DNA of 64,000 nucleotides from NCBI RefSeq assembly GCF_900112525.1, contig NZ_FOMD01000001.1:930001-994000 (forward strand), read 5' to 3'. Shown here one piece after another: positions 1 to 64,000 of the stretch (position 1 is the first letter of the stretch; each line of letters begins with the position of its first letter). A program made the translations under genes and the position numbers. Origin of the DNA: Klenkia taihuensis (GTDB lineage: Bacteria > Actinomycetota > Actinomycetes > Mycobacteriales > Geodermatophilaceae). The notes below the pieces were generated by a model. The model ran no database searches, was not told the origin of the DNA, and saw nothing but the letters and a program-made list of their open reading frames with translations.

Positions 1-68
1 AGGCGGTGCTGCCCTTCGCCGCGGCCGCGCCGGTGGCCTGGTTCCTCGCGCTGCAGACCAGCCTGTGA
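1..68 (+). CDS. 3' end of an upstream gene, cut by the window edge
   Basis: One open frame enters from the left edge and stops at TGA 66-68. The visible 21 codons are alanine-rich and hydrophobic (ending WFLALQTSL), which suggests the last membrane segment of an integral membrane protein. Its stop overlaps the GTG start of the next gene in a GTGA motif, so the two are probably translationally coupled. The family cannot be named from this fragment. Confidence 0.55.
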   Translation, partial: AVLPFAAAAPVAWFLALQTSL

Positions 69-751
69 AGGGCCTGCTGATCACCCTCGGGGTGCTCGTC
101 GTGCTGCTCGTCGCCGCCGACCGGGTGGGCGTGCTGGTCGCCGAGGACCAGGTCGCCGCCCGGGTGCAGCAGCAGGCCGGGCTGGCGGGGGAGCCGTCGG
201 TGGACATCACCGGCTTCCCGTTCCTGACCCAGGCCGGCGCCGGCCGCTACGACGACGTGCGCATCGCGCTGACCGCCGACGACCTCGGCCAGCCCGCCGG
301 CACCTCGGCGCGGGTGTCCCTGCAGGGCGTGCGGCTGCCGCTGTCCGACGTCGTCGGCGGTCAGGTGTCCCAGCTGCCGGTGGACCACGTCGACGCCCGC
401 GCCTCCGTGCCCTTCGACCTGCTGGCCGCGCAGCTGGGCGGCGACACGACGCTGACCCGCGAGGGCGACGGGCTGCGCATCACCAAGACCGTCGAGGTGC
501 TCGGCCAGAGCGTGCCGCTCACGGCTGCGGGCACCGTCGACCTGGACGGCCAGGACCTCGTCGTGACCGTCGACTCCGCCGCGGGGGCCGGCGTCGACGT
601 CCCGCAGTTCCTGCTCGACGCCGCCCAGGACCTGCTGGACTTCCGCTACACGCTGCCCGCGCTGCCCTTCGGCCTGCAGCTCACCGGGCTGCAGGTCACC
701 GGCACCGGCGTCGACGTCACCGCGGTCGCCGACGACGTCGTCCTGCAGTAG
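65..751 (+). CDS. LmeA family (DUF2993) phospholipid-binding exported protein
   Basis: A 228-residue protein. Residues 1-18 form a signal peptide or membrane anchor, followed by a soluble DUF2993 domain. The pattern 'DITGFPFLTQ' near residue 47 is typical of DUF2993 (seen). In mycobacteria LmeA binds phospholipids in the periplasm and supports mannan elongation of lipomannan (family knowledge). Its gene there also lies beside the thioredoxin/rhodanese operon, as here, which supports orthology. The GTG start at 65 overlaps the stop of the upstream membrane gene. Whether this species makes lipomannan is not shown. Confidence 0.75.
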   Translation: MKGLLITLGVLVVLLVAADRVGVLVAEDQVAARVQQQAGLAGEPSVDITGFPFLTQAGAGRYDDVRIALTADDLGQPAGTSARVSLQGVRLPLSDVVGGQVSQLPVDHVDARASVPFDLLAAQLGGDTTLTREGDGLRITKTVEVLGQSVPLTAAGTVDLDGQDLVVTVDSAAGAGVDVPQFLLDAAQDLLDFRYTLPALPFGLQLTGLQVTGTGVDVTAVADDVVLQ

Positions 752-781
752 CGGGGAATCCCCACCGGACCGGTCGCGTTG

Positions 782-1234
782 GTGCCGGTCGTGGACTTGA
801 CCGGTGCGGTGGTGCTCGGCGCCGCCCTCCTGCTGACGGCGGTGGTGGCCTGGTGGCTGCGGACCCGCAGCGGGGCGGTCCGGACGACGGGAGGGGCAAC
901 CGTGCGGGAGGTCGAGGTGCTGCGCGGGCTCGGCGTGCGGCCCGAGGACGCCGACCTGACGGTGGTCCAGTTCGCCACCGCGTTCTGCGCGCCCTGCCGC
1001 GCGACGAAGGCCCGGCTGACCCAGCTGCAGACCCGCCACCCGGGTCTGGCCGCCGTCCACGTGGACGCCGAGAGCGAGCTGGACGCCGTCCGGGCGCTGG
1101 ACGTGCGGCGCACCCCGACGCTGTTCTACCTCGACCGCAGCGGTGCCCTGCTGGGCCGCAGCAGCGGTGCGCCCCGCCCCGACGAGCTGGCCGCCCTGGT
1201 GGCCGCGCACGCCCCGGCGCAGGGGCACGTGTGA
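782..1234 (+). CDS. membrane-anchored thioredoxin-like protein
   Basis: About 150 residues. An N-terminal membrane helix (about 4-22) is followed by a thioredoxin fold with active site FCAPC (Cys69 and Cys72) and the cis-proline segment 'RTPTLFYL'. It is probably a membrane-tethered thiol-disulfide oxidoreductase. It corresponds in position to mycobacterial ThiX, next to the CysA2 rhodanese operon. The start is uncertain: TTG 779, GTG 782 and GTG 791 are all in frame and none has a clear ribosome-binding site. It stops 24 bp before the leaderless leader peptide of the sulfur operon. Confidence 0.7.
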   Translation: MPVVDLTGAVVLGAALLLTAVVAWWLRTRSGAVRTTGGATVREVEVLRGLGVRPEDADLTVVQFATAFCAPCRATKARLTQLQTRHPGLAAVHVDAESELDAVRALDVRRTPTLFYLDRSGALLGRSSGAPRPDELAALVAAHAPAQGHV

Positions 1235-1257
1235 TGGGTGTTGCTACCCTCCCCGGC

Positions 1258-1341
1258 GTGGGCACCCTGCTGACTCAGCGACGCACAGTCGACCTGTGCC
1301 GCCTGGGCAGCTGCCTGTGTCGCGCCTCCCTCCGAGGCTGA
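1258..1341 (+). CDS. leaderless cysteine-rich leader peptide (27 aa) of the sulfur operon
   Basis: A short frame of 28 codons begins with GTG at 1258 and stops at TGA 1339-1341. The peptide has an RR-VDLCR core followed by two more cysteines (Cys14, Cys19 and Cys21, codons at 1297, 1312 and 1318). A -10 element TACCCT (1245-1250) lies exactly 7 nt before the GTG, so the transcript probably starts at the start codon itself. Similar leaderless Cys-rich upstream frames precede sulfur genes in mycobacteria, and similar 'putative leader peptides' occur in Streptomyces; there they mediate cysteine-dependent attenuation (established for mycobacteria). The downstream genes here are DUF4395, rhodanese and DUF1416. 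Confidence 0.82.
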   Translation: MGTLLTQRRTVDLCRLGSCLCRASLRG

Positions 1342-1381
1342 CCTCCCGCCTCGACGAGCCCTCACCCCGCTCCTCGGAAGG
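1331..1381 (+). promoter_or_regulatory. putative attenuator stem linking leader peptide and DUF4395 start
   Basis: TCCGAGG (1331-1337), inside the last codons of the leader peptide, is a perfect complement of CCTCGGA (1372-1378). The second arm overlaps GGAAGG (1376-1381), the best Shine-Dalgarno candidate for the GTG at 1392. Ribosome position on the leader could therefore open or close this stem. The pairing is seen; its regulatory role is inference. Confidence 0.45.
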
Positions 1382-1391
1382 CCCCCACCCC

Positions 1392-1823
1392 GTGACACCT
1401 CCCCGGCAGGTCGACGTCCGTGGCCCGCGCTTCGGCGCCTGGGTCACCACGGTCGTACTGGCCGTCGTGCTGCTGACCGGCAGCGGATGGCTGCTCGCCG
1501 CGCAGGCGGTCGTGTTCGCCGTCGGCGCCTTCGCCGGCCTGCGGCACGCCCCCTACGGCGTGCTGTTCCGCACCCTCGTCGCCCCCCGGCTGGGGCCGGT
1601 CCGCGAGACCGAGGACGAGGCGCCCCCGCGCTTCGCCCAGCTCGTCGGGTTCGGCTTCGCCCTCGTGGGCACCCTCGGCTACCTGACCGGCGCGCCGGTC
1701 GTGGGCGCCGTCGCGACCGGGCTGGCCCTCGTGGCCGCCCTGCTCAACGCGGCCGTGGGCTTCTGCCTCGGCTGCGAGCTGTACCTGATCGTCCGGCGGG
1801 CCCGTCCCGCCCGTTCCCACTGA
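1392..1823 (+). CDS. DUF4395 membrane protein
   Basis: 143 residues with about four hydrophobic segments, ending in a motif containing 'GFCLGCELYL', whose paired cysteines are characteristic of DUF4395. Start chosen as GTG 1392, 50 nt after the leader peptide and 10 nt after GGAAGG. It is the first full gene of the operon that continues with the rhodanese and DUF1416 genes, so it probably works with sulfur or thiol transfer at the membrane; its biochemical role is unknown. The CxxC-like pair could take part in sulfur relay (inference). Confidence 0.8.
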   Translation: MTPPRQVDVRGPRFGAWVTTVVLAVVLLTGSGWLLAAQAVVFAVGAFAGLRHAPYGVLFRTLVAPRLGPVRETEDEAPPRFAQLVGFGFALVGTLGYLTGAPVVGAVATGLALVAALLNAAVGFCLGCELYLIVRRARPARSH

Positions 1824-1848
1824 CCCCCACCCGCAGGAGGAGAAACCC

Positions 1849-2682
1849 ATGAGCCGCAGCGACGTGCTCGTCAGCGCCGACTGGGCCCAGGAGCACCTGG
1901 GCGACGCCGGCCTGGTCTTCGTCGAGGTCGACGAGGACACCAGCGCCTACGACAAGGGCCACCTCGAGGGCGCGGTGAAGCTGGACTGGAAGACCGACCT
2001 CCAGGACCCGCTGCGCCGCGACTTCGTGGACAAGGAGCAGTTCGAGCAGCTGCTGTCGGCCAAGGGCATCTCCAACGACGACACCGTCGTGCTCTACGGC
2101 GGCAACAACAACTGGTTCGCCGCCTACGCCTACTGGTACTTCAAGCTCTACGGCCACGACGCGGTGAAGCTGGTCGACGGCGGCCGCAAGAAGTGGGAGC
2201 TGGACAGCCGTCCGCTCTCCGACGCCGAGGTCACCCGCCCGGCCACCCAGTACCGCGCCCAGGAGCCCGACACCTCGATCCGCGCGTTCCGCGACGAGGT
2301 CGTGGCCGCCATCGACACCAAGAACCTGGTCGACGTGCGCAGCCCCGACGAGTTCGCCGGCAAGCTGGTCGCCCCCGCGCACCTGCCGCAGGAGGGTGCG
2401 CAGCGCCCCGGCCACATCCCCTCGGCGGTCAACGTGCCGTGGAGCAAGGCCGCGAACGAGGACGGCACCTTCAAGAGCGACGAGGAGCTGGCCGCGCTCT
2501 ACGCCGACGCCGGCCTGGACGACGGCAAGGCCACCATCGCCTACTGCCGCATCGGCGAGCGCTCCTCGCACACCTGGTTCGTGCTGCACGAGCTGCTCGG
2601 CCACGCCGACGTCAAGAACTACGACGGCTCCTGGACCGAGTACGGCTCGCTGGTCGGCGTCCCGATCGCCAAGGGGGCCTGA
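1849..2682 (+). CDS. thiosulfate sulfurtransferase (rhodanese), CysA/SseA type
   Basis: 277 residues with two tandem rhodanese domains. The C-terminal domain carries the catalytic loop CRIGERSSHTWF with nucleophilic Cys233; the N-terminal domain has the usual inactive loop (GGNNNWFAAYAYW). It transfers sulfane sulfur from thiosulfate to acceptors such as cyanide or thiols in the cytosol. A strong AGGAGG lies 8-13 nt before ATG 1849. It sits between DUF4395 and DUF1416, the order known for mycobacterial CysA2/SseC2, downstream of a cysteine-sensing leader. The protein is notably richer in Lys and Asn than its neighbours, as is common for highly expressed rhodaneses. Confidence 0.93.
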   Translation: MSRSDVLVSADWAQEHLGDAGLVFVEVDEDTSAYDKGHLEGAVKLDWKTDLQDPLRRDFVDKEQFEQLLSAKGISNDDTVVLYGGNNNWFAAYAYWYFKLYGHDAVKLVDGGRKKWELDSRPLSDAEVTRPATQYRAQEPDTSIRAFRDEVVAAIDTKNLVDVRSPDEFAGKLVAPAHLPQEGAQRPGHIPSAVNVPWSKAANEDGTFKSDEELAALYADAGLDDGKATIAYCRIGERSSHTWFVLHELLGHADVKNYDGSWTEYGSLVGVPIAKGA

Positions 2683-2683
2683 C

Positions 2684-2977
2684 GTGTGCGGGGCCCCGAA
2701 GCAGGGCGGCGCGCTGGCCGGGGTCGACCTGTCCACCCAGACGGTCATCCAGGGCTCGGTGTGGCACGACGGGTCACCGGTCGCCGGCGCCTACGTGCGG
2801 CTGCTGGACGCCACCGACGAGTTCACCGCCGAGGTGGTGACCTCCCCGGAGGGCGAGTTCCGGTTCTTCGCCGCGCCCGGTGAGTGGAAGCTGCGCTCGC
2901 TGGCCCCGGTCGGCCGGGCGGAGCGGGTGCTCAGCGCCGAGGTCGGCCTGAACGAGACCACCCTCGCCATCGCCTGA
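2684..2977 (+). CDS. DUF1416 protein (SseC-like)
   Basis: 97 residues beginning MCGAPKQGG, the conserved N-terminus of the DUF1416/SseC family, with a predicted small beta-sandwich ('VIQGSVWHDGSPVAGAYVRL'). GTG 2684 starts one base after the rhodanese stop, so it is coupled to that gene. Members accompany the CysA rhodanese in actinobacteria and are linked to sulfur metabolism, but no reaction is established. It is the last gene of the operon; a strong hairpin follows. Confidence 0.88.
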   Translation: MCGAPKQGGALAGVDLSTQTVIQGSVWHDGSPVAGAYVRLLDATDEFTAEVVTSPEGEFRFFAAPGEWKLRSLAPVGRAERVLSAEVGLNETTLAIA

Positions 2978-3018
2978 GGCACCCCCTCCCGCAGCGTTGA
3001 CCAGGGAGGTTGATCGAC

Positions 3019-3058
3019 GTCCGTCCTCCTGCGCCGGATCTGGTGCAGGAGGACGGAC
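3019..3058. terminator. bidirectional terminator-like hairpin between convergent genes
   Basis: GTCCGTCCTCCTGC (3019-3032) pairs perfectly with GCAGGAGGACGGAC (3045-3058) around a 12-nt loop. It lies between the DUF1416 stop and the convergent tetR stop. A third copy of GCAGGAGGACGG (3065-3076) abuts the tetR stop codon, so the 5' arm could pair with either copy. Confidence 0.7.
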
Positions 3059-3076
3059 TTCTGTGCAGGAGGACGG

Positions 3077-3754
3077 CTAGAGGCCGAGCAGGTCGGCCAG
3101 CTCGCCCACCTGCTCGGTGAAGAAGGCGTCGGCATCGGCGACCGAGCCCTCGAAGTGGCCGAACAGCTCGAAGCTGACCAGCCCGAACAGCGAGCTCCAC
3201 ACCAGCAGCGCCCGCGAGCGCACCCCGTCGTCCAGCGCCTCGTGCTCCCCGCCCAGCACCGCCGCCGCGGCCGGGAGCACCAGCGCGGTGCGCCGCCCCT
3301 CGGCCGGGGGGAGCAGGCCGGCCCGGGCCGCGTCGCCCAGGACGGCGCCCAGCACCGCGCCCACCCGGGTCGCCGCGGGCACCGTGTCGGCCGGCGCGGC
3401 GTAGCCGGGGACCGGCGAGCCGTAGAGCAGCGCGTACTCGTGCGGGTGCGTCCGCGCCCAGGCCCGGACGGCGGCGCAGACCGCGTGCCACCGGGCCCGG
3501 GGTTGCGCGGTGGCGTCGTCGGCCGCCTCGGCCGCGGCGCCCAGCGCGTCGTAGCCCTCGATGATCAACCGGGTCAGCAGGTCGTCGCGGCTGGGGAAGT
3601 AGCGGTACAGCGCGGACGACGCCAGCCCCAGGTCGCGGGCCACCGCCCGCAGCGACAGGCCCGCGGCGCCGACGGTGGCCAGCTGCCCGCGGGCGGACTC
3701 CAGGATCTCCTCGGTCAGCGCGGCCCGTGCGCGCTCCCTGGCGGTGCTCACCAC
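3077..3754 (-). CDS. TetR family transcriptional regulator
   Basis: 225 residues. The N-terminal TetR helix-turn-helix spans about 12-60 ('LSLRAVARDLGLASSALYRY'), with a C-terminal ligand domain resembling the WHG/TetR_C_33 type. Two consecutive GTG codons open the frame at 3754. It is divergent from a NAD-binding protein gene, and three palindromic operators lie between them, so it most likely represses both itself and that gene. The ligand is unknown. Confidence 0.9.
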   Translation of the reverse strand: MVSTARERARAALTEEILESARGQLATVGAAGLSLRAVARDLGLASSALYRYFPSRDDLLTRLIIEGYDALGAAAEAADDATAQPRARWHAVCAAVRAWARTHPHEYALLYGSPVPGYAAPADTVPAATRVGAVLGAVLGDAARAGLLPPAEGRRTALVLPAAAAVLGGEHEALDDGVRSRALLVWSSLFGLVSFELFGHFEGSVADADAFFTEQVGELADLLGL

Positions 3755-3760
3755 GCCTCG

Positions 3761-3852
3761 ACGATAGCACCGCTCGCGATCGAGAGCACTGCTCTTGACA
3801 AGCGGGAGCGGCGCACTGCACGGTGTCCCCGGAACGAGAGCACCGCTCTCGT
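3761..3852. promoter_or_regulatory. three TetR-type operators over the divergent promoter
   Basis: The best site is a perfect palindrome, ACGAGAGC-ACC-GCTCTCGT (3834-3852). A second, CGAGAGC-ACT-GCTCTTG (3781-3797), has one mismatch, and a third degenerate site lies at 3761-3779. A -35 TTGACA (3795-3800) overlaps site 2, and site 1 covers the expected start of transcription, downstream of a weak -10 (CACGGT, 3819-3824). This arrangement predicts tight repression of the rightward gene. The first two sites are directly adjacent (19-bp spacing). Confidence 0.75.
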
Positions 3853-3870
3853 CGAACCGAGGGAGCCGTC

Positions 3871-4794
3871 GTGGGACTGCACGTCGTCGTGGGCAAGGGG
3901 CCGGTGGGCACCGCCGTGGCCGAGGAGCTGGTGCGCGCCGGGCACCGGGTGCGGGTGCTGTCCCGCAGCGGCGGGACGTCGACCGCCGACGTCGAGCACC
4001 GGGCGGTGGACGCCGCCGACGCCGACGCGCTGACCGCCGCGGCCGGGGGCGCGGACGCCCTGGTCAACGCGGTCAACCCGGCCTACGACCGGTGGGCGAC
4101 CGACTGGCCGCCGATGGCCGCGGCGATGCTGGACGCGGCCACCCGCACCGGCGCGGCGCTGGTCGCGATGGGCAACCTGTACGTGCACGGCCGCCCGGCC
4201 GGGCCGATGACCGCGGCGAGCCCGCTGGCGGCCACCGACACCAAGGGCCGGGTCCGGGCCCGGGTGTGGACCGACATGCTCGCCGCGCACGAGGCCGGCC
4301 GGGTGCGGGTCGTGGAGGCCCGGGCCTCGGACTTCGTCGGCCCCACCGTGCCGGTCACCCAGTCCCACGTCACCCGGCAGCTGGCCACCCTGCGCGCCGG
4401 CCGGCGCGCCTGGGTCATCGGCGACCCCGACGTGCTGCACAGCTGGGCCTACCTGCCCGACGTCGGCCGGGTGCTGGCCGCGCTGGCCACCACCCCCGCC
4501 ACCTGGGGCCGGCCGTGGGTCGTGCCCAGCACCGGGGCCCGCAGCCAGCGCCGGGTGCTCACCGACCTCGCCGCCGCCATGGGCGCCCGGCCCGCCCGGG
4601 TGTCGGGCCTGCCCTGGCCGGTGGTCCGCGCGGTCGGGGTGCTGTCCCCGCAGATGCGCGAGATCGCCGCGATCCGCCACCAGTGGGACGCCGACTTCGT
4701 GGTCGACGGCTCGGAGACGGTGCAGGCGCTGGGCATCGAGCCCACGCCGTGGGACGAGGTGTGCCGGGCGACGGTCGGCGCGGTGCTCGTCTGA
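3871..4794 (+). CDS. NAD(P)-binding epimerase/dehydratase-like protein
   Basis: 307 residues with a Rossmann fold. The glycine motif is atypical ('VVVGKGPVGTAVAEEL') and is followed by a region like NAD-dependent epimerases ('EARASDFVGP'). It may act on a sugar nucleotide or a small reactive carbonyl; the substrate cannot be read from sequence. GTG 3871 is chosen over an upstream in-frame codon at 3823 because the longer version would begin before the operator and the predicted transcription start. The TetR operators in its promoter suggest induction by a small molecule. Confidence 0.78.
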   Translation: MGLHVVVGKGPVGTAVAEELVRAGHRVRVLSRSGGTSTADVEHRAVDAADADALTAAAGGADALVNAVNPAYDRWATDWPPMAAAMLDAATRTGAALVAMGNLYVHGRPAGPMTAASPLAATDTKGRVRARVWTDMLAAHEAGRVRVVEARASDFVGPTVPVTQSHVTRQLATLRAGRRAWVIGDPDVLHSWAYLPDVGRVLAALATTPATWGRPWVVPSTGARSQRRVLTDLAAAMGARPARVSGLPWPVVRAVGVLSPQMREIAAIRHQWDADFVVDGSETVQALGIEPTPWDEVCRATVGAVLV

Positions 4795-4828
4795 GCCGGT
4801 GTCGGGGGTCGTGGTTACGGTGGCGGGC

Positions 4829-4942
4829 ATGGGTCTGGTCACCGCCTGGGTTCTCGTCGCCCTGGCCGTCCTCGCCGCGCTGTGGTGCGCGACGGGCGCG
4901 GTCAGGCTGACCCGTCGCGAGCGCAGCGGGGGGGCCCGGTGA
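4829..4942 (+). CDS. small single-span membrane protein (37 aa)
   Basis: ATG 4829 opens a 37-codon frame encoding one hydrophobic helix (about 3-24) followed by a basic tail (RLTRRERSGGAR). A -10 element TACGGT (4816-4821) is 7 nt before the ATG, so it is probably leaderless. Its TGA overlaps the GTG of the nitrobindin gene, which suggests a coupled, real gene. No family recognised. Confidence 0.55.
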   Translation: MGLVTAWVLVALAVLAALWCATGAVRLTRRERSGGAR

Positions 4943-5511
4943 GCACCCCGACCCCCGACGGCCTGCCCGCCCAGCCGGCGTCCGGCCGCACCGAGCTGCC
5001 GGTCGAGGAGACCACCGACGTCCGCACCGGCCCCGAGGTGGCGCACGAGCTGCTGTCGGTGCTGCCGCTGCTGGGCGAGTGGCACGGCGAGGGGCAGGCC
5101 GCCGGCGCCCAGGGCGACCACCGGTTCGGCCAGTGGGTGCGCTTCGCCCACGACGGCCGCGACTTCCTGGCCTACGAGTCGCGCACCTGGCGGATCGGCG
5201 AGGACGGCAGGCCCGCCGGCCCCGACGTCCGCGAGGCCGGCTTCTGGCGCCCGCGCGGCGAGGAGGAGGTCGAGCTGCTCACCGCCTCGCCCGACGGCCT
5301 GGTCGAGATCTACGTCGGCCGCGCCCGGACGACGACCAGCTGGGAGCTGGCCAGCGACGTCATCGCCCGCACCCCCGACCACCCGGACACCACGAAGGCC
5401 GCCCGGCTCTACGGCATCGTCGAGGGCGCCCTGATGTACGCCGTCGACCGCGCCGGCGCCGACGGCCAGCTGCGCCCGGTCATGTCCGCCCGCCTGGAGA
5501 GGATCCGATGA
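4939..5511 (+). CDS. nitrobindin-like heme-binding protein (FABP/DUF1794 family)
   Basis: 190 residues. 'LGEWHGEGQA' contains the GxWxGxG signature of nitrobindins, beta-barrel proteins that bind ferric heme and, in characterised members, isomerise peroxynitrite or bind NO. A mycobacterial homologue lies in the same neighbourhood as the rhodanese genes. GTG 4939 overlaps the stop of the preceding small membrane protein. The last codons overlap the next start (ATGA). Confidence 0.85.
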   Translation: MSTPTPDGLPAQPASGRTELPVEETTDVRTGPEVAHELLSVLPLLGEWHGEGQAAGAQGDHRFGQWVRFAHDGRDFLAYESRTWRIGEDGRPAGPDVREAGFWRPRGEEEVELLTASPDGLVEIYVGRARTTTSWELASDVIARTPDHPDTTKAARLYGIVEGALMYAVDRAGADGQLRPVMSARLERIR

Positions 5512-7205
5512 GCACCGCGCGCACCCCCCGCCAGGTCGCCGACGCCTACGTCGACGCCCTCTGCGACCTCGACCCGATCGCCGGCACGGCGCTGGGCACC
5601 CGGCCCGGCGACGACCGGCTGCCCGACCTGTCCCCGGCCGGGCTCGAGGCCGCGGCCCGCCTGGAGCGCGACACCCTCGCCGAGCTGGACCGGGTGCTGG
5701 CCGAGGACCCGTCCCTGGCCGACGACCCGGTCGAGTTCCGCTGCGCCCGGCTGCTGCGCGAGCGGCTGACCGCCTCGCTGGACCTGCACGAGGCCGGCGA
5801 GGGCCTGCGCGAGCTGTCGAACCTGTTCTCCCCGGTGCACTCGGTCCGCCAGGTGTTCTCGATGATGCCGCTGGCCACCCCCGACGACTGGGCCGTGCTC
5901 GGCCGCCGGGTGGCCCGGGTGCCGGAGGCCTACCGCGGCTACCTGGCCACCCTCACCGAGGGCGCGTCGCGGGGCCTGTTCGCCGCGCCCCGACAGGTCG
6001 AGACCGTCGTGGGCCAGCTCGACGAGTGGCTGGCCGGGCCCTACTTCGCCGGCGTCGTCGCGGGCGGCCCCGACGAGCTGCGCACCGAGCTCGACGACGC
6101 CGCGGCCGCTGCCGACGCCGCCGTGGCCGACGTGCGCGACTTCCTGCGCGACACCTACCTGCCGCAGGCCCAGGGCACCCCCGACGCGGTGGGCCGCGAG
6201 CGCTACGCCCGCTTCGCCCGCCGCTGGAACGGCAGCGACCTCGGGGCCGGCACCGGTCTGGAGGACGCCTACGCCTGGGGCTGGGCCGAGCACCGCCGCA
6301 TCCGCGAGGAGCAGCGGGCCGCCGCCGAGCTGGTCCGGCCGGGGGCCACGCCGATGGAGGCCATGCGCTGGCTCGGCGAGCACGGCGAGGCCGTGGACGG
6401 CGTCGAGCAGATCCGGCAGCGCCTGCAGGCGATGATGGACGAGGCGATGGCCGCACTGGACGGCACGCACTTCGACATCGCCGACCCCATCAAGCGCGTC
6501 GAGGCGATGATCGCCCCGCCCGGCAGTGCCGCGGCGCCGTACTACACCCGGCCGTCGCTGGACTTCTCCCGGCCCGGCCGCACCTGGCTGCCCACCCTCG
6601 GCAAGGACCGCTTCCCGCTGTGGGACCTGGTCTCCACCTGGTACCACGAGGGCGTCCCCGGCCACCACCTGCAGCTGGCCCAGTGGGCCTACGTCTCCGG
6701 CGACCTGTCGGTGTTCCAGACCGCCGTCGGCGGGGTCAGCGCCAACCTCGAGGGCTGGGCGCTCTACGCCGAGCGGCTGATGGACGAGCTGGGCTTCCTC
6801 ACCGACCCCGGCGCCCGGCTCGGCTACCTGGACGCCCAGCAGATGCGCGCGGTCCGGGTGGTCGTCGACATCGGCATGCACCTGGAGCTGCCCATCCCCG
6901 ACGACGCCGACGGCGCGCTGGAGGGCCACCGCGGCCAGCCGTGGACGCCGGCGACGGCGCGGGCCTTCTTCGGCGAGTACTGCGGCCGCGACGCCGACTT
7001 CCTGGACAGCGAGCTGGTCCGGTACCTCGGCATGCCCGGGCAGGCGATCAGCTACAAGCTCGGCGAGCGGGCCTGGCTGGCCGGCCGGGAGGCCGCGCGT
7101 GCGGCCCAGGGCGACGCCTTCGACCTCAAGGCCTGGCACATGGCCGCGCTCTCGCAGGGCAGCCTGGGCCTCGACGACCTGGTGGACGAGCTCAGCCGGC
7201 TGTAG
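5508..7205 (+). CDS. DUF885 family protein, predicted zinc metallopeptidase
   Basis: 565 residues, matching the family's usual length. The motif YHEGVPGHHLQ (about residue 379) resembles a zinc-peptidase HExxH-like centre and is the hallmark of DUF885; a downstream glutamate in 'NLEGWALYAE' may be a third ligand. No signal peptide is seen, so it is likely cytosolic. ATG 5508 overlaps the nitrobindin stop. The frame stays open upstream to 5079, but the ATGA overlap and the conserved N-terminus favour 5508. The substrate is unknown. Confidence 0.88.
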   Translation: MSTARTPRQVADAYVDALCDLDPIAGTALGTRPGDDRLPDLSPAGLEAAARLERDTLAELDRVLAEDPSLADDPVEFRCARLLRERLTASLDLHEAGEGLRELSNLFSPVHSVRQVFSMMPLATPDDWAVLGRRVARVPEAYRGYLATLTEGASRGLFAAPRQVETVVGQLDEWLAGPYFAGVVAGGPDELRTELDDAAAAADAAVADVRDFLRDTYLPQAQGTPDAVGRERYARFARRWNGSDLGAGTGLEDAYAWGWAEHRRIREEQRAAAELVRPGATPMEAMRWLGEHGEAVDGVEQIRQRLQAMMDEAMAALDGTHFDIADPIKRVEAMIAPPGSAAAPYYTRPSLDFSRPGRTWLPTLGKDRFPLWDLVSTWYHEGVPGHHLQLAQWAYVSGDLSVFQTAVGGVSANLEGWALYAERLMDELGFLTDPGARLGYLDAQQMRAVRVVVDIGMHLELPIPDDADGALEGHRGQPWTPATARAFFGEYCGRDADFLDSELVRYLGMPGQAISYKLGERAWLAGREAARAAQGDAFDLKAWHMAALSQGSLGLDDLVDELSRL

Positions 7206-7578
7206 TCCGCGGCAGCGCCCGCGCGGCCGTGCCGTCCAGGAGCAGCAGGAACGCACCCTGGACGAGCACGGCCGCGCCGTCGCCGCGCCACCGGTCGCTG
7301 CGGAGCAGGGCCGCGCCGGCGAGCAGGTAGCCCACGTCCAGCCCGGCGTTGACCAGCAGGACCGTCCGCAGCCGGGCCGGGGCGGTGGGCCCGCGCCGAC
7401 GGCGGTTGCGCGCCCCGACCGCGGCGATCGCGCCGTCGACGGCGCCCCACGCCGCGGTCTGCCGGCCGAACCCGCGGGTCGCCGGCCGGGTGGCCAGCAC
7501 CCCGCCGAGGACGACGGACCCGGCGGCCCACGCACCCAGCACGGTGGTCAGCCGGGTCTCCACCAGCGCGGCGTCCAT
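7192..7578 (-). CDS. small multi-span membrane protein
   Basis: 128 residues from ATG 7578, with about four hydrophobic stretches and a central basic loop (GARNRRRRG). It ends convergently with the DUF885 gene, overlapping it by 14 bp. The 27-bp gap to the divergent gene at 7606 leaves little room for a promoter. No family assigned; the function is unknown. Confidence 0.65.
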   Translation of the reverse strand: MDAALVETRLTTVLGAWAAGSVVLGGVLATRPATRGFGRQTAAWGAVDGAIAAVGARNRRRRGPTAPARLRTVLLVNAGLDVGYLLAGAALLRSDRWRGDGAAVLVQGAFLLLLDGTAARALPRTTAG

Positions 7579-7605
7579 GGGCCTGATCGTCCTACAGTGC
7601 CGGGC

Positions 7606-8241
7606 GTGGAGCTCGCCGTCGCCGACCTGCCCCCGCTGGACGTGCTGCGCGGCCGGTGGGCCGCGGCCGCGGCGGTCGTCGCCGCGCTGGGCTTCCCCGG
7701 GGCCGCGCACGCCCGCGACGCCGGTGCCTGGCGGTGGGACGACGGCGGCGGAAACTGGGCCGAGGTCGCCGTCCTGGACGCCGACCGCGCCGTGCTGCTC
7801 GGCTGGGACCGCACCGCCCGGGGGTCGCTGTCCCGCCGGCCGGACGGCGAACCCACCGGCGAGCTGCTGACCGGCGCCCCCGACTGGTGGGCGCAGCCCC
7901 TGCGCGGGCGGACCGAGGACGTCGCGTTCCTGCTCGGCTGGTCGTCCGGCCGGTGGGAGCGGGTGCCCGCCGACCTGCAGCCCGATCTGCGGAGCGGCGG
8001 GCTGGCCGGGCTGCCGGTGGACGCCGAGCAGCTCTACGGGATGGTCGACTCCTACGTCGAGGGCGTCGCCGACGACCAGGGCCTGGGCGACTGGCGCACC
8101 CCGTGGCCCGCGGTGGCCGCGCTGGGGCAGGCCGGCCCGGACCTCACCGTCGAGCAGCTGGCCGACGTCCTGGGCCCGCTGCGCGCCGACCTGCCCACCG
8201 GGGTGGTCGCCGCCCGGCGGTTCAGTCCGGCGGCGGGTTGA
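7606..8241 (+). CDS. hypothetical protein
   Basis: 211 residues, soluble, rich in Trp and acidic residues ('AWRWDDGGGNWAEVAVLDADRAVL'), with no recognisable domain. GTG 7606 is preceded by TACAGT (7593-7598) at 7 nt, a good leaderless promoter, which fixes the start. The 3' end overlaps the convergent gene by 20 bp. Composition suggests a small beta-rich ligand-binding or immunity-like fold, but that is a guess. Confidence 0.7.
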   Translation: MELAVADLPPLDVLRGRWAAAAAVVAALGFPGAAHARDAGAWRWDDGGGNWAEVAVLDADRAVLLGWDRTARGSLSRRPDGEPTGELLTGAPDWWAQPLRGRTEDVAFLLGWSSGRWERVPADLQPDLRSGGLAGLPVDAEQLYGMVDSYVEGVADDQGLGDWRTPWPAVAALGQAGPDLTVEQLADVLGPLRADLPTGVVAARRFSPAAG

Positions 8242-8932
8242 CGGTGTCGGCGTCGTCGCCCACCGGCTGGGTGGCGGTCGCCGGGACGGCCTCCAGCCGG
8301 GGGTCGGCCAGCACCTCGGCGATGCAGGCGGCCGACCCCACCACGTAGGTGCTCACCAGCTCGACGTCGGTGGCCACGCACCAGGCCCGGTCGGCCGGCC
8401 ACCACAGGCTCGCGCTCTGGTCCCACGGCTCGACGGCCATGTTCGCCGCGGCCAGCCCGACGGGTCCGCGGACCAGCCAGAAGCTGCGGGCGCCGACGGT
8501 CAGCCGCGGCTGGGGTGCGCTGATGTAGCCGAAGCCGTCCCAGACGGCGAACAGGCAGTCCTGCGGGGTGCCGGTGTGGCGGGCGAGCACCTCGGCCAGC
8601 GGGCCGGCGACCTGCTCGGGCAGGTGGCCGCGGGCAGGTGCGCCCTCCCAGAGCGGGCTCTGGTCGGCCTCCTCGTAGAAGTCCAGCGAGCCGGTGATGC
8701 CGCCCCACTCCATGAGCGGGTGCGCGACGGTGCCGTTGGCCGCGGCGACGTCGGCCCAGCGGACGTCGACGTCGTCGTCCCCGTCGTACTGCGCGGCCGG
8801 GTGCAGCACCCGGGCGGCGGCGGGGAACAGCGGCGGCAGCAGACCCGCGACGCCCAGGCCGGGGCGGACGGCGTCGGCGACCCACCGACCCGGGGAGACG
8901 TCGGCCTCGGGGTCGCGCCCGGCGAACTGCAC
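8222..8932 (-). CDS. hypothetical protein
   Basis: 236 residues, soluble, tryptophan-rich ('SASLWWPADRAWCVATDVE'), with no recognised domain. Its content resembles proteins that compute on a weighed substrate or act as an immunity or SUKH-like fold, but no motif proves this. GTG 8932 lies 6 nt from TAGGGT (minus strand, complement of 8939-8944), so it is probably leaderless. It overlaps its convergent neighbour by 20 bp. Confidence 0.7.
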   Translation of the reverse strand: MQFAGRDPEADVSPGRWVADAVRPGLGVAGLLPPLFPAAARVLHPAAQYDGDDDVDVRWADVAAANGTVAHPLMEWGGITGSLDFYEEADQSPLWEGAPARGHLPEQVAGPLAEVLARHTGTPQDCLFAVWDGFGYISAPQPRLTVGARSFWLVRGPVGLAAANMAVEPWDQSASLWWPADRAWCVATDVELVSTYVVGSAACIAEVLADPRLEAVPATATQPVGDDADTVNPPPD

Positions 8933-8944
8933 GGGTCCACCCTA

Positions 8945-9330
8945 GGGAACCCGACCGGTTCCGGGCACGGACAACCCCCGGGCTGCTCCGCCATCCCCGC
9001 CGGCTCGATGAGCACTTGTGGCGGGGGGCGGGCCGACTGGACTGGGTCGGCGGCCCGGGGGTCGGGTGAACTGTCCGGTTCTCGCTCGCCGCCGTACGAC
9101 GGACGGGCGATGCCACACGCGTCAGACCGGTTCGATCCGGTGCTGAGCGGGCGGCCCATCTGGACGGCGGCTAGCGGACAGCCACCTCACGAGTCCTGAA
9201 CGACATCAATTGTTCGGACCACCTCCTCTCCCGTGTACGGCCACGGTACGACCGGTGCGACCGCCACCGCAACGCCCTTTTCCGACGGCGACGGGGTGTG
9301 CGCAACCCGGTCGCGGGACACCACTGCACG
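8945..9330. other. intergenic region, no gene found
   Basis: 386 bp without a supportable gene. It is less GC-rich around 9195-9240, where GAAC (9198-9201) and GTTC (9212-9215) flank a 10-nt spacer, and TTGTTC (9210-9215) could be a -35 box for the SDR gene. No convincing -10 is spaced from it. Confidence 0.4.
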
Positions 9331-9996
9331 GTGGACATCGACCGCACGCACGCCGTCGTCGTCGGTGCCGGCCCCGGGCTCGGTGCCGGCATCGCCCGCC
9401 GCTTCGCCCGGGAGGGTTTCGCGCTCACCCTGGTGGCCCGCTCCGCCGGGACCCTGGCCCCGCTCGCCGGGGAGCTGAGAGCGGCCGGCACCGACGTCGA
9501 CGTGGTCACCGCCGACGTCGCCGACCCGGCGGCGCTGGCCGCCGCGCTCGCCCCGGTGGCCGCTGCCCTGCCCGGGGTCGTGGTCTACAACGTCGGGCTG
9601 GTGGTGGCCGATGACCTGCTGGTCGACCCGCCGGAGCACTTCACCCACGCGCTCGCCGTCGACGTCGTCGGCGCGGTCGCCGTCGCGCAGCTGTTCACCC
9701 CCGCGATGCGCGCAGCCGGCGCGGGCACGTTCCTCGTCACCGGCGGCGGCCCGGCCCTGCACCCCGACCCCGCCCACGCGTCGCTGACCCTCGGCAAGGC
9801 GGCGCTGCGCAACGCCGTCGCCGTGCTGCACGAGCAGCTGGCCGCCGACGGCGTGCACGCGGCCGGCGTCACCGTCGTCGGGGTCGTCGAGCCGGGGACG
9901 CCGCTGGACCCCGACCGGATCGCCGAGACCTACTGGGAGCTGCACCGCGAGCCGCGCGGCTCGTGGTCGGTCGACCGGGTCGTCGACGGGAGCTGA
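9331..9996 (+). CDS. SDR family oxidoreductase
   Basis: 221 residues with the short-chain dehydrogenase cofactor motif 'GAGPGLGAGIARRF' near the N-terminus. The usual YxxxK catalytic tyrosine is not obvious: the active-site region reads 'HASLTLGKAALRNAV', which places a Lys but a Leu-Thr at the Tyr position. The protein may therefore be a catalytically atypical SDR. GTG 9331 is preferred; GTG 9298 would add 11 residues. Substrate unknown. Confidence 0.8.
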   Translation: MDIDRTHAVVVGAGPGLGAGIARRFAREGFALTLVARSAGTLAPLAGELRAAGTDVDVVTADVADPAALAAALAPVAAALPGVVVYNVGLVVADDLLVDPPEHFTHALAVDVVGAVAVAQLFTPAMRAAGAGTFLVTGGGPALHPDPAHASLTLGKAALRNAVAVLHEQLAADGVHAAGVTVVGVVEPGTPLDPDRIAETYWELHREPRGSWSVDRVVDGS

Positions 9997-9997
9997 G

Positions 9998-10324
9998 TCA
10001 GCCGCCGGCGTGCACGACCACCACGCCGAGCACGACCAACGCGACGCCGAGCAGCTCGCGGCGGCCCAGCCGGTCGCCGAACACCGCGGCCCCGCCGAGG
10101 GTGGCCAGCGCGATGCCCGACCCGGTCCAGATGCCGTAGCCCACAGCCAGCGACACCCCGCTGACCAGCGCCCGCGCCATCAACGCCACCGAGGCGCCGA
10201 TGCCCAGCAGGGTCAGCACGGCGAACACCGGACGGCGGAACCCCGCCGACGCCCGCAGCGACCCGATGCCCACGACCTGGGCGAGCACCGCCCCCGCCAG
10301 CCAGGCCGCCGCCGCACCGCTCAC
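9998..10324 (-). CDS. SMR family multidrug/quaternary ammonium transporter subunit
   Basis: 108 residues with four membrane helices, the standard size for small multidrug resistance proteins. It lies 10 bp downstream of a second SMR gene, so the two may form a heterodimeric pump (as in EbrAB or YkkCD). The membrane-embedded Glu near residue 14 of typical exporters is replaced here ('LAGAVLAQVVG'), so substrate coupling may rely on the partner. Confidence 0.8.
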   Translation of the reverse strand: MSGAAAAWLAGAVLAQVVGIGSLRASAGFRRPVFAVLTLLGIGASVALMARALVSGVSLAVGYGIWTGSGIALATLGGAAVFGDRLGRRELLGVALVVLGVVVVHAGG

Positions 10325-10334
10325 GAGGCCGCTG

Positions 10335-10676
10335 TCACGACGGCCGGGGCCCGGTCTGCAGCACCAGCACGCCCGCCGCGAGGACGGCCATGCCGACCAG
10401 CTGGACGACGGTCAGCGGGTCGCGGAACAGCAGCACGCTGGCCACCGTCGCCGCGGCCAGGCCGACCCCGGTGAGCGTGGCGTAGGCGGTGCCCAGCGCG
10501 ACGCCGCCGCGGTCGAGCAGCCGGGCGAACAGCCACAGCGAGACGCCGTAGCCGACCAGCGTCGCCGCGGTGGGCAGCGGACGGGTGAAGCCATCGGAGA
10601 CCCGCAGGGCCAGCGTGCCGGCCACCTCGCTGACCACCGCGCCCCCGAGCAGCCAGGCGGAGGAGGAGCGCGTCAA
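10335..10676 (-). CDS. SMR family transporter subunit (partner)
   Basis: 113 residues with four helices. It has Glu in helix 1 ('GGAVVSEVAGTLAL'), the proton- and drug-coupling residue of SMR exporters. The start is TTG 10676, overlapping the TGA of the upstream lyase gene (TTGA), which explains why the frame appears fused to it. Together with the following gene it probably makes an asymmetric SMR dimer. Confidence 0.78.
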   Translation of the reverse strand: MTRSSSAWLLGGAVVSEVAGTLALRVSDGFTRPLPTAATLVGYGVSLWLFARLLDRGGVALGTAYATLTGVGLAAATVASVLLFRDPLTVVQLVGMAVLAAGVLVLQTGPRPS

Positions 10677-11515
10677 CGGGTCAGGAGCTCCTGGACCCGC
10701 CCGGTGAGCCCGGCGTCGCCGCGGGCCGTGCCGTCCAGCGCGGTCACCCGGGCGGCGCCGCGGATGCCCGAGAGCAGCCAGACGGCGTCGGCGTCGTGCA
10801 GGTCGGCCACGGTGCCGGGGGTGACCGCGGTGGGCCAGCCGTCGGCCGCCGCGGCGGCGAACAGCCGGGCCTGGGTGGTGCCGGCCAGGATGCCGGTGTC
10901 CAGCGGCGGGGTGTGCAGGGTGCCGCCGGCGGCCCACACCACCGTGGACGTCGGGCCCTCCAGCAGCCGGCCCTCGGCCGAGGTGAAGACCACGTCGTCG
11001 GCGCCCACCGCGTGCGCGTGCCGCTGGGCGGCCATGTTGACCGCGTAGGACAGCGTCTTCGCCCCGCCCAGCAGCCAGGGCGCCCCGGCGCGGACGCCGG
11101 CGGCCAGGCCGTAGGTCAGCGCGACCACGGCGACGCCGTCCCGCCGCTGGGCGAGCACGTCGGCGCCGACCGGGGCGAGCAGAGCCAGCGCGGTCGGGGT
11201 GGTGCCGTCGCCGCGGGTGAGGAACAGCCGGCACACGCCCTCGACGCCGGCCGGCCAGCCGTCGGTGACCGCCGTGACCAGCGCCCGCCAGGCCTCGTCG
11301 GGCACCGCGGGGAGGTCGAGCAGGCCGGTGGAGCGCTGCAGCCGGACCAGGTGGTCGGCCAGCCGCGGGGTCGCGCCGCCGTCGACCAGCACCGACTCGA
11401 AGACGCCGTCCCCGCGGGCCAGCCCCGCGTCGAACGCCGTCACCACCGGCTGGTCGGCCGGCACCCGCACCGCACCGCCGTCCCGCCACACCGCCACCGC
11501 ACGCTGGTCACCCAC
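10673..11515 (-). CDS. class IV aminotransferase, aminodeoxychorismate lyase-like
   Basis: 280 residues with the fold-type IV PLP lysine in 'GGAKTLSYAVNMAAQ', the 'RGDGVFESVLV' N-terminal motif, and the conserved 'GILAGTTQARLF' cofactor region. It likely releases pyruvate from aminodeoxychorismate to give p-aminobenzoate (folate pathway), though a branched-chain or D-amino acid aminotransferase cannot be excluded. The mycobacterial counterpart lies in the same sulfur/nitrobindin neighbourhood. GTG 11515 is chosen; further upstream the frame is open but lacks family similarity. Confidence 0.82.
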   Translation of the reverse strand: MGDQRAVAVWRDGGAVRVPADQPVVTAFDAGLARGDGVFESVLVDGGATPRLADHLVRLQRSTGLLDLPAVPDEAWRALVTAVTDGWPAGVEGVCRLFLTRGDGTTPTALALLAPVGADVLAQRRDGVAVVALTYGLAAGVRAGAPWLLGGAKTLSYAVNMAAQRHAHAVGADDVVFTSAEGRLLEGPTSTVVWAAGGTLHTPPLDTGILAGTTQARLFAAAAADGWPTAVTPGTVADLHDADAVWLLSGIRGAARVTALDGTARGDAGLTGRVQELLTR

Positions 11516-11529
11516 GCGACCAGCCTGCC

Positions 11530-11733
11530 TCACACGGTGACGGCGGTCCCGCAGACGGTGCAGATCTCCAGCTGCTCGCGCCGCCACCGCAGCAGCGGGA
11601 CGAAGAAGACGGTGAACTGCCGGTACCGCCGGACCCGCGCCCACACCGTGGTGTTGCCGCAGCGCGGGCAGGTGCGGGTCGCCCCCGGGCCCAGCTCCTT
11701 CTGCTTGCTGCCGAACCCGAAGAAGAAGATCAC
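11530..11733 (-). CDS. small zinc-ribbon protein
   Basis: 67 residues with two CxxC knuckles (TCPRC and ICTVC) separated by about 33 residues, predicted to bind one zinc. A hydrophobic aromatic N-terminus (MIFFFGFG) may contact the membrane. GTG 11733 is leaderless-like: TAGGGT (complement of 11740-11745) is 6 nt away. It is divergent from the squalene-cyclase-like gene. Function unknown. Confidence 0.78.
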   Translation of the reverse strand: MIFFFGFGSKQKELGPGATRTCPRCGNTTVWARVRRYRQFTVFFVPLLRWRREQLEICTVCGTAVTV

Positions 11734-11766
11734 GGACCGACCCTAGGAGGGGTCTAGGGTCCCGGC
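11734..11766. promoter_or_regulatory. compact divergent pair of leaderless promoters
   Basis: Within 33 bp, two identical -10 elements face outward: ACCCTA (11740-11745, i.e. TAGGGT on the minus strand) for the zinc-ribbon gene and TAGGGT (11755-11760) for the cyclase-like gene. Each sits 6 nt before its start codon. The -10s are 9 bp apart, so two polymerases could not occupy both at once. Confidence 0.6.
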
Positions 11767-12726
11767 ATGGCGGACGACGTCCTGACCTGGCTGCTGGACT
11801 CCGACCCGGCGCTGCGCTGGCAGGTCGAGCGGGACCTGGCCGACGCGCCGCCCGGGGTCTGGCAGGCCACCCGGGCCCGCGTGGCCGTCGAGGGGTGGGG
11901 CGCCCGCCTGCTCGCGCTGCAGGACGACGACGGCCAGTGGGCCGGCGGCGCCTTCTTCCCCCGCGCCGACGGCGAGGTGCAGTGGCCGGCCGAGGGCGAG
12001 GGCCAGCCCTGGACGGCGACCACCTGGTCGCTGACTGCGCTGCGCGAGTGGGGCCTGGACGCCGGGGCGCTGGCCGGCACCGCCGAGCTGCTCGCCGCGC
12101 ACTGCCGGTGGGAGTACGAGGACCTGCCCTACTGGGGCGGCGAGACCGACGTCTGCATCAACGCGAAGACCCTCGCCAACGGTGTGTGGCTGGGCGCCGA
12201 CGTCGAGGCGCTGGCCGCCTGGTTCCCGGAGCACCAGCTGGCCGACGGCGGCTGGAACTGCGCGTGGGTCGAGGGTTCCACCCGCTCGTCGGTGCACTCC
12301 ACGCTCAACGCCGTCCGCGGGCTGCTGGCGCACGAGGTGGCCACCGGCGGCAGCGACGAGCTGCGCGCGGCCCGGCACCGCGGCGAGGAGCACCTGCTGG
12401 CCCGCCGGCTGACCCACCGCTCCGACGGCACCCCGCTGGAGGCCTGCCTCACCCCGCCGGTCTGGCCCTCCCGCTGGCGGTTCGACGCGCTGCGGGCGCT
12501 GGAGCACCTGCGCGCCGCGTCGCTGCACGACGGCACGCCGCCCGACCCGCGCGCCGCCGACGCGGTGGACCGGCTGCGGGCCGGCCGGCAGCCCGACGGC
12601 CGGTGGCTGCAGGGCCCGGTCCAGCCGGGCGCGGTGTGGTTCCCGGTGGACGCGCCGACCGGCGAGCCCTCGAAGGGCGTCACGCTGGGGGCGCTGCGGG
12701 TCCTGCGCTGGTGGGACGGGACCTAG
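11767..12726 (+). CDS. squalene-cyclase-like alpha/alpha-barrel protein
   Basis: 319 residues with QW-type repeats ('DDDGQWAGGAFF', 'LADGGWNCAWV', 'RQPDGRWLQG'), typical of one domain of terpene cyclases or prenyltransferase-type barrels. It is too short for a full squalene-hopene cyclase (about 630 aa) and the catalytic DxDD is not seen, so a cyclase activity should not be assumed. 'ETDVCINAKTLANGVWLG' is conserved-looking. ATG 11767 is fixed by the leaderless -10 TAGGGT. Such single-domain genes are common in actinobacteria and uncharacterised. Confidence 0.7.
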   Translation: MADDVLTWLLDSDPALRWQVERDLADAPPGVWQATRARVAVEGWGARLLALQDDDGQWAGGAFFPRADGEVQWPAEGEGQPWTATTWSLTALREWGLDAGALAGTAELLAAHCRWEYEDLPYWGGETDVCINAKTLANGVWLGADVEALAAWFPEHQLADGGWNCAWVEGSTRSSVHSTLNAVRGLLAHEVATGGSDELRAARHRGEEHLLARRLTHRSDGTPLEACLTPPVWPSRWRFDALRALEHLRAASLHDGTPPDPRAADAVDRLRAGRQPDGRWLQGPVQPGAVWFPVDAPTGEPSKGVTLGALRVLRWWDGT

Positions 12727-12735
12727 GCTCCCGCC

Positions 12736-13191
12736 ATGGCCGACCACGACCACGAGCCGCCGCCGCTGGCCCAGCAGCTGCGCTCCCGCGGGCTGCGGCT
12801 GACCACCCAGCGGCAGCGGGTGCTGGAGGCGGTCGGCGCGCTCGAGCACGGCACGCCCGAGCAGATCGGCACCTGGCTGGCCGAGCAGGCCGGCCCCGAC
12901 GGCGCGGCACCGGACACCTCCACCGTCTACCGCAACCTCGAGCTGCTCGAGCGCCTCGGCCTGGTCTGGCACACCCACCTCGGCAAGGGCGCGCCGGTCT
13001 ACCACGCCGCCCAGCACCCGCACCTGCACGTGGTGTGCGCCGGCTGCGGGCGGATCGACTCCGTCGACCCCGCGGTGATGGACGGCGTCGCGGAACGTCT
13101 GGCCGCCGACCTGGGTTACACCCTGGACGTGGGCCACGTGGCGCTGTCCGGGACGTGCCGGGACTGCCGTGCGGCCGGATCGGAGTCCTGA
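12736..13191 (+). CDS. Fur family transcriptional regulator
   Basis: 151 residues with the winged helix (about 15-75, 'LTTQRQRVLEAV') and dimerisation domain. Ligand features are HLHVVCAGCG and SGTCRDC, two CxxC pairs for structural zinc, plus the His-rich N-terminus (ADHDHEPPP). It may sense zinc, iron or peroxide; the pattern suits Zur or FurB-type but does not decide it. ATG 12736 is leaderless (TAGGCT 12724-12729). It is followed at once by the ygfZ gene. Confidence 0.88.
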   Translation: MADHDHEPPPLAQQLRSRGLRLTTQRQRVLEAVGALEHGTPEQIGTWLAEQAGPDGAAPDTSTVYRNLELLERLGLVWHTHLGKGAPVYHAAQHPHLHVVCAGCGRIDSVDPAVMDGVAERLAADLGYTLDVGHVALSGTCRDCRAAGSES

Positions 13192-13192
13192 G

Positions 13193-14293
13193 GTGCCCTC
13201 CCCGCTGCTGTCCCGCCCCGGCGCCGTCGCCACCGACGGCGGCCAGGTCGCCGCGCACTACGGCGACCCGCTGCCCGAGCAGCGCCGGGCCACCGAGGGC
13301 GCGGTGCTGGTCGACCGCAGCGACCGCGACGTCGTCGCCGTCCCCGGGCCCGACCGGCTGTCCTGGCTGCACAACCTGCTCAGCCAGCACCTCGAGCGGC
13401 TGCCCGACGGCAGCGGCACCGAGGCGCTGGTGCTCTCCCCGCAGGGCCACGTCGAGCACCACGTCGTGGTCGCCGAGACCGGCGGCACCACCTGGCTGGA
13501 CACCGAGCCCGGCGCCGGGGCGGCGCTGGCCGGCTGGCTGGACCGGATGCGGTTCATGCTGCGCGTCGAGCCCGCGCTGGTCACCGACGCCTGGGCGGTG
13601 CTCACCCTGCTCGGCCCGCGGGGGGACGACGTCCTCGCCGCCGCCGGGTTGCCCGTGCCCACGGGGGTGACCCCGTTGGCCGGCGGCGGCTGGGTGCGCC
13701 GGATGCCGCCGCTGGGGGACGGCGTCGCGGCGGTGGACCTGCTGGTGCCCCGGGCCGACCTCGCCGCGGTGGCCGACGCCCTGCTGGCCGCCGGCGCCAC
13801 CCCGGCCGGCGTCGACGCGCACGCCGCGCTGGCCGTCGAGGCGCACCGGCCGCGGGTCGGCACCGACTCCGACCACCGCACCATCCCGAACGAGACGCCG
13901 TGGCTGGCCAGCGCGGTGCACCTGGAGAAGGGCTGCTACCGCGGCCAGGAGACCGTCGCGCGGGTGCACAACCTCGGCCGCCCGCCGCGCCGGCTGGTGC
14001 TGGTGCACCTGGACGGCATGGAGGAGCAGCTGCCCCCGCCGGGCACCCCGGTCACCGCGGGCACCCGCGAGGTGGGCCGGCTGGGCACCGTGGTGCGGCA
14101 CCACGAGCTCGGCGTCGTGGGGCTGGCGCTGGTGAAGTCCTCGGTGCTGGAGAAGGAGCCCCTCCCGGAGCTGCGCGCGGACGGCTCGGTGGTCGCCGTC
14201 GACCCCGACGACCTCGTCGTCACTCCCGACGACACGGTGCTGGCCGCCCGGGAGCGCGTCCGCGCGGTCCGGTCTGCGACGATCGGCCGGTGA
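13193..14293 (+). CDS. ygfZ: YgfZ/GcvT family folate-binding Fe-S cluster assembly protein
   Basis: 366 residues with the YgfZ signature KGCYRGQE near residue 244, whose Cys is conserved. YgfZ binds tetrahydrofolate and supports biogenesis or repair of iron-sulfur enzymes. GTG 13193 is chosen, directly after the fur stop; the same Fur-YgfZ-lyase neighbourhood is known in mycobacteria. The stop overlaps the following GTG (GTGA). Confidence 0.87.
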   Translation: MPSPLLSRPGAVATDGGQVAAHYGDPLPEQRRATEGAVLVDRSDRDVVAVPGPDRLSWLHNLLSQHLERLPDGSGTEALVLSPQGHVEHHVVVAETGGTTWLDTEPGAGAALAGWLDRMRFMLRVEPALVTDAWAVLTLLGPRGDDVLAAAGLPVPTGVTPLAGGGWVRRMPPLGDGVAAVDLLVPRADLAAVADALLAAGATPAGVDAHAALAVEAHRPRVGTDSDHRTIPNETPWLASAVHLEKGCYRGQETVARVHNLGRPPRRLVLVHLDGMEEQLPPPGTPVTAGTREVGRLGTVVRHHELGVVGLALVKSSVLEKEPLPELRADGSVVAVDPDDLVVTPDDTVLAARERVRAVRSATIGR

Positions 14294-15132
14294 CCACGGG
14301 CACCCTCATCACCCTCGCCCCCACCGGGGCCGAGTCGGCGAAGGCCGACGTGCCGGCGCTGCCGGTGACCGTGGAGGAGGTCGTGGCCACCGCCCGCGAC
14401 TGCGAGGCGCTGGGTGCCGCCGTCGTCCACCTGCACGTCCGCGACCTCGACACCCGGCCCACGCTGGACCTCGGCCGGGTGCGCGAGGTGGTCGCCGCGG
14501 TGCGCGGGAGCACCGACCTGGTGGTGCAGCTGTCCTCCGGCGGCGCGGTCACCGACCCGCTGCCCGACCGGGTCGCCGTCCTCGACGCCGACCCCGACGC
14601 CGCCTCCCTGTCGCTGGGCACGGTCAACTTCGGCCGCGACGTGTTCAGCAACCCGTGGGACCTGATCGTCGAGCTGCACACCCAGATGCGCGACCGCGGC
14701 ATCGTGCCCGAGTACGAGGCCTTCGACCTGGGCCACCTGGCCACCCTGTCCCGGCTGCTGGACCGGCACGGCCTGCCGGCCGGCGGCCACGTGCACGTCG
14801 ACCTGGTGATGGGCGTGCCCGGCGGCATGCCCGGCACCACCGGCGCGCTGGCCGCGTGCCTGCCCGCCATCGAGCCCGGCTGGACCTTCGCCGCCACCGG
14901 CGTCGGCCGCACGTCGCTGCCGGTGATGCTCGCCGCGCTGTCCGCGGGCGGCCACCTGCGGGTCGGCATGGAGGACACGCTGACCTACGCCCCCGGCGAG
15001 CCGGTCCGCGACAACGCCCAGCTGGTCGCCCGCGCCGCGGGTCTCGCCAGGATCGCCCAGCGCCCCGCCCTGACCACCACCGAGGCCCGCGAGCTGCTGG
15101 GCATCCGCACCCGCCAGGAGGCAACCCGATGA
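14290..15132 (+). CDS. BKACE family (3-keto-5-aminohexanoate cleavage) enzyme
   Basis: 280 residues forming a TIM barrel. Zinc-binding motifs 'VVHLHVRD' and 'GGHVHVDLVMG' match the BKACE family, which cleaves beta-keto acids with acetyl-CoA. The substrate specificity within this family varies and cannot be set here. GTG 14290 overlaps the ygfZ stop. Its last codons overlap the ATG of RsiG (ATGA), so a metabolic enzyme and a c-di-GMP signalling protein share one transcript. Confidence 0.88.
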   Translation: MTTGTLITLAPTGAESAKADVPALPVTVEEVVATARDCEALGAAVVHLHVRDLDTRPTLDLGRVREVVAAVRGSTDLVVQLSSGGAVTDPLPDRVAVLDADPDAASLSLGTVNFGRDVFSNPWDLIVELHTQMRDRGIVPEYEAFDLGHLATLSRLLDRHGLPAGGHVHVDLVMGVPGGMPGTTGALAACLPAIEPGWTFAATGVGRTSLPVMLAALSAGGHLRVGMEDTLTYAPGEPVRDNAQLVARAAGLARIAQRPALTTTEARELLGIRTRQEATR

Positions 15133-15698
15133 CCACGTCGCAGCCCGGGCCCGCAGCTGCGGGCGGCACCGCCGTCGACACGCTGCTCGACCCCGCGTTC
15201 CTCGAGGGCGTGCAGCAGCGCCCCATGCTCGAGGTGCGCGGGCTGCGCCGCCGCGCCGAGCAGTCCGAGGTCGACCTGTCCTACACCCGCCGCCTGCTGC
15301 AGGGCCGGCTGGACATCGTCCGCCGCGAGCTGCAGCGCCGGGCCGAGCACGACGGCCGTTCGCTGGTCGACCTGCTCCCGGAGATCCTCTCGGAGAAGGG
15401 CCGCGGCCCCGCGCACGGCCTGGGCCGGCACCAGACCGTGCAGCCCGGCGACCCGGTGGCGCTGGAGCACTGGGTGAACTCCCTCGCCCCCGGCGTGGAC
15501 CTCTCCGACGTCGGCGAGCTGCCCGACGACCAGCTGGAGACCGCCGCCCGCGCGCTGGCCGAGGGCGAGCGCGGGCTGTCCGAGCGGCGCCGCGGCGTGC
15601 AGCAGGTGATGGACGCGCTGGCCGGGGAGCTGGGCCGCCGCTACCGCGACGGCGAGGCCGACGTCGCCCAGCTCCTCGCCGCCGAGGGCCGCCACTGA
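15129..15698 (+). CDS. rsiG: RsiG, c-di-GMP-binding anti-sigma factor
   Basis: 189 residues, predicted antiparallel coiled coil. The c-di-GMP motif E(X)3S(X)2R(X)3Q(X)3D occurs twice, once per helix: E47, S51, R54, Q58, D62 and E147, S151, R154, Q158, D162. This is the exact two-motif arrangement of Streptomyces RsiG, which with c-di-GMP sequesters the sporulation/flagellar-type sigma factor WhiG. Here it would act in the cytosol as a c-di-GMP-dependent anti-sigma; the partner sigma is not in the window. ATG 15129 overlaps the BKACE stop. Confidence 0.9.
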   Translation: MTTSQPGPAAAGGTAVDTLLDPAFLEGVQQRPMLEVRGLRRRAEQSEVDLSYTRRLLQGRLDIVRRELQRRAEHDGRSLVDLLPEILSEKGRGPAHGLGRHQTVQPGDPVALEHWVNSLAPGVDLSDVGELPDDQLETAARALAEGERGLSERRRGVQQVMDALAGELGRRYRDGEADVAQLLAAEGRH

Positions 15699-15760
15699 AG
15701 AAGGACCCCCTCGCCCCACACGACGTGCTCCGCACGCCGCAGGCCCCTGCGAGGGGGCCG
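15699..15760. terminator. palindromic repeat A, terminator-like, abutting a stop codon
   Basis: Starts right after the rsiG stop. CCCCCTCGC (15706-15714) pairs with GCGAGGGGG (15749-15757). The sequence is clearly related to the element at 29897-29960: both start AAGGACCCC a few bases past a TGA and end CCCTGCGA-GGGGCCG. It is likely a dispersed intergenic palindrome that serves as a terminator. Confidence 0.65.
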
Positions 15761-15780
15761 AACCGCGAGATCGGAACCTG

Positions 15781-16734
15781 ATGTCTTTCCCTGTCAACCC
15801 CGTCCTGGTGGAGGTGCACCGGTCGGGGTTCCTGGAGTCGGTGCACCGCGGGTCGCTCGTCGTGCTCGACGCCGACGGCGCGGTCGTGCACGCGGCCGGC
15901 GCGGTCGACGTCCCCACCCTGCCCCGGTCGTCGAACAAGCCGGTGCAGGCCACCACCTACCTCGACGCCGGGTGGGTGCCCCGCTCCACCGAGGAGCTGG
16001 CCATCGCCGCCGGCTCGCACTCCGGCGAGCCCGGCCACGTCCAGCTCGCCCTGGCGATGCTGGCCGCCGTGGGCCTCGGCCCCGACGACCTGGGCTGCCC
16101 CGCCGCGCTGCCCTCGGACGAGGCCGAGCGGGCCCGCTGGCTGGTGGCCGGCCGGGCACCCGAGCGGGCGGCGATGAACTGCTCGGGCAAGCACGCCGCG
16201 ATGCTGTCGGCCTGCGTCGCCGCCGGCTGGCCCACCCGGGGCTACCTGGACCGCGCGCACCCGCTGCAGCAGGCGATCGAGGCGCGGCTGGGCGAGGCCG
16301 GCGGCGTCCCGGTCAGCGCCGTCGTCGTCGACGGGTGCGGGGCCCCGCAGCACGCGCTGCCGGTGACCGCGCTGGCCCGCGGCGTGCTGTCGCTGGTGCA
16401 GGCCGACCCCGGCACACCCGGCCGCGCGGTGGCCGACGCGGTGCGGGCGCACCCGTGGCTGGTCGCCGGCACGGGCAAGGACGACACCCGGCTGATGGAC
16501 GCCGTCCCCGGCCTGCTGGTCAAGGGCGGCGCCGACGGCGTGCACGTGGCCGCGCTGCCCGGCGCGGGCGCGGTGGCGCTGAAGCTGGACGACGGCGGCG
16601 ACCGGGGCCGGATGCCGGCGCTGGCCGCCGGCCTGGCCCGGCTGGGCGTGGACGCCGACCTGCTGGCGCCCTTCGCGGCGCTGCCGGTCAGCGGTGGGGA
16701 CGGCGTCGTGGGCGAGGTCCGCGCGGCCGTCTGA
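15781..16734 (+). CDS. L-asparaginase II family protein
   Basis: 317 residues of the PF06089-type asparaginase family, with conserved 'HRSGFLESVHRG', 'SSNKPVQA', 'GSHSGEP' and 'MNCSGKHAAML' blocks. It would hydrolyse L-asparagine to aspartate and ammonia. ATG 15781 follows the rsiG terminator. No signal peptide is seen, so it is likely cytosolic. Confidence 0.9.
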   Translation: MSFPVNPVLVEVHRSGFLESVHRGSLVVLDADGAVVHAAGAVDVPTLPRSSNKPVQATTYLDAGWVPRSTEELAIAAGSHSGEPGHVQLALAMLAAVGLGPDDLGCPAALPSDEAERARWLVAGRAPERAAMNCSGKHAAMLSACVAAGWPTRGYLDRAHPLQQAIEARLGEAGGVPVSAVVVDGCGAPQHALPVTALARGVLSLVQADPGTPGRAVADAVRAHPWLVAGTGKDDTRLMDAVPGLLVKGGADGVHVAALPGAGAVALKLDDGGDRGRMPALAAGLARLGVDADLLAPFAALPVSGGDGVVGEVRAAV

Positions 16735-16760
16735 GGGGTCGCTCACACTGCTAGCTCTGT

Positions 16761-16798
16761 GCTTGCAGGAGCAAGCAGTGCTGGTTATGGTCGACGGC
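16761..16798. promoter_or_regulatory. promoter with palindrome over the -35 of the XRE gene
   Basis: -35 TTGCAG (16763-16768) and -10 TATGGT (16786-16791) are 17 bp apart, and the start codon follows the -10 by 7 nt, so the transcript is leaderless. The palindrome GCTTGC-AGGA-GCAAGC (16761-16776) covers the -35, a natural site for autorepression by the XRE protein. Confidence 0.65.
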
Positions 16799-17251
16799 GT
16801 GCAGAACCCGTCGGAGATCGTCAGCCAGGTCCGCGACAGCGTGACCCACGCTGCGGTCGAGGCCACCACCGTGGGGTCGCAGGTCGGTTCCCAGGTCGGT
16901 GACTTCATCCGCACCCAGCGCAACGCCGCCCAGGTGTCGTTGCGCGAACTGGCCCGCAGCGCCGGGGTCAGCAACCCCTACCTCTCGCAGGTGGAGCGGG
17001 GACTGCGCAAGCCGTCGGCGGAGATCCTGGCCCAGATCGCCCGGGGCCTGAAGATCTCCGCCGAGACGCTCTACGAGCAGGCCGGGATCCTCGACCGCCG
17101 GTCCGGCACGCCGGACACGGTCACCGCGATCCGGTCGGACCCGGCGCTGAGCGAGCGGCACAAGGCCGTGCTGCTCGACCTCTACGAGTCCCTCGCCAGT
17201 CCCCCCACCCCGCAGAACACCCCGCTCTCGAACAAGGAGGAGCACCCGTGA
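16799..17251 (+). CDS. XRE family helix-turn-helix regulator (Rv0474-like)
   Basis: 150 residues with a helix-turn-helix at about 42-95 ('LARSAGVSNPYLSQVERG'). Its C-terminal half is unstructured, with no cupin. GTG 16799 is chosen because of the leaderless -10; the frame is open further upstream, but that would pass through the promoter. Its stop overlaps the next gene. Location next to an HbhA-like gene and DUF2516 matches the Rv0474-Rv0475-Rv0476 order. Confidence 0.85.
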   Translation: MQNPSEIVSQVRDSVTHAAVEATTVGSQVGSQVGDFIRTQRNAAQVSLRELARSAGVSNPYLSQVERGLRKPSAEILAQIARGLKISAETLYEQAGILDRRSGTPDTVTAIRSDPALSERHKAVLLDLYESLASPPTPQNTPLSNKEEHP

Positions 17252-18207
17252 ACGCCACCGAGGCCCGCGAGCTCACCAAGAAGCGCGCCCAGCGCACCGT
17301 CCGCGACGTCCAGCTGACCGCCAAGGCGGCCGGCGAGTACGCCGTCAGCACCGGCCGCACCGGCGTGCTGGCCGCCATCGGCGCCGGCGACGTCGCCGTC
17401 GACCGCGCCCGCACCGTCCTGGAGACGCTGCGCGGTCGCGCCGAGGCCCTGCCCGGCGAGGCCCAGGCCCAGGCCGACGCCGCCGTCAAGGAGGCCCGCG
17501 CCCGCGCCGAGGCCACCCGCGAGCGGGTCACCTCGCTGTTCGGCCAGGCCCGCACCCGCGCGGGGAGCGCGGCCGACCGCGCGCAGGACGCCGCCCGCCC
17601 CGAGGCCGTCAAGGACACCGCCACCGAGGTCCGCGGCACCGTCACCACCCTGGCCGGCGCCGTCCGCGACCAGGCGCTGACCATGGTCACCGGCCTGGCC
17701 GCCCGCGGCGAGGAGGTCGTCGACGACCTGCGCCGCCAGCCCGGCTTCCGCAACCTGGTCGGCACCGCCGAGCGCGCCGTCGACACCGTCGAGGACGCCC
17801 TCGAGGACGTGCTCGACACGACCGACGAGACCGTCGGCGAGACCGCCGACGAGGTCACCTCGGTCGCGCAGAGGACCAAGTCCGAGGCCGGCGAGGCCGC
17901 CGACGAGGTCACCTCCGCGGCGCAGAGGACCAAGGCGCGCACCAGCAAGGCCGTCACCGAGGTCAAGCGGGACGTCCGCCGCGAGGCCCGCTCGGCCAAG
18001 CGCTCGCTGCGCTCCACCGCCGGCACCACCACCCAGGCCCCGGCCAAGCGCACCCCGGCCAAGCGGACCGCCGCCGCCACGGGCACCAAGGCCACCCCCG
18101 CCAAGGCCGCCTCCGCCAAGGCCACCGCCCCGTCGGCCCGCAGCAGCGCGCCGTCGGCCTCGAGCAACGCCCCCTCGGCGTCCAGCTCCGCCCCCAGCTC
18201 CAGCTGA
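17248..18207 (+). CDS. HbhA-like heparin-binding/coiled-coil protein with histone-like tail
   Basis: 319 residues. A long charged coiled coil is followed by a Lys/Ala/Pro-rich tail (about 255-319) like that of heparin-binding hemagglutinin. In mycobacteria HbhA is a surface adhesin and binds DNA or lipid; here the role is not proven. Residues about 195-232 hold a tandem duplication of an 18-residue unit ('DEVTSVAQRTK' / 'DEVTSAAQRTK'). GTG 17248 overlaps the xre stop and has AAGGAGG upstream. Low sequence complexity of the tail makes homology alone weak; context is the main support. Confidence 0.75.
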   Translation: MNATEARELTKKRAQRTVRDVQLTAKAAGEYAVSTGRTGVLAAIGAGDVAVDRARTVLETLRGRAEALPGEAQAQADAAVKEARARAEATRERVTSLFGQARTRAGSAADRAQDAARPEAVKDTATEVRGTVTTLAGAVRDQALTMVTGLAARGEEVVDDLRRQPGFRNLVGTAERAVDTVEDALEDVLDTTDETVGETADEVTSVAQRTKSEAGEAADEVTSAAQRTKARTSKAVTEVKRDVRREARSAKRSLRSTAGTTTQAPAKRTPAKRTAAATGTKATPAKAASAKATAPSARSSAPSASSNAPSASSSAPSSS

Positions 18208-18212
18208 GCACG

Positions 18213-18255
18213 ACCGCAGGGCCCGCAGCGCAACCGCCGCTGCGGGCCCTGCGGT
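18213..18255 (+). terminator. strong hairpin terminator after hbhA-like gene
   Basis: An 18-bp perfect stem, ACCGCAGGGCCCGCAGCG (18213-18230) with its complement (18238-18255), encloses a 7-nt loop. No U-tract follows, which is usual in high-GC actinobacteria. Confidence 0.8.
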
Positions 18256-18278
18256 GTCCCCGCAGCTACGCTGGGCGC

Positions 18279-18566
18279 ATGGCGGGTTTCGACAACGCGG
18301 TGTTCGCGGTCATCCTCTACGCCGTGCTCGCCCTCGGGGCCTGGGCGACGGTCGACGCGATCATCCGCCCGGCCGCCGGATACGTGGCCACCGGCAAGCT
18401 GAGCAAGCCCGCGTGGGTGGCCATCACCGCCATCGCGACGCTGGTCGTCTACGCCTTCGGCGTGCTGTCGTTCCTGGGCCTGCCGGCCATCGTGGCCATC
18501 ATCGTCTACCTGGTCGACGTCCGGCCGGCCCTGCGCGGCCTGCAGTCGGGCAACAGCAGCTGGTGA
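18279..18566 (+). CDS. DUF2516 membrane protein
   Basis: 95 residues with three hydrophobic segments and the conserved DUF2516 pattern. ATG 18279 is leaderless, with TACGCT (18267-18272) 6 nt upstream. It follows the hbhA-like gene as in mycobacteria. Function unknown. Confidence 0.85.
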   Translation: MAGFDNAVFAVILYAVLALGAWATVDAIIRPAAGYVATGKLSKPAWVAITAIATLVVYAFGVLSFLGLPAIVAIIVYLVDVRPALRGLQSGNSSW

Positions 18567-18572
18567 GCTGCC

Positions 18573-18636
18573 CGCGGCTCAGCCGCGGCACCCCTGCGCG
18601 GCTCAGCCGCGGCACCCCTGCGCGGCTCAGCCGCGG
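18573..18636. repeat. tandem 24-bp repeat (2.7 copies) between DUF2516 and pspC
   Basis: The unit CGCGGCTCAGCCGCGG plus CACCCCTG occurs at 18573-18596, 18597-18620 and in part at 18621-18636. Each unit contains the near-palindrome CGCGGCT-C-AGCCGCG. The third copy overlaps the stop codon and last codons of the convergent pspC gene, so the array probably grew by duplicating that gene's 3' end. Confidence 0.8.
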
Positions 18637-18821
18637 GGCATGACCACCCAGAGCAGCAGGTAGGCGATGAACTGCGGCCCGGGCAGCACGCAGGAGATCA
18701 GGAACGCCGCCCGGACGACGGTGCGGGACAGCCCGAAACGGCGGGCCAGGCCGGAGCACACCCCGGCAATGACCTTGTGCTGGGTGTCGCGGGCGAAGCT
18801 GCGCGGAGCCGGGGAGGTCAT
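18627..18821 (-). CDS. PspC domain membrane protein
   Basis: 64 residues: a PspC domain ('RDTQHKVIAGVCSGLARRFG') with one or two membrane segments. PspC-type proteins take part in envelope stress control. ATG 18821 follows a leaderless -10 (TACGGT, complement of 18828-18833) by 6 nt. Its 3' end runs into the tandem repeat. Confidence 0.85.
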   Translation of the reverse strand: MTSPAPRSFARDTQHKVIAGVCSGLARRFGLSRTVVRAAFLISCVLPGPQFIAYLLLWVVMPRG

Positions 18822-18862
18822 GCCGACACCGTAAGGTCGCCCGCTGGCAGGCGCCTGGTGGA

Positions 18863-19723
18863 TCAGCCGAAGATGCCTGGTGGGGGCTCCGGCGACGCCA
18901 CGGCCGCATCGTCGGCGACCGGCAGCGACGTCCCCACGAACGCGTCCAGGTCCTCGCCCGCGACCACCCGTGAGGGCATCGGGTCCCCGGCGCAGCGGCG
19001 GGTCAGCGCGGCCACCGGGAGCTCGGCACCCGAGGCGACCGCGACGGTGTTGCCGTGCCGGCGTCCCCGCAGCGTGCCGGGCTCGGCGGCCAGCAGCACG
19101 TGGCCGAACACCGCCCGCAGGGTCGCGGCCTGGGTGCGCAGGAAGCGCAGCGGCGGGCCGTCGGAGACGTTCCACGCCGTCACCCCGCCCGGCCGCAGCA
19201 CCCGCGCCACCTGCGCGGCGAACTCGGTGCTGGTCAGGTGCGCCGGGGTGCGCGCACCGGCGAACACGTCGACCAGCACCAGGTCGGCGCTCGCGTCGTG
19301 CATCGCCTCCAGGCCCGCCCGGGCGTCGGCGGCCCGCACCCGGATGCGCGCCCCGCGGGGCAGCGGCAGGTGCTCGCGGACCAGCTCGGTCAGCGGCTCG
19401 TCGACCTCCACCACCCGCTGCCGCGAGCCCGGCCGGGTGACCGCCACGTACCGGGGCAGGGTCAGCGCGCCCCCGCCCAGGTGGACGACGTCCAGCGGCG
19501 CGCCCTCCTCGGCGGCCAGGTCGACGACGTGGCCCATCCGGCGCACGTACTCGAACTCCAGGTGCGCCGGGTCGTCGAGGTCCACGTGCGACTGCGGGAC
19601 GCCGTCCAGCATGAGCACGTAGCTGCGGTCGCGGTCGGCGTCCCCGAGGATCTCGGCCACCCCGCCGGCCACCGCCACCTGCCCGGGCAGGACGGGGTGC
19701 TCGGGCGCCCTGCGCCTGCTCAC
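18863..19723 (-). CDS. spermidine synthase-like methyltransferase-fold protein
   Basis: 286 residues with a Rossmann methyltransferase/SpeE fold: nucleotide motif 'VVHLGGGALTLPRYVAV' and 'VVEVDEPLTELVREH', and 'ADLVLVDVFAG'. Polyamine synthase-like, but the active-site signature is not decisive. GTG 19723 overlaps the stop of the upstream methyltransferase gene. Confidence 0.75.
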   Translation of the reverse strand: MSRRRAPEHPVLPGQVAVAGGVAEILGDADRDRSYVLMLDGVPQSHVDLDDPAHLEFEYVRRMGHVVDLAAEEGAPLDVVHLGGGALTLPRYVAVTRPGSRQRVVEVDEPLTELVREHLPLPRGARIRVRAADARAGLEAMHDASADLVLVDVFAGARTPAHLTSTEFAAQVARVLRPGGVTAWNVSDGPPLRFLRTQAATLRAVFGHVLLAAEPGTLRGRRHGNTVAVASGAELPVAALTRRCAGDPMPSRVVAGEDLDAFVGTSLPVADDAAVASPEPPPGIFG

Positions 19724-20583
19724 GGGGCGGGCGCGACGGCGGACCAGCGGACGGTCACCTCGCCGTGCCGCCAGCGCCGGGTCGAGCCCACCAGGGGCCA
19801 GCCCTGCGCGGCCAGCGCCTCCACGGCGGCCACCCACCGCTGCCGCGGGCCGAACGTCGACAGCCCCGCCGCCGACGCCCACGCGGTGTCGAAGGCGGTC
19901 AGGAACCCGTGCACCGGCTGCCCGGGGACGTTGTGGTGGATGAGCGCCTTGGGCAGCCGCTCGGCCAGGTCGGAGGGCCGGTCGATGTCGGAGGGCCGGA
20001 CGGCGAGGGTGAGGGTGAGCGGCCCCGACTCGTCCAGCGCCACCCAGCAGGCCCGCCGTCCCCACTCGTCGCAGGTGCCCTCGACCAGCAGCCCGCCGGG
20101 GCCCAGCGCCGCGCACATGGTCTGCCAGGCCCGGGCCGCGGACTCCTCGTCGTACTGGCGCAGCACGTTGAACGCCCGCACCAGCACCGGCGCCAGCCCG
20201 GCCAGCTCGAAGCCGCCCACCCGGAAGTCCACCCGCGGCGGGTCCCGGTCGCCGGCGACCGCGGCCACCCGCTCGGGGTCGATCTCCAGCCCGACGACCT
20301 CCAGGCCGTCGACCTCGGGCCCGAGCCGGTCGACCAGCTCCAGGGTGGTCACCGCCGAGGCGCCGTACCCCAGGTCGACCACCAGCGGGCGGGCCGCGTC
20401 GCGCAGCCGGGGCACCTGGGTGGCGAGCAGCCAGCGGTCGACCCTGCGCAGCCGGTTGGCGTTGGTGGTGCCGCGGGTGGGCAGGCCCAGCGCGCGGGCG
20501 CGGCCGGCGGCCAGCCGGGGCTGCCTGCGGGTCGGGGGCAGCACCGCCTTGGCGGAGTGGTCCCGCCCGTGGTCGCTGCTCAC
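19720..20583 (-). CDS. class I SAM-dependent methyltransferase
   Basis: 287 residues with motif I 'LVVDLGYGASAVTTLEL' and post-motif 'VVGLEIDPERV'. N-terminal segment is basic and unusual (RRQPRLAAGRARALGL), which might contact RNA or a large substrate. GTG 20583 is near a -10 (TACGCT on the minus strand, complement 20592-20597) 8 nt away and is divergent from murB. Target unknown. Confidence 0.8.
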   Translation of the reverse strand: MSSDHGRDHSAKAVLPPTRRQPRLAAGRARALGLPTRGTTNANRLRRVDRWLLATQVPRLRDAARPLVVDLGYGASAVTTLELVDRLGPEVDGLEVVGLEIDPERVAAVAGDRDPPRVDFRVGGFELAGLAPVLVRAFNVLRQYDEESAARAWQTMCAALGPGGLLVEGTCDEWGRRACWVALDESGPLTLTLAVRPSDIDRPSDLAERLPKALIHHNVPGQPVHGFLTAFDTAWASAAGLSTFGPRQRWVAAVEALAAQGWPLVGSTRRWRHGEVTVRWSAVAPAP

Positions 20584-20618
20584 CGGCCCGCAGCGTAGTC
20601 GCGGCTAGCGTGGGGGCC
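20584..20618. promoter_or_regulatory. divergent promoters of methyltransferase and murB
   Basis: TAGCGT (20606-20611) stands 7 nt before murB's GTG 20619. AGCGTA (20592-20597; TACGCT on the minus strand) stands 8 nt before the methyltransferase GTG. Both would give leaderless or nearly leaderless mRNAs from one 35-bp region. Confidence 0.55.
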
Positions 20619-21626
20619 GTGCAGGTGCATCAGGGAACCCGGCTGGCCGACCTCACCACGCTCGCGGTGGGGGGTCCGGTGGACCGGTTGGTCGAGGTGC
20701 ACGACGCCGACGAGCTGGTCGCCGCGGTGCGCGGCGCCGACGAGGCCGGCCGGCCGCTGCTGGTGCTGGGCGGGGGCTCCAACGTGGTCGCCCCCGACGC
20801 CGGCTGGCCCGGGGACGTCGTCGCCGTCCGCTCGCGCGGGATGGTGCGCACCGGCGACTCGCTGGAGGTCCAGGCCGGGGAGCCGTGGGACGACCTGGTC
20901 GCGCACACCGTCGCCGAGGGCCTGGCCGGCATGGAGGCGCTCTCCGGCATCCCCGGCAGCACCGGGGCCACGCCGGTGCAGAACGTGGGCGCCTACGGCC
21001 AGGAGGTCGCCCAGACCATCACCGCCGTGCGGGTGCTCGACCGCCGCGACGGCACCGTGCGCACGCTCTCGCCGGGCGACTGCGGGTTCGGCTACCGGGA
21101 CTCGGCGCTGAAGCGGGACCCCGGCGTGTTCGTCGTCCTCACCGTGACCTTCGGGCTGACCGCCTCGGAGCTGTCGATGCCGGTGGGGTACGCCGAGCTG
21201 GCCCGGCGGCTGGGCGTCGAGGTGGGGGAGCGGGCGCCGCTGGCCGACGTCCGGGCCGCGGTGCTGGAGCTGCGCCGCGGCAAGGGCATGGTGCTCGACC
21301 CGGCCGACCCCGACTCGCGCAGCGCCGGCTCGTTCTTCACCAACCCCGTCGTCCCGGCGTCGATGGCGGTCGAGGGGTGCCCGAGCTGGCCGGCCGGGGA
21401 CGACGTGAAGCTGTCGGCGGCGTGGCTGGTGCAGCACGCCGGGTTCGGCCGCGGCACCCGCGACGGCCTCGTGGGGACGTCGTCCCGGCACTCGCTGGCG
21501 CTCACCACCGAGCCGGGCGCCACCGCCGACGAGCTGCTCGCCTTCGCCGGCCGCGTCGTCGACGCCGTCCGCGAGCGGTTCGGCGTCACCCTCGTCCCCG
21601 AGCCGACCGCGGTGCGCCCCTCCTGA
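20619..21626 (+). CDS. murB: UDP-N-acetylenolpyruvoylglucosamine reductase
   Basis: 335 residues with FAD-binding 'LVLGGGSNVVAPD', the core 'GIPGSTGATPVQNVGAYGQE' and the catalytic C-terminal block 'SAGSFFTNPVV'. It reduces the enolpyruvyl group to form UDP-MurNAc for peptidoglycan. GTG 20619 is preferred over 20610 because of the leaderless TAGCGT. It matches murB of the mycobacterial murB-mshA neighbourhood. Confidence 0.95.
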   Translation: MQVHQGTRLADLTTLAVGGPVDRLVEVHDADELVAAVRGADEAGRPLLVLGGGSNVVAPDAGWPGDVVAVRSRGMVRTGDSLEVQAGEPWDDLVAHTVAEGLAGMEALSGIPGSTGATPVQNVGAYGQEVAQTITAVRVLDRRDGTVRTLSPGDCGFGYRDSALKRDPGVFVVLTVTFGLTASELSMPVGYAELARRLGVEVGERAPLADVRAAVLELRRGKGMVLDPADPDSRSAGSFFTNPVVPASMAVEGCPSWPAGDDVKLSAAWLVQHAGFGRGTRDGLVGTSSRHSLALTTEPGATADELLAFAGRVVDAVRERFGVTLVPEPTAVRPS

Positions 21627-21642
21627 CCCGGGCACGGCCCGG

Positions 21643-21700
21643 GTATCGGAAGCTCCACCCGAGCGAACGGGCCCGTCGGGACGGGTAGAGCTTCCGGTAC
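21643..21700. terminator. long hairpin after murB
   Basis: CGGAAGCTC (21647-21655) pairs with GAGCTTCCG (21688-21696), extended to about 13 bp by flanking pairs including one G-U. It lies between the convergent murB and SDR genes and can serve both strands. Confidence 0.6.
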
Positions 21701-21709
21701 CCCGGGGGG

Positions 21710-22480
21710 TCAGGGCTCGCGGTGCACCTTGTGCTGGGCGGCCTGGGCGCGGGGGCGGACCACCATGAGGTCGACGTTCACGTGGTGCGGGCGGGTGATC
21801 GCCCAGGCCACGCAGTCGGCGACGTCCTCGGCGACCAGCGGCTCCCGCACGCCCTCGTAGACCTTGGCGGCCTTCGCGGCGTCACCGGTGCGGTTGAGCG
21901 CGAACTCGTCGGTCCGGACCATCCCGGGCGCGATCTCCACCACGCGCACCGGCTCGGCGACCAGCTCCAGCCGCATCGTCTCGGCCAGGGTGTGCACGCC
22001 GTGCTTGGCCGCGGTGTAGCTCGCGCCGCCCTCGTAGCTGACCAGCCCGGCGGTGGAGCCCATGAGCACCACGTCGCCGGCGCCGGAGGCGCGCAGCGCG
22101 GGCAGCAGCGCCTTGGTCACCCGCACGGTGCCCAGCACGTTGACCTCGAAGGCGCGGGTCCAGGAGGACAGGTCGGCCTCGGCGACGGGGGCGGCGTCGA
22201 ACGCGCCGCCGGCGTTGTTGACCAGCACGTCGACCCGGTCCAGCGATCCGGCCAGCGCGGCCACGGACTCGTCGCTGGTCACGTCGAGCTCGACCGCGCG
22301 GCCGCCGATCCGCCCGGCCAGCTCGCTCAGCCGGTCCAGCCGGCGGGCGGCCAGGACGACGTCGAAGCCGTCGGCGGCCAGCCGGGTCGCGGTGGCCGCG
22401 CCGATGCCGCTGGAGGCACCGGTGACCACGGCCACACGACCGGTGCCGGGGAAGGGGAGCGACGGGGTCTCGGCAGGCAT
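21710..22480 (-). CDS. SDR family NAD(P)-dependent oxidoreductase
   Basis: 256 residues, full SDR set: TGASSGIG (about 20-27), NNAG, catalytic Ser in 'LMGSTAGL', and YTAAKH with Tyr and Lys. It is the counterpart of a mycobacterial SDR beside mshA. ATG 22480 lies 6 nt from CAGACT (complement of 22487-22492), a leaderless promoter. Substrate unknown. Confidence 0.9.
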
Positions 22481-22551
22481 GCCCCCAGTCTGCTGGTGCA
22501 GGATGGGGGGCCGACAACGCGCCCGCCCGGGGCGCCCGCGGGAGGAGTGGC

Positions 22552-23907
22552 GTGCCTGGTCGTCGCCCCCTGCGCCCGGTGGGCCAGCGGCACGGGCGCG
22601 TCCCGCTGCCGCGCCGGGTCGCCACCCTCAGCGTGCACACCAGCCCGCTGGACCAGCCCGGGGCCGGGGACGCCGGGGGGCTGAACGTCTACGTCGTCGA
22701 GGTGTCGCGCCGGCTCGCCGCCCGCGGCATCGCCGTCGAGGTGTTCACCCGGGCCACCTCCTCGGAGCTGCCGCCGGTGGTGGAGATGGTCCCCGGCGTC
22801 ACCGTGCGGCACGTGTCCGCCGGCCCGTTCGAGGGCCTGGGCAAGGACGACCTGCCCGCGCAGCTGTGCGCGTTCACCGCCGCGGTGCTGCGCGAGGAGG
22901 CCCGGCACGAGCCCGGCCACTACGACGTGCTGCACAGCCACTACTGGCTCTCCGGCCAGGTGGGCTGGCTGGCCCGCGACCGGTGGGGCGTGCCGCTGGT
23001 GCACTCCGCGCACACGCTGGCCAAGGTGAAGAACGCCGCGCTGGCCGAGGGCGACGCCCCCGAGCCGCGGGCCCGGGTGATCGGCGAGGAGCAGGTGGTG
23101 GCCGAGGCCGACCGGCTGATCGCCAACACCGCCGAGGAGGCCCGCCAGCTGGTGCGCTGGTACGACGCCGACCCCGCCCGCACCCTCGTCGTCCCGCCCG
23201 GGGTGGACCTGGACCGGTTCACCCCCGGCGACCGGGCCGCCGCGCGCCGCGCGGTCGGGGTGGCCGACGACGCGCTGGTGCTGCTGTTCGTCGGCCGCAT
23301 CCAGCCGCTCAAGGCCCCCGACGTGCTGCTGCGCGCCGCCGCCCGGCTGCTGGCCGACGAGCCGGCACTGCGGAGCCGGCTGCAGGTGCTGGTGGTCGGT
23401 GCGCCCAGCGGCAGCGGGCTGGCCGAGCCCCGCCGGCTGCAGGAGCTCGCCGTCTCCCTGGGCATCACCGACGTCGTCCGGTCCGTGCCGCCGCAGGCGC
23501 CCGCCGCGCTGGCCGAGCACTACCGCGCCGCCGACGTCGCCGTCGTCCCCAGCCACAACGAGTCCTTCGGGCTGGTGGCGCTGGAGGCGCAGGCCTGCGG
23601 CACCCCCGTGGTGGCCGCCGCCGTGGGCGGGCTGCCCACCGCGGTCGACGACGGGGTGTCGGGCGTGCTGGTCCCCGGCCACGACCCGGCCGACTACGCC
23701 GCGGCCATCCGCAAGGTCGTGGAGCAGCGCGAGCTGCTGTCGGCCGGGGCCCGCCGGCACGCCGAGCGGTTCAGCTGGGACCGCACCACCGACTCCCTCG
23801 TCGACGCCTACGCCGCCGCCATCGGCGAGATGCGCGCGGTGGTCCGGCCGCCCCGCGACCGGGTGCGCGCCGCCGTCCGGGCGTTCTCGGTCGGGGGGTC
23901 GCGGTGA
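22552..23907 (+). CDS. mshA: D-inositol-3-phosphate glycosyltransferase (mycothiol synthesis)
   Basis: 451 residues, GT4 family. '[23 protein letters not shown]' region binds the donor, and '[20 protein letters not shown]' carries the nucleotide-sugar-binding E. MshA joins GlcNAc to inositol 3-phosphate, the first step of mycothiol, the actinobacterial thiol. GTG 22552 follows a GGGAGGAG ribosome-binding site. The SDR-mshA-YbjN-gpm order is that of mycobacteria. Confidence 0.94.
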
Positions 23908-24404
23908 GCACCGTCGCCGAGCTGGAGCGGGTGGTCGACGCCGCGCTGCGGGAGGCCGAGCTGGTCTACGAGCACCCCGCGCCCGGCCGGTTCCTGGTCG
24001 ACCTGCCCGGCACCAAGAAGCTCAAGACGGTCTGCGGGCTGGTCATCGGGGAGCACGGGCTGCGCGTCGAGGCCTTCGTCTGCCGGCAGCCCGACGAGAA
24101 CCGCGAGCAGCTGTGGACCTGGCTGCTCCAGCACAACGCCCGGATGTACGGCGTCGCCTACTCCATCGACGCCGTCGGCGACGTCTACCTGACCGGCCGG
24201 GTCAGCGCGGCCTCGGTGACGGCCGAGGAGGTGGACCGGCTGCTGGGGGCGGTGCTCAGCTACGCCGACGACCACTTCAACACCATGCTCGAGATCGGCT
24301 TCGGCACCTCGATCCGGCGGGAGTGGGACTGGCGGGTCAAGCGCGGTGAGTCGCTGCGCAACCTGGAGGCGTTCGCCGACTTCGTGCGCCGACCGCGGGA
24401 GTGA
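23904..24404 (+). CDS. YbjN domain protein
   Basis: 166 residues, YbjN fold, similar in position to Rv0487 after mshA. GTG 23904 overlaps the mshA stop. YbjN proteins resemble type III secretion chaperone folds and are linked to stress responses in enterobacteria, but the actinobacterial role is unknown. Its stop overlaps the transporter start. Confidence 0.85.
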
Positions 24405-25912
24405 CCGACCGGCCGGCGGGCTACGAGCGCCGCTGGTGGGTGCTCACCACCATGATCGTCTGCCTCATGGTCGTGATCATGGGCAACACGGTGCTCAACG
24501 TGGCCCTGCCGACCCTGCAGCGCGACCTCGCCGCCACCCAGAGCCAGCTGCAGTGGGCGATCGACGCCTACATCCTGGTCTTCGCCGGGCTGCTGTTCAG
24601 CTGGGGCGTCATCGGCGACCGGATCGGCCGCAGGCGCGCGCTGCTGCTGGGCCTGGGCATCTTCTCCCTGGGGTCGGTGCTGGCCGCCGTCGCCGGCTCC
24701 GCCGGGGAGCTCATCGCCTGGCGGGCGCTCATGGGCGTCGGCGGTGCGGCGGTGCAGCCGGCCACGCTGGCGGTGATCAGCAACGTCTTCCCGCCGGGGG
24801 AGCGCAGCCGGGCGATCGGCATCTGGGCCGGGGCGGCCGGCATCGGGATCGCCGGGGGCCCGCTGGCCGGCGGCCTGGTGCTGGAGCACTTCTGGTGGGG
24901 TGCGGTGTTCCTGCTCGGCATCCCGGTCGCCGCGGTGGGGGCGGTCGGTGTCCTCACCCTGGTGCCGGAGTCCAAGGACCCGGCCCCGGGTCGGCTCGAC
25001 GTCCCCGGGGTGCTGCTGTCGATCGCCGGCCTCGGGGCGCTGGTGTTCGGCATCATCCGCGGCGGCGAGGGGGTGGGCTGGACGACGCCGGGCGTCCTCG
25101 GGCCGCTGCTGGCCGGGGTGGCGCTGCTCGGGGTGTTCGTCTGGTGGCAGCGGCGCACCGACCACCCCGCGCTGGACGTCTCGCTGTTCCGGCTGCCGGC
25201 CTTCTCCGCCGCGGCCGGTGCGCTGGCGCTGAACTTCTTCGCGCTGCAGGGCGCCACCTTCTACCTCGTCTACTACCTGCAGGGCGCGCTGGGGTTCTCG
25301 CCGCTGCAGTCCGGCGCGACGCTGGTGCCGATGGCGGTGGCCATCGCGATCGCCTCGCCGCGGGCCTCGCGGCTGGCCGACCGGTTCGGCGCGAAGCTGG
25401 TCTGCGCGGCCGGGTTCGGGCTGATGGCCACGGCGTTCGCGGCCAACCAGCTGCTCGACCTCGAGGCGCCGGTGTGGCTGGTCCTGGCGGTGCTGTTCGT
25501 GCAGGGCCTCGGCCTGGGCTCGGTGCTGGCCCCGGCGACGGAGTCGATCATGAGCGTGGTGCCGCGGGAGAAGGCCGGGGCCGGGGGAGCGGTGAACAAC
25601 ACCGTCCGGCAGGTCGGCGGCGCGCTCGGCGTGGCCATCCTGGGGTCGCTGGTGGCCGGGGTCTACGCCGCGCGGCTGGGCGACGCGGTGGACGTGCTGC
25701 CCGAGGCCGCGCGCGAGCAGGCCCGGCAGTCGGTGGTCGCCACGCTGGAGGCGGTCCGTGTCACCGGGGCCACCGAGCTGGTGCAGCCGGCCCGGGAGGC
25801 GTTCGTGGCGGCCATGCACGTCACCGCGATCGGGACGGCGGCGTCGGCCGCGTTCGCCGCCGTCGTCTGCCTGGTCTGGCTCCCCGGACGCCGTCCGCAA
25901 CCGATGGGTTGA
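24401..25912 (+). CDS. DHA2-type MFS drug efflux transporter
   Basis: 503 residues, about 14 membrane spans. 'LNVALPTLQRDLAATQSQLQWAIDAY' and 'GVIGDRIGRRRALLLG' are DHA2 signatures. It likely exports toxic organic compounds by proton antiport. GTG 24401 overlaps the ybjN stop. Its last codons contain the first ArsR operator, so 3' processing and regulation of the next operon overlap physically. Confidence 0.92.
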   Translation: MTDRPAGYERRWWVLTTMIVCLMVVIMGNTVLNVALPTLQRDLAATQSQLQWAIDAYILVFAGLLFSWGVIGDRIGRRRALLLGLGIFSLGSVLAAVAGSAGELIAWRALMGVGGAAVQPATLAVISNVFPPGERSRAIGIWAGAAGIGIAGGPLAGGLVLEHFWWGAVFLLGIPVAAVGAVGVLTLVPESKDPAPGRLDVPGVLLSIAGLGALVFGIIRGGEGVGWTTPGVLGPLLAGVALLGVFVWWQRRTDHPALDVSLFRLPAFSAAAGALALNFFALQGATFYLVYYLQGALGFSPLQSGATLVPMAVAIAIASPRASRLADRFGAKLVCAAGFGLMATAFAANQLLDLEAPVWLVLAVLFVQGLGLGSVLAPATESIMSVVPREKAGAGGAVNNTVRQVGGALGVAILGSLVAGVYAARLGDAVDVLPEAAREQARQSVVATLEAVRVTGATELVQPAREAFVAAMHVTAIGTAASAAFAAVVCLVWLPGRRPQPMG

Positions 25913-25961
25913 CAACTCTTCACCGGTGACGTCATCCTGACTTCGGCAACCGATCGGTTGC
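25897..25961. promoter_or_regulatory. ArsR operator pair and promoter
   Basis: GCAACCGATCGGTTGC (25946-25961) is a perfect 16-bp palindrome. A related, imperfect site (25897-25912) overlaps the transporter stop and abuts the -35 TTGACA (25909-25914). A candidate -10 CATCCT lies at 25933-25938. The gap of 49 bp between sites suggests two dimers controlling one promoter. Confidence 0.7.
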
Positions 25962-25974
25962 AGAAGGAGGGCCG

Positions 25975-26310
25975 ATGGCCGACCAGCTGTCCCGGGTGTT
26001 CGCCGCCCTGGCCGACCCCACCCGGCGCGACATGGTCGCCCGGCTGACCGTCGGCGACGCCACCGTCGGGGAGCTCGCCGCGCCCTACGACGTCAGCACC
26101 CAGGCCGTCTCCAAGCACCTCAAGGTGCTCGAGGGCGCCGGTCTGGTCAGCCGCAGCCGGTCCGCCCAGACCCGACCGGTGCACCTGGAGGCCGAGGTGC
26201 TGGACCTGATGACCGCGTGGATCGAGCGGTACCGCCGCCGCGCCGAGGAAAGCTTCACCCGCCTGGACGCCGTCCTGGCGGAGCTCACCGCCGAGGAGGA
26301 CCCGTCATGA
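25975..26310 (+). CDS. ArsR family winged-helix regulator
   Basis: 111 residues with the winged helix and 'DVSTQAVSKHLKVLEGAGLVSR'. It lacks the CxC metal motif of the ArsR/SmtB alpha3 site, so it probably does not sense a metal and belongs to the type that pairs with SRPBCC proteins. ATG 25975 has GGAGG upstream. Its stop overlaps the next start (ATGA). Confidence 0.92.
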   Translation: MADQLSRVFAALADPTRRDMVARLTVGDATVGELAAPYDVSTQAVSKHLKVLEGAGLVSRSRSAQTRPVHLEAEVLDLMTAWIERYRRRAEESFTRLDAVLAELTAEEDPS

Positions 26311-26783
26311 CCACCGCCACCCAGGCCCGGATCGAGGCCGACCCCGCGCTGCCGATCATCCGGATCACCCGCGACTTCACCGGCACGGTCGAGCAGCTGA
26401 TGCGCGCCCACCTGGACCCCGACCTCTACGCCCGGTGGGTCGGCCCCGACGACACCGCCACCCGGATCGACGTCTGGGACGCCCGCGACGGGGGGTCGTG
26501 GCGGTTCACCGGGGTCCGGGAGGGCGAGGAGTGGTCCTTCCGCGGCTGCTTCCACCGCATCGGCACCGACACGATCGTGCAGACCTTCACCTGGGAGGGC
26601 ATGCCCGAGGACGTCGCCCTGGAGACGCTGCGGTTCGAGGACCTGGGCGGGGGCCGGGTCCGGCTGCACGCGCAGTCGCTGGTGGACTCCTTCGAGGGCC
26701 GGGACGCCTGGCTGCGCAGCGGCATGGAGACCGGCGTGGACCAGGGCTACGCCAAGCTCGACGCCCTGCTGGCCGCGGCGTGA
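26307..26783 (+). CDS. SRPBCC (AHSA1/START) family protein
   Basis: 158 residues of the Aha1/SRPBCC fold, with a hydrophobic cavity for small molecules ('VDVWDARDGGSWRFTG'-like core). ArsR-SRPBCC pairs are common and usually handle a small hydrophobic ligand. Overlaps both neighbours in the operon. Confidence 0.88.
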   Translation: MTTATQARIEADPALPIIRITRDFTGTVEQLMRAHLDPDLYARWVGPDDTATRIDVWDARDGGSWRFTGVREGEEWSFRGCFHRIGTDTIVQTFTWEGMPEDVALETLRFEDLGGGRVRLHAQSLVDSFEGRDAWLRSGMETGVDQGYAKLDALLAAA

Positions 26784-27340
26784 GCGCGCTCGAGCGGTTC
26801 GACCGGGTCACCGGCCGGTTCACCGAGGTCGTCGCCGGCGTCCCCGACTGGGCCGCGCCGGCCCCGGTCGAGGGCTGGACGGCGGCCGACGTGGTGGGCC
26901 ACCTGGTCGACTGGCTGCCGGGCCTGCTCGCCGCGGACGACGTCGTGCTGGCCGTGGAGCGGACCGGTGACCCGGCGCACGACTGGGCGCGGCACACCAC
27001 CGCCGTCCGGGCGCTGCTGGCCTCGCCGCGCGCCGCCGAGCCGTTCACCCACCCGCACCTGGGCACGCTGCCGCTGGCCGACGCCGTCGACCGGTTCTGG
27101 ACCACCGACGTGTTCCTGCACACCTGGGACCTGGCCGCGGCCAGCGGGCAAGACGCCGGGCTGGACCAGGCCGAGTGCGCGCAGCTGCTGGCCGGGATGG
27201 AGCCGATGGACGAGGTGCTGCGCGCCTCGGGCCAGTACGGGCCGGAGGTCGAGGTGCCCGCCGACGCCCCGGCTGTCGACCGGCTCATGGGCTTCGTCGG
27301 CCGCGACCCCGCCTGGCGGCCCGCACCCCGCACCGCCTGA
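26780..27340 (+). CDS. mycothiol maleylpyruvate isomerase-like (TIGR03086) protein
   Basis: 186 residues, a DinB-fold protein with the TIGR03086 pattern 'WTAADVVGHLVDW' and a later 'DVFLHTWDLAAA' that together place three metal-binding histidines. Such enzymes use mycothiol for transfer to electrophiles. With an SRPBCC partner and an efflux pump upstream, the operon looks like a xenobiotic response unit. GTG 26780 overlaps the upstream stop. Confidence 0.8.
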   Translation: MSALERFDRVTGRFTEVVAGVPDWAAPAPVEGWTAADVVGHLVDWLPGLLAADDVVLAVERTGDPAHDWARHTTAVRALLASPRAAEPFTHPHLGTLPLADAVDRFWTTDVFLHTWDLAAASGQDAGLDQAECAQLLAGMEPMDEVLRASGQYGPEVEVPADAPAVDRLMGFVGRDPAWRPAPRTA

Positions 27341-27341
27341 A

Positions 27342-28055
27342 TCAGCCGGCCGGCCGGGTCCAGGCGGCCCGCGAGCGACCCGCCACGACGGCTGCACCCA
27401 GGGCGACGGCGTGCAGGACCGCGACCAGCGCCAGGCCGGCCACGGGCCCGGGACCGAGCACCACGAGCGCGCCCACGCCGGCGCCCACGAGCATCGCCAC
27501 CACGGCGGCCAGTCGCCGCACCACGGTCGCGGTGTCCCGCCGGCGCAGGTCGGCGCCGATGCCGGTCAGCGTCATGGTGAGCACGGTGGTGGTCAGGTCG
27601 GGGACGGCGAGGTGCCGCACCACGGAGTTCTGCACCCCGAGCGCGAGGGCCAGCGCGGCGAGGACCACCAGCTGGGAGCCGGTGCCCCGCGCGGACGCCG
27701 CCACCGCGAGGGCCACCGCGACCAGCACCAGCTGCACCACCAGGGCGTCGCGCAGGAGCCGGCCGCGGTGGTCGGCGCGCCGGAGCAGCAGCTGGCCGGT
27801 GGCGGCCGCGCCCACGAGGAAGGCGCCGAGCGCCAGCACCGACCCCGCCAGCGAGAAGCCCGGCGCGCCGGCCAGGGCGAAACCGGCGAACACGACGTTG
27901 CCCGTCATGTTGGCCACGAAGACCCGGCCGAGCCCCAGGATGGACACCGCGTCCACGACCCCGGTCGCCACGGTGAGCAGCACGAGGACCGCCGGCAGCG
28001 GGCCGTGCCGGGGGTGGCGGAGGTAGCTCCCGACCAGCGTGCCCTCCGTGCCCAC
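27342..28055 (-). CDS. DUF1275 (YoaK-like) membrane protein
   Basis: 237 residues with about six membrane segments and the DUF1275 pattern 'GRVFVANMTGNVVF'. GTG 28055 follows CAGGAT (complement of 28062-28067) by 6 nt, a leaderless promoter. It is convergent with the TIGR03086 gene, leaving one base between the stops. Function unknown. Confidence 0.85.
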   Translation of the reverse strand: MGTEGTLVGSYLRHPRHGPLPAVLVLLTVATGVVDAVSILGLGRVFVANMTGNVVFAGFALAGAPGFSLAGSVLALGAFLVGAAATGQLLLRRADHRGRLLRDALVVQLVLVAVALAVAASARGTGSQLVVLAALALALGVQNSVVRHLAVPDLTTTVLTMTLTGIGADLRRRDTATVVRRLAAVVAMLVGAGVGALVVLGPGPVAGLALVAVLHAVALGAAVVAGRSRAAWTRPAG

Positions 28056-28084
28056 CGGCCGATCCTGCACCCGTCCCGCTCCCC

Positions 28085-28132
28085 GTGGCCGAGAACCCGC
28101 GCCGGCGGACTGGCCCCGGCGCGGTCGGCCAC
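28085..28132. other. two-level inverted repeat before an unknown gene
   Basis: GTGGCCGA (28085-28092) pairs with TCGGCCAC (28125-28132); inside, CGCGCCGG (28098-28105) pairs with CCGGCGCG (28116-28123). It lies between divergent genes, 54 bp before the ATG at 28186. It may be an operator or an mRNA structure. Confidence 0.5.
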
Positions 28133-28185
28133 GTACAACGGAGGAGGTCGTCCACCACCGCGGCCGTCGCCGACGAGAGGACCGC

Positions 28186-28809
28186 ATGGCCGCCCGGAAC
28201 CGCCGACCGCTGCTGCGCGCCACCCTCGGCGCCCACCTGGCCGGCGAGGTGGACCCGATCGCCACCACCGAGGCCGCCCGCGGGGTGGCCTACGCGCTGG
28301 TCGACCGGGCCCGCGACAGCGACGACCCCGAGGTCACCCGGCGGCTGGTGCGCCTGGCCGACGACCAGGGGCTCGACGAGCTGGCCGAGCTGTGGGCCGA
28401 CGCCCCGGCGGTGTCGCTGCCCGGGGCCCTGTGGCGGCTGTACCTGCTGCGCGCGTGGGTGCAGCGCGACCCGGTGTCCGCGGCCCGGCAGTTCGGGGCC
28501 GGCCAGGGCCGGGTGCTTCCCCGCGAGGTCGTCGCCGGCCTGGCCGACCCGCCCGGTCCCGACGGCGTCCGCGACCTGGCCGACGCCGTGCTCACCGGCG
28601 TCTTCGAGGGCGACCTGGACGTCGCCCTGGACCGCGCCGCCGCCTTCTGCTGGGTGGTCGCGGGCGGACGGGCCGTGCTGGCCGACGACCTCGACGACGC
28701 CGACTCCGCGGCCGCCGACCGCGTCACCCGCGGCGGGCACGCGCTGGCCCGCACCGCCGACCAGTTGGCCGCCGCGGCCCGCCGCTGGCGGGCGGGCACC
28801 CTGACCTGA
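28186..28809 (+). CDS. hypothetical protein
   Basis: 207 residues, acidic and alpha-helical, rich in Ala, Asp and Arg, with no recognised domain. ATG 28186 is chosen; further upstream the frame is open but passes through the inverted repeat. Small actinobacterial proteins of this type are usually annotated as hypothetical. It precedes an unknown membrane protein and GpmA. Confidence 0.7.
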
Positions 28810-28827
28810 GGCCTACCGTCGACGGCG

Positions 28828-29127
28828 ATGGCCGACGAGACGGAGCTGCGCAGCCGCACCCGCGCGCTCACCGGAGTGGTTGGTGCGACCGCGCTGGTCT
28901 ACCCCCTCCTCGTCTGCGCGGTGCAGGTGGCGCTGGCCCAGTTCCTCATCGACGACCCCGGTGCCGCGGTCGGCTGGGGGACGGCAGGGACGGCGCTGTG
29001 CGTGGCCGTGGTCGCGGTCATCCGCTGGAGCACCGGGCGCCGGGTGCGCAGCCCCTGGCTGCTGGCCGGTCTGCTGCCGCCGCTGCTGTTCGAGGCCTGG
29101 CTGCTCTGGCCCCTGCTCACCGGGTGA
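28828..29127 (+). CDS. small membrane protein
   Basis: 99 residues with three hydrophobic segments. A TACCGT (28814-28819) 8 nt before ATG 28828 may give a nearly leaderless mRNA. Lies between the hypothetical gene and gpmA. No family identified. Confidence 0.7.
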
Positions 29128-29149
29128 GCCGTCGGGCAGGATGGGCGCC

Positions 29150-29899
29150 GTGACCGGAACTCTGGTGCTCCTCCGCCACGGCGAGAGCGAGTGGAACAAG
29201 GCCAACCTCTTCACCGGCTGGGTGGACGTCGCGCTCTCCGAGAAGGGCCGCGCGGAGGCCGCCCGGGGCGGTGAGCTGCTCAAGGCCGAGGGCCTGCTGC
29301 CCGACGTGCTGCACACCTCGCTGCTCAAGCGGGCCATCACCACCGCCGAGCTGGCGCTGGCCGCGGCCGACCGGCAGTGGATCCCGGTGACCCGCTCCTG
29401 GCGGCTCAACGAGCGGCACTACGGCGCCCTGCAGGGCAAGGACAAGGCCGCCACCCTCGCCGAGTACGGCGAGGAGCAGTTCATGACCTGGCGGCGCAGC
29501 TACGCCACCCCGCCGCCGCCGATCGACCCGGGCGACGAGTACAGCCAGGACGCCGACCCCCGCTACGCGTTCCTGCCCCCGGAGGCGCGGCCGGCCACCG
29601 AGTGCCTGGCCGACGTCGTCGTCCGGATGCTGCCCTACTGGTACGACGCGATCGTGCCGGACCTGCGGGCCGGGAAGACCGTGCTGGTCACCGCGCACGG
29701 CAACAGCCTGCGGGCGCTGGTCAAGCACCTGGACGGCATGGGCGACGACGAGGTGGTGGGCCTGAACATCCCCACCGGCGTCCCGCTGCGCTACGACCTC
29801 GACGACGACCTGCGCCCGACCAACCCCGGCGGCACCTACCTCGACCCCGAGGCCGCCGCCGAGGCGATCAAGGCCGTGGCGAACCAGGGCAAGAAGTGA
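29150..29899 (+). CDS. gpmA: 2,3-bisphosphoglycerate-dependent phosphoglycerate mutase
   Basis: 249 residues with the phosphohistidine motif [10 protein letters not shown] and the GpmA blocks 'LTGW..LSEKG' and '[13 protein letters not shown]'. It interconverts 3- and 2-phosphoglycerate in glycolysis. GTG 29150 is chosen because CAGGAT (29137-29142) lies 7 nt upstream; ATG 29141 is an alternative in frame. It is the Gpm1 of the mshA-senX3 neighbourhood. Confidence 0.93.
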
Positions 29900-29960
29900 A
29901 GGACCCCGTCGCCCCCCACCACGAGCGAGCTCGCGGCGGGACCCTGCGACGGGGCCGTTC
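29897..29960. terminator. palindromic repeat B, overlapping gpmA stop
   Basis: Begins at the gpmA TGA. CCCCGTCGC (29904-29912) pairs with GCGACGGGG (29946-29954), and the inner palindrome GCGAGCTCGC lies at 29925-29934. It is the second copy of the element at 15699-15760. Confidence 0.65.
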
Positions 29961-29972
29961 CAGCACTGACTG

Positions 29973-30009
29973 ACGAAGGGCCCCGGGACGGCGTCCCGGG
30001 GCCCTTCGT
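29973..30009. terminator. strong hairpin between gpmA and phoU
   Basis: ACGAAGGGCCCCGGGAC (29973-29989) pairs perfectly with its complement (29993-30009) around a three-base loop. It lies between convergent genes and can end both. Confidence 0.8.
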
Positions 30010-30019
30010 CGTGGTGGGG

Positions 30020-30682
30020 TCAGCTGGCGGCGGCGACGGGGAGCGGGCGCTCGCCGGTGACCAGGTAGACCACCCGGCGGGCGACGCTGACGGCGTGGTC
30101 GGCGAAGCGCTCGTAGTAGCGGCCCAGCAGGGTGATGTCGATGGCCGACTGGATGCCGTGCGGCCAGGCGTCGTCGAGCAGCTCGCGGAACAGCTGCTGG
30201 TGGCTGCGGTCCATCAGGTCGTCGTCGGCCTCGAGCTGGGCGGCGGCCGCGACGTCGCGCTTGGCGATGATGGCGCCGGCCTGGGCGACCAGGCTCTCGG
30301 CGGTGTGGCCCATGTCGAGGAAGACCGGGCGGACCTCCTGCGGCACCGCGTGGTCGGGGAAGCGCATCCGCGCCACCTTGGCGATGTGCTGGGCCAGGTC
30401 GCCCATCCGCTCGAGGTCCTGCACGGTCGCCATGGCGGTGGTGACCGAGCGCAGGTCGGTGGCGACCGGGGCCTGGCGGGCCAGCAGGGTGAAGCAGCGG
30501 TCGTCGACGTTCTCGCGCACCGCGTCGATGTGCGCGTCGCCGGCGATGACCAGGTCGGCCAGCGCGACGTCGGCGTCCAGCAGCGCGGTGGTGGCCTTGC
30601 TCATCGCCGAGCCGACCGAGTTGGTCATCTCCACCAGGCAGGTGGTGATGTCGTCGAGCTCTTCGCGGTAGGTGTCGCGCAC
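30020..30682 (-). CDS. phoU: phosphate signalling protein PhoU
   Basis: 220 residues with two PhoU helical domains ('VRENVDDRCFTLLARQAP', 'ERMGDLAQHIAKVA', 'GRYYERFADHA'). PhoU restrains the phosphate two-component system and phosphate uptake. GTG 30682 has GGAGGGG upstream. It is divergent from senX3-regX3, the order of Streptomyces phoU-phoRP, with a PHO box between. Confidence 0.93.
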   Translation of the reverse strand: MRDTYREELDDITTCLVEMTNSVGSAMSKATTALLDADVALADLVIAGDAHIDAVRENVDDRCFTLLARQAPVATDLRSVTTAMATVQDLERMGDLAQHIAKVARMRFPDHAVPQEVRPVFLDMGHTAESLVAQAGAIIAKRDVAAAAQLEADDDLMDRSHQQLFRELLDDAWPHGIQSAIDITLLGRYYERFADHAVSVARRVVYLVTGERPLPVAAAS

Positions 30683-30814
30683 GGTTCCCCTCCAACGCGT
30701 CCCCGGGCCGCGCCCGGGGCAGTCGTCCGGGGCGCGGCGCAAGCCGGGTGGCTGCGGCTCGGCGGCCCCGCAGGCGAGTCTAGGGAGCAGCGGCGTCCGG
30801 CGACGGGGCCAGCA

Positions 30815-30843
30815 GGTGAACGCGGGGGCACCGGCCCGTGAAC
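30815..30843 (-). promoter_or_regulatory. PHO box-like direct repeats (RegX3/PhoP-type)
   Basis: On the minus strand three 7-mers recur every 11 nt: GTTCACG, GGTGCCC (weak) and GTTCACC. This is the direct-repeat arrangement of actinobacterial PHO boxes. A -10 TAGACT (minus strand, complement of 30777-30782) lies about 35 bp downstream toward phoU, placing the box as an activator site for phoU. Confidence 0.65.
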
Positions 30844-30915
30844 AGTGCTCCCCGGAGGGGTGATCCGGTCGTCGGCGGGCAGGAACGGGTCCCCGGTCGG
30901 CCTAGCATCGACCCC

Positions 30916-32187
30916 GTGCACCCGCTCCTGTGGCTGGCGCTCGGCCTGCTCGTCGGCGGGGCGGTCGTCGCCCTGATCGCCCGGGCCCGGCGCCGGGCCA
31001 CCGACCCGGACTCCTTCGAGGACCCCCCGGAGTACCTGCCCGGCAGCCCTCCGCCGGTGGACGACGAGACCGTGCTGGCCCGCCGGCTGCTGGACCTCAT
31101 GGACCCCGCCGTCGTCCTGCTGGACCTCTACGACTCCGTGCTGCTGGCCAACCCCTCGGCGCGGGCGCTGGGCATCGTCCGCGGCACCCGCCTGCTGGTG
31201 CCCGGCCTGGTGTCGGTGGCGCACGAGGTGCGCAAGCACGGCAGCCGGCGCGCCGACGTCCAGCTGCCCGGCGACCTGGTGGGCACCGGCCCGCGGCTGG
31301 TCGGGGTGCACGGCGTGCGGCTGGACAGCGGCCCGGCGCTGGAGCGCGGCCCCGTCGCGCTGGTGCTGCAGGACGTCACCGAGGCCCGTCGCGTCGAGGC
31401 CGTGCGGCGGGACTTCGTCGCCAACGTCGGCCACGAGCTGAAGACCCCGGTCGGGGCGCTGGCGCTGCTGGCGGAGGCCACCCAGGGCGCGGCCGACGAC
31501 CCCGAGACCGTGCAGCGCTTCGCCGCCCGGATGACCCACGAGGCCGACCGGCTCTCCCGGCTGGTGCGCGAGCTGATCGACCTGTCCCGGCTGCAGGGCG
31601 CCGAGCCGATGCCCGAGCTCGCGCCGGTCGAGGTCGGCGCGGTGGTGGCCGAGGCCGCCGACCGCACCCGGCTGGCGGCGGTGGCCAAGGGCATCGAGCT
31701 GGCCGTGGGGGAGCAGTCCGACCTGGTCGTCCTCGGGGTGGAGGCGCAGCTGACCACCGCGGTGACCAACCTGCTGGCCAACGCCGTCACCTACTCGCCC
31801 GAGGGCACCAAGATCGCCGTCGGCACCCGGGCCCGCTCCGGGTTCGCCGAGATCGCGGTGACCGACTCCGGCATCGGCATCCCGCGGGCCGACCGGGCGC
31901 GGGTGTTCGAGCGCTTCTACCGGGTCGACCAGTCGCGCGCGAGCAGCACCGGCGGCACCGGCCTGGGCCTGGCGATCGTCAAGCACGTGGCCACCAACCA
32001 CGGCGGCTCGGTCAGCGTGTGGAGCGAGGAGGGGCTGGGGTCGACCTTCACCCTCCGCATCCCGCTCGCCCCGGTCGCCGCCGAGCCGGCCGACCCGCCC
32101 ACCGACCCCGCGGGCATCTCCCGCGACCGCGTCGACGCGCTGCGCGCCGCCGTCACCGAGACAGACCTCCAGAGAGGACGGACATGA
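30916..32187 (+). CDS. senX3: phosphate-responsive sensor histidine kinase SenX3/PhoR
   Basis: 423 residues: N-terminal membrane helix, PAS-like domain (about 55-150), HisKA with HELKTPVGAL, and HATPase with 'NLLANAVTYSPEGTKI' and 'GGTGLGLAIVKH'. Senses phosphate through PhoU and phosphorylates RegX3. GTG 30916 is leaderless (TAGCAT 30903-30908). Confidence 0.93.
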   Translation: MHPLLWLALGLLVGGAVVALIARARRRATDPDSFEDPPEYLPGSPPPVDDETVLARRLLDLMDPAVVLLDLYDSVLLANPSARALGIVRGTRLLVPGLVSVAHEVRKHGSRRADVQLPGDLVGTGPRLVGVHGVRLDSGPALERGPVALVLQDVTEARRVEAVRRDFVANVGHELKTPVGALALLAEATQGAADDPETVQRFAARMTHEADRLSRLVRELIDLSRLQGAEPMPELAPVEVGAVVAEAADRTRLAAVAKGIELAVGEQSDLVVLGVEAQLTTAVTNLLANAVTYSPEGTKIAVGTRARSGFAEIAVTDSGIGIPRADRARVFERFYRVDQSRASSTGGTGLGLAIVKHVATNHGGSVSVWSEEGLGSTFTLRIPLAPVAAEPADPPTDPAGISRDRVDALRAAVTETDLQRGRT

Positions 32188-32864
32188 CCCGAGTGCTGGT
32201 CGTGGAGGACGAGGAGTCCTTCTCCGACGCGCTGTCCTACATGCTGCGCCGCGAGGGCTACGAGGCCGTCGTCGCCGGCAACGGGATCGACGCCCTGGCC
32301 GAGTTCGACCGGGGCGGCGCGGACATCGTGCTGCTGGACCTCATGCTGCCGGGCCTGTCGGGCACGGAGGTGTGCCGCACGCTGCGCTCGCGCAGCGCCG
32401 TCCCGATCATCATGCTCACCGCCAAGGACACCGAGATCGACAAGGTCGTCGGCCTGGAGCTGGGCGCCGACGACTACGTGACCAAGCCGTACTCGGCGCG
32501 GGAGCTGCTGGCCCGGATCCGGGCGGTGCTGCGCCGCGGCAGCGAGGCCGACCTGCCGCCGGACGCGACCCTGTCGGCCGGCCCGGTGCGGATGGACGTC
32601 GAGCGGCACACCGTGACCGTGGACGGCGAGGTCGTGCCGCTGCCGCTGAAGGAGTTCGACCTGCTCGAGCTCCTGCTGCGCAACGCCGGCCGGGTGCTCA
32701 CCCGCGGGCAGCTGATCGACCGCGTGTGGGGCTCGGACTACGTCGGGGACACCAAGACCCTCGACGTCCACGTCAAGCGGCTGCGCGCCAAGATCGAGCC
32801 CGACCCCGCCACGCCCAAGTGGCTGGTGACCGTGCGGGGTCTGGGCTACAAGTTCGAGAGCTGA
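32184..32864 (+). CDS. regX3: OmpR-type response regulator RegX3/PhoP
   Basis: 226 residues: receiver domain with acidic pocket EDEE, phosphoacceptor in 'IVLLDLMLPG', and Lys in 'YVTKPYS'; C-terminal winged helix. ATG 32184 overlaps the senX3 stop. It should bind the PHO box upstream of phoU. Confidence 0.94.
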   Translation: MTRVLVVEDEESFSDALSYMLRREGYEAVVAGNGIDALAEFDRGGADIVLLDLMLPGLSGTEVCRTLRSRSAVPIIMLTAKDTEIDKVVGLELGADDYVTKPYSARELLARIRAVLRRGSEADLPPDATLSAGPVRMDVERHTVTVDGEVVPLPLKEFDLLELLLRNAGRVLTRGQLIDRVWGSDYVGDTKTLDVHVKRLRAKIEPDPATPKWLVTVRGLGYKFES

Positions 32865-32886
32865 GCCGGGCGGGCCGGCCGCGGGG

Positions 32887-33114
32887 TCAGGCCCCGCGGC
32901 CGGTCTCCTCCTGGAGCTCGTCGATCTTGATGGAGGCGTCGGCCTTGGTGAGGTCGTCGGGGACCTCCTCGCCGGCCTGCTGGGCCAGCGTGGACAGGTA
33001 GCTCTTCTGCGCGCCGGTGGCCGGCTCGTCGCCGGTGACCCAGTCGTGCGGGTCCTTCTCGGCCGTGGGGTCGCCGGGCTGGCCGGAGTTCACGAGGTCG
33101 TCTGCGTCGCTCAT
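32887..33114 (-). CDS. DUF3072 protein
   Basis: 75 residues with the DUF3072 core 'ATGAQKSYLSTLAQQAGEE' and an acidic N-terminus. Many members are found in actinobacteria and are uncharacterised. ATG 33114 follows TAGCTT (complement of 33122-33127) by 7 nt, a leaderless promoter. Convergent with regX3. Confidence 0.85.
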   Translation of the reverse strand: MSDADDLVNSGQPGDPTAEKDPHDWVTGDEPATGAQKSYLSTLAQQAGEEVPDDLTKADASIKIDELQEETGRGA

Positions 33115-33124
33115 GTGTTCGAAG

Positions 33125-33343
33125 CTACGCGGGGACGCGCCGGTCCGCGCGGCGACCGCAGGCGACCCGGGCGCGGGCCTCCTCGATCCGCCGTCCGGTG
33201 AGGTAGACGTGGTCGCCGCCGCAGGGGCAGCGGACGGCGACCGCCACCACGCCGGGGCGGGTGCGGGGGTCGGCGACGGGGCGGGCGTGCCGGTCGGCGA
33301 CGAGCTCGTCGGCGCCGGTGGTGGGGCAGGTGATGAGCAGCAT
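33125..33343 (-). CDS. small zinc-binding-type protein
   Basis: 72 residues. A cysteine at LLITC and a VRCPCGG knuckle could bind zinc, followed by 'GGDHVYLTGRRIEEA'. The remaining frame is an extension of a longer open frame, but ATG 33343 gives a sensible start. Function unknown; divergent from the GlxA-type regulator. Confidence 0.55.
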   Translation of the reverse strand: MLLITCPTTGADELVADRHARPVADPRTRPGVVAVAVRCPCGGDHVYLTGRRIEEARARVACGRRADRRVPA

Positions 33344-33379
33344 GCGGCGAGCCTGGCCGGGCCCGGCCACGACGACGAG

Positions 33380-33414
33380 TGGCAGGAATGCCCATGAACG
33401 CCGATTTCCTGCCA
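33380..33414. promoter_or_regulatory. inverted repeat operator before the GlxA-type regulator
   Basis: TGGCAGGAA (33380-33388) and TTCCTGCCA (33406-33414) are perfect complements 17 bp apart. The right arm overlaps the candidate -10 CATGCT (33413-33418), which is 6 nt before GTG 33425. A self-regulatory site for the AraC-type domain is likely. Confidence 0.65.
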
Positions 33415-33424
33415 TGCTGTCGGC

Positions 33425-34486
33425 GTGACCCGTCCCGTCGTCGTCAGCGTCCTGGCCGGCAACGGCACCCTCGGCGCGTTCGGGCTCGGCTCGGCCAGCG
33501 AGGTGTTCGGCTACGACCACACCCGCTTCGGCCTGCCGCGCTTCGACTACGCCCTGGTCGCCGAGCAGCCCGGCCCGGTGCGCACCGACACCGGGCTCAC
33601 CGTGCTGGTCGAGCACGGGCTGGAGCGGTTGGCCGGCTCCGACGTCGTGGTGGTCACCGCCCAGCACGAGGCCGACCGGCGGTGCCCGCCCGCGGTGCTG
33701 GACGCGCTGCGCGCCGCCCACGCCCGCGGCGCCCAGCTGATCAGCCACTGCAGCGGTGCGTTCGTGCTCGCCGAGGCCGGGTTGCTGGACGGCCGCCGGG
33801 CAGCCACGCACTGGCGGATGGCCGGCGAGCTGGCGGCCCGGTTCCCGGCCGTGGACGTCGACCCCCGGGTGCTGTACGTCGACGAGGGCCGGGTCATCAC
33901 CGGCGCCGGGACCGCCGCCGGGGTCGACACCCTGCTGCACTGGGTGCGCCGGGAGTACGGGCCGGGTCCGGCGAACGCGCTGGCCCGGGAGATGGTCGTG
34001 CCGGCGCACCGCGACGGCGGGCAGGCCCAGTACGTGGACACCCCGGTGGCCCGCTGCGAGGACGACCTGCTCGGCGTCGTGCTGGCCTGGGTGCAGGAGC
34101 ACCTGGCCGAGGACCTCACCGTCGACCAGCTGGCCCGGCGCGCACTGATGAGCCCCCGCACCTTCGCCCGCCGGTTCCGCGCCACCACCGGCACCACCCC
34201 GCACGCCTGGCTGCTGGGGCAGCGGCTGGCCGCCGCGGAGACGCTGCTGGCCGACACCGACGCCCCCGTCGAGGAGGTCGCCCGGCTGGCCGGCTTCGGC
34301 ACCGCGGCCGGGCTGCGCGAGCACTTCGCCCGGCGGCGCGGGATCAGCCCGCGGGCCTACCGGCAGGCCTTCCGCACCCGGCTGGGCTCAGGTGGGGCGG
34401 CGGCGGTGCAGCTCGACGGGCACCGGGCTGGCCGGGTGCGGGGCCACCAGCCCGAGGTCCAGCCGGTCGTGGGCCAGCCGGCGTAG
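33425..34486 (+). CDS. GlxA family transcriptional regulator (DJ-1/PfpI + AraC)
   Basis: 353 residues: N-terminal DJ-1/PfpI domain (about 1-170, with '[17 protein letters not shown]' containing a nucleophile Cys) and C-terminal AraC/XylS HTH (about 215-310). The last ~30 residues run past the usual end of the family and overlap the convergent gene by 99 bp; they may be an extension caused by stop loss. A GTG start at 33425 follows the inverted repeat. Confidence 0.85.
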
Positions 34487-35197
34487 CTCGGCGTAGGCCG
34501 GGGCGCCCAGCAGCTCGGTCAGCTCGGGCCCGTAGGTGTCGACCAGGGGCTCGGTCGCCACGTGGGCGACCGGCGAGCCGGTGCACCACCAGTGCAGGTC
34601 GTGCCCGCCCGGACCCCACCCGCGCCGGTCGAACTCGCCGATCGTGCTGACCAGCACGCGGGTGTCATCGGGCCGGTCCACCCACTCCTGCTCCCGGCGG
34701 ACCGGCAGCTGCCAGCACACGTCGGGCTTGGTCTCCAGGGGGTGCCGGCCGGTGCGCAGCGCGAGGGCGTGCAGCGCGCACCCCCCGCCGCCGGGGAAGT
34801 CGGGCCGGTTGTTGAACACGCACACCCCGTCGACCACGCGGGTGCGCAGGGCGGCCTCGGTGGCGCCGTCCGCGCCCGGTTCGTCCAGGGTGTCGGGCTC
34901 GGTCCAGTCGGTGGCCCACTCGCCGCGGCGCTGCCAGTCGGCGTCGGTGAGCTCCTCGACGGCGGCGGCCACCCTGGTCAGGTCGTCGGTGTCGGTGAAG
35001 AAGGCGCCGTGGTTGCAGCAGCCGTCCTGGGCCCGGCCCTCCACCACGCCTGCGCACCCGCGGCCGAACACGCAGGTCCAGGCGGAGGTCAGCCAGGTCA
35101 GGTCCGCGCGCACCCGGTGCTCGGGGTCGGCCGGGTCGGTGAACTCCAGCCACTCGCGGGCGTGGTCGGGGTCGACTTCCTCCGGGGGCGGCTGCAC
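34388..35197 (-). CDS. conserved cysteine-rich hypothetical protein (Rv0495c-like)
   Basis: 269 residues with conserved Cys clusters ([35 protein letters not shown]) that could bind a metal or Fe-S cluster. Same position as mycobacterial Rv0495c, beside ppx. GTG 35197 is chosen. Its 3' end overlaps the GlxA-type gene by 99 bp on the other strand. Function unknown. Confidence 0.8.
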
Positions 35198-35254
35198 GGG
35201 TGCCAGTCCACCACGTGCCCGTCGGCGCCGGGCGACCCGGCAGACTGTCCGACC

Positions 35255-36199
35255 ATGCGGCTGGGTGTGCTCGACGTCGGCTCGAACACCGTGCACCTGC
35301 TCGTCGTCGACGCGCACGTCGGTGCGCACCCCACGCCGGCCCACTCCGACAAGTCGGTGCTGCGGCTGGCCGAGCACGTCGGGGCCGACGGGCAGCTGTC
35401 CAAGGCGGGGGAGAAGGCGCTCACCGCCGCCGTCCGGCGGGCCCGCGAGGTGGCCACCGAGTCCGGCTGCGAGGAGCTGCTGGCCTTCGTCACCTCCGCC
35501 ATCCGGGAGGCCGCCAACGGCGCCAAGGTGCTCGAGCGGGTGGTCGAGGCCACCGGCGTGCAGCTGCAGGTGCTCAGCGGCGAGGACGAGGCCCGGCTGA
35601 CCTTCCTCGCCGTCCGGCGGTGGTTCGGGTGGAGCGCCGGCCGGCTTCTCGTGCTCGACATCGGCGGCGGGTCGCTGGAGCTGGCCACCGGCGTCGACGA
35701 GGACCCCGACGTCGCCCTGTCGGTGCCGCTGGGCGCCGGCCGGATGACCCGGCGGTACCTGCCCGACGCGCACGCCGGTCGCCGTCCCGACCTGGCCGGC
35801 CTCGACGAGCTGGACGCGCACGCCGCCCGCCTGCTGGCCCCCGCCGCCCGGCGGCTGGCCGCCGCCGGCCCGCCGGACCTGGTCGCGGCCACCTCAAAGA
35901 CCTTCCGCACGCTGGCCCGGCTCACCGGCGCCGCGCCCTACTCCGCCGGGCTGCGGGTGCCCCGCCAGCTGACCGCCGCCGGGCTGGACCAGCTGGTGGG
36001 CTTCGTGTCCCGGATCGACTCCTCCGCGCTGGCCGAGCTGCAGGGCGTCTCGGTCGACCGGGCGCACCAGGTGCCGGCCGGCGCGGTCGTGGCGCGCGCC
36101 GCGATGCGGGCGGTCGGGGCGCCCCTCGTGGCAATCTGCCCCTGGGCGCTGCGCGAGGGCGTCATCCTGCGACGGTTGGACGGGCTGGAGGGCGCATGA
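35255..36199 (+). CDS. exopolyphosphatase/pppGpp phosphohydrolase (Ppx/GppA)
   Basis: 314 residues, actin/hsp70 ATPase fold: phosphate 1 '[17 protein letters not shown]', 'SAIREAANG', and phosphate 2 '[12 protein letters not shown]'. Degrades polyphosphate or pppGpp. ATG 35255 is preceded by CAGACT at 8 nt. With PhoU and RegX3 nearby it fits phosphate economy. Stop overlaps the next gene. Confidence 0.9.
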
Positions 36200-37017
36200 G
36201 CGACGCCGATCACTCCGTCCGCTCGCTCGCGGAGATCCTGCGCGAGCACGGGCTGGAGTCCGAGGCGGGCACCCGGCCGGGCACCACCGGCCCGGTGCGG
36301 CCCAAGCGCCGTCGCACGGTCGAGGAGACCAAGGCCGGCCGGGGCGGCGGCCCCGACACCGGCGCGGGCACCGGCAAGGTCGTCGGCAGGGTGGCCGGGG
36401 ACGACACCGGCCGGCGCCCCGACGACACCGGCCGCGACGCCTCCCGGGCCACCACCCCGCCGCCCCCCGTGGACGCCAAGGCGGCCCCGCCGCGGGCGTC
36501 GTCGGGCCTGCGGCTGGGCAAGCGGCGCGCCCCGGACCCGGCACCGGCCACCGTCGAGCAGCCGGTCGCCGGCGAGCCCGCCCCCTCCACCGCGGCGATC
36601 CCGGGCCTGCGCACCGGCCGCACCCCGGTCGGGGGACGCTCCGGGTCCGAACCGGTGCCCACCACGGGCCCCATCCCCAAGATCGTGCTCCCCGCCGACG
36701 CCGACGCCGAGGGCGACGCCGAGCCGCTGACCACGGCGCAGGCCGCGGTGGCCTGGGTGCGGTTCGCCGGCGAGCTGGTGCTCGCCCTGGCCGTGGGCGT
36801 GGGCCTCTACTACCTGTTCACCGTGCTGTGGGAGCTGCAGCCCTACGTGGCCGTGGTCGCCGCGCCGCTGGCCATCACCGGCCTGGTCGGCGGGGTCTCG
36901 GCCTGGCGGCAGCGCCGCGGGCAGGGCCCGGTCGGCCTGCGGCTGCTGCTGGTGCTGCTGTTCGCCGGCACGCTGCTGTGCGTCGTCCCGGCCGCGGGGC
37001 TGCTCGCCGGGGGCTGA
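36196..37017 (+). CDS. membrane protein with long disordered N-terminus (Rv0497-like)
   Basis: 273 residues: a polar, Pro/Gly/Arg-rich cytoplasmic N-terminal half (about 1-180), then three or four membrane helices. ATG 36196 overlaps the ppx stop. Positional counterpart of mycobacterial Rv0497. No known function. Confidence 0.8.
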   Translation: MSDADHSVRSLAEILREHGLESEAGTRPGTTGPVRPKRRRTVEETKAGRGGGPDTGAGTGKVVGRVAGDDTGRRPDDTGRDASRATTPPPPVDAKAAPPRASSGLRLGKRRAPDPAPATVEQPVAGEPAPSTAAIPGLRTGRTPVGGRSGSEPVPTTGPIPKIVLPADADAEGDAEPLTTAQAAVAWVRFAGELVLALAVGVGLYYLFTVLWELQPYVAVVAAPLAITGLVGGVSAWRQRRGQGPVGLRLLLVLLFAGTLLCVVPAAGLLAGG

Positions 37018-37052
37018 GCCACCGGCGGCGGGGGCCGCTAGCGTTCCCGGGC

Positions 37053-37874
37053 GTGAGCAGCGCACCCACCCAGCAGCGGTCCGGACTCGCCGTCGTCGGC
37101 GGCGGCAAGATCGGCGAGGCCCTGGTCTCCGGGCTGGTCCGCCGGCCCGGCGCGGCCGAGGGCATCGTCGTGGTGGAGCGGAGCCCCGAGCGGGCCGCGG
37201 AGCTGGAGTCCCGGCACGGGGTGCGGGCCCTGGACCTGGCCGGCGCGGCGGCCGCCTGCCGGGTGCTGCTCATCGCGGTCAAGCCGCAGGACGTCGACGC
37301 GCTGCTGGTCGACCTCGCCCCGCACGTCGACCCCGGCCACCTGGTCGTGTCGGTGGCCGCCGGGGTGCCCACGGCGCGCGTCGAGGCGGCGCTGCCGGCC
37401 GGCACCCCGGTCGTGCGGGTCATGCCCAACACCCCGGCGCTGGTCGACGAGGGCATGAGCGTGCTGTCGGCCGGCGCGCACGCGAGCGCGGCCGACCTGG
37501 ACGAGGCCGAGGCCCTGCTGTCGGCGGTGGGCCAGGTGCGCCGGGTGCCGGAGAAGCAGCAGGACGCCGTCACCGCGCTCTCGGGCAGCGGGCCCGCCTA
37601 CTTCTTCTACCTCGTCGAGGCGATGGTGGACGCCGGCATCCTGCTCGGCCTGCCGCGCGCCCTGGCCGCCGACCTGATCGTGCAGACCGCGCTCGGCGCG
37701 GCCACCATGCTGCGCGACTCCGGGGAGCACCCGGTGCAGCTGCGGGAGGCGGTCACCAGCCCGGGCGGGACGACGATCGCGGCCATCCGCGAGCTGGAGC
37801 GGCACGGCGTCCGCGCGGCGCTGATCGCGGCCATCGAGGCCGCGCACGACCGCTCCGTGGAGCTCGGCCGCTGA
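37053..37874 (+). CDS. proC: pyrroline-5-carboxylate reductase
   Basis: 273 residues: NADPH motif 'VVGGGKIGEALVSGL', active-site regions 'VMPNTPALVDEGMSV' and 'ALSGSGPAYFFYLVEAM', and the C-terminal 'VTSPGGTTIAAI'. Makes L-proline. GTG 37053 lies 8 nt after TAGCGT (37039-37044). The last base of its stop codon is the first base of a 28-bp palindrome. Confidence 0.94.
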   Translation: MSSAPTQQRSGLAVVGGGKIGEALVSGLVRRPGAAEGIVVVERSPERAAELESRHGVRALDLAGAAAACRVLLIAVKPQDVDALLVDLAPHVDPGHLVVSVAAGVPTARVEAALPAGTPVVRVMPNTPALVDEGMSVLSAGAHASAADLDEAEALLSAVGQVRRVPEKQQDAVTALSGSGPAYFFYLVEAMVDAGILLGLPRALAADLIVQTALGAATMLRDSGEHPVQLREAVTSPGGTTIAAIRELERHGVRAALIAAIEAAHDRSVELGR

Positions 37875-37901
37875 CCTGAATGACAAATTTGTCATTCAGG
37901 T
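37874..37901. promoter_or_regulatory. 28-bp AT-rich perfect palindrome
   Basis: ACCTGAATGACAAA (37874-37887) is followed directly by its exact complement (37888-37901), with no loop. It is AT-rich in a very GC-rich genome and starts in proC's stop codon. It looks like a protein-binding site or a terminator for proC; loopless symmetry favours a dimer site. Confidence 0.6.
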
Positions 37902-38180
37902 GACGGAGGGTGATTGCACAACGGCAGGGCGTTCAGTTGTGCACCCTTGACGTCGAGATGTCGCCGTGTCGCCGTGTCGACATGTCATAGACGCCCCGTG
38001 AACAAGCAAGCACTGTCAGTCGTGTCGACAAGTGACCAGGACGGACCGGTCCGCCTGTTCGTTTCACCCATCGCTTCTGTCCCACCAGGCCCCTAACGTT
38101 TCTCCCAGCACGTACGTGACCCGACCGACGGTGGGGAAGCCGACGGCCTCGATGCATGCAGTAGCGGAGGAGAACGACCC
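37902..38180 (+). promoter_or_regulatory. long regulatory region before the HTH gene
   Basis: About 280 bp with no gene. TGCACAAC (37915-37922) and GTTGTGCA (37936-37943) form an inverted repeat. A TTGACG (37947-37952), several TGTCG-containing repeats (37957-38030) and a TAACGT (38093-38098) -10 candidate follow. The latter would give a 5' leader of about 75 nt. Confidence 0.45.
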
Positions 38181-38519
38181 ATGACCATGCCCCAGCGCGC
38201 CTACCAGGTCCGCCCCGCCCAGCCCGGCCCCCGGCCCGTCGGCCGTCCGGTCCAGGCCGCCGCGGTCGCCCGCCCGGTCCCCGCGGCCCACCCGGCCGCC
38301 GCGCCGGTGAACCGTCAGGCCCCGGCCGCGCCGCAGCGCTCGGCCGTCACCTTCCTGACCGTCGCCGAGGTGGCCGCGATGATGCGCGTCTCCAAGATGA
38401 CCGTGTACCGCCTCGTCCACGGCGGCGAGCTGTCCGCCGTCCGCGTCGGCCGGTCCTTCCGGGTGCCCGAGCGCGCCGTCCAGGACTACCTGCGCGACGC
38501 CTACACCGACATCGCGTGA
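38181..38519 (+). CDS. excisionase-type helix-turn-helix protein (Rv0500A/BdtA-like)
   Basis: 112 residues. Ala/Pro-rich N-terminus (1-52) and a MerR/excisionase-type winged helix ('[20 protein letters not shown]'). It is the counterpart of Rv0500A and of Streptomyces bdtA, next to the bS22 gene. ATG 38181 has GGAGGAG upstream. Likely a DNA-binding regulator; targets unknown. Confidence 0.85.
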
Positions 38520-38748
38520 CCTGCACCGCCTGATCCACCGCGCCACCAGCACCACCCAGCACCACCCAGCACCACCAGCGGTACCTCGCTACGCAGGGGT
38601 CGCCGCCGTCGGGTCCCGGCGGCGGCTCCCCCGGGCGGGGAGCACGACCGGCCGTCACCGACGGCCACCAGGTAGTCTCGGCCGTCGAGCGACCGGGCCC
38701 CTGCGGGGGACGGCGCACACGAACTGCGACGACGTCGGGAGCATCACC
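38520..38748. other. intergenic region with short repeats, a hairpin and the bS22 promoter
   Basis: A decamer ACCACCCAGC is repeated in tandem (38551-38570) within a CACCA-rich tract. CGCCGCCG (38601-38608) and CGGCGGCG (38617-38624) make a hairpin that could end the upstream mRNA. TAGTCT (38673-38678) is a -10 candidate, leaving a leader of about 65 nt before the bS22 start. Confidence 0.5.
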
Positions 38749-38847
38749 ATGGGTTCTGTCATCAAGAAGCGCCGCAAGCGGATGGCGAAGAAGAAGCACC
38801 GCAAGCTGCTGAAGAAGACGCGCGTCCAGCGCCGCAACAAGAAGTGA
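38749..38847 (+). CDS. 30S ribosomal protein bS22 (AURKAIP1/COX24 domain)
   Basis: 32 residues, [10 protein letters not shown] followed by repeats of Lys and Arg, matching the actinobacterial AURKAIP1/COX24 protein described as bS22 in the mycobacterial ribosome. ATG 38749 has a weak GGGAG 8-12 nt upstream. Too short for most gene finders; the order HTH-bS22-epimerase is conserved. Confidence 0.93.
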
Positions 38848-38857
38848 GCTGACGCTC

Positions 38858-39973
38858 GTGCCGCCCGCGGTCGTGCTCGTCACCGGCGTGAGCCGGTGGC
38901 TGGGCGGCGCGCTGGCGGCCGAGCTCGCCGCGGACCCCTCCATCGAACGGGTCCTGGGGGTCGACACGGTCCCCCCGCGCCCGGAGGTGCAGCGCCGCCT
39001 CGGGCGCACCGAGTTCGTGCGCGCCGACATCCGCAACCCGCTGATCGGCAAGGTCATCGCCGCGGCCGGCGTGGACACCGTGGTGCACATGAACATCAGC
39101 TCCACCCCGGCCGGCAGCGGCGGGCGCACCTCGATGAAGGAGCTCAACGTCATCGGGACGATGCAGCTGCTGGCGGCCTGCCAGCGGGTGCCCACCGTGC
39201 GCCGGCTGGTGCTGAAGTCCACCAGCGCCGTCTACGGCGCCAGCCCGCGCGACCCCGCGGTGTTCACCGAGGCCATGCAGGCCCGCCAGGTGCCCGGGGG
39301 CGGCTTCGCCAAGGACAGCCTCGACATCGAGGGCTACGTGCGGTCCTTCTCGCGCCGCCGGCCCGAGGTCGACGTCGCCGTGCTGCGGTTCACCAACTTC
39401 ATCGGCCCGCGCATCGACTCCCTGCTGACCGGGTTCCTGCGGCTGCCGGTGGTGCCCACGGCGCTGGGCTACGACGCCCGCGTGCAGCTGCTGCACGAGG
39501 ACGACGCCCTCGCCGTCCTGGTGCAGGCCACCACCGGCGGGTTCGCCGGCACGGTCAACGTCGGGGCCGAGGGCACCGTGCTGCTGTCCCAGGCCATCCG
39601 CCGGCTCGGCCGCATCGCGCTGCCCCTGCCCAGCCAGGCGATGGGCCCGCTGGGCCGGCTGACCCGCCAGGCGCGGATCACCGACTACTCGCCCGAGCAG
39701 CTGCGCTTCCTGAACTTCGGCCGGGTGGTCGACACCCGCGTGCTGCGCGAGGAGTTCGGCTACACCCCGCGCTACACCACCGCCGAGGCGCTGGCCGACT
39801 ACGGCCGCACCGTGGTGCCCGTGGTCGACCCCGGGCTGGTCGGCGCGGTGGTCGAGGGCGCCGAGGACGTCGTCGGGCGCACGGCGGCCGCCGTGGGGTC
39901 ACTGGGTGCGGTGGCGGGCCGGCGCGAGCCGCAGCCCGCCGCCGGCGGTCTGCGGGCGGTGCGCGATGCCTGA
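38858..39973 (+). CDS. NAD-dependent epimerase/dehydratase (Rv0501/GalE2-like)
   Basis: 371 residues with an SDR-type N-terminus 'VLVTGVSRWLGGALAAELAA' and a downstream 'STSAVYGASPRDPA' segment. The Lys of YxxxK seems altered, so activity is not certain. GTG 38858 starts 10 bp after the bS22 stop. Neighbour to PlsC as in mycobacteria. Confidence 0.82.
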   Translation: MPPAVVLVTGVSRWLGGALAAELAADPSIERVLGVDTVPPRPEVQRRLGRTEFVRADIRNPLIGKVIAAAGVDTVVHMNISSTPAGSGGRTSMKELNVIGTMQLLAACQRVPTVRRLVLKSTSAVYGASPRDPAVFTEAMQARQVPGGGFAKDSLDIEGYVRSFSRRRPEVDVAVLRFTNFIGPRIDSLLTGFLRLPVVPTALGYDARVQLLHEDDALAVLVQATTGGFAGTVNVGAEGTVLLSQAIRRLGRIALPLPSQAMGPLGRLTRQARITDYSPEQLRFLNFGRVVDTRVLREEFGYTPRYTTAEALADYGRTVVPVVDPGLVGAVVEGAEDVVGRTAAAVGSLGAVAGRREPQPAAGGLRAVRDA

Positions 39974-40877
39974 GGCACGGGTGATCCGGCTGCACCCCGA
40001 CGGCCCGGAGGAGACCGCCGAGGCCCCCGCCGCCGGGTCGGGCTGGGAGGAGCAGCTGGCCGGAGGGCTGGAGTTCCTGCGCCGCCGGCTCACGGGGGAG
40101 TACGAGACCGACGAGTTCGGCTTCGACCCCGACCTCGCCGACCACCTGCTGCTGCCGGTGCTGCGCCCGCTGTTCCAGAAGTGGTTCCGGGTGGAGACCC
40201 AGGGGATGGAGCACGTCCCCGGGACCGGTGGCGCCCTGGTGGTCGCCAACCACTCCGGCACGATCCCGCTCGACGCACTGATGACCACCGTCGCGCTGCA
40301 CGACGACCACCCGGCGCAGCGCCGGTTCCGGCTGCTCGGCGCCGACCTGGTCTTCCAGTTCCCCTTCATCGGCTCCATGTCGCGCAAGTTCGGCGCCACC
40401 CTGGCCTGCAACGAGGACGCCGAGCGGCTGCTCACCGACGGCGAGCTGGTGGGCGTCTTCCCCGAGGGCTTCAAGGGCATCGGGAAGTCCTTCAGCGAGC
40501 GCTACACCCTGCAGCGCTTCGGCCGGGGCGGGTTCGTCACCGCCGCGCTGCGCACCGGGGCGCCGATCGTGCCGTGCGCCATCGTCGGGGCCGAGGAGAT
40601 CTACCCGATGATCGGCAACGCGAAGACGGCGGCGCGCATCCTCGGGCTGCCCTACCTGCCGGTCACCCCGACCTTCCCGCTGCTCGGTCCGCTGGGCCTG
40701 GTGCCGCTGCCCTCGAAGTGGTTCATCGCCTTCGGCGAGCCGATCGAGACCGCGTCCTACGGCCCGGCCGCCGCCGACGACCCGATGCTGGTGTTCAACC
40801 TGACCGACCAGGTGCGCGAGACCATCCAGCAGTCCCTCTACCAGCTGCTGCTGCAGCGGCGCTCCGTCTTCAGCTAG
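39966..40877 (+). CDS. PlsC-type 1-acyl-glycerol-phosphate acyltransferase (Rv0502-like)
   Basis: 303 residues. Catalytic NHSGTIPLD (HX4D) and [10 protein letters not shown] motifs of the acyltransferase family. ATG 39966 overlaps the epimerase by 8 bp. Its TAG stop overlaps the convergent HAD stop (CTAG at 40874-40877). Confidence 0.88.
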
Positions 40878-41875
40878 AAGGGCCAGCGGTTGCGCCGGCG
40901 CAGCGCCAGCAGCCCGCTCACCGCGCCACCGCCCACGGCGGCCGCGCCCAGCGTGGGGACGCCGATGCGCGCGGCCTTGCGCCCGGTGCGGAAGTCCTTG
41001 ACCACCCAGCCGCGGGAGCGGGCGACCGCCTTGAGCTCGGTGTCGGGGTTGACCGCCACCGCGGTGCCCACCAGCGACAGCATCGGCAGGTCGTTGGACG
41101 AGTCGCTGTAGGCGGTGCAGCGGGTGAGGTCGAGACCCTCCCGCTCGGCCAGCGCGCGCACGGCCTGCGCCTTCGCCTCGTGGTGCATGAGCTCGCCGAC
41201 CAGCCGGCCGGTGTAGCGGCCGTCCACGACCTCCGAGACGGTGCCCAGCGCCCCGGTCAGGCCCAGCCGGCGGGCGATGATGTCGGCGAGCTCGATCGGG
41301 GTGGCGGTGACCAGCCAGACCCGCTGGCCGGCGTCGAGGTGCCGCTGCGCGAGCACCCGGGTGCCGGCCCAGATGCGGTCGGCCATCAGCTCGTCGTAGA
41401 TCTCCTCGCCGGCGTCGACGATCTCGCTGACCGGCCGGCCGGCGATGAAGGCCAGCGCGTTGTCCCGCACGGTGTGCATGTCGACCGCGGACTCCGACCC
41501 GGCGATCCGGAACTTGGCCTGCTGCCAGACGAAGGAGGCCACGTCGCGGCCGGTGAAGTACTTGCGGGCGGCCAGGCCGCGGGCGAACCAGAACAGCGAG
41601 GCGCCCATCATCATGGTGTTGTCGCAGTCGAAGAACGCCGCGGCGGTGGGGTCGGGGTCGACCGGGGCCGGCCCGTGCACCTCGGCAGCGGCGGCCGAGG
41701 CGGTACCGGCGACGAGCGCGCGGGTCTCCTCGTCCTCCAGGTCCGCGGGGGTGCGGGCAGCGCGACCGCGGAACGGCACACGGACCACTGGTCGCCCCTC
41801 CCGTCGCGGCTGCGTCTCAGCCCCTGCCGACCCTAACGGCCGAGCCGCCGCCGGGGTCGCTGTGCCGTCGGCCAC
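40874..41875 (-). CDS. HAD-IB family phosphatase (SerB-like)
   Basis: 333 residues with HAD motifs DCDNT, VTATP (Thr) and [10 protein letters not shown]. It resembles SerB/Rv0505c type hydrolases that act on phosphoserine or lysophospholipid phosphate. A C-terminal hydrophobic stretch with RRRNRW suggests membrane association. Neighbour to PlsC on the opposite strand. Confidence 0.88.
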
Positions 41876-41894
41876 GGCCGACCCCGCCGCGGGG

Positions 41895-43088
41895 TCAGCC
41901 GCCGACGCAGATCAGCCCGCCCAGGCACACCGTCGTCGAGGGCAGCGGCAGCGGCACCTCCACCAACGGCGGGGTGCTGGTGGGCGTGGCGGGCGTGGGC
42001 GCCGGCGCCACCACCGACGGCACGGCCGGGGTGGCCGGGGCGGCCGGGGCGGCGGACGTCGTGGGTGCGGCGGAGCCGGTCGGCCGGGGATCGGCACCCG
42101 CGGTCGGGACCGCGGCGGTGCCCGGGACGGTGCCGGGCCCCGTCGGCGGGGCCGGCGCGGCCGTCGACCCGGCGGGGACGTCGCCGGAGGGCGCGGCCGT
42201 CGGCGGCCCAGCGGGGACCGTGCCCTGGGGGACGGCGCAGTCGCCGGCGACCGGGCCCAGCGGGTCGACCGCGGCGGTGGTGGGGCCGTCCGGGCAGGTC
42301 AGCGCGGTCTGCCAGGACGCCGCGCGGGCCGCGACCCGGTCGACGAGCACCAGGGAGGCGGCCACCGCCTCCTCGGCCCCGGCCGGCACGTCGAGCGCGG
42401 TCAGCCCGGCCCGCTGCTCGGCCGCCCACCCGGCGAGCACCCCGAGCGCCGCGGCGTCGGCTCCGTCGACGACGGCGGTGGTCAGCGACGAGGTGCCCTC
42501 GGTGGTCTGCTCGTCCATGGTGGTGAGCACGTCGACGACGGTGGCCGCGTCGACCCCGGCGGCCGACAGGGCGGGCCCGGTGCCTTCGGGTGCGCCGACG
42601 GTGGCCGGGAGCGCGCCGGCGTCCCCGCCGGTCAGCTCGGTCAGCTCGTCGAGCCGGGTGGTGGCGAAGCCGAGCAGGGTCAGCGCGCGGTCGGCGTCGG
42701 ACGCCAGCGCCAGCTGGGTCTGCTCGGTGCCGCGCTTGAGCCCGTAGAGCAGGTCGCCGGGCTCGGCGTCCCGGGCCAGGGCGACCAGGCCGGACAGCGC
42801 GCCCACGGTCATGGCGGCCCCGGCCATGCCGGCGGTCAGCCGGGTGCGCCAGCGGGGCCAGGGGGCGTCGGCCGGGGGGCCGGCGAACGCCCGGCGCCAC
42901 CACGTCGGCGCGGGCTCGGGGCTGCGCACGGCGTCGTCCCCGGTCGCGACGGGGCGGACGGCGGCCATCGCCACCAGGCGGGCGCGCTGCGCCGCACGGA
43001 CGTCGGCGCCCAGCGCGGGCTCGTCGTGGCCGAGCAGCCGCAGCCGCTCGACCAGCGCCTCCTCGCGCCCTCCGTCGTCCACCGTCAT
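41895..43088 (-). CDS. RsbN-like anti-sigma factor (DUF5667)
   Basis: 397 residues: cytoplasmic N-terminus (1-85), one membrane helix (about 88-107), DUF5667 region ('[22 protein letters not shown]'), then a Pro/Ala/Thr-rich outer tail. DUF5667 proteins in Streptomyces include RsbN, the anti-sigma of BldN. The gene follows the BldN-like sigma gene (115 bp apart), and a BldN-type promoter lies between. ATG 43088. Confidence 0.85.
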
Positions 43089-43137
43089 CCCTCGTCCCCG
43101 TGCGCACCGACCGGCCCGGAGGGCCGTGTCAGCGGTG

Positions 43138-43165
43138 TCAACGAGGCCCCCGGGGCCCCGATACG
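43138..43165 (-). promoter_or_regulatory. BldN-type promoter upstream of the rsbN-like gene
   Basis: On the minus strand CGTATC (complement of 43160-43165) and CGTTGA (complement of 43138-43143) are separated by 16 bp. The Streptomyces BldN consensus, from memory, is CGTAAC and CGTTGA with about this spacing, so 11 of 12 bases match. The start of transcription would be about 43 nt before the rsbN-like ATG. Confidence 0.55.
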
Positions 43166-43203
43166 GGGTACCCGTGGGTAACTTCCGACACCCCCCGGAC
43201 GGG

Positions 43204-44040
43204 TCATCGCAGGCCCTCCGGCAGCAGCGCGGCCAGCCGCTTGACCGCGCGGTGCTGCAGCGCCTTGATCGCGCCGTCCTTCTTGCCCATCGCCGCGGCG
43301 GTCTCGGCCACCGACAGGCCCTGCAGGAAGCGCAGCGCGATGCACTCGCGCTGCTCGTCGCCCAGCTGGGCCACGCAGGCCAGCAGCTGCTCGTTGGTCA
43401 GGCCCTGCAGCACGGCGTCCTCGGGTCCGTCGGTGGCCCGGTCGGCGTCGCGCATGTCGGCGGTGGCCACCTCGAGCCGGAACCGGCTGCTCTTCACGTG
43501 GTCGCGCACGATGTTGCGCGCGATGGTGACCAGCCAGGCGCCGACGTCGCGGCCCTGGAAGCTCAGCGAGTCGATCCGGCGCAGTGCGCGCACGAAGGTC
43601 TCGCTGGTGAAGTCCTCGGCGGTCTGCCGGTCGGGGACCCGGTGGTAGAGGTAGCGGAAGACCATGTCGGCGTACCGGTCGTACAGCTCGCCGAACGCCT
43701 CGGCCTCGCCGGCCTGGGCCCGCTCGACCAGCGTCCAGACGGCCACCTGCTCGGCGCCCTCCGGCCGGGCCGGCAGCTCGACGGCGTCCAGCTCGGCGTC
43801 GTCGATCTCCGCCACCTCGACCTCCGCGGCCTCGACGGTCTCGACGGCCTCGAGCGGTCCGGGCTCCGGGAGGCGGTGCGGGGTGGGCCGGTGCGCGCCG
43901 GGGCGGGGCGCCTCCTCGTCCTGCGGACGGCGCGGGGCGGGCGCGGCGGCCCGCGGGTGCGGGGTGGGGCGCGGCCGGGCCACGCGCAGCCCGTCCGGGT
44001 CCAGACCCACGTCACCGGCGGCGCGACCGTGGGCGGACAC
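43204..44040 (-). CDS. bldN: ECF-type sigma factor BldN
   Basis: 278 residues. N-terminal extension (about 1-110) followed by sigma-2 ('MVFRYLYHRV', 'TAEDFTSETFVRALRRI', 'GAWLVTIARNIV') and sigma-4 ('FLQGLSVAETAAAMGKKDGAIK') very close to Streptomyces BldN. The extension probably corresponds to the pro-sequence removed to activate BldN. GTG 44040 gives an N-terminus (VSAHGRAAGDVGLDPDGL) like the known one. BldN controls late developmental genes such as chaplins and rodlins in Streptomyces. Confidence 0.88.
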   Translation of the reverse strand: MSAHGRAAGDVGLDPDGLRVARPRPTPHPRAAAPAPRRPQDEEAPRPGAHRPTPHRLPEPGPLEAVETVEAAEVEVAEIDDAELDAVELPARPEGAEQVAVWTLVERAQAGEAEAFGELYDRYADMVFRYLYHRVPDRQTAEDFTSETFVRALRRIDSLSFQGRDVGAWLVTIARNIVRDHVKSSRFRLEVATADMRDADRATDGPEDAVLQGLTNEQLLACVAQLGDEQRECIALRFLQGLSVAETAAAMGKKDGAIKALQHRAVKRLAALLPEGLR

Positions 44041-44189
44041 CGGCACCCCCGTCGTCGTCGTCGGCGCGCGGGACGGACGGCGGTGCCCTGACCTGCGCAG
44101 GTCCGACCCATGGTGACAACATCGGGCCTCCGCGTCCACGTGAGGTGCGCGGACGGCACCCGCCGACCGCGTCGAGGAGGGAGACCCCG

Positions 44190-45773
44190 GTGGTCCCAGC
44201 AGCCCGCACGTTCCACGGACTGGTGCGCGCAGCGGCCGACGCCGACCCCGCCGCCCCCGCCCTGGTGCAGGGCGACCGGCGGCTGACCTGGGGCGAGCTG
44301 GCCGAGCAGGTCGACCGGGTCGCGGCCGGGTGGGCCGCCCGCGGGCTCACCGCCGGCGACCGGGTGGCCGTGCAGCTGCCCAACGGCGTGGACTGGGTGC
44401 TCACCGTGCTGGGCGCGCTGCGGGCGGGGCTGGTCGTCGTCCCGGTGAACACCGCCTACACCGACCCCGAGACCAGCTACGTGCTCACCGACTCCGGTGC
44501 CCGCGCCCACGTGGTCACCCGGCCGCGGGCCGACGTGGCCGGCGTCCCGGCCGTGGTGGGGCCGCCCACCGCCGACGACGCCCCGCCCGCCGACCCCGAC
44601 GACCCCGGGGCGCTGGCCCTGCTGGCCTACACCAGCGGCACGACCGGCCACCCGCGCGGCGCGATGCTGCCGCACGCCGCGCTGCTGGCCAACCTCGAGC
44701 AGGTGCTCGCGCTGCAGCCGGCGCCGGTGCGCGAGGGCGACGTCGTCCTGCTCGCGCTGCCGCTGTTCCACGTCTACGGCCTCAACGGCGGCCTGGGCCT
44801 GGTCGCGGCCACCCGCTCCTGCGGCGTCGTGGTGGAGTCCTTCGACCCCGCCGGCACGCTCGCCCTGATGGCCGCCGAGGGCGTCACCGCCGTCCCGGCC
44901 GCCCCGCCGATGTACCAGGCCTGGTTGGCCGCCGCCGACGCCGCGGGCTCGGACACCGCACTGCGGCGCGCGTTCGCCGCGGTGCACACCGCCAGCTCCG
45001 GCTCCGCGCCGCTGGCCCCCCGGGTGTGGACGGCGATGCGCGAGCGCGCCGCGGTCACCGTGTGGGAGGGCTACGGCCTCACCGAGGCCGCCCCCGTGCT
45101 GGCCACCACGCTGGCCACCGGGCGGGCCAAGCCCGGCTGCATCGGCGGTCCGGTGCCCGGCGTCGAGCTGGTGCTGCGCGACACCGCCGGCGGTCCCGAG
45201 GCCGGCCCCGACCCGGGCAGCAAGGTGCGCGAGGACGTCTTCGGCGACCCGTTCGGCGACGACCCGCCCGACAGCGCCGGCGAGGTGTGCGTGCGCGGGC
45301 CCAACCTGTTCCGCGGCTACTGGCCCGACGGCGCCGACGGCCCGGACGCCGAGGGCTGGCTGCCCACCGGCGACATCGCCTACCGCGACGCCGAGGGCGA
45401 CCTGCACCTGGTCGACCGGCGCCGCGACCTGGTGCTGGTCAGCGGGTTCAACGTCTACCCGCTGGAGGTCGAGCGGGTGCTGGAGACCCACCCCGAGGTG
45501 GTCGAGGCCGCGGTCATCGGCCAGCCCGACGAGCGCACCGGGGAGTCGGTGCGGGCGGTGGTCGTCCGTGCCGAGGGGTCGGACCTGGACGCCGAGGCGC
45601 TGCGCGCGTTCGCCGCCCGCTCGCTGGCCCGGTTCAAGGTGCCCGCCGGGGTGGTGTTCGTCCCGCAGCTGCCGCACTCGCTGACCGGCAAGGTGAGCCG
45701 GGCCCGGCTGCGCGAGCTGGGCCTGGACCGGGTGGCCGCCGACACCGAGCACGCCGAGGGCGTCGATGCCTGA
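44190..45773 (+). CDS. long-chain fatty-acid-CoA ligase-like AMP-binding enzyme
   Basis: 527 residues: ATP site 'YTSGTTGHPRGAM', 'GYGLTEAAPV', and 'DRRRDLVLVSGFNVYP' with the adenylate-forming Lys in 'LTGKVSRARLRELG'. Activates fatty acids to acyl-CoA. GTG 44190 has GAGGAGGGAG upstream. Contains an extra insert of about 30 residues near residue 340 ('GGPEAGPDPGSKVRED'). It precedes the redox operon. Confidence 0.9.
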   Translation: MVPAARTFHGLVRAAADADPAAPALVQGDRRLTWGELAEQVDRVAAGWAARGLTAGDRVAVQLPNGVDWVLTVLGALRAGLVVVPVNTAYTDPETSYVLTDSGARAHVVTRPRADVAGVPAVVGPPTADDAPPADPDDPGALALLAYTSGTTGHPRGAMLPHAALLANLEQVLALQPAPVREGDVVLLALPLFHVYGLNGGLGLVAATRSCGVVVESFDPAGTLALMAAEGVTAVPAAPPMYQAWLAAADAAGSDTALRRAFAAVHTASSGSAPLAPRVWTAMRERAAVTVWEGYGLTEAAPVLATTLATGRAKPGCIGGPVPGVELVLRDTAGGPEAGPDPGSKVREDVFGDPFGDDPPDSAGEVCVRGPNLFRGYWPDGADGPDAEGWLPTGDIAYRDAEGDLHLVDRRRDLVLVSGFNVYPLEVERVLETHPEVVEAAVIGQPDERTGESVRAVVVRAEGSDLDAEALRAFAARSLARFKVPAGVVFVPQLPHSLTGKVSRARLRELGLDRVAADTEHAEGVDA

Positions 45774-46017
45774 GGGGGGACCGCGGCTGCAGCTGCTCAC
45801 CCGCGAGGGCTGCCACCTGTGCGCGGTCGCGGCCGAGACGCTGGACCGGGTGGCCGCCGAGCACGGCCTCGCCGTCACCGCCGTCGACGTCGACGCCGAC
45901 CCCGAGCTGCAGGCCGAGTTCGGCGACCGGGTGCCGGTCGTGCTGCTCGACGGCCGCGAGCACAGCTACTTCACCGTCGACGTCCCGCGGCTCCGCCAGG
46001 ACCTCGCCGGCCGCTGA
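45766..46017 (+). CDS. glutaredoxin-like thiol protein
   Basis: 83 residues, glutaredoxin fold (DUF836 type) with CHLC near the N-terminus and 'VPVVLLDGRE'. ATG 45766 overlaps the ligase stop by 8 bp. It is the usual neighbour of rex-hemA in mycobacteria and Streptomyces; probably a thiol-disulfide oxidoreductase. Confidence 0.8.
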   Translation: MPEGGPRLQLLTREGCHLCAVAAETLDRVAAEHGLAVTAVDVDADPELQAEFGDRVPVVLLDGREHSYFTVDVPRLRQDLAGR

Positions 46018-46074
46018 CGCGGTGGTCTCGGCCACACCTGTGCGCCGTGACCTGCACGAACGCCCCTGCGGACT

Positions 46075-46103
46075 TTGTTCCGACGTTCACAAGCGGTTAC
46101 CGT
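46075..46103 (+). promoter_or_regulatory. Rex operator overlapping the rex promoter
   Basis: TTGT..ACAA (46075-46092) frames a Rex-type site whose right half GTTCACAA is perfect. Its left half TTGTTC is also the -35 box (46075-46080), 17 bp from the -10 TACCGT (46098-46103). Rex bound here would block the -35, so autoregulation by NADH/NAD+ is predicted. Confidence 0.7.
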
Positions 46104-46194
46104 GGCGTTGCCGGCCCGAGACGGGGCCGGCAGCCATCCCCCCGATGCCGGCTCCGCCGCCGGGGTGCTGCGTGCGGACCGACGAGGAGGGCCG

Positions 46195-46875
46195 ATGAGC
46201 GAGTCGCGCGATCCGCGGACCCGGGTCATCCCCGAGGCCACCGTCGCCCGCCTGGCCGTCTACCTGCGCGTGCTCACCGGCCTGGCCGACGCCGGCCGCG
46301 CGTCGGTGTCCAGCGGGGAGCTCGCCTCGGCCGCCGGGGTCAACCCCGCCGGCCTGCGCAAGGACCTCTCCTACCTGGGCCCCTGCGGCGTGCGCGGCGT
46401 CGGCTACGCCGTCCCCGCGCTGCGCGAGCGGCTGGCCCGGGCCCTCGGCGTCGAGCAGTCCCGCTCCTGCGTGCTGGTCGGCATGGGCAACCTGGGCTCC
46501 GCGCTGGCCGGGTACGCCGGGTTCGGCACCCGCGGCTTCTCCTTCGTCGGGCTGCTGGACGCCGACCCCGCGCGGGTCGGCGACGTCGTCGGCGGCACCG
46601 TCGTCCGCCCGGTCGACGACCTCGAGGAGGTCGTGGCCGAGCACGGCGTGACCATCGCGGTGGTCACCACCCCCGCGCCGGTGGCGCAGTCGGTCTGCGA
46701 CCGGCTCGTGGACGCCGGCGTGCGCAGCATCGTGAACTTCGCACCGGTGACGCTGCAGGTCCCCGCCGGCGTCGACGTGCGCCAGGTGGACCTGTCGGTG
46801 GAGCTCCAGGTGCTGGCGTTCCTGGACCAGCAGAAGGGCGTGCAGGTGGTCGGCGAGCAGGTGGTCCTCCCGTGA
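46195..46875 (+). CDS. rex: redox-sensing repressor Rex
   Basis: 226 residues: N-terminal winged helix ('[25 protein letters not shown]') and Rossmann NAD(H) domain ('[15 protein letters not shown]'). Senses NADH/NAD+ and represses respiratory genes. ATG 46195 has GAGGAGGG upstream. Stop overlaps hemA. Confidence 0.95.
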
Positions 46876-48239
46876 GCCTCCTGGCCGTCGGCATCAGCCA
46901 CCAGACCGCGCCGGTCACCCTGCTCGAGCAGGTCGCGATGAGCGGCGACGACACCGTGAAGACCCTGCACGAGCTGCTCGAGTGCGAGCACGTCTCCGAG
47001 GCGCTCGTGCTGGCCACCTGCAACCGGGTCGAGATCTTCGCCGAGGTCGACCGCTTCCACGGCGGGGTCACCGACGTCAGCCGGGTGCTCGCCCGGCACG
47101 CCGGCACCGGCGTCGAGGACCTCTCGCCCTACGTCACCGTGCACTACGAGGACCAGGCCGCCCGGCACCTGTGCACCGTCGCCGCCGGCCTGGACTCCAT
47201 GGTGGTCGGCGAGACCCAGGTGCTCGGCCAGCTGCGCTCGGCCTACGCGCTGGCCCAGGCCGAGGGCACGATCGGCCGCGAGCTGCACCCGGTCACCCAG
47301 CGCGCGCTGCGGGTGGGCAAGCGGGTGCACGCCGAGACCGGCATCGACAAGGCCGGCGCCTCCCTGGTCTCGGTGGCCCTGGACCGGGTCACCGACCGCA
47401 TCGGCGACCTCGCGGGCCGCCCCGTCCTCGTCGTCGGCGCGGGCTCGATGGGCGCGCTGGCCGCGACCACCCTGGCCCGCCGGGGCGCGCAGGTCACCGT
47501 CACCAGCCGGACGCCGGCCACCGCGACGCGGCTGGCCGAGTCCGTGGGCGGGCGCGCCGCCGAGCTCGAGCACCTCACCGCCGAGCTCGCCGCCGCCGAC
47601 GTGCTGGTCACCTGCACCGGCGCCACCGGCACCGTCATCGGCACCGACGTGGTCACCGCCGCCACCGCCGGGCGCACCGCCCCGCTGGTCGTGGTCGACC
47701 TGGCGCTGCCCCGCGACGTCGACGCCGCCGTCGCCACCCTGCCCGGCGTGCACGTGGTCGACCTCGCCACCCTGCAGGGCGAGCGCTCCGCCCACCCGGG
47801 CCGGCCGGTCGCCGGGTCGGTCGCCGCCGACGACGTGGCCGCCGCGCACGCCCTGGTCGAGCTGGAGACCTCGCTGCTGCGCGCCGAGCGGCAGGCCGCC
47901 GCCGTCGCGCCCACCGTCTCCGCGCTGCGCAGCCAGGCCGCCGAGGTCGTCGACGCCGAGCTGCTGCGGCTGTCCACCCGGCTCCCCGACCTCGACGCCC
48001 GCGCCCGCGCGGAGATCGCCCGCACCGTGCGCCGGGTGGTGGACAAGCTGCTCCACGAGCCCACCGTCCGGGTCAAGGAGCTCGCCGCCGGCCCCGGCGG
48101 CACCGACTACGCCGACGCGCTGCGCGCGCTGTTCGGCCTGGGCGCCGACCCCGCCTCGGCGCTGGCGCAGGCGGTGTCGGTCGACCCGTCGGCCGGCACG
48201 ACGCTGGACCAGCTGCCCGCCGACCGGGAGCTGTCGTGA
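46872..48239 (+). CDS. hemA: glutamyl-tRNA reductase
   Basis: 455 residues. Catalytic Cys50 in [13 protein letters not shown] motif '[12 protein letters not shown]'. Reduces glutamyl-tRNA to glutamate-1-semialdehyde, first committed step of C5 heme synthesis. GTG 46872 overlaps rex; its stop overlaps hemC. Confidence 0.96.
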
Positions 48240-49165
48240 CCGCGCCCCTCCGGCTGGGGACCCGGCGCAGCCAGCTCGCGCTCACCCAGTCCCAGCACGT
48301 CGCCGACGCCATCGCCGCGGCCAGCGGCCGCGCGGTCGAGCTGGTGCACATCACCACCGAGGGCGACCGGTCCGCGGCGGCGATCACCCAGCTCGGCGGC
48401 ACCGGCGTGTTCGTCAGCGCCCTGCGCGACGCGCTCCGCGCGGGCACCGTGGACCTGGCCGTGCACAGCTACAAGGACCTCCCGACGGCCGAGGAGCCCG
48501 ACCTGGTCATCGCCGCGGTGCCCCCGCGCGAGGACCCGCGCGACGCCCTCGTCGCCCGCGACCGCCTGACCCTCGGCGAGCTGCCCGCCGGGGCCACCGT
48601 CGGCACCGGCGCCCCCCGCCGCGTCGCCCAGCTCCGGGCCCTCGGCCTGGGCCTCGAGGTGGTCCCGATCCGGGGCAACGTCGACACCCGGATGGGCAAG
48701 GTGACCTCGGGCGAACTGGACGCGGTGGTCCTCGCCCGGGCAGGATTGGCCCGCCTCGGCCGGCTCGACGCCGTCACCGAGGTGCTCGACCCGCTCCAGG
48801 TGCTCCCCGCCCCCGCGCAGGGTGCCCTGGCCGTGGAGTGCCGGAGCGACGACGACGTCACCCGGTCGCTGCTGGCGGCCCTCGACGACGCCGGCGCCCG
48901 CGCCTGCGTCGTCGCCGAGCGCACCGTGCTGGCCACCCTGGAGGCCGGCTGCAGTGCGCCCGTCGCCGCGCACGCCGAGGTCGGCGAGGCCGAGGACGGC
49001 GGCGACGAGGTCTACCTGCGGGCCTCGGTCACCGCCATCGACGGCAGCGACGCCGTGCGCGGCTCCACCTCCGGACCCGCCGCCGACGCGGCCCGGCTGG
49101 GCCGCGAGCTCGCCGCCGAGCTGCTCGACCGCGGTGCGGCCGCCCTGATGGCGGCCAGCCGGTGA
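48236..49165 (+). CDS. hemC: hydroxymethylbilane synthase
   Basis: 309 residues with substrate-binding '[13 protein letters not shown]' and the dipyrromethane-cofactor Cys239 in LEAGCSAP. Polymerises porphobilinogen to hydroxymethylbilane. GTG 48236 overlaps the hemA stop. Confidence 0.96.
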
Positions 49166-49241
49166 TCCCCAGCACGACCCCCCAGACCCCCAGCCCGACC
49201 GCAAGCGACCCCACCCCGGGGTCGGAGATGGAGAGCACGCG

Positions 49242-50786
49242 ATGACGCGCTCACGCAAGCAGACCGGCCGAGTCGTCTTCGTCGGCGCCGGCCCCGGCGA
49301 CCCCGGGCTGCTGACCGCCCGCGCCGCCGACGCGCTGGCCGCAGCCGACCTGGTGCTGCACGACGCCGACGTCCCGGCGCCGCTGGCCGACGCCGTGCGC
49401 GAGGCCCACCCCGAGCTCGAGCTCGCCGTGGCCACCGGCGAGCCCGCCGAGGTCGCGAAGACCGCCGTGGCCGCCGCGAAGAACGGCTCGGTCGTCGTCC
49501 GGCTCGTCGCCGGCGACCCGTTCACCACCGACGCCGTGGTCAAGGAGACCCTCGCGGTCACCCGCACCAGCGTGCCCTTCGACGTCGTCCCCGGCGTGGC
49601 CGTGGGCACCGCCGTCCCGGCCTACGCCGGCGTCGCCGTCGGCGCGGGCTCGGTGCAGGCCGACCTGCGCGGCGACGAGGCCGCCGACCCGGCCGCGCTG
49701 GCCGCCGCGGCCACCGGCACCGGCAGCCCGCTGGTGCTGCAGGTCGCCGCCGACCAGCTGGCCGGCGTCGCCGCCGGGCTGGTCGAGGGCGGGCTGTCCG
49801 GCTCGACCCCGGTGCTGGTCACCGTCGAGGGCACCGGCACCGCGCAGAAGAGCGTCGCGGCCAAGCTGTCCCAGGTCGCCGAGAAGGACGCCGGCGTCGA
49901 GTCGCTGTCGGGCTCGGTCGTCGTCACCGTCGGCGCGGTCGTGGACAAGCGCGGCAAGCTCGGCTGGTGGGAGTCGCGCCCGCTGTTCGGCTGGCGCGTG
50001 CTGGTGCCCCGCACCAAGGAGCAGGCCGGCGACATGAGCGAGCGGCTGCGCGCCTACGGCGCCGTGCCGGTCGAGGTGCCCACCATCGCCGTGGAGCCCC
50101 CGCGCAGCCCGGCCCAGATGGACCGCGCCGTCAAGGGCCTGGTCACCGGCCGCTACGGCTGGATCGTGTTCACCTCCACCAACGCCGTCCGCGCGGTGCG
50201 GGAGAAGTTCACCGAGCTCGGCCTCGACGCCCGCGCGTTCGCCGGGGTCAAGGTCGCCTGCGTCGGCGAGCAGACCGCCCAGGCGGTCCGCGAGTTCGGC
50301 ATCGTGCCCGAGCTGGTCCCCTCGGGCGACCAGTCCTCCGAGGGCCTGCTGGTCGACTTCCCGCCCTACGACGACGTGTTCGACCCGATCGACCGGGTGC
50401 TGCTGCCGCGCGCCGACATCGCCACCGAGACCCTGACCGCGGGCCTGAAGGACCGCGGCTGGGAGGTCGACGACGTCACCGCCTACCGCACCGTGCGCGC
50501 CGCCCCGCCGGCCGCCGCGGTCCGCGAGGCGATCAAGGGCGGCGGCTTCGACGCCGTCTGCTTCACCTCGTCCTCGACCGTGCGCAACCTGGTCGGCATC
50601 GCCGGCAAGCCGCACGCCCGCACCGTCGTCTCGGTGATCGGCCCGGCCACCGCGGCCAGCGCCACCGAGTTCGGCCTGCGGGTCGACGTCCAGCCCGAGA
50701 CCGCCGCGGTCGGCCCGCTGGTGGACGCGCTCGCCGCGTTCGCCGAGGCCCGCCGCGCCGAGGCCGAGGGCGGGTCCGCCGAGTGA
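49242..50786 (+). CDS. hemD: HemD: uroporphyrinogen-III synthase fused to a SUMT-like domain
   Basis: 514 residues. The N-terminal half resembles uroporphyrinogen-III C-methyltransferase (VGAGPGDPGLLT), but the usual KGGDPF...GRG stretch reads 'RLVAGDPFTTDAVVKE' and the later THR is missing, so that domain may be inactive. The C-terminal half (about 250-514, 'WRVLVPRTKEQAG', 'FTSTNAVRAV', 'CFTSSSTVRNLV') is uroporphyrinogen-III synthase. ATG 49242; 76 bp after hemC. Confidence 0.9.
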   Translation: MTRSRKQTGRVVFVGAGPGDPGLLTARAADALAAADLVLHDADVPAPLADAVREAHPELELAVATGEPAEVAKTAVAAAKNGSVVVRLVAGDPFTTDAVVKETLAVTRTSVPFDVVPGVAVGTAVPAYAGVAVGAGSVQADLRGDEAADPAALAAAATGTGSPLVLQVAADQLAGVAAGLVEGGLSGSTPVLVTVEGTGTAQKSVAAKLSQVAEKDAGVESLSGSVVVTVGAVVDKRGKLGWWESRPLFGWRVLVPRTKEQAGDMSERLRAYGAVPVEVPTIAVEPPRSPAQMDRAVKGLVTGRYGWIVFTSTNAVRAVREKFTELGLDARAFAGVKVACVGEQTAQAVREFGIVPELVPSGDQSSEGLLVDFPPYDDVFDPIDRVLLPRADIATETLTAGLKDRGWEVDDVTAYRTVRAAPPAAAVREAIKGGGFDAVCFTSSSTVRNLVGIAGKPHARTVVSVIGPATAASATEFGLRVDVQPETAAVGPLVDALAAFAEARRAEAEGGSAE

Positions 50787-51787
50787 CCGGCGGGGGCCTC
50801 CCGGGCGGCGCGACCCCCGGCTTCGCCCGGGGACGGCGGCTGCGCTCGACGCCGGCTCTGCGCCGGCTGACCGCGCAGACCCGGCTGGCCCCCGCCGACT
50901 TCGTGCTGCCGGTCTTCGTCAAGCAGGGCATCGACTCCCCGCAGCCGATCGGCTCCATGCCCGGCGTCGTGCAGCACTCGCAGGAGTCGCTCCGGAAGGC
51001 CGCGGCCGAGGCGGCCGAGGCCGGCATCGGCGGGCTGATGCTGTTCGGCATCCCCGCCGACAAGGACCCGGTGGGCTCCCAGGCCGACGCCGCCGACGGC
51101 GTGGTCAACGTGGCGCTGCAGCAGCTGCGGGCCGACCTCGGCGACGAACTGGTGCTCATGGCCGACCTCTGCCTGTGCGAGTACACCGACCACGGCCACT
51201 GCGGCGTGGTCACCCCGGCCGGCGTGGTCGACAACGACCCCACGCTGGACCGCTACGCTGCGGTGGCCGTCGCGCAGGCGCAGGCCGGGGCGCACCTCGT
51301 GGCGCCCAGCGGGATGATGGACGGCCAGGTCGCCGCCATCCGCGCCGGCCTGGACGCCGCGGCGTTCACCGAGGTCCCGATCCTGGCCTACGCCGCCAAG
51401 TACGCCTCGGGCTTCTACGGCCCGTTCCGCGAGGCCGCCGAGGGCGCTCCGCAGTTCGGCGACCGCTCGACCTACCAGATGGACCCGCCCAACGCCGCCG
51501 AGGCGCTGCGGGAGGTCCGGCAGGACCTCGCCGAGGGCGCCGACGCGGTCATGGTCAAGCCCGCGCTGCCCTACCTGGACATCGTCCGCCAGGTCGCCGA
51601 CGCCGTCGACGTCCCGGTGAGCGCCTACCAGGTCAGCGGTGAGTACGCGATGGTCGAGGCGGCCGCCGAGCGCGGCATGGTCGACCGCCGCCGGGCCATC
51701 CTGGAGACCCTCACCTCGATCCGCCGGGCCGGGGCGTCGACCGTGCTGACCTACTGGGCGGTCGAGGCCGCCGCCTGGTTGCGGTGA
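50783..51787 (+). CDS. hemB: delta-aminolevulinic acid dehydratase (porphobilinogen synthase)
   Basis: 334 residues with Cys-type zinc loop '[15 protein letters not shown]', catalytic Lys regions '[15 protein letters not shown]' and '[13 protein letters not shown]'. Condenses two ALA to porphobilinogen. GTG 50783 overlaps hemD. Confidence 0.96.
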
Positions 51788-52269
51788 TCTACACCGAGCC
51801 GGGCGGGTCCTGGCGGACGCTGTGGTCGATGGCCGCGGCGTTCGTCGTCCTGGCCGTGCTCAGCGCCGTCCTGCCCGGGCAGGACGTGCCGCTGCTGGTG
51901 TGGGTGGTCGCCGTCGTCGCCGTGCTCGGCATCGTCGCGGCCGGCACCGTCTCGGCCAACCGGGTCTGGACGGTCACCGTCACCGGCCGCGGCCCCGACG
52001 CCGGCCTGGTGGTGGGCCGCGAGCGGCTGCCGCTGGCCGAGATCGACCCGGCCTCGCTGGACGGCGAGGTCGGCGTGGACGTCGGCGCCCCCGTGCTGGG
52101 CGGCGGGGCCGACGTGCCGAAGGGCCGGGTGGGCCTGCCGGTGCGCCGCACCGACGGCACCACGGTGCTGGTGCCCACCCGCCGGCCCGCACAGCTCACC
52201 GCTGCCCTGCGCACAGCCCTGACGGGGGCCGACGGCAGCGATGCGCAGCCTGGGACAGTGGAGCCGTGA
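51784..52269 (+). CDS. DUF3093-like membrane protein
   Basis: 161 residues: two membrane helices near the N-terminus and a soluble C-terminal half ('[16 protein letters not shown]'). Similar in layout to DUF3093. GTG 51784 overlaps hemB; its stop overlaps hemL. The role in heme synthesis is unknown. Confidence 0.65.
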
Positions 52270-53621
52270 GCTACCCGTACGACGCCCCGGCCTCGGCCGA
52301 CCTGTTCGAGCGCGCCCGCGCGGTGACCCCCGGCGGGGTCAACTCCCCGGTGCGCGCCTTCCGCGCCGTCGGCGGCACCCCGCGCTTCATGGCGTCGGGC
52401 TCCGGCCCCTGGATCACCGACGTCGACGGCCGCCGCTACGTCGACCTGGTCAGCTCCTGGGGCCCGATGATCCTGGGCCACGCCCACCCCGCCGTCGTCG
52501 CCGCCGTCACCGACGCGGCCTCCCGCGGGTTCTCCTTCGGCACGCCCACCGGCGGCGAGGTCGAGCTGGCCGCCGAGATCGTCGACCGGGCCGGCGTGGA
52601 GCAGGTCCGGCTGGTCAACTCCGGCACCGAGGCCGTGCTCTCGGCCATCCGGCTGGCCCGCGGCGCCACCGGCCGCCCGGTCGTCGTCAAGTTCGCCGGC
52701 TGCTACCACGGCCACGTCGACGCCCTGCTCGCCGCGGCCGGCTCCGGCGTGGCCACCCTCGGCCTGCCCGACACCCCCGGCGTCACCACGGGCGCCGCGG
52801 CCGACACCGTGGTGCTGCCCTACAACGACGTCGCCGCGGTCGAGGCCGTCTTCGCCGAGCGGGGCAGCGAGATCGCCGTGGTGGCCACCGAGGCCGCCGC
52901 CGGCAACATGGGCGTCGTCCCCCCGCTCTCCGGCTTCAACGCCGAGCTGCGCCGGATCACCGCCGCCCACGGCGCACTGCTGCTGGTCGACGAGGTGATG
53001 ACCGGGTTCCGGGTCAGCCGCTCGGGCTGGCGCGGGCACGAGCACTACGACGCCGACCTGGTCACCTTCGGCAAGGTGATGGGCGGCGGGCTGCCCGCCG
53101 CGGCCTTCGGCGGCCGCGCCGAGCTGATGCAGCAGCTGGCCCCGCTCGGGCCGGTCTACCAGGCGGGCACCCTGGCCGGGAACCCCGTGGCGGTCGCCGC
53201 CGGCCTGACCACGCTGCGGCACTGCACCGACGAGGTCTACGCCCGCTGCGACGCCGTCGCCGCCACGATCTCCGGTGCCCTCACCGACGCCCTCACCGCC
53301 GCCGGGGTGGCCCACCGGCTGCAGACGGCCGGGTCGATGTTCTCGGTGTTCTTCGTGCCCGACGGCCGGGTCGTGCGCGACTACGACGACGCCCGCACCC
53401 AGGAGACCGCGCGGCACACCGCCTTCTTCCACTCGATGCTGGCCGACGGGGTGTACCTGCCGCCGTCGGCGTTCGAGTCCTGGTTCGTCAACGCCGCCAT
53501 GGACGACGAGGCCGTGCAGCACGTGCTCGACGCGCTGCCCGCCGCCGCCCGCGCGGCCGCCGCGGCCACCCCCGGCACCGCCCCCGCGGTGTCGCACGAC
53601 GCGCAGGCGCTGCAGCCGTGA
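52266..53621 (+). CDS. hemL: glutamate-1-semialdehyde 2,1-aminomutase
   Basis: 451 residues, class III PLP enzyme with '[12 protein letters not shown]', the PLP Lys in '[17 protein letters not shown]' and '[12 protein letters not shown]'. Converts glutamate-1-semialdehyde to ALA. GTG 52266 overlaps the DUF3093-like gene. Confidence 0.96.
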
Positions 53622-54259
53622 CCGCCGAGACGACCACCGTGCACGTGATGCGGCACGGCGAGGTGCACAACCCCACCGGCGTGCTCTACGGGCGGCTGCC
53701 CGGGTTCCACCTCTCCGAGGCCGGGCACGGCATGGCCGCGACCGCCGCGCAGTGGTTCGGCCACCACCGGCCCATCACCCACCTCGTCGCCTCGCCGCTG
53801 CAGCGCGCGCAGGAGACCGCCGCGCCCATCGCCTCGACGCTGGGGCTCGACATCGCCACCGACGACCGGCTGGTCGAGGCGGGCAACCAGTTCGAGGGCC
53901 AGACCTTCGGGGTCGGCGACGGGGCGCTCAAGCACCCGGCGAACTGGTGGCGGCTGCGCAACCCGTTCCGGCCCTCCTGGGGCGAGCCGTACCGGGAGAT
54001 CGCCGAGCGGATGCTGGGTGCGGTGCACACCGCCCGCGACGCCGCCCGGGGCTCGGCCGCGGTCTGCGTCAGCCACCAGCTGCCCATCTGGGTGCTGCGG
54101 CTGACCGTCGAGGGCCGCAGCTACCTGCACGACCCCCGGCGCCGCCAGTGCGGGCTGGCCAGCGTCACCTCGCTGACCTGGGCCGGCGACGAGCTGGTCC
54201 GGGTCGACTACGCCGAGCCCGCCGGCCCGGCCGGGAAGGGCACGGTGGGTGGCGCATGA
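53618..54259 (+). CDS. histidine phosphatase family protein
   Basis: 213 residues with the phosphohistidine [15 protein letters not shown] and second His in '[14 protein letters not shown]'. Similar to Rv0525, next to hemL in mycobacteria. Substrate unknown. Overlaps hemL and the TlpA gene. Confidence 0.88.
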
Positions 54260-54825
54260 AGATGCTGCTCGCCGGGCTGGTCGCCGTCCTCGCGCTCGCC
54301 GGGTGCTCCACCGGCTCGGACCAGGTCGACGTGAACAACGGCGGCGAGTTCCGGTTCGTCGCGGCCACCCCGGCCGGCGAGGTCATCCCCGAGGGCGAGC
54401 GCTCCAGCGCCCCGGAGTTCAGCGGCACCCTGCTCGACGGGGAGTCCTGGAGCTCGCAGGAGCTCGACGGCGACGTCGCGGTGATCAACTTCTGGGGCTC
54501 CTGGTGCGCGCCGTGCCGGGTGGAGAGCCCGGAGTTCGAGGACGTCTACGTCGACGTCGCCGCGCAGGGCGTGCAGTTCCTCGGCGTCAACGTCAAGGAC
54601 CAGCAGCAGCTCGCCCAGGCCTTCGTGGACAACAAGGGGCTGACCTACCCGTCCCTGTTCGACCCGGCCAGCGAGGTCGCCCTCGCCTTCCGCGACTTCC
54701 CGGCGGCCGCCATCCCCTCGACCATCGTGCTGGACCGGTCCGGCGACGTCGCCGCGGTCTACACCGGCGCGGTCACCCAGACGAACCTGCAGGCCACCAT
54801 CGACCAGCTGCTCGAGGAGGACTGA
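54256..54825 (+). CDS. TlpA/ResA-like thioredoxin lipoprotein
   Basis: 189 residues: lipobox LALAGC (Cys17), thioredoxin WCAPC with Cys84 and Cys87. Keeps apocytochrome c cysteines reduced on the outer face of the membrane for heme attachment. ATG 54256 overlaps the phosphatase gene. Followed by ccdA. Confidence 0.92.
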   Translation: MKMLLAGLVAVLALAGCSTGSDQVDVNNGGEFRFVAATPAGEVIPEGERSSAPEFSGTLLDGESWSSQELDGDVAVINFWGSWCAPCRVESPEFEDVYVDVAAQGVQFLGVNVKDQQQLAQAFVDNKGLTYPSLFDPASEVALAFRDFPAAAIPSTIVLDRSGDVAAVYTGAVTQTNLQATIDQLLEED

Positions 54826-54828
54826 GCC

Positions 54829-55650
54829 GTGGGGGAGACCTTCGCCGGGCTGGTCACCGACGGGCCGCTGCTGGTGGCCGCGGCCGTCGCCGCCCTCGTC
54901 GGGCTGATCAGCTTCGCCTCGCCCTGCGTGCTCCCGCTGGTCCCCGGCTACCTGTCCTACGTCACCGGCCTGGTCGGCACCGGCACCCCGGCCCGGCAGC
55001 CCGCCGGCGACGCCAGCGGGACCGGGGCGGTGGCCACCGCGGTGCGCACCGACGAGCGGCCCCCGCGCGGGCGCATGGTCACCGGCGCGCTGCTGTTCGT
55101 CCTCGGCTTCACCGCCGTCTTCGTCGCCTTCGGCGCGCTGTTCGGCGGCCTGGGCCGCTGGCTGCTGGTCTACAACGACGAGATCACCCGGGTCATGGGC
55201 GGGGTCACCGTCGTCGTCGGCCTGGGCTTCCTGGGCTGGCTGCCGTTCCTGCAGCGCACGAGGAAGCTGTCGGTCCGCCCGGCCACCGGCCTGGCCGGTG
55301 CACCGCTGCTCGGCGTCGTGTTCGGCCTGGGCTGGACGCCGTGCCTGGGGCCCACGCTGGCCGCGGTCAACTCGCTGGCCTTCGCCGAGGCCACCGCGGC
55401 CCGCGGCTCCTTCCTCGGCATCGCCTACTGCCTGGGCCTCGGCGTCCCGTTCGTGCTGGTCGCCCTCGGCGCCCGCTGGGCGGTCGGGGCCACCGGGTTC
55501 CTGCGCCGGCACGCCGCCGCGGTCAGCCGCACCGGCGGCGCCGTCCTCGTCGTCGTCGGCCTGCTGCTGCTCACCGGGCTGTGGGGCGAGGGCATGATCT
55601 GGTTCCGCTCCTGGCTCGCCTCCACCGGCTTCGGGGAGTTCTTCCTGTGA
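54829..55650 (+). CDS. ccdA: cytochrome c biogenesis protein CcdA
   Basis: 273 residues, about six spans, with the 'SFASPCVLPLVPGYLSYVTGL' motif that carries the first Cys and a second in 'GLGWTPCLGPTLAAV'. Transfers reductant across the membrane to TlpA. GTG 54829 starts three bases after the tlpA stop. Confidence 0.94.
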   Translation: MGETFAGLVTDGPLLVAAAVAALVGLISFASPCVLPLVPGYLSYVTGLVGTGTPARQPAGDASGTGAVATAVRTDERPPRGRMVTGALLFVLGFTAVFVAFGALFGGLGRWLLVYNDEITRVMGGVTVVVGLGFLGWLPFLQRTRKLSVRPATGLAGAPLLGVVFGLGWTPCLGPTLAAVNSLAFAEATAARGSFLGIAYCLGLGVPFVLVALGARWAVGATGFLRRHAAAVSRTGGAVLVVVGLLLLTGLWGEGMIWFRSWLASTGFGEFFL

Positions 55651-57248
55651 CCACCACCGTCGAGCGGCCCGCGGCCGCGCCGCCGCCCCCGTCCGGCCCG
55701 TCGCCCGCGAGCCGGGTCGGGACGACGCTGCTGCGCTGGTGGCGGTCGCTGACGGCGATGCGGACGGCGCTGGTGCTGCTGTTCCTGCTCGCCGTCGCCT
55801 CGGTGCCCGGCTCGCTGCTGCCGCAGCGCTCGCTGTCGCAGAGCCAGGTGACCCGGTACTTCGCCGACCACCCGGACCTCGCGCCGGTGCTGGACAGGTT
55901 CTACCTGTTCGACGTCTTCTCCTCGCCCTGGTTCGCCGCGATCTACCTGCTGCTGTTCCTCTCGCTCATCGGCTGCGTCGTGCCGCGGGCGGTCGAGCAC
56001 GCCCGTGCGGTGTTCGCCGCGCCCCCGCCCGCCCCGCGGCACCTGCACCGGCTGCCCGACCACCGGAGCCTGGACTCCGGCCTGGACGGCACCGCCACCC
56101 TCGACGTGGTCGAGGAGGAGCTGCGGGTCCGCCGCTTCCGGGTGGTGCGCCGCGAAGGCCGGTACGGCCCGGAGCTGTCGGCGGAGAAGGGTTTGCTCAA
56201 GGAGACCGGCAACGTCGTGTTCCACCTCGCCCTGCTGGCGCTGCTGCTCGGCCTGGCCGGCGGCAAGCTGTGGGGCTACGAGGGCAGCATCCTGGTCACC
56301 GAGGGCGACCGGTTCTGCAACACCTTCCAGCAGTACGACAACTACAGCTCGGGCGCGCTGGTCGACGCCGGGGAGATGTCGCCGCTGTGCGTCACCCTCG
56401 ACGACTTCAAGGCCGAGTACGAGGAGAACCTCACCGCGGCCTCCTTCACCGCCGACATCCAGTACGGCCTGGCCGGGTCGGCCAGCCGGGGCACCACGAT
56501 CGGCGTGAACAGCCCGCTGCGCTTCGACGGCGACCGGGTCTACGTCACCGGCCACGGGTACGCCCCGGTGTTCAGCGTGACCTTCCCCAACGGCGACTCC
56601 TTCACCGACATCTCCGCGCCGTTCCTGCCCGCCGAGACCCAGACCATGTCCAGCGAGGGCGCGCTCAAGCTGCCCGACGTGCCCGGCTCGGACGAGCAGC
56701 TGGCCCTGCAGGGCCTGTTCGCGCCCACCGGCTCGGTGCAGGGCGGGGTGCTGACCTCGGTCGACCCCCGGCCGCTGGACCCGCAGGTCGCCGTCTTCGT
56801 CTACGAGGGCTACCTCGGCCTGGACTCCGGGCTGCCGCAGAACGTCTACTCCCTGGACCAGACCCAGATCGACCGCGGCAACCTGACCCGGGTCGGCGAG
56901 GCCAACCTGAAGGTGGGGGAGTCCACCACGCTGGCCGACGGCACCGTCATCACCTTCTCCGGCGTCAAGCAGTTCGCCGCGATGCAGGTCTCGCACGACC
57001 CCGGCCAGGTGTGGGTGCTGGTCTCGGCGATCGCCATCCTGGTCGGCCTGCTCGGCATGCTGCTGCTGCGCCGGGAACGGGTCTTCGCCCGCGCCACCGC
57101 CGGTCCCGACGGCGCGGGTACCGTCCTGGTGGTCGGGGCGCTGACCCGCGGCAGCGCCGACACCGCCCCCCGCTTCACCGCGCTCACCGACGACGTCGCG
57201 GCGGCCCTGACCCGCCGCGCCCGCACCGAGGAGAACCCCCGCACGTGA
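55647..57248 (+). CDS. resB: cytochrome c biogenesis protein ResB
   Basis: 533 residues, large outer domain between membrane helices. 'GLLKETGNVVFHLALLALLLGLA' and 'KVGESTTLADGTVITFSG' match ResB. Forms the System II heme-attachment complex with CcsB. GTG 55647 overlaps ccdA. Confidence 0.94.
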   Translation: MTTTVERPAAAPPPPSGPSPASRVGTTLLRWWRSLTAMRTALVLLFLLAVASVPGSLLPQRSLSQSQVTRYFADHPDLAPVLDRFYLFDVFSSPWFAAIYLLLFLSLIGCVVPRAVEHARAVFAAPPPAPRHLHRLPDHRSLDSGLDGTATLDVVEEELRVRRFRVVRREGRYGPELSAEKGLLKETGNVVFHLALLALLLGLAGGKLWGYEGSILVTEGDRFCNTFQQYDNYSSGALVDAGEMSPLCVTLDDFKAEYEENLTAASFTADIQYGLAGSASRGTTIGVNSPLRFDGDRVYVTGHGYAPVFSVTFPNGDSFTDISAPFLPAETQTMSSEGALKLPDVPGSDEQLALQGLFAPTGSVQGGVLTSVDPRPLDPQVAVFVYEGYLGLDSGLPQNVYSLDQTQIDRGNLTRVGEANLKVGESTTLADGTVITFSGVKQFAAMQVSHDPGQVWVLVSAIAILVGLLGMLLLRRERVFARATAGPDGAGTVLVVGALTRGSADTAPRFTALTDDVAAALTRRARTEENPRT

Positions 57249-58216
57249 TCAACGAATCGCTGGCCGCGACCTCGGACACGCTCTTCTCCGTCGCGGTGGG
57301 GCTCTACTCCCTGGCCGTCGTCGCCTTCTGCGCCGAGCTCGCCTTCGGCGGCCGCACGGCCCCCGCCCGCGAGCTGGTCGCCGCCGGCGGTGGCCCGGCC
57401 GAGCAGCCCGTGGCCCGTCCCGGCGGCACCGCCGACGACGAGCCGGCGCGGGCCCGCCGCTGGGGCATGGTCGCGATGGCCCTCACCGCGCTGGGCGCGG
57501 TCGTGCAGGCCGGGGTGCTGGTCACCCGCGGCATGGCCACCGGCCGGCTGCCCTGGGGCAACATGTACGAGTTCGGCACCGCCGTCGTGCTGGTCGCCGT
57601 CGTGGTCTACCTGGTGCTCGCGGTGCGCACCCCGTCGCTGCGGCACATCGGCATCTTCGTGCTCGCCCCGGTCGTGCTCTCCATGGTCGGCATCGGGCTG
57701 TTCCTCTACGCCTCGGCCGGCCCGCTGGTCGCCGCGCTCCGCTCGGCCTGGCTGGCCGTGCACGTCACCACCGCGATCCTGGGCTTCGGCATCTTCTTCG
57801 TCTCCGGCATCGCGAGCGTGATGTACCTGGTCCGCGCCCGGTACGAGGCCAAGGTCGCCGCCGGTGAGCAGCCGCTGTCGCGGATCGTGCACCGGCTGCC
57901 CGGTGCCGCCGCGCTGGACCGCACCGCGCACCGCACCGCAGTCTTCGGCTTCCCGATCTGGACCTTCGCCGTGATCGCCGGCGCCATCTGGGCCGAGAGC
58001 GCGTGGGGCCGGTTCTGGGGCTGGGACCCCAAGGAGACCTGGGCCTTCATCGCCTGGGTCGTCTACGCCGCCTACCTGCACGCCCGCACCACCGCCGGCT
58101 GGCGCGGCCGCCCCTCGGCCTGGATCAACGTCGTGGGCCTGGGCGTGATGATCTTCAACCTGCTCTACGTGAACATGGTGTCCACCGGCCTGCACTCCTA
58201 CGGCGGGGTGAACTGA
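57245..58216 (+). CDS. ccsB: c-type cytochrome biogenesis protein CcsB (CcsA)
   Basis: 323 residues, about eight spans, with the WWD-type heme motif WGWDPKETWAF near residue 258 and an N-terminal histidine-bearing span. Handles heme for cytochrome c maturation. GTG 57245 overlaps resB. Last gene of the heme-cytochrome operon. Confidence 0.94.
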   Translation: MINESLAATSDTLFSVAVGLYSLAVVAFCAELAFGGRTAPARELVAAGGGPAEQPVARPGGTADDEPARARRWGMVAMALTALGAVVQAGVLVTRGMATGRLPWGNMYEFGTAVVLVAVVVYLVLAVRTPSLRHIGIFVLAPVVLSMVGIGLFLYASAGPLVAALRSAWLAVHVTTAILGFGIFFVSGIASVMYLVRARYEAKVAAGEQPLSRIVHRLPGAAALDRTAHRTAVFGFPIWTFAVIAGAIWAESAWGRFWGWDPKETWAFIAWVVYAAYLHARTTAGWRGRPSAWINVVGLGVMIFNLLYVNMVSTGLHSYGGVN

Positions 58217-58331
58217 CACCGGTGTAACTCTCCGTCACCCCCACTGTCGGGGGACGGACGGCGCAGAACACGTGCTCGGAGCGGGAAACCGTGTCACCCT
58301 GCTCGTATGCGCACGTACGCAGGAGCCCACG

Positions 58332-58703
58332 GTGGGTAAGCACTCGGCCCTCGACGGGGCCACCGTGCACCCGTTGGTGGCCGACGCCCTGGAGCGCCGT
58401 CAGCAGGGGCCGCAGGGGCCGCAGCCGCCGCGCGCGCCGAACGTCGTGCAGCACCAGGCCGCCGAGCCCGGCAGCACCGCGGTCGGCTGGCCGGCGGAGA
58501 CCCACTTCGCCGACGGCCTGGGCTGGCCCGGGGCCGACCCCGTCGAGCCGCTCGCGGTCCACCCGGCCGACGACGGCTCGGTGCTGGCCGTGCTGGACGC
58601 GGCCGCCCAGGCCGGGGCCGGCGCACCGGAGCAGCCCACCCGGCGCACCGGCTGGCGCCGGTTCTTCGGCGGCGGCCAGACCCGGCCGACCACCGCCGCC
58701 TGA
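58332..58703 (+). CDS. hypothetical protein
   Basis: 123 residues, polar and Pro/Gln-rich, beginning VGKHSALDGATVHPLV. Chosen start GTG 58332 has AGGAGCCC just upstream. No domain recognised. The frame is open upstream to 58272. Confidence 0.6.
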   Translation: MGKHSALDGATVHPLVADALERRQQGPQGPQPPRAPNVVQHQAAEPGSTAVGWPAETHFADGLGWPGADPVEPLAVHPADDGSVLAVLDAAAQAGAGAPEQPTRRTGWRRFFGGGQTRPTTAA

Positions 58704-58705
58704 CC

Positions 58706-58933
58706 TCAGGCGGGGGTGGACCCGTCGTCGCGGCGGGTGCGCCGGTCGAGCTCGCGGAGGAAGTCCGGGTCGTCGTCGGGCGCCACGGGGCGCTGCGGCG
58801 GCCGGGGACCGCGCGGCGGCCGGGGACGGCGGAGACCACCACCGCCGTTGCCGTTGCCGCCCTGGGTGGCCGCTGCCCGCATGACGAGCACGACCACCGC
58901 GATGGCGATCACCAGCATGACCAAGAAGACCAC
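58706..58933 (-). CDS. small single-span membrane protein
   Basis: 75 residues: one N-terminal membrane helix (about 1-16), Gly/Pro/Arg-rich linker and acidic tail ('DDDPDFLRELDRRTRRDD'). GTG 58933 has GAGG upstream. Convergent with the hypothetical gene by 2 bp. Function unknown. Confidence 0.65.
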   Translation of the reverse strand: MVFLVMLVIAIAVVVLVMRAAATQGGNGNGGGGLRRPRPPRGPRPPQRPVAPDDDPDFLRELDRRTRRDDGSTPA

Positions 58934-59043
58934 CGGTCCACCTCTTCCCCGCTGTCGTGCGCGACCCACCGGCCACCCAATGTAGGCGCCCCGGCGATAC
59001 TCGGGGATGCCCACAGATCGGCACCGCCAACCAGGAGGCTGAC

Positions 59044-59490
59044 ATCGACGCCGTCGACGAGCAGCTGCTCGCGCTGCTGCAGGCCAACGGCCGCGCCAGC
59101 TACGCCGAGCTGGCCCGCCAGGTCGGCCTGTCCGCCCCCGCGGTGCACGAGCGGGTGGGCAAGCTGGAGTCCGCCGGGGTCATCACCGGCTACACCGCGG
59201 TGGTCGACCCGGCCGCGGTCGGCCTCGGGGTGACCGCGCTGATCGGCGTCATCGACAGCGACGAGGTCGACGACGTGGGGATCCTGGAGGCGATGTCCGC
59301 GCTGCCGCACGTCGAGGACTGCTGGCGGACCGCGGGCACCGAGGGCTACGTGCTGAAGGTGCGGGTGACCGACATCCCGGCACTCGAGGACACCATCAAC
59401 GCGTTGAACCGGATCCGGGGCGTCGCACGCACCCGGACGACCGTCGTGCTGTCGACCAAGTGGGAGGGCCGCCATGGCCGCGCAGAGTGA
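59044..59490 (+). CDS. Lrp/AsnC family transcriptional regulator, probable AUC start
   Basis: 148 residues: HTH ('ASYAELARQVGLSAPAVHERVGKLE') and ligand-binding domain ('YVLKVRVTDIPALED'). The best start is ATC 59044, which lies 5 nt after a perfect AGGAGG (59033-59038) and gives the standard family N-terminus (DAVDEQLLALL). No ATG or GTG is in frame nearby except GTG 58957, 29 codons upstream and without a ribosome-binding site. Overlaps the next gene by 17 bp. Confidence 0.8.
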   Translation: MDAVDEQLLALLQANGRASYAELARQVGLSAPAVHERVGKLESAGVITGYTAVVDPAAVGLGVTALIGVIDSDEVDDVGILEAMSALPHVEDCWRTAGTEGYVLKVRVTDIPALEDTINALNRIRGVARTRTTVVLSTKWEGRHGRAE

Positions 59491-59800
59491 GCAGAACCGA
59501 CCGGTGAGCCCGACCGGCGGTCCGGCGCAGCCGCCGTCGGTGTGGCCGCTGCTGGCGCTCTACACCCTCGGGCGCATCCTGCTGGCCGCCGCGCTGGTCG
59601 CCCTGCTGTGGCTGCTGGGCCTGGGCAGCTTCCCCGGCCTGCTGTTCGGCCTGCTGCTGTCGATGCCGCTGTCGTTCGTGCTGCTGCGCCCGCTGCGCGA
59701 CAAGCTCACCGAGGCCATGGCCGCCCGCTCGGTCACCCGCAAGGCCAGCAAGGCCGACCTGCGCGCCCGGCTGAAGGGCACCGACGACCCGATCAGCTGA
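59474..59800 (+). CDS. DUF4229 membrane protein
   Basis: 108 residues with two membrane spans and a conserved 'LRPLRDKLTEAM' tail. Start ATG 59474 overlaps the Lrp gene. Function unknown. Confidence 0.85.
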   Translation: MAAQSEQNRPVSPTGGPAQPPSVWPLLALYTLGRILLAAALVALLWLLGLGSFPGLLFGLLLSMPLSFVLLRPLRDKLTEAMAARSVTRKASKADLRARLKGTDDPIS

Positions 59801-60662
59801 GCGCGAGCCCCAGGGCGAACACCACGCCGGTCACCAGGGTGGCCCGTCCGGTGCCGCCCAGGGCCGCGATCAGCGCCGGCCCGCGCGCGCCCGACAGCAC
59901 CGTGCGGACCGGGGGGACGGCGACCGGGGCGGCCAGCAGCCCCAGCAGCGCCCACGGCCGGGCCAGCCCGACCAGCAGCACCACCACGAACGCGGCGACG
60001 ACCAGGCCGGTGAAGAACCACCGGGTGGCCCGCTCGCCGAGCAGCACCGCCAGCGTCCGCTTCCCGACCGCCGCGTCGCCGTGCACGTCGCGCAGGTTGT
60101 TCACCACCAGGATCGCGGTGATCAGCAGGCCCACCGGCACGGCGGCGGCGAACGCCAGCCCCTCCACGGTGCGGGTCTGGCCGAACGTGGTGCCCACGGT
60201 GGCGACCAGGCCGAAGAACACGAAGACGAACACCTCGCCCAGCGCCCGGTAGCCGTAGGGGATCGGGCCGCCGGTGTAGGTCCAGGCGGCCAGGATGCTC
60301 ACCGCCCCGACCGCGACCAGCCACCAGCTCGACAGCGCGGCCATCGCCAGCCCGGCCACCCCCGCGACGGCGAAGGACAGCACCGCCGCGACCAGCACGG
60401 CGCGCTCGCCGGCCGCGCCCGACCCGACCAGCCGCATCGGGCCCACCCGGTCGGCGTCGGTGCCGCGGCGGCCGTCGGAGAAGTCGTTGGCGTAGTTGAC
60501 CCCGACCTGCAGGGCCAAGGCCACGAGGAGGGCCAGCAGCGCGGGGACCGGCCGGAACCCGTCCAGCGCCACGGCGACGCCGGTGCCGACCAGCACGGGG
60601 GCGACGGCGGCGGGCAGGGTGCGGGGCCGGGCTCCGGCCAGCCACTGGGCGGGGGTGGCCAT
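59793..60662 (-). CDS. menA: 1,4-dihydroxy-2-naphthoate polyprenyltransferase
   Basis: 289 residues, about nine spans, UbiA fold with the Asp-rich motifs 'NYANDFSDGRRGTDADR' and 'NNLRDVHGDAAVGKRT'. Attaches the prenyl chain in menaquinone synthesis. ATG 60662 overlaps the menE stop. Overlaps DUF4229 at its 3' end. Confidence 0.95.
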   Translation of the reverse strand: MATPAQWLAGARPRTLPAAVAPVLVGTGVAVALDGFRPVPALLALLVALALQVGVNYANDFSDGRRGTDADRVGPMRLVGSGAAGERAVLVAAVLSFAVAGVAGLAMAALSSWWLVAVGAVSILAAWTYTGGPIPYGYRALGEVFVFVFFGLVATVGTTFGQTRTVEGLAFAAAVPVGLLITAILVVNNLRDVHGDAAVGKRTLAVLLGERATRWFFTGLVVAAFVVVLLVGLARPWALLGLLAAPVAVPPVRTVLSGARGPALIAALGGTGRATLVTGVVFALGLALS

Positions 60663-61795
60663 CAGGCTCCTTCGAACAGGCGGGTGACCGACCGGCGGTC
60701 GGGCTTGCCGGTGTGCAGGACGGGGACGGCGTCGACCAGCAGCAGCTCCTTGGGTGCGGCCGGTGCGCCCAGGCGCTCGGCGACCCACGGCCGCAGGTCG
60801 GCCAGCTGCGGCTCGGCGCCGGGGGAGGGGACGACGGCGGCGACCACCCGATGGCCCCACTCGGGGTCCGGCCGGCCGGCGACCACGGCGTCGTCGACGG
60901 CGGGGTGCTCGCGCAGCGCGGCCTCGACCGCCTGCGGGGCCACGTTGACCCCGCCGGAGACCAGCACGTCGTCCAGCCGGCCGTGCACCTGCAGCCGGCC
61001 CCCGACCAGCGTGCCGGCGTCGCGGGTGCGGAACCAGCCGTCGACGAACGCCTCGGCGGTGGCGGCCGGGTCCAGCCGGTAACCCAGCGCCAGCTGCGGG
61101 CCGGTCAGCTCGACGCCGCGGTCGGCCACCCGCACCCCGACGCCGTCCAGCGGGACGCCGTCGTAGACGCAGCCGCCGGCGGTCTCGCTCATCCCGTAGG
61201 TGGTGACCACGCCGACGCCCTCCGCGCGGGCGCGGGCGAGGAGCGCGGGGTCGGTGGCCGCACCGCCGACGAGCACGGCGTCCAGGGCGCGCAGTGCGCC
61301 GGGCTCGGTGTCGAGGAGGCGGCGCAGCTGGGTGGGCACCAGGGCGGCGTACCGGCGGTCGCCGGGTACCCGGGGCAGCGCGTCGGCCAGCCGCTCCCCG
61401 GGGGCCAGCACCGCGGGCGGCGCGCCGGCCAGGGCGGACCGGACCAGCACCTGCAGGCCGGCGACCGCGCTCACCGGCAGCGCCAGCAGCCAGCCGCCGG
61501 GGCCGCCGAGCCGGTCCAGCGTCGCGGTGGCCGAGGCCCGCAGGGCGGCGGCGGGCAGCAGCACACCGCGGCCGTCGCCGGTGGAGCCGGAGGTGAGGAC
61601 GACGAGGTCGGCGCCGTCCTCGAGCGGGAGGTCCGGCCGCAGCACCGCGCGGGCGCGGGCGGCCGGGCCGGGGTCGGCGGGGACGACGGACAGCGGCGCC
61701 CCGCCGTCGAGGGCGGCGCGGACGGCGGGCCAGACGTCGGTGAGCACCGCGGGGCCGAGGGCCGGCGCGGGCACCAGGGTCAGCCGCCGGTCCAC
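60662..61795 (-). CDS. menE: o-succinylbenzoate-CoA ligase
   Basis: 377 residues, adenylating enzyme with 'VVLTSGSTGDGRGVLL', 'TTYGMSETAGGCVYDG' and 'GRLDDVLVSGGVNVAP', and C-terminal catalytic Lys in 'HTGKPDRRS'. Activates o-succinylbenzoate. GTG 61795 is 8 nt from TACCCT (complement of 61804-61809). Co-directional with menA. Confidence 0.93.
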   Translation of the reverse strand: MDRRLTLVPAPALGPAVLTDVWPAVRAALDGGAPLSVVPADPGPAARARAVLRPDLPLEDGADLVVLTSGSTGDGRGVLLPAAALRASATATLDRLGGPGGWLLALPVSAVAGLQVLVRSALAGAPPAVLAPGERLADALPRVPGDRRYAALVPTQLRRLLDTEPGALRALDAVLVGGAATDPALLARARAEGVGVVTTYGMSETAGGCVYDGVPLDGVGVRVADRGVELTGPQLALGYRLDPAATAEAFVDGWFRTRDAGTLVGGRLQVHGRLDDVLVSGGVNVAPQAVEAALREHPAVDDAVVAGRPDPEWGHRVVAAVVPSPGAEPQLADLRPWVAERLGAPAAPKELLLVDAVPVLHTGKPDRRSVTRLFEGA

Positions 61796-61831
61796 GAGCA
61801 GCCAGGGTAGTGAGCTCCTTAGGATCACGAG
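61796..61831. promoter_or_regulatory. divergent menE/menC promoters
   Basis: TAGGAT (61820-61825) is 6 nt before menC's GTG 61832. AGGGTA (61804-61809; TACCCT on the minus strand) is 8 nt before menE's GTG. Both mRNAs would be leaderless or nearly so. Confidence 0.55.
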
Positions 61832-62779
61832 GTGGACCCGCAGCTGACCGACCTCCGGGTGTACCGCACCCCGCTGCGCACCCGGTTCCGCGGAATCGAC
61901 GTCCGCGACGGCGTGCTGGTGCGCGGCCCGGCCGGCTGGGGCGAGTTCTCCCCGTTCTGGGACTACGCCGACGCCGAGGTGACCCGCTGGTGGGCCGCGG
62001 CCGTCGAGGCCGCCACCGTCGGCTGGCCGGCGCCGGTGCGCGCCGCGGTGCCGGTGAACTGCACGGTCCCGGCCGTGGGCCCCGAGCAGGCGCACGCCGT
62101 GGTCACCGCGTCGGGCTGCCGGACCGCGAAGGTCAAGGTCGCCGAGCCCGGCCAGACCGACGCCGACGACGAGGCCCGGGTGGAGGCCGTCCGCGACGCG
62201 CTGGGCCCGGGCGGGGCGGTCCGGGTCGACGCCAACGCCGCCTGGTCGGTCGACCGCGCCGTGGAGCGGATCCGCACCCTGGACCGGTACGGCCTGGAGT
62301 ACGTCGAGCAGCCCTGCGCCACCGTCGAGGAGCTGGTCGCGCTGCGCCGCCGGGTCGACGTGCGGGTGGCCGCCGACGAGGTGGTCCGCCGCTCGGCCGA
62401 CCCCGCGGGGGTGGACCTGCGCGAGGCGTGCGACGTCGTCGTCCTCAAGGTGCAGCCGCTGGGCGGGGTGCGGGCCGCGCTGGAGGTGGCCCAGGCGCAC
62501 GGCCTGCCGTGCGTGGTGTCCTCGGCGCTGGAGTCCTCGGTGGGCATCGCCGCCGGGGTCGCGCTGGCCGCGGCGCTGCCCGAGCTGCCCTTCGCCTGCG
62601 GGCTGGCCACGGTCGCGCTGTTCACCGAGGACGTCACCACCGAGCCGCTGCTGCCGGTGGACGGCGCGCTGCCGGTGCGCGCGGTGGTGCCCGACCGGGT
62701 CCCCGCGGCCGACCCCGTCACCGAGCAGCGCTGGCGGGACCGCCGCGACCGGGTGGCCTCGGTGGGGGCCCCGGCGTGA
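61832..62779 (+). CDS. menC: o-succinylbenzoate synthase
   Basis: 315 residues, enolase superfamily: Lys motif 'TAKVKVAEPG', metal ligands in 'VRVDANAAWS', 'EYVEQPCA' and 'VAADEVVR', and Lys in 'VVLKVQPLGG'. Dehydrates SHCHC to o-succinylbenzoate. GTG 61832 is leaderless. Stop overlaps menD. Confidence 0.94.
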   Translation: MDPQLTDLRVYRTPLRTRFRGIDVRDGVLVRGPAGWGEFSPFWDYADAEVTRWWAAAVEAATVGWPAPVRAAVPVNCTVPAVGPEQAHAVVTASGCRTAKVKVAEPGQTDADDEARVEAVRDALGPGGAVRVDANAAWSVDRAVERIRTLDRYGLEYVEQPCATVEELVALRRRVDVRVAADEVVRRSADPAGVDLREACDVVVLKVQPLGGVRAALEVAQAHGLPCVVSSALESSVGIAAGVALAAALPELPFACGLATVALFTEDVTTEPLLPVDGALPVRAVVPDRVPAADPVTEQRWRDRRDRVASVGAPA

Positions 62780-64000
62780 ACCCCGCCACCGCCTTCGCCC
62801 GCGTGCTGGTCGACGAGCTCGCCCGGGGCGGCGTCACCGACGCCGTCGTCTGCCCCGGCTCCCGGTCGGCGCCGGTCGCCCTCGCGCTGCACCAGGCCGA
62901 GCTGTCGGGCCGGCTGCGGCTGCACGTGCGCATCGACGAGCGCACCGGGGCCTTCCTCGCCCTGGGGCTGGCCAAGGTCACCGGCCGCCCGGTCCCGGTG
63001 CTCACCACCTCGGGCACGGCGACCGCGCACCTGCACGCCGCCGCGCTCGAGGCCGACCAGTCCGGCATCCCGCTGCTGCTGCTCACCGCCGACCGGCCCC
63101 CGGAGCTGCGCGGCACCGGCGCCAACCAGACGATCGAGCAGCCCGGCCTCTACGGCGGCACGGTGCGCTGGGCGGCCGACGTCGGCACGCCCGAGGAGGG
63201 CCGGGAGGCCGCGCAGAACCGGTACTGGCGGTCCACCGCCGCCCGGGCCCTGCTGGTCGCCACCGGTGCGCTGTCCGGCGACCCCGGGCCGGTGCACCTC
63301 AACCTGGCGCTGCGCGACCCGCTGCTGCCCGAGGGGCACGACCCCCGGCCCGCGCCGCCGTCCGGGGTGTGGGCCGGTCGCCCGGACGACGCCCCCTGGA
63401 CGACGGTCGCCCCCGGCACCGGCCCCGGCGCGGGCCCCGGCGCGATGGTGACCACCCCGCCGCCGCCGGGCACCCCCGGCCCGGCGCGCGCCCGCCGCAC
63501 CCTCGTCGTCGCCGGCGACGCCCCCGTCGCGCTGGGCCGCAGCACCGCCGTCGTCGCCGGTCAGCGCGGCTGGCCGGTGCTCGGCGAGCCGAGCAGCGGC
63601 ACCTGGGGCGGCACCACCTCCGTGCGCGGCACCGCGCTGCTGCTGGGCACGCCGTGGGCCGCCGCGCACCGGCCCAACCGGGTGCTGGTGGTCGGCCGGC
63701 CGACGCTGAGCCGGCCGGTGTCGGCGCTGCTGGCCTCCCCCGACGTCGTCGTCGACACCGTCTCCCCGCACCCCCGCTGGCCCGACGCCGGCCGGGGGAG
63801 CGTCCGGGTGGGCGGGGTGCTGCCCGACCCCGGCGCCGTCCTCGGCGAGGTCGACGTCTCCGGCCACGTCGTCCCCGACGGCTGGGCGCAGGAGTGGGCC
63901 GGGGCGGCCGACCGCGTCGGCGCCGCCGTGGACCGGGTGCTGGACGCCACCACCCGGCTCACCGCGCCGCGGCTGGCCCGCGACCTGGTGGCCGAGCTCC
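62776..64000 (+). CDS. menD: MenD, SEPHCHC synthase (5' part, cut by the window edge)
   Basis: The open frame runs from GTG 62776 to the right edge (408 codons). ThDP-family motif 'VVCPGSRSAPVALAL', 'RIDERTGAFLALGLAK' and 'TSGTATAHLHAAALEA' identify MenD, which joins 2-oxoglutarate to isochorismate. The C-terminal ThDP-binding half is beyond the window. GTG overlaps the menC stop. A Gly/Pro-rich insert near residue 205 looks lineage-specific. Confidence 0.95.
   Translation, partial: MNPATAFARVLVDELARGGVTDAVVCPGSRSAPVALALHQAELSGRLRLHVRIDERTGAFLALGLAKVTGRPVPVLTTSGTATAHLHAAALEADQSGIPLLLLTADRPPELRGTGANQTIEQPGLYGGTVRWAADVGTPEEGREAAQNRYWRSTAARALLVATGALSGDPGPVHLNLALRDPLLPEGHDPRPAPPSGVWAGRPDDAPWTTVAPGTGPGAGPGAMVTTPPPPGTPGPARARRTLVVAGDAPVALGRSTAVVAGQRGWPVLGEPSSGTWGGTTSVRGTALLLGTPWAAAHRPNRVLVVGRPTLSRPVSALLASPDVVVDTVSPHPRWPDAGRGSVRVGGVLPDPGAVLGEVDVSGHVVPDGWAQEWAGAADRVGAAVDRVLDATTRLTAPRLARDLVAEL

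Follow-up and report, generated by a model that had tools for sequence, protein, structure and literature searches.

The window, as we call the whole 64,000-nucleotide stretch of DNA analysed here, contains a small reading frame on the + strand (1258..1341) with a GTG start, 27 codons and a TGA stop, which is probably leaderless. The frame 1258-1341 translates into the peptide VGTLLTQRRTVDLCRLGSCLCRASLRG, in which residues 14, 19 and 21 of 27 are cysteines, giving a C-x4-C-x-C spacing. Its cysteine codons are TGC (1297..1299), TGC (1312..1314) and TGT (1318..1320), and a -10-like box, TACCCT (1245..1250), is located 7 nt 5' of GTG 1258. Box, gap, start codon, 27-residue frame and cysteine codons had all been described in the first-pass annotation and were found again on re-reading. 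Directly upstream of the leader promoter, a thioredoxin-like gene (ThiX-like, PF00085) is encoded at 779..1234. The first gene after the leader codes for a DUF4395 protein (1392..1823, starting at GTG 1392; PF14340, 162.4 bits) and is followed by a rhodanese sulfurtransferase gene (1849..2682; PF00581, two stretches), named CysA2-like according to gene order, and by a DUF1416 (SseC-like) gene (2684..2977; PF07210, 130 bits), with all these features on the + strand. The Pfam assignments give the order LmeA-thioredoxin-leader-DUF4395-rhodanese-DUF1416, thus the leader heads an operon of the cysA2-sseC type; we take Rv0817c-Rv0814c to be the corresponding gene order in tuberculosis.

The leader is a new member of an existing actinobacterial family of likely cysteine sensors and not a new kind. 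The NCBIfam model for the Ms5788A family Cys-rich leader peptide, NF042933, aligns with it at profile positions 3-26 (of 27) with an E-value of 5.4e-11 and 42 bits, 3 bits short of the curated cut-off (45). It passes NF042934 (NCBIfam cis_reg_atten putative leader peptide; 28.3 bits, cut-off 27), a generic model whose matches include leaders of other genes. It therefore groups with the Ms5788A-type Cys leaders, in agreement with the tie to mycobacterial Cys-rich leaders drawn in the first-pass annotation. Peptide length and motif are alike in the window leader and the Ms5788A leader, whereas the three scattered cysteines instead of a run and the score below the 45-bit cut-off set it apart from that family. 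A search of 1000-3000 with the Rfam covariance models gave no match with E up to 1.

In the window's family, which the named relatives (Blastococcus, Modestobacter and Geodermatophilus) indicate to be Geodermatophilaceae, NF042933 matches were obtained in 94/96 genomes, with none of the 96 exceeding the cut-off; in the class, 199/296 genomes have a match at E up to 0.001 and 38/296 exceed the cut-off. From the 96 genomes of the family draw, 95 loci in 94 genomes were parsed (G093 is represented twice; G008 lacked an NF042933 match and the match of G082 was left out). DUF4395 was the basis of selection for 30 of these loci and the match to the leader model for the other 65, so that the occurrence of the leader in 94/95 is not an independent rate; among the 30 loci selected by DUF4395 alone, the leader is present in 29. 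The sole exception, L016 (genome G010), has a TACCGT box about 25 nt before the DUF4395 ATG, as if DUF4395 had become the first gene. The class set consists of 90 loci, the best 30 matches and 60 hand-chosen ones, mostly one per genus; 86 were anchored by pattern (L157, L158, L159 and L216 were missed) and 84 were usable for the tests of the Shine-Dalgarno sequence (SD). A named set of 80 loci overlaps the other sets, thus counts are not summed. Of its loci, 66 have a leader according to a pattern that required Cys at codon 13 with either codon allowed, and 14 have none detected by it (Streptacidiphilus, some Streptomyces, Mycobacterium gastri and others).

A TANNNT box is located 6-8 nt before the start in 94/94 family leaders (6 nt in 81, 7 in 11 and 8 in 2), the starts having been picked to have such a box where one fitted; just 95/5043 ATG/GTG codons in the family loci have one at a distance of 5-8 nt. 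In the named set, 65/66 leaders carry the box 4-9 nt upstream. According to the available part of PMC8079986, the mean distance from the TAnnnT box to the transcription start in Streptomyces lividans is 6.3 nt. The leader is a real, conserved gene with a promoter-like box, and it looks leaderless, as had been suggested for the window.

The window's genome contains five NF042934 matches at E up to 0.001, the window leader included. Five further leaders were located in the same genome: L003 (C10:622415), L005 (C4:66997-) and L007 (C5:755502), which lie over the cut-off of the generic model, and L009 (C7:72015) and L010 (C5:755148-), which lie under it. The frames after them read, in this order, as cysteine dioxygenase plus rhodanese, a TauE/SafE-like exporter, an FAD/NAD(P)-binding protein, a sulfite reductase and a GNAT acetyltransferase; these identities are a reading of the translations alone, and several appear sulfur-related. 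The last Cys codon is TGT in 4/5 of these leaders. In six genomes of one related genus (L140-L145), a leader like VVGPxSLTRRRAIDLMRLAGTLCR, combining one Met and one Cys codon, precedes an ABC transporter gene that reads in translation as MetN-like (methionine-import ATPase). An apparent in-frame TGA in the leaders of six family genomes and one class genome was considered and set aside as an ordinary stop; six of these leaders precede the MetN-like frame.

The association with DUF4395, regarded in the first-pass annotation as a new detail of this locus, turned out not to be special to the window, since DUF4395 is also the next gene in 51/84 usable class loci, the next gene being CysA2 in the other 33/84. 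In the 94 family leader loci, the leader is followed by DUF4395 in 52 (three of them broken or partial: L105, L115 and L135) and by CysA2 in 42. DUF4395 also comes next in 18/20 parsed class leaders that have three consecutive Cys, and the named Mycobacterium and Mycolicibacterium loci, picked for DUF4395, carry such leaders as well. The association itself may be unreported in print; no publication joining DUF4395 with a leader peptide was found in the open-licence literature, where DUF4395 papers were judged by title. In 13 aligned DUF4395 proteins, a C-x-G-C motif (C125, G127, C128) is invariant. Together with the adjoining thioredoxin and sulfurtransferase genes, this motif makes it possible that DUF4395 acts as a thiol-handling partner.

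In the 42 CysA2-next family loci (L076 to L151), leader and spacer are retained although DUF4395 has seemingly disappeared or been disrupted on several occasions. Several of these spacers resemble, by eye, DUF4395 remnants, some with a remnant mini-frame. CysA2 lies 115 nt or more from the leader in these loci, and the leader persists though its apparent SD target is gone.

An unexpected constraint within the leader concerns the codon of the last core cysteine. With codons numbered from the RR motif, this is codon 13 (TGT 1318 in the window), and it is TGT in 94/94 family loci, in 84/86 class loci and in 66/66 of the named set. Among leaders found with the generic model, of which 24/34 could be parsed (L234 being a window-type leader), the last Cys is TGT in 22/24. 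In the aligned parts of neighbouring genes in the same loci, TGT makes up 9/367 Cys codons in the family (2.5%) and 42/339 in the class (12%), and in 39 window ORFs picked by composition it makes up 9/94. Codon 6, the first Cys codon (1297..1299), is TGC in 94/94 family loci and in 81/85 Cys codons class-wide, whereas the second (1312..1314) is not always kept, with Cys in 79/94 family loci. The codons neighbouring codon 13 vary, so that no extended motif accounting for the T was seen. A single tRNA-Cys (anticodon GCA) is present among 45 tRNA-family matches in the genome, so that UGC and UGU share one tRNA here.

Isoacceptor charging is an explanation of codon choice in attenuators. A tentative proposal, which we hold at somewhat less than even odds, is that actinobacterial Cys leaders use UGU as a single near-invariant sensor codon, read by G-U wobble by the only tRNA-Cys and placed so that a ribosome stalled on it, and not one at the preceding Cys codons, would just cover the strand that shuts the next gene's SD. 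The synonymous choice would then be part of the sensor itself and would lengthen or sharpen the wait without a second tRNA species. If true, this rule falls outside the isoacceptor-charging account.

Another part of the leader is constrained at the nucleotide level. The Thr codon ACA is near-fixed in the family (85/88, compared with 19/3249 in the background) and is part of a possible intra-leader hairpin, GCACAG-TCGAC-CTGTGC (1283..1299, + strand), which is exact in 84/94 family leaders and takes in this rare Thr codon as well as the first Cys codon. We considered this hairpin as a proven switch element and rejected it, since GCACAG/CTGTGC is invariant across the 49 aligned rows described below and so yields no covariation evidence. 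Outside the family, the codons of both strands vary (e.g. GCG with TTC, GCA with CAC), thus class-wide conservation of the hairpin is unsupported.

Downstream of the cysteine codons, the end of the leader can pair with the SD of DUF4395, GGAAGG (1376-1381). In the window, TCCGAGG (1331-1337) is exactly complementary to CCTCGGA (1372-1378), which overlaps this SD. This 7-bp stem, proposed in the first-pass annotation, makes up the lower half of a longer helix of 11 bp with a 3-nt bulge (GCCT-CCC-TCCGAGG with CCTCGGA-AGGC), for which -18.0 kcal/mol were calculated as against -11.3 kcal/mol for the 7-bp stem alone. Four strands on the + strand can be distinguished. Strand 1, the leader tail GCCT-CCC-TCCGAGG (1324..1337; core GCCTC), can pair with the SD strand; strand 2, CGAGGC (1333..1338; core GAGGC), with strand 1 or 3; strand 3, GCCTCG (1348..1353; core GCCTC), with strand 2 or 4; and strand 4, CCTCGGAAGGC (1372..1382; core GGAAGGC), contains the SD. 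The folding energy of 1258-1410 is within chance (z -1.09, 30/200 shuffles as good) and that of 1318-1395 weakly above it (z -2.14, 5/200 shuffles as good).

For the comparison with relatives we used an alignment (A1) of 49/51 DUF4395-next family loci; L109 and L116 were omitted owing to their different spacer, and L135 had been dropped earlier. The 7-bp stem is present over the DUF4395 SD in the window (L001) but intact in just 2/49 rows, the second being L017, which is one of the seven aligned congeners. In the eight rows of the genus (L001, L012, L014, L015, L017, L020, L024 and L084), the longest exact complement between tail and SD measures 7, 3, 6, 5, 7, 4, 4 and 6 nt, respectively. What recurs in the family is not this particular stem but the pairing as such, between the last two to three leader codons and the DUF4395 SD. 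In the alignment, the tail-SD helix (66-72/125-131) is paired in 78.7% of cells, 4/7 of its pairs having changes on both sides, and a hairpin after the stop codon (76-83/88-95) forms in 75.2% of cells, with changes on both sides in 5/8 pairs. For the whole structure, which was drawn by reading the same 49 rows it was scored on, 72 cells are changed on both sides compared with a shuffled mean of 33.4 (0/500), and the covariation score is 0.151 compared with 0.094 (0/500). When the partners were offset by one to three columns, 15-22 both-side-changed cells resulted. The number of pairs in which both sides changed (9 vs 7.6, 94/500) and that of further pair types (24 vs 24.6, 373/500) do not beat shuffles. 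RNAalifold, run on the whole alignment, did not predict the tail-SD helix or the hairpin after the stop codon; its consensus is a large intra-leader hairpin with 0 compensatory pairs. Three spacer pairings that might explain conserved spacer letters (GGCAG/CUGNCC, CGCGUC/GACGYG and UGUC/GACG) were discarded, being broken in several rows by eye, without a count.

The clearest single pair is 67/130. Among the 43/49 usable rows, 25 have G-C and 18 have A-U at this pair, with 0 mixed; for this count, SDs containing an additional A (GGAGAG) were placed one base further along. On the tree built from downstream genes, this pair changed four times on each side, and 3/3 independent pairs on well supported branches agree (p 0.25, too few to reach 0.05). 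Looking for covariation in related genomes had been suggested along with the stem: the tail-SD pairing does covary, although two of five pair-count measures stay within shuffles.

Pairing energies were compared with those after reshuffling of partners, a procedure that ignores relatedness. In the family, the tail forms a duplex of -10.93 kcal/mol with its own SD and of -8.80 kcal/mol with reshuffled partners (0/5000; 41 unique rows). Once identical pairs had been removed, 50 DUF4395-first and 30 CysA2-first class loci were left: the former gave -11.15 compared with -9.64 (0/5000), whereas the latter showed no signal (-6.78 compared with -7.14, 4180/5000). In all 64 named loci, reshuffled partners were as good in 8/5000. 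The signal persists in the named set outside rows labelled Geodermatophilaceae (-9.53 compared with -8.36, 0/5000, n=54), a division by record labels which includes L250, labelled Bacillus with a family-type leader, and unlabelled MAGs; with one locus per genus, the count was 21/5000 (n=34). No tail-SD signal was obtained in Mycobacteriaceae alone (4991/5000, n=11), and pairing is weak in Streptomyces, Kitasatospora and most Kribbella rows, thus the sequences support the predicted pairing in many but not all lineages. When the two SDs within a locus are compared, the tail pairs better with that of DUF4395 than with that of CysA2 in 40/46 named loci outside the family (p 5e-7); the family loci show no clear preference of this kind (31/48, p 0.15). 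In the window's family, covariation gives the pairing more support than energy does. The downstream gene's SD, already named as the target in the first-pass annotation, is a likely one in view of the covariation and of the class-wide complementarity in DUF4395-first loci; the class-wide energies do not support a masking of the CysA2 SD in CysA2-next loci.

Taken together, we consider it probable (roughly 0.65) that the leader acts on the DUF4395-cysA2-sseC operon as a leaderless translational attenuator that responds to cysteine. The observations behind this reading are the leader gene, its conservation, the promoter-like box, the covarying SD complementarity and the UGU constraint. Transcription would begin on or beside GTG 1258, with immediate translation of the leader. 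When cysteinyl-tRNA is plentiful, the ribosome would complete the leader and depart, and the tail (in this genus, its copy just past the stop codon) would then pair with the DUF4395 SD and shut it. When cysteinyl-tRNA is scarce, the ribosome would pause at UGU 1318 with a footprint reaching the tail strand, so that strands 2 and 3 may pair and the SD would be freed. With UGU 1318 in the A site, the ribosome would cover the RNA to about 1329 and so extend into strand 1.

Folding in silico is in part consistent with this order of events, but the switch does not emerge from folds of the window by itself. In the window, 1318-1366 folds into 1:2 when free and into 2:3 when strand 1 is covered, and the full stretch folds into 1:2 plus 3:4, with the SD shut. 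The full-length minimum free energy fold with strand 1 covered retains 3:4, and a simulated stall (footprint +11 nt) did not raise the accessibility of the window's own SD, which went from 0.27 to 0.20. Thus, the switch would need to be kinetic, with strand 4 arriving last. Across the 49 rows, a simulated stall at codon 13 increased SD accessibility in 24 and decreased it in 8, compared with 10 and 6 for codon 11 and 0 and 4 for codon 6; that codon 13 opens the SD most often agrees with its being the fixed one. A simulated ribosome at the stop codon increased accessibility in 22/49 and decreased it in 3, about as often as a stalled one, so the modelled effect of stalling is modest and the stop-codon state no less open.

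A scan of 1150-1450 with a simple pattern revealed no intrinsic terminator, so a classical transcription attenuator was not recognised. This leaves room for a factor-dependent one, in which Rho would load on the C-rich spacer once the leader ribosome has left and would end transcription ahead of the operon, a stalled ribosome would shield the RNA and SD pairing would be secondary. Rho was proposed for mycobacterial cys leaders in the available part of Seliverstov et al. 2005 (PMC1262725), and the CysA2-next class loci, which keep the leader at 77-482 nt, have no tail-SD complementarity, thus another mode is needed there. Rho loading, however, predicts neither the joint change of leader tail and DUF4395 SD nor a signal confined to DUF4395-first loci, and we regard it as unlikely to be the main mode.

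Less probable still is a nascent-peptide arrest, in which the motif RRxVDLCRV would act in the exit tunnel and set the pause beyond the Cys codons. The residues R, R, V, D and L are the same in 94/94 family loci, with Val encoded by GTC (51), GTG (33) and GTT (10); class-wide, synonymous changes leave R, R, V and D in place in most of the 86 loci, and leaders before other genes carry RxxVDLxR or a near variant. Yet several of the same codons are constrained as nucleotides too, as seen for ACA, and both ligand and arrest are hypothetical here. That the leader is a mere ribosome-entry device acting by translation coupling, free of cysteine regulation, is very improbable: it would fit the simulations, in which ribosomes at the stop codon free the SD with a frequency similar to that of stalled ones, and the cysteine response of the operon is a prediction only, but it leaves unexplained the invariant Cys codons, the UGU constraint and the set of such leaders in one genome.

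The translational attenuator that we prefer resembles systems described before. Mycobacterial polycysteine leaderless sORFs (Canestrari et al. 2020, doi 10.1111/mmi.14498) are described in citing papers as having a run of Cys codons, 'contiguous' being the word used in PMC9031893. The window leader shares with them the Cys codons, the proposed cysteine-dependent ribosome speed and a leaderless start that is predicted in its case; it differs in its C-x4-C-x-C arrangement (residues 14, 19 and 21 are not contiguous) and in that the tail of the frame, not a Cys run, is the SD partner. Shell et al. 2015 (PMC4633059) reported a Cys-rich conserved small ORF upstream of Rv0815/cysA2 with its Cys cluster at the C terminus, unlike that of the window leader; the main text does not contain the term 'DUF4395'. 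The available part of PMC1262725 lists candidate Cys leader peptides in actinobacterial cys operons with Cys codons near the stop, gives no terminator hairpins for Cys leaders and leaves their mode of action open; the LEU element shown there, in which a run of regulatory codons pairs with the SD, is similar to the SD pairing in the window. Translation attenuation by uORFs is described in the accessible part of PMC13236596. To the extent that these sources could be compared, the general idea of Cys leaders and of translation attenuation by uORFs is already in print (PMC1262725, PMC4633059, PMC13236596). Two features look new, namely the ability of the leader's end to pair with the downstream gene's SD and the almost constant use of UGU for the last key Cys; neither the UGU rule nor the covarying pairing of leader tail and SD was found in the open-licence literature, which does not cover doi 10.1111/mmi.14498.

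Leaders of this type are widespread, as the matches in 199/296 sampled class genomes show. The covarying tail-SD pairing provides a concrete mechanism that can be tested, with loci that have lost the first gene as natural controls. Furthermore, the near-fixed UGU lets a single silent base change separate the decoding of the codon (or the RNA) from the amino acid.
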